This document shows, piece after piece, positions 1-31,776 of a DNA stretch of 31,776 nt. This DNA comes from a virus, in the IMG/VR virus record IMGVR_UViG_3300025130_000027, positions 1 through 31,776 of that record. The stretch is one strand, 5' to 3'. A model generated the notes under the pieces. It saw only the letters and a program-made list of their open reading frames with translations, was not told the DNA's origin and ran no database searches. Positions within the stretch are counted from its first letter, which is position 1. Each line of letters opens with the position of its first letter. The position numbers and the translations under genes are program-made.

Positions 1-2
1 TA

Positions 3-431
3 TTAATCCGTGATCTAACTTTACGGGACGGTCAACAATCTTCATTTGCTACACGCATGAGTCAATCACAGATTGATCGAGTATTACCACTCTACAAAGA
101 CGCCAAGTTCTATGCAATGGAAGTTTGGGGTGGTGCGGTTCCCGACTCTGTTATGAGATACCTTAACGAAGACCCTTGGTATAGACTCGAGTCTATTAAA
201 AGTGTTATTGGAGATAGCAGTAAACTAACAGCCCTTTCACGAGGTCGTAATCTATTTGGATATACTCCTTACACAGATGAGATAATAGAAGGTTTCTGTA
301 AGAATTCGATAGAGTCAGGCCTTAGTATTATGAGAATATTTGATGCACTAAACGATGTTGATAATATTAAATCGACAATCAAGTATGTAAAAAAATATGG
401 AGGGATAGCTGATTGTGCAGTATGTTTATAA
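3..431 (+). CDS. Host carboxyltransferase (pyruvate carboxylase subunit B / oxaloacetate decarboxylase alpha type), 5' partial, cut by prophage
   Basis: The frame is open from the window edge (first full codon at 3) and ends at a TAA at 429 that the inserted DNA supplies. The protein starts with the HMGL/carboxyltransferase signature LIRDLTLRDGQQSSFATRM and continues with MEVWGGAVPDSVMRYL, LTALSRGRNLFGY and MRIFDALNDV, all typical of the TIM-barrel domain that moves CO2 from carboxybiotin to or from pyruvate. Members of this family normally run on past ADCAVCYT for hundreds of residues; here the match stops after ADCAVC. Only the first third or so of the barrel is encoded, so the product should be inactive. 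This is the insertion target. Whether the host uses it as an oxaloacetate decarboxylase or a pyruvate carboxylase subunit cannot be decided from this part. The sequence points to Bacteroidales. Confidence 0.9.
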   Translation, partial: LIRDLTLRDGQQSSFATRMSQSQIDRVLPLYKDAKFYAMEVWGGAVPDSVMRYLNEDPWYRLESIKSVIGDSSKLTALSRGRNLFGYTPYTDEIIEGFCKNSIESGLSIMRIFDALNDVDNIKSTIKYVKKYGGIADCAVCL

Positions 432-433
432 TC

Positions 434-515
434 GGGGAAACGAAATGATGCGATGGGGAAAACGAAACGTAGTTAAAGTCGTTAACATTTGAGGGAAGAG
501 GAAAACGAAATGATC
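434..515 (+). repeat. Three transposase-binding-type repeats at the prophage right end
   Basis: Three same-direction copies of a GRGGAAAACGAAAYG-like motif start at 434 (GGGGAAACGAAATGAT), 455 (GGGGAAAACGAAACG) and 498 (GAGGAAAACGAAATGATC). The starts are 21 and 43 bases apart, about two and four helical turns, so all three face the same side of the DNA. This resembles the R1-R2-R3 MuA sites at the Mu right end in number, direction and spacing. A small inverted repeat, GTTAA/TTAAC, lies between copies 2 and 3 (472-486). Function is inferred from position and pattern; matching copies at the left end cannot be checked here. Confidence 0.75.
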
Positions 516-535
516 TTTATTTTCTCCACACAATA

Positions 536-572
536 AACAAGAAGAGTTCCATTATTTGGAGCTCTTCTTGTT
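536..572. terminator. Hairpin terminator at the end of the late leftward transcript
   Basis: A 15-base inverted repeat (536-550 with 558-572, loop 551-557) lies just past the methylase stop codon, between the last phage gene and the end repeats. The plus-strand RNA pairs fully with one G-U wobble and is followed by TTTT. The minus-strand RNA has one C-A mismatch. It probably works in both directions and shields the phage end from transcription. Confidence 0.6.
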
Positions 573-593
573 TTAAAGGGTATTTAATTAGGA

Positions 594-1394
594 TTAGAAT
601 AGTGTTTGAGCTTTATTCAATTGATAGTTGCATACCATCCACTCCTCTTGTTTCCTTCTACTTGATCGTGATGCTGAGATTGTACGTTCAATTCGGTGTA
701 TTGTCCATCCATTTTTAACTGCATAGTCTTCAATCATCTCTAGAGGAAACATAGTAAGCATGAACTTACCTTTAATTCTCTCCAGGAGCCTTAAAAGATC
801 CTCCATAGACTTATCATTAAAAGATCCTTCATAATGGCCACAGTCACTATTTATGTAAGGTGGGTCAACGAAATGGAATGCCTCCTCTTTATCATAGCAC
901 TCAATAACTTTAAGAGCATCTCTATTTTCTATTGTTACTTTCTCTAAGCGATCACATAATAGCTGTGTAAATTCATCCTTAGCATTTTGGAGCTTCTTTG
1001 GCATACCACCACCAAGGTCATAGCCAAAGGACCCATCTAGTTTACTAGCAAAGCTCATTTTAGAGAGAGCCCAGACACTCCATGCTACTTCGGCTGGAGT
1101 AAAGAACATTGGATAATTATATATGTGTGCAGCATGGGTATGAATATCCCTTGTATGTAGAGTTTTATCAATCTCCTTTTTAAGTTCATCATATTGAGTT
1201 GCTGCAACTCTGTAGAATTGTATTAAGTTACGGTTTAAGTCATTTATTATTTCAGCATCAACAGGCTTCTTAGCAAAGAAAAGAGCTGCTCCACCGCAGA
1301 ATGCCTCTGTGTATAATTTATTATCTGGAATGAGTGGGAGAATGTGTTTAAGCATTGTTTGTTTTCCCCCATAATATGTAATAGGTGTCTTCAT
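594..1394 (-). CDS. D12-class DNA N6-adenine methyltransferase (Dam-like)
   Basis: A 266-residue protein with the full set of D12-class motifs: N-terminal YYGGK (7-11), the S-adenosylmethionine-binding EAFCGGAALFF (30-40) and the catalytic DPPY (177-180), followed by the usual YxG-containing loop (HYEG, 187-190). It should transfer a methyl group to adenine N6 in a short DNA site. The site cannot be read from sequence; GATC is common for the class. The length fits a complete enzyme. It is the last gene of the phage, next to the right end, and is separated from the upstream lipoprotein gene by a strong terminator, so it probably has its own weak promoter. No restriction nuclease is nearby, so protection of phage DNA against host restriction is the likeliest role. 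Mu likewise keeps its DNA-modification gene near the right end. Confidence 0.9.
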   Translation of the reverse strand: MKTPITYYGGKQTMLKHILPLIPDNKLYTEAFCGGAALFFAKKPVDAEIINDLNRNLIQFYRVAATQYDELKKEIDKTLHTRDIHTHAAHIYNYPMFFTPAEVAWSVWALSKMSFASKLDGSFGYDLGGGMPKKLQNAKDEFTQLLCDRLEKVTIENRDALKVIECYDKEEAFHFVDPPYINSDCGHYEGSFNDKSMEDLLRLLERIKGKFMLTMFPLEMIEDYAVKNGWTIHRIERTISASRSSRRKQEEWMVCNYQLNKAQTLF

Positions 1395-1432
1395 TATGTT
1401 TTTCTAAAAATAAGTGTCTTTGTTGTTACAAT

Positions 1433-1470
1433 AAAAAAAGTGTTGCTAACTTCTCAGTCAGCAACACTTT
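1433..1470 (-). terminator. Rho-independent terminator after the lipoprotein gene
   Basis: Arms at 1437-1450 and 1457-1470 with a six-base loop. On the minus strand the stem pairs along 14 bases with one G-U wobble and runs into a tract of seven T (1439-1433). It lies 18 bases past the lipoprotein stop codon and is oriented for minus-strand transcription. Confidence 0.8.
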
Positions 1471-1488
1471 GCCTAGTCTATATATCAA

Positions 1489-2067
1489 TTAATTTAAACC
1501 TTGTGACTTTAACGCCTCATAACCTTTGGCATCAATAGGCTTGAACGTATATTCGCTCTGAAGCAATCTTCTACACTCATCATAGTTCTCATTAGCAAAC
1601 TCTGCTTTGAGCTTCTTAGCTGTATCAAATAATATCTTTGTAGGGACATACGCAATCGTATCAAATTTATATCCTTCCTCATCATATCGTCTCATAATAA
1701 TAAGCTCTGTAGCCTCTGATAGAGCACCTAAAACGTATGGCCCATTCTCCGTATGTTGGTCAACTACCCACATATTACGTAGACAAAACTCTTTATTTAT
1801 GCGATCAATCTCCTCTTCTCTTAATCCTCCCCTACAGAAGATTCCTGACAAGGTCATACCCATCTCAAAATTACTTTGATCAAATATTGAATCTATCGAA
1901 TCTTGATAGCTTGTTATATCATCAAATATGATACTCCTTGTGTTAAACTCTGCTGCCTTGATGATTGCCGTGTCATACGGATTCAAACCATTCTTTGCTG
2001 ATTCCTCTTTACACGATACTGTTACGAGCATCAATAGAGAGATAATACCGATAATTAAATTTCTCAT
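1489..2067 (-). CDS. Phage-encoded lipoprotein of unknown function (moron)
   Basis: The start was chosen at 2067 because it gives a classic lipoprotein signal: MRNLIIGIISLLMLVTVSC, with lipobox V-T-V-S-C and the modified Cys at residue 19. The longer open frame to 2172 would overlap the fibre gene and bury this signal. The mature part (about 170 residues) is hydrophilic and starts KEES, rich in Asp/Glu and aromatics; I recognise no domain. It should be exported and lipid-anchored, in the outer or inner membrane. The gene has its own -7 box upstream (2091-2098) and its own terminator downstream (1433-1470), the layout of a moron expressed from the prophage independently of late genes. Lipoproteins in this setting often block superinfection or alter the host surface; that role is inference. 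Confidence 0.75.
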   Translation of the reverse strand: MRNLIIGIISLLMLVTVSCKEESAKNGLNPYDTAIIKAAEFNTRSIIFDDITSYQDSIDSIFDQSNFEMGMTLSGIFCRGGLREEEIDRINKEFCLRNMWVVDQHTENGPYVLGALSEATELIIMRRYDEEGYKFDTIAYVPTKILFDTAKKLKAEFANENYDECRRLLQSEYTFKPIDAKGYEALKSQGLN

Positions 2068-2090
2068 AATCTTTAGTTTGTTGTTTTTTA

Positions 2091-2098
2091 CAAATGTA
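2091..2098 (-). promoter_or_regulatory. Bacteroides-type -7 box for the lipoprotein gene
   Basis: The minus strand reads TACATTTG, matching the Bacteroidetes -7 consensus TAnnTTTG, 23 bases ahead of the chosen ATG. No clear TTTG -33 element is seen at the usual distance. It lies 10 bases past the fibre gene stop codon, as expected for an independently expressed gene added at the end of an operon. Confidence 0.5.
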
Positions 2099-2108
2099 TT
2101 AAAATATT

Positions 2109-4637
2109 TCATTGGGCGCGATATACCATAAATGAAAATGCAGCGTTCTCTAAATTCCCAGGAGAGTTCCATGAATAGACTTCAAAATAGTTACTGGATG
2201 TATTCCTGGAATTCAATGTTATCATATTATCACAACTCACACCCGTTAATTGCACAATATAATTACTCTTGCCACTCATATACGAAGGTAGTGTTATTCG
2301 ATACTTACCTGTACTAACTCTTGAGCAACTTGAATCATCCCCCAATTTACACTTAATCACACCATTAATATCCACTTCACCACCACATATTAATGCTGGT
2401 ATATTAGAATCTGGAGATACGAGACCTCTGAATATTAGGCTTATTTCTCCTGCCTGTTTAAGTAGCTTAAAGAATTTATTAGAGTTTACTCGGATAGACA
2501 TCCCATCTGATCCAAAGATCGTCTCATCATCAGTAGATATAAAACTAAACACTCCCCCAGATGGTGCTAGACTTGTTCTTGCCGAAGTTGGATACGCTCC
2601 CATAACATCATACTGACTCATTAAGTCATAATTAATTGTTGCAATTACTTCAGCTTTGATAGAGCCTTTGGGTAGTTTCTCCGAAAAGGAACTATTAATA
2701 TCTAAGTTAGTTGATTGATTATAGTTACCTTTTCCAAGGATATCCATATTGGCAGTTAAACAGTAGTGATTAATATCATTCAAATGTATTTCATTGATAA
2801 TGGTGCTACCTGTACTAAGGCGAACAAATACATTCACATTAACTTTAGCGTATGCTCCAGTATTGTTGATAACAGTTGCATCTGTAACAGATGTTGATAA
2901 CACCTCCTTTTGTTTGATATTTATATTGAATACCGAATCACCATTGTTAGTAAATGTATGTGTTAACAGTGTTCTTGTTATTGTTGAAGATGCACTCGTA
3001 CCAGATACACTTGCAGACCAAGATGAGCCATTAGATCCACCAGTGCTACTTTGCGATTGAGATGCAAAATTATCAATTGATTCCCCAGTAAATTTAACCT
3101 TATCAGCCCCCGATTTATCCTTAATTGTAATCAGATCTTTAGCAATCTGAAAACATCCAATAAGCCCAGACATTGCGACAAAAAAGCCACCCTTAGATAC
3201 TGCGAATAATGGCTTATCTGTTGAGGTCCCTTTGAAGTAATTCACAGCTTTACGATATGCATTTTTAACATCAGCAAAGAATGCCACTCCATCATCTTTA
3301 AGCCCAGACATACCAGCTACTATTTCGGATTCTGCAGTACCGTTACTATTCCTAACAGATACAACATTGGACATTATTAATCCACCTTGTATTGTGGTAT
3401 CACCCTGCATTGCCTCATGGAGGTAGTCAGTATCTTCGGGAGCAGACGAGTAGTCTGTATGTGTAATTCCTACTTCTACCTTTAATTCTTTGATTTGAAC
3501 CTCGTATAATTGCCCAGAATTATCAGTTCCTTGTAGCATAATAGCAAAAATATTTCCTTTTAATGGAACATTAAATACAAACTCAGTCCATTCACTTGTT
3601 GGATAGAATCTTACTAAGCTACCATAAGCTGCAGTATTAGTAATACTACAACTATGTAATGTTCCTTCACCTGACTTGATGACTCGAGCGAAGAATCTAA
3701 CAATACAGGAATCTACAAACTTAGTCAATTGACAATATGAGTTTTGCCATCCATTTTTTGCAGACAAAACAATACATCTCTCAATAGAATCGTAGTATGG
3801 AGGTATATTACTCCAACCTCCACCTTTCCAATAATCACTCTGAGGTGGAGTATTGGTATACCTTACAAGATTCCTTCCAGGTAGTACTTCTACAGCCCCT
3901 TGAATTGTTTGCTCTATAGTTTTTCCATTAGTAAAAACAATTCCTCCAGAAGGAGACTTAATAGTACCATCAGGAGTTAATTCTAGGTTTGTACCTGTGT
4001 GCTTTATGCAACTCCCTGTAAGTAACCACCGTTTATTAACATCATCACCTACAGCTATTCCTTGAGTCCCTAGAATATCAATCCAAGCTTTATCAGCCAA
4101 CAACACTTGAGTAGCAACATTAATGAACTCATTGAAGTCTTCCCATTGAGATGATACAAATGATGAGCCTGAGGTGTGAGTCGTTTTAGCAATATATTTA
4201 TTCTTGTTATATATAACTGTATCCCTATACCTGGTATCATTTAAGTACTGAGTTCTAGCTGCCCACTCTCCTCGAGGACGTAGTATAGCTCCCGATAGCC
4301 CTATATCACCATCAGATACAATTAGAGTATTATCATTAGCTACTTGAGTGTTGCTAACAATTAGTTCCCACCTCAAAAGTTTATCTGTGGACTTAATCGA
4401 ATAGCTTGTCCCAGCAGAATATGAGTATGCAATATCCCCATTTCCACCATATAGTTTGATGGTGGCATTGGATATCTCCTCTCGTGAATTACCAATGCTT
4501 TTGTAGGCTCGAGCACTTACACTTGAGGGTATAAGTGCTCCTGCAGATGTTTTTTTAACAAGCTTATCAGATATTACTAATTCATAATTCTCTGCTATTC
4601 GTTTGATTGTAAAATTACCTTGTGCAATTAGAGCCAT
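2109..4637 (-). CDS. Tail fibre / receptor-binding-type protein
   Basis: An 842-residue protein, the most distal of the tail genes. It starts MALIAQGNFTIKRI, nearly the same as the start of the neighbouring 353-residue tail protein, which suggests a shared docking segment on the tail tip. Residues about 120-170 (GEWAARTQYLNDTRYRDTV ... Y) look like a small carbohydrate-binding module of the W-Y-x-V-Y-x-G type. Then comes a jelly-roll-like stretch (about 255-400), a segment naming S/T-G-rich repeats and a low-complexity Ser/Gly linker at about 525-550 (QSQSSTGGSNGSSWSASVSG), then a beta-rich C-terminus. This fits a long fibre that binds surface glycans. There is no obvious chaperone gene after it and no diversity-generating template repeat or reverse transcriptase. 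Assignment rests on position, size and composition more than on a named family. Confidence 0.7.
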   Translation of the reverse strand: MALIAQGNFTIKRIAENYELVISDKLVKKTSAGALIPSSVSARAYKSIGNSREEISNATIKLYGGNGDIAYSYSAGTSYSIKSTDKLLRWELIVSNTQVANDNTLIVSDGDIGLSGAILRPRGEWAARTQYLNDTRYRDTVIYNKNKYIAKTTHTSGSSFVSSQWEDFNEFINVATQVLLADKAWIDILGTQGIAVGDDVNKRWLLTGSCIKHTGTNLELTPDGTIKSPSGGIVFTNGKTIEQTIQGAVEVLPGRNLVRYTNTPPQSDYWKGGGWSNIPPYYDSIERCIVLSAKNGWQNSYCQLTKFVDSCIVRFFARVIKSGEGTLHSCSITNTAAYGSLVRFYPTSEWTEFVFNVPLKGNIFAIMLQGTDNSGQLYEVQIKELKVEVGITHTDYSSAPEDTDYLHEAMQGDTTIQGGLIMSNVVSVRNSNGTAESEIVAGMSGLKDDGVAFFADVKNAYRKAVNYFKGTSTDKPLFAVSKGGFFVAMSGLIGCFQIAKDLITIKDKSGADKVKFTGESIDNFASQSQSSTGGSNGSSWSASVSGTSASSTITRTLLTHTFTNNGDSVFNINIKQKEVLSTSVTDATVINNTGAYAKVNVNVFVRLSTGSTIINEIHLNDINHYCLTANMDILGKGNYNQSTNLDINSSFSEKLPKGSIKAEVIATINYDLMSQYDVMGAYPTSARTSLAPSGGVFSFISTDDETIFGSDGMSIRVNSNKFFKLLKQAGEISLIFRGLVSPDSNIPALICGGEVDINGVIKCKLGDDSSCSRVSTGKYRITLPSYMSGKSNYIVQLTGVSCDNMITLNSRNTSSNYFEVYSWNSPGNLENAAFSFMVYRAQ

Positions 4638-4650
4638 ATGTGTTAATTAT

Positions 4651-5712
4651 TTATCCGTTGAGTTCAGCCCCAAAGACTGTTTGATATTGATCCAATAGAT
4701 CAGCCTCTGCAATTACCAGATCACGTCCTGTTTTATAGCCAGAGGTTCCCCATGTAGAGTCTAGAGCTCCTGCTGCTGTGAATCTAAAGTACCTGGCTGT
4801 TTTACCTGTAAAAAATGAATCTGGCATTTTAGTAGCCCCTTGATATATGTTAATCTTAGCCGTAATAGTCATACCTGTTGCTACACCATCACCTTTAGCC
4901 AAGTCAACATCTAGTCTGTATGGATCAGATAGATCAGTAAAACTTATAATATCAGTTACAGTTTTATTATACGTAGAAGAAGAGGTGTCAGTGTCTTTAA
5001 CATCACACTTGAATGAAGCATAATTTAGTACTGCAGAGGATGGTATTGTGATAGTGTTAGTCGTATAACCAGTAATTCCATATGTTGAGGCATTACTTGA
5101 GGTAAGGGTAACCCATGTACCACTTTGATTAATTGACCAAGCGTAAGTCACATTGGTATTGTCAATTGTCGATCCACGCCACATATCGCAACGAGCTTTA
5201 AGAGAAGCTACTTCATTATTCTTAAAGATTATACCATCAGGAGCTGTACATACTGCAATGATAGATGCTCCTGAATTACTCACCTTGGTAAATGCAATCT
5301 TCTGAGCTACGGGAAGCTCCTGTAGTGTAATTGGTTGAACATAGATAGCTGAACACTCAATATTTAGCTGTTGATCAGCAGTCATATTTTTATTGATTGT
5401 CAATGTGTATGGATGTGCTGAGGCAGCTGTTGCTCCATATGTTGAGTTAGTCCCTGTTATGGTCGTCCCATTGATTTTCCATACCACAGAGCCTGCTTTA
5501 AACTTTGAAGTCTGATTCCCTGTCTCACCACTAATCTGAAGATCTGGTGTTATCACCAAAGCATTACTAGCAGCAGCATAGTTGGGAACATAAGTACTAG
5601 GATCTGGAGTAAATATCTGCGTAGAGGGATGATTAGAGTTGAGAAAGAAGTTCATTGTCTTCCCATCAACAAGTCTACGAATCGTGAATTGTGATTGAGC
5701 TAATGTAGCCAT
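4651..5712 (-). CDS. Tail protein with Ig-like domains
   Basis: A 353-residue, Thr/Ser/Asn-rich, beta-strand-rich protein. Its N-terminus MATLAQSQFTIRRL matches that of the downstream fibre protein (MALIAQGNFTIKRI). It holds two or three Ig-like stretches; one contains the typical YAWSINQSGTWVTL core and another the ITIPSSAVLNYASFKC strand pair with the tyrosine-corner-like pattern. Such domains decorate tail tips and often bind host glycans weakly. It lies between the tail-tip protein and the fibre, 11 and 13 bases from its neighbours, so it is in the same transcript. It is likely a tail-tip adaptor or short fibre. No enzymatic motif is seen. Confidence 0.65.
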   Translation of the reverse strand: MATLAQSQFTIRRLVDGKTMNFFLNSNHPSTQIFTPDPSTYVPNYAAASNALVITPDLQISGETGNQTSKFKAGSVVWKINGTTITGTNSTYGATAASAHPYTLTINKNMTADQQLNIECSAIYVQPITLQELPVAQKIAFTKVSNSGASIIAVCTAPDGIIFKNNEVASLKARCDMWRGSTIDNTNVTYAWSINQSGTWVTLTSSNASTYGITGYTTNTITIPSSAVLNYASFKCDVKDTDTSSSTYNKTVTDIISFTDLSDPYRLDVDLAKGDGVATGMTITAKINIYQGATKMPDSFFTGKTARYFRFTAAGALDSTWGTSGYKTGRDLVIAEADLLDQYQTVFGAELNG

Positions 5713-5723
5713 GATTATATGAG

Positions 5724-8543
5724 TTAAATTGTTAATAATAATATTCCATTATTTGAGAATACTTTAAGTCTAATCGTTGTGTCACCTATCAAGTCACCTT
5801 GATTTAATTCTAGAGTATTTCCAATACCTCTATGAGTATCATTCCAGGTACTATCAGAAGGATCACCTGTAGATCTTAACCAGTGAAAACAAGAGTCATC
5901 TAAGCTATCAGTGATATCCTGTGTACCATATAGCACCCTAACAGTAGTTGTTGAGCTGTATGACTGCCCCTCTCGATAATATCCTGCACTATCTGTTTGA
6001 TCAAGGATAGCAGAGTAAGTACTCTCTCCATTAACAGCAGACCTAAGCCAATCGGTTGCTGTAATATTAGGCTCTTGAACTGTTTCTTGACTTATACATA
6101 TCCATCGACTCCCCATATGAGTTACCTCATCGTAATAATAGTACCGTCCAGCTTCCCAGAGACCTTTGAATGCAGGCACAGGAACCTCCGTTACTCCATC
6201 TTGAGATAACTGTTTAATTGTACCTGTCATATAAATCCTATTTAGATATGCACTATATCCATTCATATCTAACCCATGCTCAGTCTTTAGATTGGAAAGG
6301 TCCCCCAACTGCATCATTATATTTGATAGTTGAATATCCCAATCATTAACATTAGCTAGGTAACGCTTATAATTTCTAGCCTCATAACATGATTGTTGTC
6401 GTGACTTATTAGTGAAGTTTCCATATGCAATGAAAGACATTGTCATTTGTGGGTGTATAGAATAACCAGATCTAAGTACATACTTAAACGTGTCATTACT
6501 TAATTTTTCAGCTATTCTAAAGTATACCGTGGAGAAGCCTGAGCTGGTATGATATATTGCCTTACATATATCATCGACATCAATACTTGCAAGTTCACCC
6601 TCCTCTAGCTTAATAGTAATTGTCTGCTTATTAGTATCAACACTTTTTATAAGTCCTGCTCCTGGGCCACGCCAACTCTCACCTGCTATTACTTGAACCC
6701 TATTGTAACGAAACTCAGCAGCTTCAAGGAATTGACGAATAATTAAACTATTCATCTCAGCATCACCACTGTTATTAATTGAGAATCCATGTCCAGAAGC
6801 TCCTCCTGCGAATGATGTTGAGCGGATCAGCTTGGCAGTGATGTTGTCGGACTTGAGCAAATCAACAACAGCATCTCTGATTGTAGCTCTGGATGAATCA
6901 ATATCATCCGCCGTCAGCGTATTGATTGCCCCAATTATTGAAACAAGGCTGTTAATTTCCGCTTCGCCTTTGACTTTGATATCGGAAAGAAAATCTATTA
7001 TTCCCGATACTTTATCACCCTTTTTGTTGATGAATTGCTGTAATGAACGAAGCGCTGAGAATACGTTGTAATTACTTGGATCCGTTTCGTCCCATGACTT
7101 GATCACCTCAAGATATTTAGGGTTCATGTAGTCCGAAACAACCCGCTTGAGCTCCTCGATACTCCCTGTAATATTCTCCATTTTGGATTGGCCAACAAAC
7201 GCTGAACAGTCAATATCTACTTTATAAGGGTTGTTTAGCTTTCTAGTGATCGATACGACTCTTGTGTCTCGATGCCCGGAGAAATATTGATCCGAACGAA
7301 GGCGGATGCGTGATCCCACCTTTAAACGGATATTATTCTCCATGAAATGGATATAGTCGGACGATGCCTTATAAACCGACATATCTTCACTGTACTTTGC
7401 AATGAATGCATCTACAGCCGTTTTATATTCATTCTCTGCCAGAGTATAGTATTCATCCGGCATAGTGATATTGTAAAGGATATACTGATCACCTACGCGC
7501 GGGATCATGCTTGATCCGGGCAACTGAGACTCTTCCGTCGGGTATACATTGATGATCTCAAACTCTTTGGTCGTTGAATTGTAGTTACACTCAAAGTCTC
7601 TGCCGTTTAGCGTTCCGGATTGGAAAACGATGTTTTTAACAAGTCCGGGTAATTCGTATTTGTTCGGATCAAAGTCCAAAGAGGAATCTTTGAAGTGATA
7701 TACCTTACGTGCAATGCCTTCGATTTTACGATCTTCTACACGAACCTCACTTACCACTCCTGTGCGTCTGGGATAGATATGAGAGAATGCATTCTCTTCG
7801 TATGCCTCGTATAATCCGTAATGCATGTTTTTTTCGACATATTTGGATTTATCCGGAAGCTGTAAACGTGAATAACCGTACTTAGTCTTATCTATGTTGC
7901 GCGTGGATCCGAGCGGAATCAAACGCGTAAAGAACCGAACATTATCATTCGATGATGGAGTAAGCGATGTTAATCCGGATTGGTATCCCAGTTCTACACG
8001 TTCATCGCGTTCGCATTTGGTCAGGTTAAAGTAATCCCCATCAAACCACCATTCGGTTTCAAATGCTTCAGCTATGAGCTTGGCGGCTTCAGAGCACATG
8101 ACACCTTTATAGTCGATCGTTTTATATTGATCCGTATCGATCACGTTTCCGATCTTAATGGATAAACCCAATCGATTGAGGTTATCAACCAGCTTTGTTA
8201 CGTGATCCAGAGCGCTGCCGTCCAAAGTAAAGTTTGATTCAAAAGCACCATCGGTTAGATTGACCATCAACACTCGTTTTAAATAACCCTCAAAGCCGTA
8301 AAGCTTCGGAGAGTATTCATAGGAGAGTGTGCTTTTTTGAACAGGCTGATAATTTTCCGCGATCAGATACTTATCCCCGTCAAAGATGGCATAATCCCCC
8401 ACCTGAAGCTCACGATAATCCGGATGAGAGAACGTAAGGTTCATTACGCTTTCACCCATAAGATCATGCTTCAGAGTTGAGTTATCCGAAGGCGATACTT
8501 CGAATAGGATTTCACCTGTTTTATTATAGAAAATAAGTGCCAT
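5724..8543 (-). CDS. Tail-tip / tail-associated (Tal-like) hub protein with C-terminal carbohydrate-binding segment
   Basis: A 939-residue protein directly after the distal tail gene, the position of the siphovirus Tal/prophage endopeptidase-tail protein. The first 450 residues have the hub-like layout (FDGDKYLIAENYQPVQKS, VGSRIRLRSDQYFSG, YKVDIDCSAF). The middle (about 500-570) is a helical linker. The C-terminus (about 790-830) carries GLWEAGRYYYYDEVTHMGS, a W-Y-D-V-x-G type sugar-binding module like the one in the fibre. Base composition changes within this gene at about 6.8 kb: the N-terminal two thirds match the GC-richer tail module and the C-terminal third matches the AT-richer fibre genes. 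This suggests recombination that swaps the host-range part of the tip. No clear peptidase active site was found. Confidence 0.75.
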   Translation of the reverse strand: MALIFYNKTGEILFEVSPSDNSTLKHDLMGESVMNLTFSHPDYRELQVGDYAIFDGDKYLIAENYQPVQKSTLSYEYSPKLYGFEGYLKRVLMVNLTDGAFESNFTLDGSALDHVTKLVDNLNRLGLSIKIGNVIDTDQYKTIDYKGVMCSEAAKLIAEAFETEWWFDGDYFNLTKCERDERVELGYQSGLTSLTPSSNDNVRFFTRLIPLGSTRNIDKTKYGYSRLQLPDKSKYVEKNMHYGLYEAYEENAFSHIYPRRTGVVSEVRVEDRKIEGIARKVYHFKDSSLDFDPNKYELPGLVKNIVFQSGTLNGRDFECNYNSTTKEFEIINVYPTEESQLPGSSMIPRVGDQYILYNITMPDEYYTLAENEYKTAVDAFIAKYSEDMSVYKASSDYIHFMENNIRLKVGSRIRLRSDQYFSGHRDTRVVSITRKLNNPYKVDIDCSAFVGQSKMENITGSIEELKRVVSDYMNPKYLEVIKSWDETDPSNYNVFSALRSLQQFINKKGDKVSGIIDFLSDIKVKGEAEINSLVSIIGAINTLTADDIDSSRATIRDAVVDLLKSDNITAKLIRSTSFAGGASGHGFSINNSGDAEMNSLIIRQFLEAAEFRYNRVQVIAGESWRGPGAGLIKSVDTNKQTITIKLEEGELASIDVDDICKAIYHTSSGFSTVYFRIAEKLSNDTFKYVLRSGYSIHPQMTMSFIAYGNFTNKSRQQSCYEARNYKRYLANVNDWDIQLSNIMMQLGDLSNLKTEHGLDMNGYSAYLNRIYMTGTIKQLSQDGVTEVPVPAFKGLWEAGRYYYYDEVTHMGSRWICISQETVQEPNITATDWLRSAVNGESTYSAILDQTDSAGYYREGQSYSSTTTVRVLYGTQDITDSLDDSCFHWLRSTGDPSDSTWNDTHRGIGNTLELNQGDLIGDTTIRLKVFSNNGILLLTI

Positions 8544-8585
8544 ATCTTTGTTTTTTAATGCCGTTCAAATGCTGTTTAAATGCTT

Positions 8586-9029
8586 TTAAATCGTGGGTTC
8601 AGGCTCTCGGAGCGTTATCTGTATCTTACCCGCTACATAACCATCAAAACTCGTTAAATGGTCGTATCCTTTGCAGGCCTTGTAATGCATGCGAAAGGTT
8701 AGAGCAATCTCCGGGAGTCGGAGGTTTAGCCAGCCGGATCGGATAAAATCCAGAAAAGCCCGGTAACGTCTGAACCACTCGGCTGACGTGTCCGCTACAA
8801 TAGCCAGCTTGAGTGTCACATCGCGCGGTTCTCGTTTAACTGATATCGATGCAGGAAGACTTTCCCCGTTTCTCTCCGGGTAACTGACCGCTTCGAGCGT
8901 TTTCCCGTCCGATGGTCTGAGCAATGCGGAGTAGTTCGTTTGATCTTCCGGCTTATCCTCACAGAGATACACACCGTATGTCTTATATACGTCCACATCG
9001 TTGATAAAGAATAGTCCGTCCAGTATCAT
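8586..9029 (-). CDS. Distal tail-type protein (position-based)
   Basis: A 147-residue protein between the tape measure and the tail-tip hub, where siphoviruses encode the distal tail protein (Dit) that forms the ring joining tube to tip. It starts MILDGLFFINDVDVYKTYGV and contains SVKREPRDVTLKLAIV and the YRAFLDFIRSGWLNLRLPE stretch, a beta-strand pattern like the N-terminal domain of Dit proteins. It is shorter than full-length Dit (often over 200), so only the ring-forming domain would be present. Family assignment rests on order and weak pattern only. Confidence 0.6.
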   Translation of the reverse strand: MILDGLFFINDVDVYKTYGVYLCEDKPEDQTNYSALLRPSDGKTLEAVSYPERNGESLPASISVKREPRDVTLKLAIVADTSAEWFRRYRAFLDFIRSGWLNLRLPEIALTFRMHYKACKGYDHLTSFDGYVAGKIQITLREPEPTI

Positions 9030-9049
9030 AGTTGTTTGTTTGTCAGTGA

Positions 9050-12000
9050 TTATTTTACTTTTAAGCCATCCCGCTTGATCTCATTGATATCATTGGAGAG
9101 TTTCTCCAGCTTTTCGTTACATCCACGTGTGTTGTTATCGATTGATCTCAGAACATCCAGAGACTCATAACCGACATCAGCCAGATCATCCATCTTATCA
9201 TCCATGGAGGAGACGTGATCTTGCACCGATGTAAATAAGCCCTCAAGCTTTGTTCCTTGTTCTTGAGACATACTCTGAAAAGCACCTGCTCCGCCTTTTT
9301 GGGCAGCATCGCCATTCTCCCAGAGATCAAAGCCGTTCTTTTTAGCTTCTTCTTTCCACTTCTCCAGCCATTCCTGCGATGCATTCATGGATGATCCGAT
9401 ATTTTCGTAAAACTTTCCGATCAAATCCATTGCATCTTTGGCAATGTCTTCCTCTTTCTTTCCGGAGGAGTAGATACCTACGAGTTCATCTTCAAGCTTC
9501 TTGAATTTATCGGAAAAGAAAAGCGTATAAGCAACCTGCTTTCCAAGCTTCTCCAGAGCATCGGAGCCTTTCTGCCTAAAAATATCCCAAGCGTCAGCTC
9601 CGGTTGTAATTGCTTCGGTAAGTGCATCCATGACACCCGGACCAATATCGCCGAACGTATCTTGCAGGTAACTTCTTAATGCTTCTTCAGCCTCTTCAGC
9701 TTGCTGTTGCAAATCAATCATTGATTGTAACAGTGCTTTATTGGCATCACTCATCTTCTCGTTATTGAGAATAGCCTGAGCACGGGCTACGTTCAACTTA
9801 TTTTCTGCATCAAGCAAATCCGGATATACATCCAGTACACTGGAATAGATATCCTTACCTTTGCCCCAACCGAATAATCCTGTCTTCTTGTGACCTGTCA
9901 CAATCTCAATACCTGATAATCCGGCAATGCCTTCGCGATATGCATTAAGCTGCTTGACATAGGCATTAAGATCACCACCTTGATAAGAAGGGCGAGAACC
10001 GGAAAGCTCATTTTTGTAAGCTTCAAGAGCAGATCGATATATCTCTACGGCTTTCGTAGCCTTGACTATTTCATCATCGCCGAATATGGACGAGGCTTCT
10101 TTCATGAGCATATTCTGCTGCATAAGGAGCAGGTTGTATTCTCTCTGAGCTGCCAACTTAGCTGTGTTGATCTCCTCAAGTGCCTTCTGATGCTTTTCTT
10201 CTGCTTTTGACGCAAATGAAAACAGTGTTGACATGATTTGAACCGCTGTTCCGATGATCGCCAGAATAACAGATGCCTTCTCAACGGCACTAATACCTTC
10301 AGCAGCGCCTTTGGATAGAAGCATAATCCCGTCAATCATCGCAATCGCACCGCCTGCAATATTAGATGCAGCCTGAAGGGCTTCTTTAGTAGTGTCGTCG
10401 AGAAAGTCCATCGATGATATCATTCCGTCAACCTCTCCTTTACACTTCTTGATTGCTGCTGAAGTTCTATCCCACTTTTGAAGACCTTTTGGATCATCGA
10501 TTTCCTGTTCAGCCTTGACCGTTTTAAGTTCGTTCTGAAGCATGGTGATTTTAGCCCGGGCAACACCTGCCGCTTGCGAGTTCTTTCCGTCGCCCAATTC
10601 GGCTGCCTTGAGCATTTTCTCAGCACTGGAGAGCTGCTTTATCAGCTCTTCCATACTCATCCGTGATAATCGCGAAGCTAATACACGGAAAGACGTTTCT
10701 TTTGCCGCAACACTCATGTCAAGCGCCTGTTGCTCCTTTTCCATAGCCTGACGCGCCTGTTCGATATTATCATCAGAAGCACCGCCTGCTCTCAATTCTT
10801 CGACTTGAGACAGGAATTTCTTTTCAATCTCCAGACGCTGTTCAGCATAGGTTAGATAAGGCTTTAAAAGCTTATCATACTTCTCCTTTACTTTTTTAGA
10901 TTCATCCGTATCGATGGTGTCAACTTTATTCTCATAAGCCTTTTTAGCCGATGTTCGCATCGTATCGCTTTGGCTTTTGATCGTATCAGATTCTTTCGGA
11001 TCAACCTTTAGCCCGGCTTTCTGAGCTTTCTTTAAAGCTTCAATGCGCTTTTGTTCCTGCTCTGTAATCTGCTGAATTTCGCGGTCGTATTCAAGCTTTG
11101 CCTGAGCGCGCTTTTTCTCTGCGCCTTCTTTCATTGCTTCGATCTCCAGTTGAGCGATCTTTAACTCCGCATCAGCTCTGTATTGAGCTGTTTTATCTTC
11201 GGTTTCTTTATTCTTACCTTTCTTTCCTCCGGTAATAGCATCCAGCTTCTTTTGCTGCGCATCGATGTCTTTCTGGAGTGCATCATATTCTTCTTTTGAG
11301 ACAGCGCGTTTTTGCTGATCCTTCTTGATCTTGATTATATCTTCCATCTGGGCTACACTCCCGGCTACAATCTCCTGAGTTTTTAAGCCCATATCTGCGA
11401 CTAGTTTATCCGCTTGCTCTGAGTACTCTTCACCCATGCGAATGAGGTTCTCGCCATCTTTGAAGATGTCTTCCGCCTCTTTTTTAGCTTTAACTCTTTC
11501 AGGATTTTCATATTCTACACTTTTCCATGAAGAAGATTTAAATACATCAATGACATTATCAGCCTCGCTGTATGTATGTGTCTTCTTCTCAGGCATAGCA
11601 TCCGCTTTTTGCATCTTTTCAATAGCCTCTTTAAAGCGTTCCCCGGCGATTTCCATAGCTGCGGCTGCCTTAGCTCTTTCAATCAATGATTGCACGAAAC
11701 GATCAGTTCCGTCATTAAATAGTGTTTCGGCATTATTGACATCCAAAACGGAAACTTCCAGCTTCTTGAATGCGTCCTGATTATCGGAAATGAATTGCTT
11801 TTGTTTAGTGAGATCACCCTCCATATCCTTCCATTTCTGCTGAAGATCCTTGTAGGAGGAAATTAGTTTTGTTGCCGATTCCGAAACAGCCTTTCTGAAG
11901 TCTTCATTTGTCGTAATCGTATCAGAAAGCATTTTTTTTGCTCCACCCAGTGACTTTGTCCAGTTAACGATCTCTTTACCATAGACAACAAGAAGGGTAA

Positions 12001-12556
12001 TTCCTGTTACAAGTGCTGTTTGCCAAGAGAGCACGCCACCTAAAACCTGCTTCCATACAGGAGTCGCCTTTTGCCCTGCTGCCGTTAAAGCATTGTATTC
12101 GTTTTTTGCTTTGGTTATTTCATCCGTTAACATCGGAAGGTTGTTTGATATCGCAAGAAAGAACATCTGGGGACCCATCGCCAAAGACGGTAATTCACGC
12201 GCTACCTGCTGAATTTGGAAGTTCAGCATATTTAGCTTTTTGATCTGCGGTGTTGGATCCGCGATCGGTGCATTTACTGGCTTACTTTGCTGTGCTTGTA
12301 ATTCAGTGAGCTCTTTCTTTAGCTCCTCGATGCGTGCCGTATAAGCTTTAACCTCTGCTTCATTTTGTTCGAAATTGGCGCTTTCCCCGGCTTTAGAATG
12401 AGCCTTTTGAAGCGAATACAGAGCACGTTCCAGTACATCGATCAAAAGAGTCTGATTCTGTATCTTCTCATCAAGTGTATCCATCGAGTCGTTGACGTTT
12501 TTAAAGCTGCCAAGCGCACCGTTACGCATTATGAATTCAAGTTCTACGGGTTCCAT
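9050..12556 (-). CDS. Tail tape measure protein
   Basis: A 1168-residue protein, the longest in the window. It is mostly helical with long coiled coils (residues about 420-640, rich in Lys/Glu/Ala/Gln) and two hydrophobic segments, about 170-196 (WQTALVTGITLLVVYG) and about 740-785 (GGAIAMIDGIMLL ... VILAIIGTAVQIMSTLFSF). These are hallmarks of proteins that set tail length and later help DNA cross the membrane. At the usual rule of about 1.5 angstrom per residue this predicts a tail near 175 nm, typical of siphoviruses. The start at 12556 overlaps the end of the frameshifted chaperone frame (12537), as in many phages. It is flanked by tail chaperones and the distal tail gene. The gene is noticeably richer in CG-containing codons than the flanking AT-rich modules. 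Confidence 0.9.
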   Translation of the reverse strand: MEPVELEFIMRNGALGSFKNVNDSMDTLDEKIQNQTLLIDVLERALYSLQKAHSKAGESANFEQNEAEVKAYTARIEELKKELTELQAQQSKPVNAPIADPTPQIKKLNMLNFQIQQVARELPSLAMGPQMFFLAISNNLPMLTDEITKAKNEYNALTAAGQKATPVWKQVLGGVLSWQTALVTGITLLVVYGKEIVNWTKSLGGAKKMLSDTITTNEDFRKAVSESATKLISSYKDLQQKWKDMEGDLTKQKQFISDNQDAFKKLEVSVLDVNNAETLFNDGTDRFVQSLIERAKAAAAMEIAGERFKEAIEKMQKADAMPEKKTHTYSEADNVIDVFKSSSWKSVEYENPERVKAKKEAEDIFKDGENLIRMGEEYSEQADKLVADMGLKTQEIVAGSVAQMEDIIKIKKDQQKRAVSKEEYDALQKDIDAQQKKLDAITGGKKGKNKETEDKTAQYRADAELKIAQLEIEAMKEGAEKKRAQAKLEYDREIQQITEQEQKRIEALKKAQKAGLKVDPKESDTIKSQSDTMRTSAKKAYENKVDTIDTDESKKVKEKYDKLLKPYLTYAEQRLEIEKKFLSQVEELRAGGASDDNIEQARQAMEKEQQALDMSVAAKETSFRVLASRLSRMSMEELIKQLSSAEKMLKAAELGDGKNSQAAGVARAKITMLQNELKTVKAEQEIDDPKGLQKWDRTSAAIKKCKGEVDGMISSMDFLDDTTKEALQAASNIAGGAIAMIDGIMLLSKGAAEGISAVEKASVILAIIGTAVQIMSTLFSFASKAEEKHQKALEEINTAKLAAQREYNLLLMQQNMLMKEASSIFGDDEIVKATKAVEIYRSALEAYKNELSGSRPSYQGGDLNAYVKQLNAYREGIAGLSGIEIVTGHKKTGLFGWGKGKDIYSSVLDVYPDLLDAENKLNVARAQAILNNEKMSDANKALLQSMIDLQQQAEEAEEALRSYLQDTFGDIGPGVMDALTEAITTGADAWDIFRQKGSDALEKLGKQVAYTLFFSDKFKKLEDELVGIYSSGKKEEDIAKDAMDLIGKFYENIGSSMNASQEWLEKWKEEAKKNGFDLWENGDAAQKGGAGAFQSMSQEQGTKLEGLFTSVQDHVSSMDDKMDDLADVGYESLDVLRSIDNNTRGCNEKLEKLSNDINEIKRDGLKVK

Positions 12557-12872
12557 CGGAGTTCAATTTAGTTTGAAAAAATGATACGGCTGAGCTTTTG
12601 CGGCTTCCGGGTGAAGCATCCGAAGAAGCTTTCTTTTTCGTTACGTACCGGGGCGCATCGATCAGCATATAGATAAGCTGTGTATAGGGAATCTGCCAAA
12701 GTATGTAATCCATACTCCAGCCTGTGCTCTGAATAATCTGCCAGAATAGGCCAAAGGGGCTATGAGAATTTTCGAATGTCTTTAACTCCCCTTCTTTAGA
12801 TGTTGGCTCAGACGTGGCTTCATCAGGTTCACCTGATCTACCGATCTGATAATGCGTATAAAAGACTTTGTG
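12537..12872 (-). CDS. Tail assembly chaperone C-terminal extension, reached by -1 frameshift (gpGT-type)
   Basis: In the -1 register of the short chaperone, the frame is open from just after a TGA (12873-12875) to a TGA at 12537-12539. The overlap codes a hydrophilic linker (SGEPDEATSEPTSKEGEL). The unique part reads FGLFWQIIQSTGWSMDYILW and QIPYTQLIYMLIDAPRY, rich in aromatics like the T domain of gpGT that recruits the tube protein, then a basic tail. There is no sensible ATG at its head, so translation by slippage from the upstream frame is the likely route. No perfect heptamer is seen; candidates are T TTT ATA (12857-12863) and G GGG AGT (12785-12791). The extension overlaps the tape measure start by 20 bases. 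Confidence 0.65.
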   Translation of the reverse strand, partial: HKVFYTHYQIGRSGEPDEATSEPTSKEGELKTFENSHSPFGLFWQIIQSTGWSMDYILWQIPYTQLIYMLIDAPRYVTKKKASSDASPGSRKSSAVSFFQTKLNSDGTRRT

Positions 12873-13234
12873 TCAAGCATGGAAAGAAGCTGATACCACG
12901 CTTCGTGCAGCATGGCAGGCTTCATACGCCATAGAAGTATAAAAGCAAGAAGCGGCGCAAGAAGCTTTCCACTCCAGTATCCTCTTACTATGGCGTATGC
13001 AACCATACGGGCTATTGTTTTTCCGTGCTTGAGGTGTATTTCCATGACCTGCTCATAACTCATATTCTCCAGAGATTTCTTTTCTATGCCCATAGAAAGG
13101 TATAGTCTCGAGATCCGCAACAGTGAACCTGCATAAGGAGCTTTCATCACCAGTCTGGGAGTATATCCAAAGATCGGGCGCAGCGGTATGCTGACACCCA
13201 GATCTAAGATTGTTTTATTAAATTGCTCTTGCAT
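12782..13234 (-). CDS. Tail assembly chaperone, short form (gpG-type)
   Basis: A 150-residue, mostly helical protein between the tail tube and tape measure genes, the invariant position of the siphovirus tail assembly chaperone. It starts MQEQFNKTILDLGV and ends HLKKGS. A second open frame overlaps its 3' end in the -1 register and continues to the tape measure start (12537-12872), so this is probably the unshifted product of a frameshifting pair that coats the tape measure protein during tail assembly. Sequence alone would not identify it; the call comes from gene order and the overlapping frame. Confidence 0.7.
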   Translation of the reverse strand: MQEQFNKTILDLGVSIPLRPIFGYTPRLVMKAPYAGSLLRISRLYLSMGIEKKSLENMSYEQVMEIHLKHGKTIARMVAYAIVRGYWSGKLLAPLLAFILLWRMKPAMLHEAWYQLLSMLDTKSFIRIIRSVDQVNLMKPRLSQHLKKGS

Positions 13235-13269
13235 TTAATTAGTATTTAATCGGTGATTGAACAGTATTT

Positions 13270-13773
13270 TCAACCTGTCGGCGTAGCATCCGGATCAACA
13301 CCCGGAGGGAAGATTTCCCACGTTTTGCCTGCATCATCTTCCATAACGTCAACCTCACAATCAATAGTAAGTGTTTCATTTGAATTGATTTTACCGCCAA
13401 GCATACCTGACATCGAACCCTTATAAATGCGGATAAGATGCCCTGAGTCACATTTGATGTTGAATACGCCTTCAATACCTGAAAATTTAGCAGGTGGAGT
13501 ATACGCACCATTAGCAGCAACCGTGCCGCCTAATACAGCTTTACAGTTGGCACCATCCAATTGCAGTAAGCGGAAAGCAAGCACTGTACTACCGGGTTTA
13601 CCGGGCAGTGTTTTTGAAGGCCCCTTCTTTTTCTGCGCTGCATATATTTTGACTTTTCCGGGCTTTTCCCCTCCGAAGCCAATTCCATCCTCATGAATAT
13701 CTCCCAAAGCTGTTTCTCCAATCCTAAAGGAGTCTAATCCGGAGATATATCCGTCATTATTCACTTGTCCCAT
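13270..13773 (-). CDS. Major tail tube protein (internal start)
   Basis: Starting at the ATG at 13773 (MGQVNNDGYISGLDSFRIG) this gives a compact 167-residue beta-rich protein. It lies directly before the tail chaperones, the standard place for the tube subunit of siphoviruses. The A-rich stretch before this ATG (AATCAATAAAT) resembles the start contexts of the other late genes in the window, supporting an internal start even though the upstream frame is open. Features include the Gly-rich loop GIGFGGEKPGKVKIYAAQKK, a core LAFRLLQLDGANCKAVLGG and a Pro-rich end PPGVDPDATPTG. It should polymerise into hexamer rings around the tape measure. Free tube subunit made from this start is probably essential; a membrane-anchored fusion could not form a tail. 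Confidence 0.65.
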   Translation of the reverse strand: MGQVNNDGYISGLDSFRIGETALGDIHEDGIGFGGEKPGKVKIYAAQKKKGPSKTLPGKPGSTVLAFRLLQLDGANCKAVLGGTVAANGAYTPPAKFSGIEGVFNIKCDSGHLIRIYKGSMSGMLGGKINSNETLTIDCEVDVMEDDAGKTWEIFPPGVDPDATPTG

Positions 13774-14286
13774 ATTTATTGATTTAGTCTTTATAATTAC
13801 ATATACTGAAAAGATTGCCATGAGCAGTACTCCGATTAAGAATCCTTGTAGATAGCATCTAAATGGAGATACGCTCTTTTTCGTTTCGACCGTTTCAGTG
13901 TCGCTTCTGATCCGGGTGCGATCAAGTTCTGCGTATAGCTTTTCGACCTCACGTTGTAAAGAATCACAGACAGCTGTGATTACAATTGAATCGCCTTCGC
14001 GTCGGATATCAATATTAGCTCTGTCTTCTTTGGCCGTGAAGCTCGCACCGGGTGGAAGACTATGGAGGGTCTCTGTCGCGATCTGCATCTTCGCCGTCGA
14101 TTTCGGAACGGGCAGCAGGTGCGTCTCTTTGATGATTACCTGTGTTTGCTCCAGTGTATCCCTCGATGATTGCAGTACTGTCTGCTTTGTTGTGTTGCAA
14201 GCGCATAGGACAGCGAGAATAATACTTACAGGTAGTAGCACTAACAATAATTTGTTGCAGCTTAGCGAGAGTTCTGCGAAGGTCAT
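13270..14286 (-). CDS. Spanin-like lysis lipoprotein (residues 1-171) running in frame into the tail tube protein
   Basis: One uninterrupted 338-codon frame joins two normally separate proteins. Residues 1-30 form a lipoprotein signal (hydrophobic LLLVLLPVSIILAVL, lipobox L-C-A-C, modified Cys30). Residues 31-140 are a hydrophilic periplasmic part with heptad-like helix (about 105-128). Residues 145-166 are a membrane segment (GFLIGVLLMAIFSVYVII). A lipid anchor at one end and a membrane helix at the other is the layout of unimolecular spanins, which link outer and inner membranes and fuse them at lysis. The gene overlaps the preceding membrane-protein gene by 227 bases, as Rz1 genes overlap Rz. 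Beyond residue 171 the frame continues as a tail tube protein that has its own start at 13773. A TAA just ahead of that ATG is out of frame by one base, so a one-base indel may have removed the original stop. Confidence 0.6.
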   Translation of the reverse strand: MTFAELSLSCNKLLLVLLPVSIILAVLCACNTTKQTVLQSSRDTLEQTQVIIKETHLLPVPKSTAKMQIATETLHSLPPGASFTAKEDRANIDIRREGDSIVITAVCDSLQREVEKLYAELDRTRIRSDTETVETKKSVSPFRCYLQGFLIGVLLMAIFSVYVIIKTKSINMGQVNNDGYISGLDSFRIGETALGDIHEDGIGFGGEKPGKVKIYAAQKKKGPSKTLPGKPGSTVLAFRLLQLDGANCKAVLGGTVAANGAYTPPAKFSGIEGVFNIKCDSGHLIRIYKGSMSGMLGGKINSNETLTIDCEVDVMEDDAGKTWEIFPPGVDPDATPTG

Positions 14287-14467
14287 TGGTCTGTTGTTGT
14301 TGATTGATAATAGTGTTACTTAAATCCTCGTACATACTTTTGTATGTGTCATGTACTTCTTTGCGAGATCGGGTATGGTAGAGCTTTCTATTGACAAGCC
14401 ATGTGGCTATCGAAGCGAACACCCCCGAAGGCAGGCAATACATTAATAGCTCTACCACTTTATCCAT
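14060..14467 (-). CDS. Small membrane protein with coiled coil, holin- or i-spanin-like
   Basis: A 135-residue protein located between the amidase and the spanin-like gene. It has one N-terminal membrane segment (VVELLMYCLPSGVFASIATWLV, about 4-25), a basic patch (NRKLYHTRSRK) and a Gln-rich coiled coil (about 36-75). Then comes a Cys pair motif CKYYSRCPMR that recurs at the end of such proteins in Bacteroides phages as far as I recall. The last 75 codons overlap the spanin-like gene in another frame. One membrane helix plus periplasmic coiled coil with a nested lipoprotein gene is the Rz/Rz1 pattern, so it may be the inner-membrane spanin. Alternatively it is the holin, since no other candidate is in the lysis cassette. 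I cannot decide between these. Confidence 0.6.
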   Translation of the reverse strand: MDKVVELLMYCLPSGVFASIATWLVNRKLYHTRSRKEVHDTYKSMYEDLSNTIINQQQQTNDLRRTLAKLQQIIVSATTCKYYSRCPMRLQHNKADSTAIIEGYTGANTGNHQRDAPAARSEIDGEDADRDRDPP

Positions 14468-14472
14468 GATCC

Positions 14473-14937
14473 TTATTGTTTAATACCTATTGAGATAAGC
14501 CACGATTTAACATCAAATGATGGACAGGCTTTTGCTGCCAGATCACAGTGACCGACGATCTTCACTTTCGGATATTGTTTATGAAATGATTTCACGTATA
14601 ACTCAAGAGCAGCCTTTTGACCATCAGTACGGGTATCCTTTGGATTACCTGATTTATCGCAACCGCCTGCATAGACAATGTGTCTTGAGTAAGAGTTGTG
14701 ACCCGATGCACCGTTTGTGATCTCCCAAGAGTCCACCGTATCGTCTTCGTTGTTTTTCACCAAGCGGACAACTTTGCCACTTAGTTCAAACAGATCAGTA
14801 TAACCCACCTGTTTCCATCCATTTCCGCCTTTATCCTTTGGCGATGTATGCCAGTGACGGATATCCTTTTCGGTTACTTCTCTACCTTCTGGTGTTGCTG
14901 TACAGTGAATAACCAGGTACTTTAGTTTATTCGCCAT
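14473..14937 (-). CDS. N-acetylmuramoyl-L-alanine amidase endolysin (T7 lysozyme type, Amidase_2)
   Basis: A 154-residue zinc amidase that cuts the bond between N-acetylmuramic acid and L-alanine in peptidoglycan. Zinc ligands are visible as H11 (VIHCTAT), H130 (GHCDL) and C138 (AKACPSFD). Catalytic partners Y46 (GYTDLF) and K136 match the T7 lysozyme set, with identical spacing between the second His, the Lys and the Cys (6 and 8 residues). The length matches T7 lysozyme (151). There is no signal peptide, so release needs a holin. It heads the lysis cassette: the membrane protein gene follows after 5 bases and the spanin-like gene after that. It lies near the boundary where the GC-richer tail and lysis module gives way to the AT-richer capsid genes. 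Confidence 0.95.
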   Translation of the reverse strand: MANKLKYLVIHCTATPEGREVTEKDIRHWHTSPKDKGGNGWKQVGYTDLFELSGKVVRLVKNNEDDTVDSWEITNGASGHNSYSRHIVYAGGCDKSGNPKDTRTDGQKAALELYVKSFHKQYPKVKIVGHCDLAAKACPSFDVKSWLISIGIKQ

Positions 14938-14939
14938 AA

Positions 14940-15125
14940 TTAACCAATTGGAAGGATATATTCAGCTAGATCTCGCTCAACTACATCAGCAGCTCTTTCG
15001 CTTTCAAACTCTAGCTCATCTCCTGGTTCATAACGCACCTTATTATTGAACTTATCCAAAAAAGGTTGAATAACTTTGATTTTTACAGCAATCGTTCTTT
15101 CTGTTTTTAAATCTTTATTTGACAT
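14940..15125 (-). CDS. Small head-proximal protein of unknown function (FluMu gp35-like by pattern)
   Basis: The start at 15125 gives MSNKDLKTERTIAVK and a 61-residue protein that fits exactly between the capsid stop (15151) and the amidase start. A longer frame reaching 15224 would overlap the capsid gene and is unlikely. The core VIQPFLDKFNNKVRYEPGDE, followed by EFESERAADVVERDLAEYI, resembles short proteins found next to the capsid gene in Mu-like and Bacteroides phages: a basic strand, a charged Tyr-x-Pro-Gly turn and an acidic helix. A role in head completion or decoration is possible but not shown. Confidence 0.6.
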   Translation of the reverse strand: MSNKDLKTERTIAVKIKVIQPFLDKFNNKVRYEPGDELEFESERAADVVERDLAEYILPIG

Positions 15126-15150
15126 GACTTCTATATATTTATTTATTGGA

Positions 15151-16113
15151 TCACCCCTGAGGTGTAGGGTTAAAGACTGGAGATTGACGTGCATCAAGAA
15201 TAATGACCTCTTCTCCGAATGCAATATTAGTATCTACCTTCATAAGCATTTTAAAGAAGTATAGCTCTCCTGCATTGGATAGCGGACCAATCTTAATTAC
15301 ATTTTCATCGTCTTCAAAGGCAACAGCAGCAAATAGATTGGAGGTTAGTTGGTCTTGTGAACACAAAGTTGCAATAATTAGACCCTCAGGCATGGCTGCC
15401 AAATCATGTATCGCAATGTTTTTGTAACGCTTCTTATTAACCTCCGTTTCAGATGCATTTTTACCATCACGAGCTGTTAATTCATCATCATATTTATCCC
15501 AGTCCTCAATAGACATGATAAATTTGAGATTAGGATTTTTCTTTAATTCTTTTGGCATTGATTTATGCATTGCCTTAAGACGTGCTGTGATTGTTGTTTC
15601 AGTTGGTTTGGCAACAACAACGATATCACTATCCTTAGTCATTTGCTTTAGGATACCATCAAAGAGTTTAGTATCATCATTACTATCCTCATACTCCCCG
15701 TTGATATAATGATCCCCGAGCTCAAACTCAACTTGTTTGGCCAGAGCATCCAATAATGCATTTTGACCAACTGTTGGAAGTTCTGCGAATACTAGAGGAC
15801 CTGTTGGTTGATACTTTCGCCAATACTGCTCAAAGGTTCGAGGATTAAAAACTGTGAAAGCCATGAAGTCTTTTGGCTCCAGCTTTTTGTGTGAGATATC
15901 AAATTTACCTTTAGAGTCATTCAGTGTTGGCTCCTCTTTGCGCTTTTGAAGCATCTTATCCGTCTTTAAACGAGGGATAGTGATTTTCTTTTGTACGTTC
16001 GGAATGACACAAATAAGTCCTTCTCCTACTAGTTCATTCCCAGTGGCGGCACGTGTCAATAATGACTCGAGTACCTCACCATCATAATTTGAATTAGTTA
16101 ATACAATAGGCAT
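15151..16113 (-). CDS. Major capsid protein
   Basis: The start at 16113 (MPIVLTNSNYDGEVLESLLT) gives 320 residues; the open frame to 16209 would overlap the protease gene. The protein has the composition of an HK97-fold capsid subunit: an early helix with LLTRAATGNELV, a central region FMAFTVFNPRTFEQYWRKY, a long middle with FELGDHYINGEYED and IMSIEDWDKYDDEL, and a C-terminal PVFNPTPQG. It follows the ClpP-type protease/scaffold gene by 19 bases, which is the Mu I-T order. It should form the head shell after scaffold cleavage. Family identity is from context and overall pattern rather than one diagnostic motif. Confidence 0.85.
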   Translation of the reverse strand: MPIVLTNSNYDGEVLESLLTRAATGNELVGEGLICVIPNVQKKITIPRLKTDKMLQKRKEEPTLNDSKGKFDISHKKLEPKDFMAFTVFNPRTFEQYWRKYQPTGPLVFAELPTVGQNALLDALAKQVEFELGDHYINGEYEDSNDDTKLFDGILKQMTKDSDIVVVAKPTETTITARLKAMHKSMPKELKKNPNLKFIMSIEDWDKYDDELTARDGKNASETEVNKKRYKNIAIHDLAAMPEGLIIATLCSQDQLTSNLFAAVAFEDDENVIKIGPLSNAGELYFFKMLMKVDTNIAFGEEVIILDARQSPVFNPTPQG

Positions 16114-16132
16114 AATTATAATTATTAGTTGG

Positions 16133-17146
16133 TTACAGTTTGTTTTTTTCTTTAATCTCCTGCTGACGTTTATCCCATACAGAAGTGTTAGGCTCAATAG
16201 ACCCTTCATGCAAATTCTGCATTACTCGTCTTTTGGCAGGGATAGCAGCTAAGGCAGCTTTTCCATCCTCTAGGTTTATATTGAGAATATTCTCAAAGAT
16301 TGGACGGCTCTGTGAATTTATACGTTCTTCTCCCTCTGCTTTATCAAGTATATCCTTGATTTCTGCTTTAAGAGATTGTTGTTCTTTCTCCCTGTAAGCT
16401 TGAAGCTCAATCTCTAGCGTTGCACTTTTACTTGCATTGGACTCCATCTCTGAAATCCTGTTGATCACATCCTGATCAGTTACACAATTGGCAAATGAAG
16501 GACGTTTCCTTAACTCTTGAAAATTCATATCTTCTTGTTTTTGTGGTTCGGTGAACCGATTCATAAATGTTTTGTAAATCGCTTGCGGTTCAGAGTCTTC
16601 AACTGGATCAGTATTGTAGATTCCATTGATCAACCCCATATCTAGGGCTTCCTGTGCCGTCAGCCAATGATCTGTGCCATCAAAATATTGTGCCTTGATA
16701 TCCTCAACGGTTTTACCCGATTTATTGGAAATTACCTCAGCCAAGATATTCTCCAGTGCTTCATACTCTTCTATAATGCTTTTGAGTTCGGACTTTGACC
16801 CGAACCAACCGCCTGAGATGGCATGAATCATTAGTTTAGCATACTTACCCATGTATAAAGGTTTTCCGCATAGTGCTATTATTGATGCGATTGAAGCTGC
16901 AACACCATCAATATAGATAGACATAGGAATGGTGGTTTGTTTGAATGCTTGATAGATAGCTAGTCCTGCATATACATCACCTCCATTGGAATTTATCCTT
17001 ACATCTAAATGCTTGCCCGAGTCTGCTATCTCCGAAAGCTCTTTGACGATCTCCTCTGGATTACACTCGGCCCATCGACCAATCTCTCCATATAGCTGAA
17101 TGCAGTGTGAGCCTTCACCTGCAATGACGTTAAAATATCGTCTCAT
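16133..17146 (-). CDS. Prohead protease (ClpP-like, S14) with C-terminal scaffold domain
   Basis: A 337-residue protein with two parts. Residues 1-185 form a ClpP/crotonase fold: the substrate-strand NSNGGDVYAGLAIYQAF, catalytic serine S85 in DGVAASIAS, histidine H108 in LMIHAISGG and aspartate D159 ahead of HWLTAQEALDMGLING. Residues 210-337 are helical and charged (EMESNASKSATLEIELQAYR ...), as expected of an internal scaffold that is cleaved off after the head assembles. It is the first gene of the leftward late block and starts at the divergent region 17147-17330. The next gene is the capsid. It corresponds to Mu gpI/gpZ. Confidence 0.93.
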   Translation of the reverse strand: MRRYFNVIAGEGSHCIQLYGEIGRWAECNPEEIVKELSEIADSGKHLDVRINSNGGDVYAGLAIYQAFKQTTIPMSIYIDGVAASIASIIALCGKPLYMGKYAKLMIHAISGGWFGSKSELKSIIEEYEALENILAEVISNKSGKTVEDIKAQYFDGTDHWLTAQEALDMGLINGIYNTDPVEDSEPQAIYKTFMNRFTEPQKQEDMNFQELRKRPSFANCVTDQDVINRISEMESNASKSATLEIELQAYREKEQQSLKAEIKDILDKAEGEERINSQSRPIFENILNINLEDGKAALAAIPAKRRVMQNLHEGSIEPNTSVWDKRQQEIKEKNKL

Positions 17147-17330
17147 ATTTCTGTTGATTTTTGTTGTTGACTCTGCAAAGTTGATAAGTTAATTCCCTAT
17201 TAACAAGAGGCTTTCCGCATCATGCCGATGCAGATGGGTATGATGCAACTTTAAACTTTTATCATGTATAATGCCCCTTGACACGACTCCTTTATATGGT
17301 GAATTTTGTAGAAAATAATGGCAGAAAACT
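17147..17330. promoter_or_regulatory. Divergent late promoter region
   Basis: A 184-base gap with no gene between the leftward protease/capsid/tail block and the rightward terminase block, so promoters for both must lie here. It contains an inverted repeat GCATCAT/ATGATGC (17217-17223 with 17240-17246), nested with a hairpin GCATC/GATGC (17217-17221, 17227-17231). This is a plausible site for a late activator serving both directions. A TATAAT at about 17268 and a TTGACA at about 17278 are present but not properly spaced, and no clean TAnnTTTG box was found on either strand, which fits promoters that depend on an activator. Confidence 0.5.
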
Positions 17331-17774
17331 ATGAGTAACTTAAGTAAACAGCAGCAGAAAGAGTGGGCTAAAACTCTATTTATTTCCGAACACCTAACAC
17401 AAGCAGAATTAGCTGATAAAGTAGGTGTCTCACGAATTACAATGAATAAGTGGATTAAATCAGAAAGATGGGAGGAACTTAAGGTTGGAATAACTCTTAC
17501 CAAGAGCGAACAGTTGAAGAACCTTTACAATCAAGTAGGGGCCCTCAATAAATTTATTTCTTCAAAGGACGAGGGCAAGAGGTTTGCTGATAGTAAAGAG
17601 GCGGATATCCTTATGAAACTATCTGCATCAATAAAGAAAATGGAGGATGATGTCGGTATTGCTGAAGTAATTGAGGTTGGGAGAAAATTTATTGAATTTA
17701 CCAGAAGAATAGATGTAGAGAAAGCTAAGGATTTAGCCGCTCTTTATGATGCATTTATCAAAAGTATTCTATAA
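17331..17774 (+). CDS. Terminase small subunit (Mu gp27-like, HTH)
   Basis: A 147-residue protein with an N-terminal helix-turn-helix, QAELADKVGVSRITMNKWIK (about 24-43), followed by a helical oligomerisation region and a C-terminal helix pair. This is the form of small terminase proteins that recognise the phage packaging start. It is the first gene of the rightward head block and shares a TAATG stop-start overlap with the large terminase gene, which implies coupled translation. An alternative reading as a generic DNA-binding regulator is less likely given that overlap. Confidence 0.8.
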   Translation: MSNLSKQQQKEWAKTLFISEHLTQAELADKVGVSRITMNKWIKSERWEELKVGITLTKSEQLKNLYNQVGALNKFISSKDEGKRFADSKEADILMKLSASIKKMEDDVGIAEVIEVGRKFIEFTRRIDVEKAKDLAALYDAFIKSIL

Positions 17775-19303
17775 TGAAAGCCACAGATAAAGAAGCATTA
17801 CGGGCATGGGAAGAGTTTATTAAGAATATAGCTCGGTCAACTGAATTAGATGAAGATAGGAGTATTGATGAGATAGAGAAACACAGACGCTATCTTGAAG
17901 ATCATCCAATTGAATGGATTAAATTCTTTTTTCCCCAATACTGTAAGTATGAATTTGCCCCATTTCATATTAAAGCAATCAGACGTATTCTTCGCAATGA
18001 TGAGTGGTTCGAGGTTCTGAGTTGGTCTCGAGAGTTAGCTAAGAGTACAGTAACAATGTTCATAGTGCTTTACCTGGTACTCACGGGTAAAAAGAAATTT
18101 GTAGTCCTTGCATCTGCAACTAAAGATGCAGCAGAAAGACTATTAGCTCCATACAAGGGGCAACTAGAGGCTAATGCTCGTATAAAGGCATATTACGGTG
18201 AACAAAAGAAGTTGGGACAATGGACATCAACAGCTTTCACAACTAATGCAGGTATTGGTTTTGTATGCCTAGGTGCTGGTGATAAACCTCGTGGAGCCAG
18301 AAATGAAAATATTCGACCAGATATATTATTACTTGATGATTTTGACACAGATGAGGAGTGTCGCAATCCTGATGTGCTACAAAAAAAATGGGAGTGGTGG
18401 GAGAAGGCCCTATACCCGACACGCTCAATATCAGAGCCTACACTTATCATCTTTTGTGGTAATATAATTGCTGAAGATTGCTGTGTTAAAAGAGCTGGTA
18501 ATAAAGCTGATAATTGGGATATTGTAAACATTAGAGATAAGAATGGGATATCAACTTGGCCTAATAAGAATACAGAGGAGCTCATTGATATTACCCTGAG
18601 AAAAATATCAGAAAAAACTATTCAAGGGGAATATTATAATAATCCAGTATCTGAAGGAGAGGTATTCAAAAGTATTCATTACGGAAAGGTACCCAAGCTA
18701 TCAAAGTTTAAGTTCTTGATAATATATGGTGACCCTGCACCTGGAGAGAATAAATCAAAGAACTCTTCAACTAAAGCAGTAGCTCTTACTGGTATGATTG
18801 GGGATACATTATATGTTATAAAATGCTTTTGTGATCGTGCCCTTAATTCTGAATTTATTGAATGGTATGCTCGACTACAAGAGTTCGTAAATCGAGAGGC
18901 TCCAATATATATGTGGATGGAAAATAATAAGCTTCAGGACCCTTTCTTTCAACAACTATTCAAGCCTCTGGTAAAGCAATATCGAAAGGATCACGAAGTA
19001 GATCTTTTCATACGAGGAGATGAGGAAAAAAAGACAGATAAAGCTACAAGAATTGAAGCTAACCTAGAGCCACTAAATAGAGAAGGTCATCTAATCTTCA
19101 ATGAAAAAGAGAGGGAGAATGAACACATGAAGAATATGGTAAATCAATTTAAACTATTCACTCTTCGTTTAAAATATCCAGCTGATGGTCCAGATACAAT
19201 AGAAGGAGCTCTTAGACAGATTCGTCAAAAGTTTAAAGAGAGAACAGGGACAACTTGCGTTGCCATAAAAACGATTAAAAAACGAAATAGTAAGCGATTA
19301 TGA
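17774..19303 (+). CDS. Terminase large subunit (Mu gp28-like)
   Basis: A 509-residue packaging motor. The N-terminal ATPase has a variant Walker A, WSRELAKST (84-92), a coupling-type segment VVLASATKDAAERLL and a Walker B ILLLDDFD (184-190). The C-terminal nuclease starts FLIIYGDPAPGENK with the first metal-binding Asp at D320, followed by WMENNKLQDPFFQ and a later DGPDTIEGA. It cuts and pumps DNA into the prohead. In Mu-like phages it packages from the right end of integrated copies by headful. The length is normal for the family. The start overlaps the small subunit and the end overlaps the next gene by four bases (ATGA). Confidence 0.95.
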   Translation: MKATDKEALRAWEEFIKNIARSTELDEDRSIDEIEKHRRYLEDHPIEWIKFFFPQYCKYEFAPFHIKAIRRILRNDEWFEVLSWSRELAKSTVTMFIVLYLVLTGKKKFVVLASATKDAAERLLAPYKGQLEANARIKAYYGEQKKLGQWTSTAFTTNAGIGFVCLGAGDKPRGARNENIRPDILLLDDFDTDEECRNPDVLQKKWEWWEKALYPTRSISEPTLIIFCGNIIAEDCCVKRAGNKADNWDIVNIRDKNGISTWPNKNTEELIDITLRKISEKTIQGEYYNNPVSEGEVFKSIHYGKVPKLSKFKFLIIYGDPAPGENKSKNSSTKAVALTGMIGDTLYVIKCFCDRALNSEFIEWYARLQEFVNREAPIYMWMENNKLQDPFFQQLFKPLVKQYRKDHEVDLFIRGDEEKKTDKATRIEANLEPLNREGHLIFNEKERENEHMKNMVNQFKLFTLRLKYPADGPDTIEGALRQIRQKFKERTGTTCVAIKTIKKRNSKRL

Positions 19304-19722
19304 CAAATAGCTTTATTGAAAGAGGTGATTATGATGCTAGCGTATTCAGAGAAATACTTGATCAAATAACAAGGGAGGATGAATCAACAGTGGAGATATG
19401 TGAGAATAGGGCTATTGATGAATTGACATCTTATTTATCTTCTCGATACGACTGTGAAACATTGTTTGACCAAAGGGGTAGTAATCGTAGTAATCTTGTA
19501 CTTATGATGTGTATAGATATCGCAGTGTATCATATGTTTTGTATTGGTAATCCTGTGAAACTATCTCAAGTAAGAAAGGATCGCTATGAAAGAGCTATAG
19601 ATTGGGCTAGAGCAGTTAACAAAGGACAGGTGAATATTCATAATGCTCCTTTATACCAAGATGATAGAAGACAAGCACGCTACAGAGGTAGCAGTAACAA
19701 AAAACGAACTAATCACTATTAA
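19300..19722 (+). CDS. DUF1320 / gp36-like head-tail connector protein
   Basis: A 140-residue helical protein. Its core ENRAIDELTSYLSSRYDCET, LVLMMCIDIAVYHMF and RYERAIDWARAVNKGQV match the pattern of Mu-like gp36 (DUF1320) proteins, which help close the head or join it to the tail. The C-terminus is basic (RRQARYRGSSNKKRTNHY). The gene starts within the large terminase stop (ATGA overlap) and is followed after five bases by the portal gene. In Mu this gene lies further downstream, near the capsid; its position between terminase and portal is a local rearrangement. Confidence 0.7.
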   Translation: MTNSFIERGDYDASVFREILDQITREDESTVEICENRAIDELTSYLSSRYDCETLFDQRGSNRSNLVLMMCIDIAVYHMFCIGNPVKLSQVRKDRYERAIDWARAVNKGQVNIHNAPLYQDDRRQARYRGSSNKKRTNHY

Positions 19723-19727
19723 CCATT

Positions 19728-21038
19728 ATGGCACAAAGAAAGAAAAACAGAATAACAAGCGGTGGAAATATTGGGTCTAGCAACAGAACTATTGTTCTTA
19801 CTGCTCCCAATCGTTTCGGAATTGATATTGAAACATATATTCAAAGTATTCGTCTTGCTGATAACGTGGATTACTCTAGGAGGAGTAAGCTGTTTGATCT
19901 ACATACAGCTATAGAGATGGATACTCATTTAACCTCTGTAATTGAAAAGAGAATCAACGCTATTGTATGCTCTCCTATTGAATTCAAGCGTAATGGTAAG
20001 TCTGATGATAGTGTTAATGTTCATATAAGATCACCTTGGTTTATTAAGTTCCTTGCAGATGCTCTCTCTAGTAAGTTCTACGGATTCTCACTATTCCAAT
20101 TTTACAGGGATGGTAAATGGTTGAAGTACGATCTAATACCTAGAAAACATGTTGATCCTTATAAAGAGCTTATTCTTAGACGTCAAAGTGATATGACAGG
20201 TATACCCTGGTACGAATTTGACGATCTACTATTTGTTGGTGATAAAAATGATTTAGGATTATTGACCAAAGCTGCTCCATGGGTGATATATAAGCGCAAT
20301 ACAACAGGTGATTGGGCTCAATTCTCAGAAATCTTCGGAATGCCTATACGTGAATACGTATATGATGGAGATGATGAAGAGGAGCGTAGGAGAATTGAAG
20401 AAGATGCAATTAATCAAGGTTCAGCTGGTGTATATATACATACAAAGGACTCCTCTCTTAAATTCGTTGAAAGTAATAATAAGAATGGGTCAAGTGATCT
20501 TTATGATCGATTCATTGAAAGATCAAATAAAGAGATATCAAAATTGTTCTTAGGGAACACTCTGACAACAGAGGAGGGACGTACAGGCACTCAAGCTCTT
20601 GGTAAAGTTCACCAAAATGCAGAAACAGAGAAGACACAGGCTGACAAGCTTTTCATTTTGAATCTTCTAAATTATGAGATTACCGAGATCTTTAAAAACT
20701 TTGGTATCAATACAGATGAAGGAGAGTTTAATTTCGTTTCACCTGAGAAAATTGATCTTGATAAGTTTATGGATATTTTACTCAAGGCTAAACAGATGGG
20801 AGTTCCTATTGATGACGATTTTATTTACGAAAAATTCGGAATTGAAAAACCAAGGGAATATAATAAGAAGACTAAGCAGAAGCAAGGTAAGCAGGAGATG
20901 AATGAGTTGGATCAATCTAAAAGTAAGATTAGGAAAAAAAGTGAATATTCCAATAAAAGAAAGAATAGCTTTTTAAATCGCCTATTTAATTTTTTCGTTC
21001 AAGCCCCGATAGGCAACGGGGCTCGTTTAAAATTCTAG
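19728..21038 (+). CDS. Portal protein (DUF935, Mu gp29-like)
   Basis: A 436-residue portal subunit, the twelve-part ring at the head vertex through which DNA passes. The pattern DNVDYSRRSKLFDLHTAIEM and DTHLTSVIEKRINAIVCSPI (residues about 45-85) and the middle PWVIYKRNTTGDWAQFSEIF (about 183-202) are typical of DUF935 portals, as is LFLGNTLTTEEGRTGTQAL. The C-terminal 55 residues are Lys-rich and extended. Codons 421-423 (AAT TTT TTC with its surroundings) form a T TTT TTC slippery site followed by a stem-loop (20990-21023). A minority of ribosomes should therefore shift to -1 and continue into the MuF gene, giving an 866-residue portal-MuF fusion. Mu gp29 and gpF are separate proteins, so this would be a variant arrangement. 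Confidence 0.9.
   Translation: MAQRKKNRITSGGNIGSSNRTIVLTAPNRFGIDIETYIQSIRLADNVDYSRRSKLFDLHTAIEMDTHLTSVIEKRINAIVCSPIEFKRNGKSDDSVNVHIRSPWFIKFLADALSSKFYGFSLFQFYRDGKWLKYDLIPRKHVDPYKELILRRQSDMTGIPWYEFDDLLFVGDKNDLGLLTKAAPWVIYKRNTTGDWAQFSEIFGMPIREYVYDGDDEEERRRIEEDAINQGSAGVYIHTKDSSLKFVESNNKNGSSDLYDRFIERSNKEISKLFLGNTLTTEEGRTGTQALGKVHQNAETEKTQADKLFILNLLNYEITEIFKNFGINTDEGEFNFVSPEKIDLDKFMDILLKAKQMGVPIDDDFIYEKFGIEKPREYNKKTKQKQGKQEMNELDQSKSKIRKKSEYSNKRKNSFLNRLFNFFVQAPIGNGARLKF
20990..21023 (+). promoter_or_regulatory. Programmed -1 ribosomal frameshift signal at the portal-MuF junction
   Basis: The heptamer T TTT TTC (20990-20996) is in the correct register in the portal frame (codons 20991-20993 and 20994-20996). 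Five bases later comes a stem of seven pairs, five of them G-C (21002-21008 with 21017-21023, loop of eight). After a -1 slip the next codon is CGT at 20996, and the frame is open through the MuF gene to 22325. The MuF frame has no ATG, GTG or TTG upstream of 21158, although the 53 codons before it (VNSLYRNADDEKAVKLGF ...) look like coding sequence. Confidence 0.7.
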
Positions 21039-21157
21039 TCAATTCTCTTTATCGTAATGCTGATGATGAGAAAGCTGTTAAACTTGGATTTCAATTTGAT
21101 TTTGAAAAGGTAAAAGGGCTACTCAAGCGTATATATTCTCTAGAATTAGATGTTGAT

Positions 21158-22327
21158 ATGAACATTGATAAAGAAATCTGGGAAGAGTTTCGCAGTGTAT
21201 ATTATCAAGCAATAAAACATGGATTTGGTGAAAAAAAAGATGATCGAGATCTTGATTATTTCTTTTACCAAGAGCTACGTGATAATGTCGATGTCATTGC
21301 AGCCTTTAAAACGCATCGTATGCAAGTTGATATATCAGAAAGATTACTCGATGAGAATGGTGAGCTTAAAACTTTTCATCAATTTGAGAGAGATACTAAA
21401 GATATTGTTGATCATCAATGTAGACATTGGCTTAAAACAGAATACGATACTGCTATCCTAAGGGCTCAGCAGGCCGCTGATTGGAGAAACTTCATTCGAT
21501 ATAAGGATATACTCCCTAATCTCAAGTGGATGCCAACTTTGTCGGTTACTCCAGATCATCATCATAAAGAATATTGGAGCATTGGGTTAACTCTTCCTAT
21601 TGATGATGACTTCTGGAATAAACATCGACCTGGTGATAGATGGAACTGCAAATGTTCGCTTAAACAAACAGATGAACCAGTTACACCTAATGTGATCTTA
21701 TCTTCTATGCCTAATATTATCCCTGATAAAGGGCTAGACAATAGAGTGGATAAAGATGGAAAGATATTCTCAGATACTCACCCATACATCGCAACAGCTG
21801 ATAAAAAGGCCCAAAAGGCTGTAAAGAGATTCATCTCTGAAAACACGGATCATACAACTTATGAGGAAACTAGATTTAAAGGAGGTGGATTGATCCGAAT
21901 AGCTGAAGGTGTAAAACAAGGGGCTAATGAAGCTAAAAAGAACCTGAAGGCTCTCAAAGAAATCGCCAAATATTATAATGCTAGGTATGAACTCCTAGGT
22001 ATTGATAATACACCTGGACAAAAGAACCCAGACTGTCTGAATCTGGATAATGGGTATTATTGTGACATCAAGGTTCCCAGCTCTGAGAACGGCAAGAATG
22101 CCATTCAAGCAAGTATAAAGTCCGCAAGTAAACAGAAGGTTGAAGAGGTATATATCTATCTTGAGAAGGAATACAAAGGAGAAGATATAAGAAGAGGACT
22201 TCTGGATGCATTCCAAAAAGGAAGGGCTGCAACTGTCAAAACCGTAATAATACGCCATAAGAATGGAGAGATAAAGACTATCGTTGCAGATCAGATACGT
22301 AAAGCTATTAAAAAACATCGGCGGTAA
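21158..22327 (+). CDS. MuF (gpF-like) minor head protein with C-terminal toxin-like nuclease domain
   Basis: The first ATG is at 21158 (389 residues), but the same frame is open and looks coding back to 20996, so the true product probably begins by frameshift from the portal. Residues 1-175 are the MuF head morphogenesis domain, ending in the conserved LPIDDDFWNKHRPGDRWNCK block (146-165) with its C-x-C. Residues 245-389 form an extra domain: GQKNPDCLNLDNGYYCDIKV (287-306), with PD (291-292) and DIK (303-305), then alternating helices and strands. This resembles CdiA-type tRNase and PD-(D/E)xK toxin domains. Fusions of MuF to polymorphic toxin domains are known in temperate phages; such toxins could be packaged and delivered. 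No separate immunity gene follows, only a structured non-coding stretch. Confidence 0.8.
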   Translation: MNIDKEIWEEFRSVYYQAIKHGFGEKKDDRDLDYFFYQELRDNVDVIAAFKTHRMQVDISERLLDENGELKTFHQFERDTKDIVDHQCRHWLKTEYDTAILRAQQAADWRNFIRYKDILPNLKWMPTLSVTPDHHHKEYWSIGLTLPIDDDFWNKHRPGDRWNCKCSLKQTDEPVTPNVILSSMPNIIPDKGLDNRVDKDGKIFSDTHPYIATADKKAQKAVKRFISENTDHTTYEETRFKGGGLIRIAEGVKQGANEAKKNLKALKEIAKYYNARYELLGIDNTPGQKNPDCLNLDNGYYCDIKVPSSENGKNAIQASIKSASKQKVEEVYIYLEKEYKGEDIRRGLLDAFQKGRAATVKTVIIRHKNGEIKTIVADQIRKAIKKHRR

Positions 22328-22394
22328 CCTTCATAAGAAAATTACCGCCGGGGGGGCGCGATCCAGTGGATCTCACCGATTCGGTATTGCTACC
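22310..22394 (-). ncRNA. Candidate structured small RNA antisense to the MuF 3' end
   Basis: The 103-base gap after MuF holds no gene on the plus strand. On the minus strand a TATATTTG -7 box (22401-22408) is followed by a compact set of hairpins: CGGTA/TACCG (22391-22395 with 22382-22386), GATCC/GGATC (22368-22372 with 22360-22364), a run of seven C, and a perfect nine-pair stem (22342-22350 with 22319-22327) that ends three bases before six T. Promoter, structured body and terminator-like end together suggest an RNA of roughly 85 nt. Its 3' end is complementary to the last codons and stop of the toxin-like MuF gene. No known RNA family is recognised. Confidence 0.45.
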
Positions 22395-22400
22395 GCACTA

Positions 22401-22408
22401 CAAATATA
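22401..22408 (-). promoter_or_regulatory. Bacteroides-type -7 box for the candidate small RNA
   Basis: The minus strand reads TATATTTG, a full match to TAnnTTTG and identical to the box ahead of the 25105-25368 gene. No TTTG -33 element is found at the usual spacing, so strength is uncertain. Confidence 0.4.
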
Positions 22409-22430
22409 ACAAATTAATCAATAATAAGTT

Positions 22431-23048
22431 ATGACGGTAAAAGAATTTTCTAATTTATTCAAAGAGAAAGAGACTGAAGTTGCCGATCTATTCGCAAGAG
22501 TATTACCAGTTAAACTAGGTAATATGGCAAAAGAACACTTTAAGGATAACTTTCGTAAAGGTGGCTTTGTTGATAATTCTCTTGAGGTATGGCCAAAGGC
22601 TAAAAGGCAATCAGGAAGTTCAGCTGATAGCTCCTATGGGCCTCTATTATCAGGAAGAAACAGGCTAGCATCCTCTATTGATTTTAGACCAATAACAGCT
22701 GGTTTTATAGTGTTTACGCCTATCGCTTATGCTAGGATCCACAATGAAGGTGGTGAAACTAACCCCAGTGTAACCCCTAAAATGAGACGATTTGCATGGG
22801 CTAAATATTATGAAGCAACCAAAATAACAAAGAGTATGGATAAAGATCAAAAGAAAAGTCTAGCCAAGTCAGCTGGTGAAAATGCTCTGATGTGGCAAAG
22901 GCTTGCATTGACAAAAAAAACAACTCTTAAGGTTAGAATTCCACAACGTAAATTTCTTGCACCTTCAAGTGAACTTAATAAAGCAATGAATACTAAAATG
23001 GAATTGGAGATTAAACAGATAATGAATAGCCGTTTGAACGGCATTTAA
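22431..23048 (+). CDS. Phage virion morphogenesis protein (Mu gpG-like tail completion)
   Basis: A 205-residue protein following MuF, as gpG follows gpF in Mu. It contains the gpG pattern: an N-terminal helix ending in MAKEHFKDNFRKGGFVDNSL, then WPKAKRQSGSSADSSYGPLL, SGRNRLASSIDFRP and the conserved TPIAYARIHNEGGETNPSVT (about 103-122), ending in IPQRKFLAPSSEL. It is thought to sit at the head-tail interface and complete the connector. The Lys-rich insert at about 125-165 is longer than in Mu. The next gene follows after 11 bases. Confidence 0.85.
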   Translation: MTVKEFSNLFKEKETEVADLFARVLPVKLGNMAKEHFKDNFRKGGFVDNSLEVWPKAKRQSGSSADSSYGPLLSGRNRLASSIDFRPITAGFIVFTPIAYARIHNEGGETNPSVTPKMRRFAWAKYYEATKITKSMDKDQKKSLAKSAGENALMWQRLALTKKTTLKVRIPQRKFLAPSSELNKAMNTKMELEIKQIMNSRLNGI

Positions 23049-23059
23049 ACACTAATCAA

Positions 23060-23488
23060 ATGGAAGAATTATATTTAAACATACAAAAAGAAATTGGACT
23101 TAATTGTAGTGATATAGTACAAATTAATGAGGATGTAGGTCAGCTTGAGTGTGGAAATCCTGATGAGGCGGGATTTCAATTAAGCTATCCAGCTGTTCTT
23201 ATTAATGTAGCGGACGTTAATTGGACAGATGCTGCTATTGGACAAAAGGGAGATGTGACAATATCAATTAAACTAGCAATTAACTCATTTACCTCAAATA
23301 TGTATGGGTTAACCGATGAAACGAGACTTCTTGAACGAATGGCCCTATTCAGACAAGTCCACAATAGTATTCATAGGAAAAAGCTTGGTACTGTAATGCC
23401 AATCGTGAGATATAAATCAAGATCCTACTCAATAGAAGGGGGAATAAAGGTATATGAGTCTCTTTATAAAACGACATTCAAGGATTAA
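23060..23488 (+). CDS. gp37-like head-tail joining protein
   Basis: A 142-residue protein, last in the rightward head block. The pattern SYPAVLINVADVNWTDAAIG, then QKGDVTISIKLAINSFTSN and a C-terminal YKSRSYSIEGGIKVYESLYK is that of short tail-terminator/neck proteins (Mu gp37/gpJ region) with a mixed alpha/beta fold. Its last five codons and stop lie inside a perfect inverted repeat shared with the convergent gene; both proteins end in -TFKD. Confidence 0.65.
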   Translation: MEELYLNIQKEIGLNCSDIVQINEDVGQLECGNPDEAGFQLSYPAVLINVADVNWTDAAIGQKGDVTISIKLAINSFTSNMYGLTDETRLLERMALFRQVHNSIHRKKLGTVMPIVRYKSRSYSIEGGIKVYESLYKTTFKD

Positions 23489-23540
23489 ATAAACGCCTCT
23501 TCGATTTCTTCGAAGAGGCGTTTATTTAATCCTTGAATGT
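23474..23540. terminator. Bidirectional terminator formed by a perfect 31-bp inverted repeat
   Basis: Arms at 23474-23504 and 23510-23540 are perfectly complementary, with a five-base loop TTTCT. The GC-rich inner part (CGCCTCTTCGA) with the AT-rich outer part works as a terminator for the convergent head block and the ImmA-type gene. The arms include the last codons and TAA stop of both genes, which is much longer than termination needs. Confidence 0.85.
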
Positions 23541-24599
23541 TATATATATTGCCTGATTCTTTGATGGCTGTATACTTGCTTTCCTTAACCAATATTTTGC
23601 AAACACTTCGTGTATCTGATATTTATCAACAATTTCATTATAGGTGATGATAGGCTTCTTTTTTTTATTTGCAAAGACAATCTTTCTCAAGTCATTACCA
23701 TTTAGTAGATGTGCATTAGCAAAGTCATTGGCCTTTTTCTCAATCACAGCAAGTCTCCGTTTGCCCACAGATGTACAATCTTCATTATCAAACACACTAG
23801 AGCCTTTATCGTTTATTACGTGCCCAATCTCATGAAATAAGGTATTCCAGCAACTAGCTAAATCATGACCTCTATCTGTTATTATTACTATAGGGCTATT
23901 ATTATACCAATGAACTAAGCCAAATACAGTGTTATGTAAGTACGGTGATAAAAGGAGTGTAATCCCCAATTTATGAAAAACATCTGTCAGGGATTTAATA
24001 TAGTTAGGGTCCTCTAGATGATTGATCCATTCTTTTTTATTTATCCAGTTGATCAATCTTTCCTCATTGTAATTTGGAGGTTTTTTAGACTCATATAGAA
24101 TAATTCCTTTTCTTAATATTACAGATAGATTTACTTCATGAATATTATTCGATTTAGTGGATTTAAAAAGTGAATAATTAGCTTTGTTTGACTCAATCAC
24201 CTCCTCGATAGAGTCCTGATTAAAATAGTCTAGTATATCATTTAATTTATCAATAGCAGAATTACTTACCTCTTCTATATAGGAGAGAGCTTCTTTAAAA
24301 GCTCGAATTTCTACTTTTGATTTTTTATATTCTAACTGACACCTATTACAAGTGTCTTTGTAATTATCTTGAAAGGTCTTAATGAATAATTCTAGTTCAT
24401 AAATCCCGAAATATTCAGCTATTTTTTTAATTTCTGAACGATTAAACTTTATACGCTCCTGGATTGGTCCTTTGGTTATTAAAGTTTCTAGTGTGCCAAT
24501 ATCTTTTTGATGTATCTGTGCAATTGAATAAATTTCTTGACCTATGGTGTTTAATTCTGATCTTGCATCATAAACATCAGGTTTGTTTTTTCTGTCCAT
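23526..24599 (-). CDS. ImmA/IrrE-family metallopeptidase, HigA-type antitoxin/regulator
   Basis: A 357-residue protein with a zinc protease site LFHEIGHVI (H256, E257, H260) and a likely third ligand E287 in AVIEKKANDFANAHLL. The preceding region (FKSTKSNNIHEVNLSVILRK, then LGITLLLSPYLHNTVFGLVHW) matches the middle of HTH-ImmA antitoxins of HigBA-like pairs. A clear N-terminal helix-turn-helix is not obvious; residues 47-75 are a weak candidate. The gene starts two bases after the upstream partner ends, so the two form an operon ordered toxin then antitoxin. In other systems ImmA cleaves a repressor, so a role in prophage induction is also possible. Its last codons lie in the 31-bp palindrome. 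Confidence 0.75.
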   Translation of the reverse strand: MDRKNKPDVYDARSELNTIGQEIYSIAQIHQKDIGTLETLITKGPIQERIKFNRSEIKKIAEYFGIYELELFIKTFQDNYKDTCNRCQLEYKKSKVEIRAFKEALSYIEEVSNSAIDKLNDILDYFNQDSIEEVIESNKANYSLFKSTKSNNIHEVNLSVILRKGIILYESKKPPNYNEERLINWINKKEWINHLEDPNYIKSLTDVFHKLGITLLLSPYLHNTVFGLVHWYNNSPIVIITDRGHDLASCWNTLFHEIGHVINDKGSSVFDNEDCTSVGKRRLAVIEKKANDFANAHLLNGNDLRKIVFANKKKKPIITYNEIVDKYQIHEVFAKYWLRKASIQPSKNQAIYITFKD

Positions 24600-24601
24600 A
24601 G

Positions 24602-24997
24602 TTATACTGCTTTATAATTATGCTTATTTAAATCTACAACAAGTAAGTCTTTCACTTGATCAAATTGATTATCCCAATCCTTTGTAATTAATAATTCACC
24701 GTCATTAATTGAATGAAAAAATTTTCTGTATGAATTAGAGACCCTAAGCTTTAATATTAAGGGGGCTTTATCTGCACTACTCCTTTTTATTTCAATTCTA
24801 TTATTAGCTGAATATATCTGATTATAAACAAGTGCATTCTCTGAGGCTAGTAGTTTCTGATGTAACTTAATAATACTACTATCTACCTCGTTAAAATATC
24901 TTTCAAATTTTCGTTTTGCTTTATTGTCTTGTGGATTAGATATATAGCCTTCTAACGCCTTCATTTCTTTGCTTCTTGCTTGATATGTAACAGTCAT
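24602..24997 (-). CDS. Putative toxin (RelE/HigB-like by weak pattern), partner of the ImmA-type gene
   Basis: A 131-residue basic protein. The first 60 residues are helical; the rest alternates short strands, including LILKLRVSNSYRKFFHSI and VKDLLVVDLNKHNYKAV. This is reminiscent of the R-x-(Y/F)R strand and the final V-D-x-x-x-H-x-Y strand of HigB/RelE mRNA interferases. It is translated just ahead of the ImmA-type gene with a two-base gap, the usual HigB-HigA order. A near-perfect inverted repeat in the promoter region (25053-25097) suits autoregulation. Identity as a toxin is inferred mainly from the partner and gene order. Confidence 0.5.
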   Translation of the reverse strand: MTVTYQARSKEMKALEGYISNPQDNKAKRKFERYFNEVDSSIIKLHQKLLASENALVYNQIYSANNRIEIKRSSADKAPLILKLRVSNSYRKFFHSINDGELLITKDWDNQFDQVKDLLVVDLNKHNYKAV

Positions 24998-25052
24998 AAT
25001 AATAAGTATAGATTTAATGATTCATATCGCAAAGGTCACAAATTATACTACA

Positions 25053-25097
25053 TATAAAAATATTTGTCACTATTTTATATTGATAAATATTTTTATA
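25053..25097. promoter_or_regulatory. Operator-like inverted repeat upstream of the toxin/ImmA-type pair
   Basis: Arms 25053-25069 and 25081-25097 match in 16 of 17 positions around an 11-base AT-rich centre. The sequence is very AT-rich and followed, on the minus strand, by TATAATTTGTGACC, close to a -7 box but with one extra base. It lies 56 bases ahead of the toxin start and eight bases past the stop of the upstream gene. It probably binds the pair's own regulator and may also end upstream transcription. Confidence 0.5.
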
Positions 25098-25104
25098 TTG
25101 ACTA

Positions 25105-25368
25105 TTATTTAAACAATGACAATTGATCCACGGTTAGTTTTGGCGTTTTTACTTTTTTAATTTGTATTGATGGGATCTCATTTAATTTATTAATATTCTC
25201 TCTTATTACTGCCAAAATCCTCTCCTCTGATATAAAGAACTCTTGCTCTGAAAGGATTTTCAAAGCATCGTCAAAACGTAATCTTTGCACCTCAGTCCAG
25301 TAGTAGTACCTTCTGCATAAAGCTTCGTTGCGTTTTTCGATTAAGTATTTGTTTCGTCCTTTTGCCAT
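25105..25368 (-). CDS. Small basic protein, possible middle/late regulator
   Basis: An 87-residue protein starting MAKGRNKYLIEKRNEALCRR. The middle, YYYWTEVQRLRFDDALKILS and then EQEFFISEERILAVIRENI, forms helices that could be a helix-turn-helix. I have a memory of similar small proteins in Bacteroidetes mobile elements but no assigned function. It is cut off from the early operon by a strong terminator (25420-25451) and has its own TATATTTG box (25385-25392), the place where Mu keeps the activators Mor and C. A regulator role is therefore suggested by position only. Confidence 0.55.
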   Translation of the reverse strand: MAKGRNKYLIEKRNEALCRRYYYWTEVQRLRFDDALKILSEQEFFISEERILAVIRENINKLNEIPSIQIKKVKTPKLTVDQLSLFK

Positions 25369-25384
25369 ATCCTCATATTTTAAA

Positions 25385-25392
25385 CAAATATA
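25385..25392 (-). promoter_or_regulatory. Bacteroides-type -7 box for the 87-residue gene
   Basis: The minus strand reads TATATTTG, a full match to TAnnTTTG, 17 bases ahead of the ATG. An ATTG lies 22 bases upstream as a poor -33 candidate. Position between a terminator and a gene supports it as a real promoter, perhaps activator-dependent. Confidence 0.5.
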
Positions 25393-25419
25393 ATCATTTT
25401 CAAGCGACTAAAAACAATA

Positions 25420-25451
25420 AAAGAGCATAACTAGTACTAGCCATGCTCTTT
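25420..25451 (-). terminator. Terminator at the end of the early operon
   Basis: On the minus strand the RNA forms one long hairpin: AAAGAGCAU pairs with AUGCUCUUU, and the inner GGCUAG pairs with CUAGUU through two G-U wobbles. On the plus strand those wobbles become mismatches, so the structure is directed to minus-strand transcripts. A T-rich stretch follows. It lies 25 bases past the DUF4494 stop codon. Confidence 0.75.
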
Positions 25452-25475
25452 ATTAAGATAAATCAATTAACTATT

Positions 25476-25898
25476 TTATGATATTAAATCAACTATTTCA
25501 GTTTCCTGCAGTGATAGAATAGAGTAATCTGAGATAGCATCATTCATTAGGCCTTCAACACGTAACATAGCATCATGCATATTGAGAGCCTCTACTAAGA
25601 CTTGAGTCTTAATGCGCTTTTCAACACCTCTTTTATCATCCAAGGTGATATATGCTAGCTTACAACGATACCATTTACATCCCTCTTCTTGGCTATAAAA
25701 AATCTCTGATATCCTTGGCCTTTTTATCGCAGAAAGTGAAAAGTCTCCATTAGTAAATGGAGTTACTTCCTCTATTATTCTAGCCTCTGCTTCAGTAAAT
25801 GATAAGGCTTCTATAAGATATAACTCCGAGACCTTTCTAATCAATCCGTCCTCTGTTGTTTTCTCATATCGCACTATGCATTCGAATAAATTATTCAT
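25476..25898 (-). CDS. DUF4494 domain protein
   Basis: A 140-residue protein that matches the DUF4494 pattern seen in many Bacteroidetes phages and mobile elements: LFECIVRYEKTTEDGLIRKV at the start, then YLIEALSFTEAEARIIEEV, FSLSAIKRPRISEIFYS and AYITLDDKRGVEKRIKTQ. Function is unknown; the fold is probably alpha/beta and small. It is the last gene of the early operon, followed by a strong terminator. Confidence 0.8.
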   Translation of the reverse strand: MNNLFECIVRYEKTTEDGLIRKVSELYLIEALSFTEAEARIIEEVTPFTNGDFSLSAIKRPRISEIFYSQEEGCKWYRCKLAYITLDDKRGVEKRIKTQVLVEALNMHDAMLRVEGLMNDAISDYSILSLQETEIVDLIS

Positions 25899-25909
25899 AC
25901 TACTCTTTA

Positions 25910-26176
25910 TTAATTAATATATTGCCCATTTAGCCCAAAAAAGAAATCACAATCAACTTCTTCAATATTGTTTATTTTGCAGATAATATTTTCCCAGCAA
26001 CCAGTTTCAAGCATTTTATCTGATAAAACCTTGACCTTGGCTTTAACATATTCCTCAACTAACGTCCTATCTTCGATCAACATTAACCCAGACTTCTCTT
26101 GGCTATATTTTCTATCTGTGCTAACCTCCGATGCTGTAAACATTAGTTCTACTAAATATAGATTACTTCGTTTCAT
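25910..26176 (-). CDS. Hypothetical early protein
   Basis: An 88-residue acidic protein starting MKRSNLYLVELMFTASEV. It has a strand-helix-strand pattern and two cysteines (GCWENIICKI). Its start codon shares one base with the stop of the DUF3164-like gene (TAATG), so it is translationally coupled. I recognise no family. Confidence 0.6.
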   Translation of the reverse strand: MKRSNLYLVELMFTASEVSTDRKYSQEKSGLMLIEDRTLVEEYVKAKVKVLSDKMLETGCWENIICKINNIEEVDCDFFFGLNGQYIN

Positions 26177-26799
26177 TACTCAACTGCTGATATTGATAGA
26201 GGGACACTCTTTTCCTTACCATCTTCTCCACGAACAATAACCTCAACAAATCGACAAGACTTCTTCGGTTTATATGCCTCCTTAATAATCTTAATTCCTT
26301 CCAAGAAACTTTGATTATTACTCTGTACTGCAATTTGCTCAAGCTCTACAACTCTTGATGCCCTTAGGTTACCTTGTCTATCCTTAGCTAAGAGTCTCAT
26401 CACAGTATCAACAAGAGAAGCAGAGTCGCTATCTTTTGCTAAAGTTGCTAGATAAGTTTTTACCTTCTCAACACCGACATCAACAGTATCATCATATGAT
26501 TCCGTTACCCTATGCCCAATGGTTATTGATCTACTACCATCTAGGGCTGAGAATGTATGAGTTTGCTGACTACTCTTAATACCATATAGCTCAGCTTTCA
26601 TCTCTAGAATATTAGCGAATGATTCATACACCTCATTTTTTACTCTAGAAAGCTCTTGAGAGAGATCTAGTATCTTAGGTACCAACATTTCTACTGTTTC
26701 GTTTACTAAGGCTTTATAAGCCTCTCTTTCTTGTCTCTCTGCATTCTCTGCTGCTCTTAGCCTTTCTCTTAATTCAGCTACAGTCTCTCTATTTTCCAT
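26176..26799 (-). CDS. DUF3164-like protein
   Basis: A 207-residue protein with an N-terminal coiled coil (AELRERLRAAENAERQEREA), then LYGIKSSQQTHTFSALDGSR, SITIGHRVTESYDDTVDVGV and a C-terminal SCRFVEVIVRGEDGKEKSVP. The order helix, G-x-x-x...DGS strand, helical bundle with RASRVVELEQI and a final strand pair fits the DUF3164 family of Mu-like phages. It is encoded in the early region between the transposition genes and the late activators. Function is unknown; a role in DNA handling is possible. Confidence 0.7.
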   Translation of the reverse strand: MENRETVAELRERLRAAENAERQEREAYKALVNETVEMLVPKILDLSQELSRVKNEVYESFANILEMKAELYGIKSSQQTHTFSALDGSRSITIGHRVTESYDDTVDVGVEKVKTYLATLAKDSDSASLVDTVMRLLAKDRQGNLRASRVVELEQIAVQSNNQSFLEGIKIIKEAYKPKKSCRFVEVIVRGEDGKEKSVPLSISAVE

Positions 26800-26805
26800 T
26801 TTGTG

Positions 26806-27015
26806 TCAATTATTATTTATAATATTCTGATTAACTATGAATGGAGGGCCATATAAAATATGTACCTTAAAGCACTTGTCCTCGAAAGATATAATCATTA
26901 TACCATCGTTGAAGACTGTTGCAAATTCCTCTCCATCTTCTAATGTGCTATTGTCTCCATGTAACTCCTTATACTTCCGCATAGCTAGCTCTATCGGATT
27001 GATTGTCTCTTCCAT
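26806..27015 (-). CDS. Hypothetical small early protein
   Basis: A 69-residue acidic protein starting MEETINPIELAMRKYKELHG. It has one helix and a strand-rich second half (FNDGIMIISFEDKCFKVHIL). It lies in the early operon six bases upstream of the DUF3164-like gene start. No family recognised. Confidence 0.55.
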   Translation of the reverse strand: MEETINPIELAMRKYKELHGDNSTLEDGEEFATVFNDGIMIISFEDKCFKVHILYGPPFIVNQNIINNN

Positions 27016-27021
27016 AATTCT

Positions 27022-27261
27022 CTATTTATTATCATTAATAACTCTTATACACTGAACCCTCTTTAGCTCATTTGTAATGCGATCTCTTATAGGTAGGAAG
27101 TATGATCGTATATTAAATGCTCTCTTATACTCTTTTGATATTACTGGCTCCTGAATAATTATAGAGTTAGTAGATTCTATAACCTCTTCTACCCATTTAA
27201 GCTCCTGTCTTAGATCTAAGAAGCCTGCTTTCTTTGTAAGCTCTCTATATTTGTGAATCAT
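27022..27261 (-). CDS. Hypothetical small early protein
   Basis: A 79-residue basic, helical protein starting MIHKYRELTKKAGFLDLRQE. It overlaps the stop of the GemA-like gene by four bases (ATGA), so it is coupled to it. No domain recognised. Confidence 0.55.
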   Translation of the reverse strand: MIHKYRELTKKAGFLDLRQELKWVEEVIESTNSIIIQEPVISKEYKRAFNIRSYFLPIRDRITNELKRVQCIRVINDNK

Positions 27262-27734
27262 GCCTCAATATTTTTAATTGGTGATATAATCATTACCCTC
27301 TTTCGGCTTTTACTTGATGAAAGATTCTCTTTGATTGAATCTTTCTTTAGAATACTCTCAAGCTTCGGTATAAGGTTCTCAAGATCCTCATATGTTAATT
27401 GCCTGAATGGCTTGCCTCTTATTTTGGGATTCATACAGAAATTGTCTACGGCACTCCAATTAGTTGTGTCAATACCAATCTTCTGTAATCTCTTTAGTAC
27501 TGCACTTCTTGCTGCTTTCATAGCTGTTATAGACTCTATGTAGCTGGCCTTTCCATGTACAATTTTCTCCATATCAGCACACATGTCTTTATACTCCTTT
27601 GACTTCATCTCTTTTAGGGACTCTGAGCGATCATTGGTATATTGTCTAACCAAATTCTCTTTAGTGGCCCCTGGCATCTCTTTGAGGAGGGTGTAGAATC
27701 TTGCATAATTCTTAATCTGTTGTTTTTTTGCCAT
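27258..27734 (-). CDS. GemA-like (Mu gp16, DUF1018-type) early regulator
   Basis: The start at 27734 (MAKKQQIKNYARFYTLLKEM) avoids overlap with the upstream ATPase gene and gives 158 residues; the frame continues to 27806 inside that gene. The C-terminal half has the gp16 pattern: SAVLKRLQKIGIDTTNWSAV, then DNFCMNPKIRGKPFRQLTYE and DLENLIPKLESI, a Bacteroidetes form of the domain. Mu GemA modulates host gene expression and DNA topology. The N-terminal half (KEMPGATKENLVRQYTNDRS) is helical and charged. Confidence 0.7.
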   Translation of the reverse strand: MAKKQQIKNYARFYTLLKEMPGATKENLVRQYTNDRSESLKEMKSKEYKDMCADMEKIVHGKASYIESITAMKAARSAVLKRLQKIGIDTTNWSAVDNFCMNPKIRGKPFRQLTYEDLENLIPKLESILKKDSIKENLSSSKSRKRVMIISPIKNIEA

Positions 27735-27738
27735 TGTA

Positions 27739-28356
27739 TTACTTTTTTGAATGATATAACTTAGCTTTTTCTGGCCAGGAGTCGAAGTAGTCCTTATCCT
27801 TACCAAAGAATCGACCTTTAGATGTTGCTCTATGGCCCTCTACGTAAATTTTCATTGTTGCCTCATACATCATTTGTTTAGCAGGTCTACCTGCTGGTTG
27901 CTTTCCATCTGCATGAGAGACGAATATGAATAGTTTATTTGGAAAACGTTCTCTTAGTTCGCGATACTGCTTGAAGGTAATACCACAATATTGCCATGAA
28001 TCAATTATACAGAAGTCTGGTGACTTAGGTTTGGTGAGTCGGTTGCAGAATGTCTCCATGTCCTCGTCGACGACTTTGAACCTATGTTTTACTTCTCTCA
28101 TATTATATCTCTCTGTTCTATCTTGAAATGTGAGAGATACACCCTCTTCTCTTGAATTATACAATACAGTACCATGCTTGCATAGCTCCTTGCATAATTG
28201 CATAGTAAAAGAACTCTTACCGCTTCCTGAGCCTCCCCATATAAACCACATCCCAACTCTATCGACCTCTCCGTATGCATCGAAAAACTCGCCAGTGAAT
28301 AATATTGTTTTATGGCGTTTTCGCAAAATATCCTCAACTGAATATGCTCTTTTCAT
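27739..28356 (-). CDS. P-loop (RecA/KaiC-like) ATPase of the early operon
   Basis: A 205-residue ATPase with Walker A GGSGSGKSS (41-49) and Walker B DFCIIDSWQY (114-123; Asp119 after the hydrophobic strand). It continues with a KLFIFVSHADGKQPAG sensor-like strand (about 141-156), which is the core of RecA-fold proteins such as RadA/KaiC, without extra domains. It lies directly after the MuB-like gene. Mu itself has only MuB, so this is an added ATPase. It may load or remodel the transpososome, or take part in replication. It is not a second MuB: it lacks the MuB N-terminal HTH and the AAA+ LLIFDEAD pattern. Confidence 0.75.
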   Translation of the reverse strand: MKRAYSVEDILRKRHKTILFTGEFFDAYGEVDRVGMWFIWGGSGSGKSSFTMQLCKELCKHGTVLYNSREEGVSLTFQDRTERYNMREVKHRFKVVDEDMETFCNRLTKPKSPDFCIIDSWQYCGITFKQYRELRERFPNKLFIFVSHADGKQPAGRPAKQMMYEATMKIYVEGHRATSKGRFFGKDKDYFDSWPEKAKLYHSKK

Positions 28357-28393
28357 CCCTTACTTAATCAGTGTTTATTTAGTGTTTAAATGC

Positions 28394-29269
28394 TCATTTA
28401 TTAAGCTTACGCTTTGCCTTATGGACTGCTTTCTTTACTCTTCTCAAGTCATATTGACAATTACTTATCTCACCGATTATATCCCTTATACTTTTATCAT
28501 CAGATATATTATTTGCTGAGCATATCAAATAAATATCTTTAGCATCCGCTGGATCAACCTCAAAGAACTTCCTTCCAAGCCTAGAATCAAGCTCTTGATA
28601 TCCTTGCTTATTATACCTTAATCCATTAGTCATTCTACGCTTAATGTAATTGGTTGATAAGAAGATTATACCAGCTTTGTCCTCTAGTGTATTATACAAA
28701 GTGATGAAATACTGAAATACCTTATCAGATAGCTTATCAGCCTCATCAAATATTAGCAGGGGGGAGTCCATCTGGACTACTCTTGAGATAACCTGCTTTA
28801 ATAGATTTCTTGAAGATGAATATCTCTCTGTTTGAGATATCCCAATAGCTGTTGCTAATTCACCTACTAGGTCATTCTTTCGCATATCCTCAGAGCATTG
28901 TATCATGAATACTTCCTTGTGCTTTGACTTATACATCGTCGCTGTTGTTGTTTTTCCAGATCCAGCAGGTGCCACTACCCACGTTACATTCTTATATACC
29001 TGAGCATCTGATAATGCAAAATAGATCTCCTTAAATGGTCTTGTCTCAGTTATATTCCATCCAGATGATGACCTCATAACTTGAGAAGCTACATTCTTCC
29101 ACATCTCATCTGATACGAGCTCTATTTTAGAGTTTAATATTTGGGATATTGTTGCAGATGAAACTCCACTCAAGGACGCTGATGCTTTGTTCTGTGATGG
29201 GTAATTAGCAACATATGTTCTTAATGCCTCTGTTATCTCTTGCTTCTGCTTTTCATTTAATAGTGCCAT
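28394..29269 (-). CDS. MuB-like AAA+ transposition target ATPase
   Basis: A 291-residue protein with an N-terminal helix-turn-helix (KASASLSGVSSATISQILN, 28-46), Walker A APAGSGKTT (100-108), Walker B LLIFDEAD (171-178) and a sensor strand GIIFLSTNYIKRR. This matches MuB (312 residues), which binds target DNA as ATP-dependent filaments, delivers it to the transposase and gives immunity to self-insertion. The start is 15 bases past the transposase stop, as with Mu A and B. Confidence 0.93.
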   Translation of the reverse strand: MALLNEKQKQEITEALRTYVANYPSQNKASASLSGVSSATISQILNSKIELVSDEMWKNVASQVMRSSSGWNITETRPFKEIYFALSDAQVYKNVTWVVAPAGSGKTTTATMYKSKHKEVFMIQCSEDMRKNDLVGELATAIGISQTERYSSSRNLLKQVISRVVQMDSPLLIFDEADKLSDKVFQYFITLYNTLEDKAGIIFLSTNYIKRRMTNGLRYNKQGYQELDSRLGRKFFEVDPADAKDIYLICSANNISDDKSIRDIIGEISNCQYDLRRVKKAVHKAKRKLNK

Positions 29270-29284
29270 TGTTTATCTGTGTTA

Positions 29285-31327
29285 TTATAGTTTCTCAATC
29301 ATTGAATATTCGTCATAATTACTTAGCTCCTTTGTCCAGGCTCCTGCTTCAATAGGGATATCAATATTGGTTGATCGTTCGATATCACTGGAAGCGAACT
29401 CCTCCATCCACTTGTCAACCTTCGGGAGAGAAATTCCTTTAAGTCTAGGTCGATTAAAGCCATGCTGCTCAGGATTAGTCCCGTGTAAGGTCTCTAGCTC
29501 TGCTGACTCCATGTCTCTTCTTATACGTTCCTTTTTATTAAGTATATCCATTGTAGTTATGAATGAACGCTCTCCTGCCTTTTGCTCTTGCGTTGCTCGA
29601 TGAATCTCAGCAAATGGTAATGCTTCAGCTGCATAAACGAGTGATCCATCAAGCCCCTCTGTATACAATCTAACCTTGGTTAAATCCTTAGGGTCATATT
29701 TCGTGAAATACTTCCTTCCTATATTCTTTGAATAGAAGCCTAGGTCAGGCATTTCATTCTTATACACCTCATAGTGGTGCTCTACACCATCTATTGTTAT
29801 TGTGATACCTCTGGTTTTGTATGTGGATGCTCTATCAGTGGTCTTCCAGAACATATTAACCATATCTATATCACTTATTACAGGGGCCTCATGGTTAACG
29901 CTACTAGTGTACATCTCCATTCTAGGCCTTGTGGTCTCATGGTGCTGATCCCAGTTCCATTTATTGCGAGCCTCAGCATACATTGCTTTAAGTTCTGGTA
30001 GTGTAGGTAGAGAGGCCTTATTTGCTTCTAAGAACTCTATATTAACACGACTTTTCTTACTCTTGGCTGTAATATTCATTCCAGTAAAATTGTACATCTC
30101 AGAGAGAACACTTTGTTGAAATCGACCAAATACTGACTCTATGGATTTTGATGGACCATTATAGGGAGCAGTATATCTTTGGATCCGACAAATAAGATCA
30201 AAGAAATTCGCTGATTTAAGCTTCCTGTGCCCTCCTTGATTATCAACCACAATTTCATACGGTCTATGTCCTGAGGTCTCAATAGCCATTCTGTAAGAGT
30301 TATACTGAGCGTCATAGTTCTCACTATCTGAAATGTGATATCCTAGTAGAACCTCGGAATATGCATCCATTACTTCATAGACTTGAGTTGTTCTGACCTT
30401 TAGGCTTCCTGATTCATCATATGCTTTATAATATAGGTTCAATTTGGTACCATCTCCATACCAGAGGGCATCTCTCATTGTTGGCATTTTTGTTCTGTGC
30501 TGACGAGAGAATTTCATCTTTGCATCAAGTTCGCCAAAGGAGGCATCGTACCATCTGGGTAAAACCTCGGGCCTTTGTAGAAACTTTCTTATTGTTCCTC
30601 GATCTTTTAAAGCCTTCCATCCTTTATTAATAGCAACTTCATTATACATCTCGAAGATCCGCTTATCTGTGTACACAGGAGTTCTTGATCTCTTCATGGC
30701 TACTATCCAGTCTTGAGCATCATCTGTTAGCTTGATCGTATTAGAGTTTCCTTTCTTTTTAGAGACCAGGGCAATGTAACCATCTCTCTTATATTCTCTA
30801 ACCTTTACTTTGAACCGAGATAAGCTTATATTTATAGAGTGCTCCTCTATTCTAGCAAGCTTCTCATAGGCATCCTCCCAGAATCTTTTTGGTGTACCCC
30901 CCATAACTGCGGCATAACTTCTTCTATGTGCCATATCAGCTATTATCCAGTTTAATGCACTGGCATTGGCTACATATTCTCGTTGCTCAAATTCTGTAAG
31001 CTCAATGCCTGTAATACGAGGATACTCAATTGCGAAAAATTGCTCAGCTTTTCCGTCGACATCAGCATAAATTGGCTCATTACTCTGCTTATCCATCAAT
31101 ATCTTAACAGGATCACCATATTTATCAATATATCGACGTTTGTATTTCTCTGGTATGGAAAGCCAATCTATGAGGGTGTAACTACCTCTAATTCCGTCTT
31201 TTACTATTCTGAAGAGATTTTTTTTGATATAGTATCGATATGTTTCTATAAGAAAAATGGGATTCCCATCATCATCACGAATGAGCTCTTCTTTCGATAC
31301 ACATACTGTTTTGTTCCAATATTCCAT
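29285..31327 (-). CDS. MuA-like DDE transposase
   Basis: The start at 31327 (MEYWNKTVCVSKEELIRDDD) gives 680 residues, close to MuA (663). The frame is open back to 31384, but those 19 codons cross a tRNA-like hairpin and read SIGSNPMPGTN, unlike coding sequence. Catalytic residues: D292 in WYGDGTKLN, D362 in EIVVDNQGG and E397 in GPSKSIESVFG, with spacing 70 and 35 (MuA 67 and 56). The N-terminal 230 residues should bind the end repeats; the C-terminus (from about 480) carries the beta-barrel and the MuB contact tail. It cuts and joins phage ends for both integration and replication. Confidence 0.93.
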   Translation of the reverse strand: MEYWNKTVCVSKEELIRDDDGNPIFLIETYRYYIKKNLFRIVKDGIRGSYTLIDWLSIPEKYKRRYIDKYGDPVKILMDKQSNEPIYADVDGKAEQFFAIEYPRITGIELTEFEQREYVANASALNWIIADMAHRRSYAAVMGGTPKRFWEDAYEKLARIEEHSINISLSRFKVKVREYKRDGYIALVSKKKGNSNTIKLTDDAQDWIVAMKRSRTPVYTDKRIFEMYNEVAINKGWKALKDRGTIRKFLQRPEVLPRWYDASFGELDAKMKFSRQHRTKMPTMRDALWYGDGTKLNLYYKAYDESGSLKVRTTQVYEVMDAYSEVLLGYHISDSENYDAQYNSYRMAIETSGHRPYEIVVDNQGGHRKLKSANFFDLICRIQRYTAPYNGPSKSIESVFGRFQQSVLSEMYNFTGMNITAKSKKSRVNIEFLEANKASLPTLPELKAMYAEARNKWNWDQHHETTRPRMEMYTSSVNHEAPVISDIDMVNMFWKTTDRASTYKTRGITITIDGVEHHYEVYKNEMPDLGFYSKNIGRKYFTKYDPKDLTKVRLYTEGLDGSLVYAAEALPFAEIHRATQEQKAGERSFITTMDILNKKERIRRDMESAELETLHGTNPEQHGFNRPRLKGISLPKVDKWMEEFASSDIERSTNIDIPIEAGAWTKELSNYDEYSMIEKL

Positions 31328-31347
31328 ATCTGATATTTTTAAATTTG

Positions 31348-31390
31348 TTCCCGGCATCGGATTCGAACCGATGCTAAAAACCATTCGGGA
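31348..31390 (-). other. tRNA T-arm/acceptor-like element upstream of the transposase
   Basis: On the minus strand a 7-base stem GCATCGG/CCGATGC closes the loop TTCGAAT (stem 31368-31374 with 31354-31360, loop 31361-31367), exactly the TPsiC loop consensus. Outside it, TCCCG (31390-31386) pairs with CGGGA (31353-31349), followed by ACA, like an acceptor stem with a 3' ACA tail. There is no D arm or anticodon arm; 11 bases (31385-31375) take their place. It lies between the stop codon at 31391 and the transposase start at 31327. It is either a tRNA fragment picked up by the phage or a tRNA mimic in the mRNA leader. Confidence 0.6.
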
Positions 31391-31603
31391 TTAGATTTGG
31401 TCTTTATATTCAGCGAAGTATATCTCTTTGTCATCTTCTCTTCCCTCTGCCATACACTCCCCAGCTATAGAGTCAGCGTTCATACACCCAGAAGCATATT
31501 GAAATACGCACTTCTCACAGTTATTACCCTCAACACATATTATATCAATACCTAATCTTTCAATAGCCCTGACCTCTCCAACTTTCATATTATTTATATT
31601 CAT
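31391..31603 (-). CDS. Small cysteine-rich protein, possible zinc-binding
   Basis: The start at 31603 gives MNINNMKVGEVRAIERLGID and 70 residues; an earlier TTG at 31615 is possible but the ATG is preferred. It holds four Cys in the order C-x2-C-x7-C-x9-C (CEKC, SGCMN, GECM), followed by GREDDKEIYFAEY. Small Cys-cluster proteins of this type are common in the early regions of Bacteroides phages. It may bind zinc; function is unknown. The stop codon directly abuts the tRNA-like element. Confidence 0.7.
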   Translation of the reverse strand: MNINNMKVGEVRAIERLGIDIICVEGNNCEKCVFQYASGCMNADSIAGECMAEGREDDKEIYFAEYKDQI

Positions 31604-31632
31604 GGTTATTACCAATTATGTGATTACAATAT

Positions 31633-31776
31633 TTACTTTACATATTGGAGTGAAACATCTGTATTTATCCTATTCCTAACTACACACTCAGCATAAGATA
31701 GTGAACATAATCCCGTAGCAGCAATAAACAACTCATCACGGCTTACCATAGTTGCTACTATATCTTTGTGTGAATT
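31633..31776 (-). CDS. Hypothetical early protein, possibly 5' partial
   Basis: The minus frame is open from the window edge to a TAA at 31633-31635. It has an ATG at 31749 (38 residues: MVSRDELFIAATGLCSLSYA ...), but the frame is open upstream too, so the true start may lie outside the window. It is in the same direction as the early operon and spaced 29 bases from the next start. No family recognised. Confidence 0.35.
   Translation of the reverse strand, partial: NSHKDIVATMVSRDELFIAATGLCSLSYAECVVRNRINTDVSLQYVK

Follow-up and report, generated by a model that had tools for sequence, protein, structure and literature searches.

A tRNA-like element (TLE) lies on the minus strand at positions 31346-31390 of the window (the whole 31,776-nt stretch of DNA analysed), between the stop codon of an early gene and the start codon of a MuA-like transposase gene. 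The data establish the TLE itself, together with its conservation as a structure, its place, its strand, its spacing to the ATG and its host-like 3′ signature. We give a probability of roughly 0.6 to the reading that it acts in cis, without decoding, as a signal by which host RNase P/RNase Z process the early mRNA ("tRNA punctuation").

The window record is a Mu-like transposable phage. The transposase gene (29285-31327, minus strand) encodes 680 aa with the conserved start M1-E2, the match to Pfam rve being below cut-off. It is followed on its 3′ side in the early operon by a MuB-like AAA ATPase (28394-29269, minus strand; Pfam AAA_22 and a weak Phage-MuB_C match), and a DUF3164 protein is encoded at 26176-26799 (minus strand). 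The upstream early gene (31391-31615, minus strand), without known domain, is an ORF from TTG 31615, with an ATG at 31603, that ends in TAA at 31393-31391. The true start of the transposase is ATG 31327, with M1-E2 invariant among relatives. A longer ORF from ATG 31384, which runs through the tRNA-like element, was rejected as it is not conserved and the relatives start at the position of ATG 31327. In BK068094.1 and BK068089.1, the annotated transposase starts 72 nt upstream of the conserved start and the deposited protein runs through the tRNA-like element. The nearest named relatives of the window transposase are the Porphyromonas gingivalis transposable phages and Bacteroides hankyphage p00 (43-46% identity), which belong to the proposed family Alisviridae and insert by non-site-specific transposition (PMC10367356). 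The window phage is a Mu-like phage of Bacteroidales, of a group found in gut and oral settings (the hankyphage family). Beside the phage end, an ORF at 3-431 (plus strand; no Pfam match) resembles by eye a broken carboxylase-type host gene, which is consistent with transposition into a host gene.

Read directly on the minus strand, 31390-31346 is TCCCG-AATGGTTTTTA-GCATCGG-TTCGAAT-CCGATGC-CGGGA-A-CA, an acceptor and T-arm minihelix (mini form) from U1 to the A after C74, where N73 denotes the discriminator position and C74 the base after it. The 5′ strand of the acceptor-like stem, TCCCG (31386-31390), identified by pairing and by covariation in relatives, abuts the upstream stop codon, so that the TLE begins at the base right after the TAA. 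The linker AATGGTTTTTA (31375-31385; 11 nt) replaces the D-arm, the anticodon arm and the variable region and contains an invariant GG at 31382-31381. The T-arm (31354-31374) has a 7-bp stem, GCATCGG/CCGATGC (strands 31374-31368 and 31360-31354), and a canonical T-loop, TTCGAAT (31367-31361). The 3′ strand of the acceptor-like stem, CGGGA (31349-31353, position 72 being 31349), is followed by the 3′ tail A73-C74-A (31346-31348; A73 at 31348, C74 and A at 31347-31346), with discriminator and C as in host tRNA genes. The two stems total 7 + 5 = 12 bp, the length of the tRNA acceptor/T stack. From N73 to the transposase ATG there is an A/T-rich leader of 20 nt (31328-31347, minus strand), of which 18 nt remain after C74-A. 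The sequence-only reading had described the 7-bp stem with its TTCGAAT loop, the 5-bp TCCCG/CGGGA stem and the 3′ ACA between stop codon and transposase start, and sequence reading and folding confirm every part of this. The minimum free energy fold matches these stems (-17 kcal/mol, z -2.3/-2.4). In a 121-nt context the T-hairpin persists, and other pairings compete with the outer 5-bp stem.

Under a strict definition (T[TC]CRANN loop, 5/5 T-stem, 5/5 acceptor, C74) the window contains one match, the element at 31346-31390, and shuffled windows average 0.12 (both strands). ARAGORN and Rfam searches of the window returned no match at all, including to the Rfam tRNA family (RF00005). Among the 14 relatives scanned, RF00005 exceeded its gathering cut-off only in L004, L034 and an upstream element of L091. 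Membership of a known Rfam family was thus rejected: none is present in the window, and RF00005 is the only one found, in near-cloverleaf relatives. A TLE from a single window is only suggestive; the relatives make the case decisive, because 34 of 137 loci have the element at this place as against 0.4 in shuffles.

Viral contigs, genomes and phage records supplied the transposase relatives, which came to 137 loci once redundancy was removed; on genome contigs a single-protein query gave no matches, whereas an alignment query recovered relatives. The closest contig (L001), with a 100% identical transposase, has the same TLE base for base. Distant relatives, with transposases about 40-50% identical, have different letters in the same architecture at the same spot. 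Absence of the element from close relatives, which had been named as grounds for abandoning it, was looked for and is not the case, given the identical copy in L001 and the separate versions in distant phages. The TLE of Porphyromonas phages reads CCCGTG...GCGGGTTCGAATCCCGCCACGGGGACA, that of Phocaeicola TCCCGGACGGTCTTTTGAGGTGGTTCGACTCCGCCTCCGGGGACA and that of Petrimonas TCCCGGACGGCATACACACCTGGTTCGAGTCCAGGGCGGGAACA, and those of L160 and L200 read GGAGAGG...CCTCTCC and CAGGGGA...TCCCCTG-ACCA. With a scored definition, a TLE lies within 45 nt of the transposase ATG in at least 34 of the 137 loci (dinucleotide shuffles: mean 0.4, maximum 2) and in 16 of 49 clusters at 70% transposase amino acid identity. 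Adding by eye two looser classes, one with an AGCGATA loop and one with a TTGCACA tail, brings the adjacent elements to 52 of 135 loci; several TLE classes, these two among them, have poor T-arms. About a third of the related loci (44/135) have no recognisable TLE, so the element is not essential to the phage family. These 44 loci reflect either loss, other signals or forms outside the scanner's reach.

The placement is strand-specific. A strict scan of both strands of 1.17 Mb gave 50 matches, every one in the sense of the transposase. Of these, 46 precede the transposase ATG by 15-1563 nt and four are downstream, one of the latter (in L202) inside the transposase gene, where it looks like a chance match. 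The gap from N73 to the ATG is 13-24 nt (sd 2.7, n = 30 adjacent elements) and that from the upstream stop to U1 is 0-101 nt. As the former is tight and the latter loose, the position of the TLE is set by the downstream start codon. Most distal TLEs precede a small early gene, at 16-50 nt from its start. A slightly relaxed scan of the complete hankyphage p00 and Porphyromonas phage010a genomes detects a single TLE in each, in the early region. Across about 27 Mb, comprising seven whole bacterial genomes, a covariance model built from five mini elements matched prophage elements only. The model also recovered an independent near copy of the window TLE, TCCCGAATGGTTATTCCGGAGTTCGATTCTCCGGCGGGAGCA, at L304:4959-5000, before a DUF3164 homologue rather than the transposase, which suggests that the TLE is a portable mark for early genes and no fixed part of the transposase gene. 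In the Petrimonas prophage L249 a second mini element (11140-11184) stands some 4 kb downstream of the transposase. It precedes a 36-aa ORF, after which come ORFs that by eye are DnaA-C-like and DNA cytosine methyltransferase-like. L091 has a far-upstream TLE (936-1029) with an elongated anticodon region, plus an adjacent TTGCACA-class element at about 3430-3472.

Pairs were counted on linker-free composites of 49 elements, since a MAFFT alignment of all mini elements misregistered the 11- and 12-nt types. In the composites 99.2% of cells are paired (60% in shuffled ones), nine of ten pairs show changes on both sides, and double-changed cells number 179 versus 64 when shuffled. The covariation score is 0.93; shuffled composites reach 0.21 and slid ones no more than 0.26. 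Because the search for acceptor 5′ strands itself relied on pairing, the covariation of the acceptor stem is inflated; the shuffled locus searches (34 versus 0.4) are the unbiased control. In the T-loop C56 and A58 are invariant and R57 is always a purine; the scan demanded these bases, and the elements found by hand agree. Of 60 TLEs, 59 have C directly after N73, and N73 itself is A or G in 54; for comparison, the 3′ end with which RNase P RNA pairs is RCC/RCCA. C75-A76 (the full CCA) is not conserved, only C74 is; likewise in all listed tRNA genes of three host genomes, C follows N73 and CCA is not encoded. Every element measured has the RNase P minihelix hallmark of an acceptor/T stack of about 12 bp with a T-loop, the distance between T-loop and N73 being 11 or 12 nt. 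Judged by these comparisons, the constants across TLEs are the acceptor/T domain, N73-C74 and an exclusively sense orientation, and we regard the window TLE as neither a chance match nor a relic. A GG near the start of the linker occurs in 18/18 mini elements (8.3 expected). In tRNA the D-loop GG (G18-G19) pairs with the T-loop; the linker GG of the mini form probably mimics it, docking in the T-loop and rebuilding the elbow. Pair 3-70 is C-G, G-C, A-U or U-G across TLEs and C-G in the window. A tmRNA or alanine-accepting minihelix was considered and set aside, the G3-U70 wobble being absent.

Between the constant ends, TLE bodies range from the 11-nt GG-bearing linker of the window to near-cloverleafs that have a D-arm but no anticodon arm capable of decoding. 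The acceptor and T-arm are common to L160 and L161, whose bodies measure 12 and 45 nt; the Porphyromonas loci L004 and L248 keep acceptor and T-arm around bodies of 41 and 89 nt. Distal TLEs, 80-84 nt long, come close to a cloverleaf: their D- and T-arms are intact and their anticodon arms aberrant. The element of hankyphage p00 (L345, BK010646.1) at 1767-1850 is called tRNA-Arg(CCT) by ARAGORN and is missing from the record's annotation. Its anticodon arm is non-canonical (4 bp, a 3x1 internal loop, 4 bp and a 6-nt loop); it is probably a member of the TLE family and no decoding tRNA, and near-cloverleaf TLEs generally are not taken as decoding tRNAs because of such arms. For the window element, identity as a decoding tRNA was likewise rejected: the 7-bp acceptor/5-bp T-arm arrangement is found, but an 11-nt linker stands where the anticodon and D arms would be, and the distal anticodon arms are aberrant. 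On a FastTree tree of 135 transposases, where the window's branch is long and its exact place unsure, adjacent TLEs occur in several deep clades and distal TLEs on the Bacteroides/Prevotella side, with 21 changes of TLE class versus 71.5 for shuffled labels. Other recurrent stretches accompany some of these loci. The sequence GGCAGAAAGATTGCCGGATAACTGACAGCCCGGAAAGACGGGC (two hairpins) occurs in L125, L126, L276, L261, L214, L215, L216, L218, L017, L186 and L257, usually directly 5′ of the distal TLE. L219 has two copies of a GGGATGGC..CCGGAAAGACGGG unit before the transposase (about 1862-1980). In the Muribaculaceae-type loci L033, L153, L303 and L310, a common CCCGTGAGGGCGCCTCCGCCGAGAGCGGCGGGAAACAG-like stretch with strong hairpins, possibly another RNA element, is located about 80-150 nt upstream of the TLE.

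We favour the processing signal because the features kept are those that tRNA-maturation enzymes measure, namely the 11/12-bp stack, the T-loop and C74. The acceptor stem and T-arm would form a 12-bp coaxial helix gauged by these host enzymes; the predicted cuts are by RNase P in front of U1 (31390/31391) and/or by RNase Z behind A73 (31348/31347). Cleavage would part the message of the upstream early gene from that of the transposase, leave the latter with a uniform, short, unstructured A/U-rich leader of about 20 nt and so set transposase output; the cutting and the enzymes involved are likewise predicted. RNase P gauges the T-loop/acceptor stack by length and the D-loop is dispensable (PMC4919913), and its known substrates other than tRNA include phage RNAs (PMC11143913). 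The arrangement, a tRNA-like structure between early genes on the sense strand, is the hallmark of t-elements. The sequence-only reading had offered either a site in the mRNA for tRNA enzymes or a relic of insertion at a tRNA gene. The former stands as the best-supported mechanism, being in line with the same place and strand, the 11-12-nt ruler, the host-like N73-C74 and the covarying stems in relatives, while the latter did not hold up. Against processing it counts that in the longer context the outer 5-bp stem has little strength of its own, and that the tight ATG spacing could directly serve translation.

The latter point leads to the main rival, an uncleaved leader whose tRNA-like fold influences in cis how the transposase mRNA is translated or how stable it is, for example by binding EF-Tu, TruB or TrmA or by blocking ribosome loading or exonucleases. 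The fixed 13-24 nt to the ATG corresponds to the edge of the initiating ribosome's footprint, and the conserved T-loop TTCRA would suit binding as well as cutting, which sequence evidence alone cannot separate. By itself, however, a leader of this kind leaves the host tRNA 3′ rule after N73 and the 11-12-nt ruler unexplained, and we consider it unlikely. The near-cloverleaf form of the distal elements (80-84 nt, intact D- and T-arms), which processing would release, could also point to genes for small trans-acting tRNA-like RNAs (a decoy against tRNA-targeting defence, or a regulator) merely carried in the early operon. This is improbable, as the mini forms have no anticodon or D arm, no body sequence is common between clades, and trans action needs neither a sense-only orientation nor a fixed site in front of a start codon.

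A phage tRNA gene in decay, or the remnant of an insertion at such a gene, would account for the near-complete cloverleafs of hankyphage and others in the same operon and for the likeness of the window form to a tRNA minus its D and anticodon arms. Yet compensatory changes throughout the acceptor and T stems maintain the TLE, the anticodon arm of the hankyphage element is itself non-canonical, and the placement is fixed in many clades. Insertion in this phage group, moreover, is random and without site preference (PMC10367356, PMC6199706). We give decay little credence, descent of the TLE from an ancient tRNA gene being possible. As DNA, GCATCGGATTCGAACCGATGC is a near-perfect inverted repeat between genes, which would fit an operator or an intrinsic terminator, palindromic by accident. 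The site lacks a U-tract and receives no terminator call; an operator, for its part, is at odds with matches on the sense strand only and with conservation of the asymmetric N73-C74, GG and acceptor strand but not of the sequence itself, so that this account is very improbable. A chance hairpin, with about 0.12 such elements expected per window-sized sequence, is hardly credible given 34/137 at the homologous site against 0.4 expected.

Beyond the single site, we tentatively propose, at slightly less than even odds, that minimal tRNA mimics, the smallest about 45 nt long and made up of acceptor stem, T-arm and an elbow-forming GG, serve as portable cut marks between early genes of Bacteroidales transposable phages and so represent a novel type of mRNA leader. 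Host tRNA maturation would then be tied to transposase output and to the choice between lysogeny and replication, the body being free while the measured part is kept. In the open-licence literature searched, we found no description of a TLE in transposable phages; a tRNA goes unmentioned in the main texts of the hankyphage papers, and in PMC12629997 one appears solely as an integration site. If the punctuation reading is true, tRNA punctuation of mRNA, known from organelles, would also be built into a widespread gut and oral phage group, and the family would have escaped notice through its changeable body and a core below the length that tRNA finders require. A "tRNA" reported by ARAGORN in an early operon of this kind would then not necessarily be a decoding one, and annotated transposase starts that traverse the tRNA-like element would be wrong. 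The family would also supply naturally occurring tRNA mimics of graded, decreasing size with which to probe the needs of RNase P, RNase Z and the CCA-adding enzyme.

Among known systems, the MALAT1 mascRNA and the MEN-beta tRNA-like RNA are non-decoding tRNA-like modules that RNase P and RNase Z release from a longer transcript, where they sit at a eukaryotic lncRNA 3′ end and serve 3′-end formation. Both are RNase P substrates (PMC4919913); the TLE resembles them as a non-decoding tRNA-like module and differs in location. The non-tRNA substrates of bacterial RNase P (pre-4.5S, pre-tmRNA, phage C4 and M3 RNA, operon mRNAs; PMC11143913, PMC4919913) similarly display an acceptor/T-stem stack with a T-like loop, and some are phage-derived; they are single cases, whereas TLEs form a family that is conserved across the phylogeny of one phage group, within a single operon. 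The armless mitochondrial tRNAs of Romanomermis are likewise small and hairpin-like, with arms lost, but keep the anticodon and lose the D and T arms, while the TLE keeps the T-arm and loses the anticodon (PMC7730189). The phage-encoded tRNA gene call in hankyphage p00, "tRNA-Arg(CCT)", shares the operon and the acceptor/D/T architecture with the TLE family and departs from a tRNA gene in its anticodon arm. Close in arrangement to the predicted function are mitochondrial tRNA punctuation and plant mitochondrial t-elements (Ojala 1981; Forner 2007), which, as summarised in PMC8003010, are RNase P/RNase Z cut sites. There, too, tRNAs or tRNA-like structures lie between genes, marking cuts in polycistronic RNA that give short untranslated mRNA ends; the TLE differs in belonging to phages of bacteria, at a fixed 13-24 nt before an ATG, and in its minimal acceptor/T-arm forms, with cutting a prediction.
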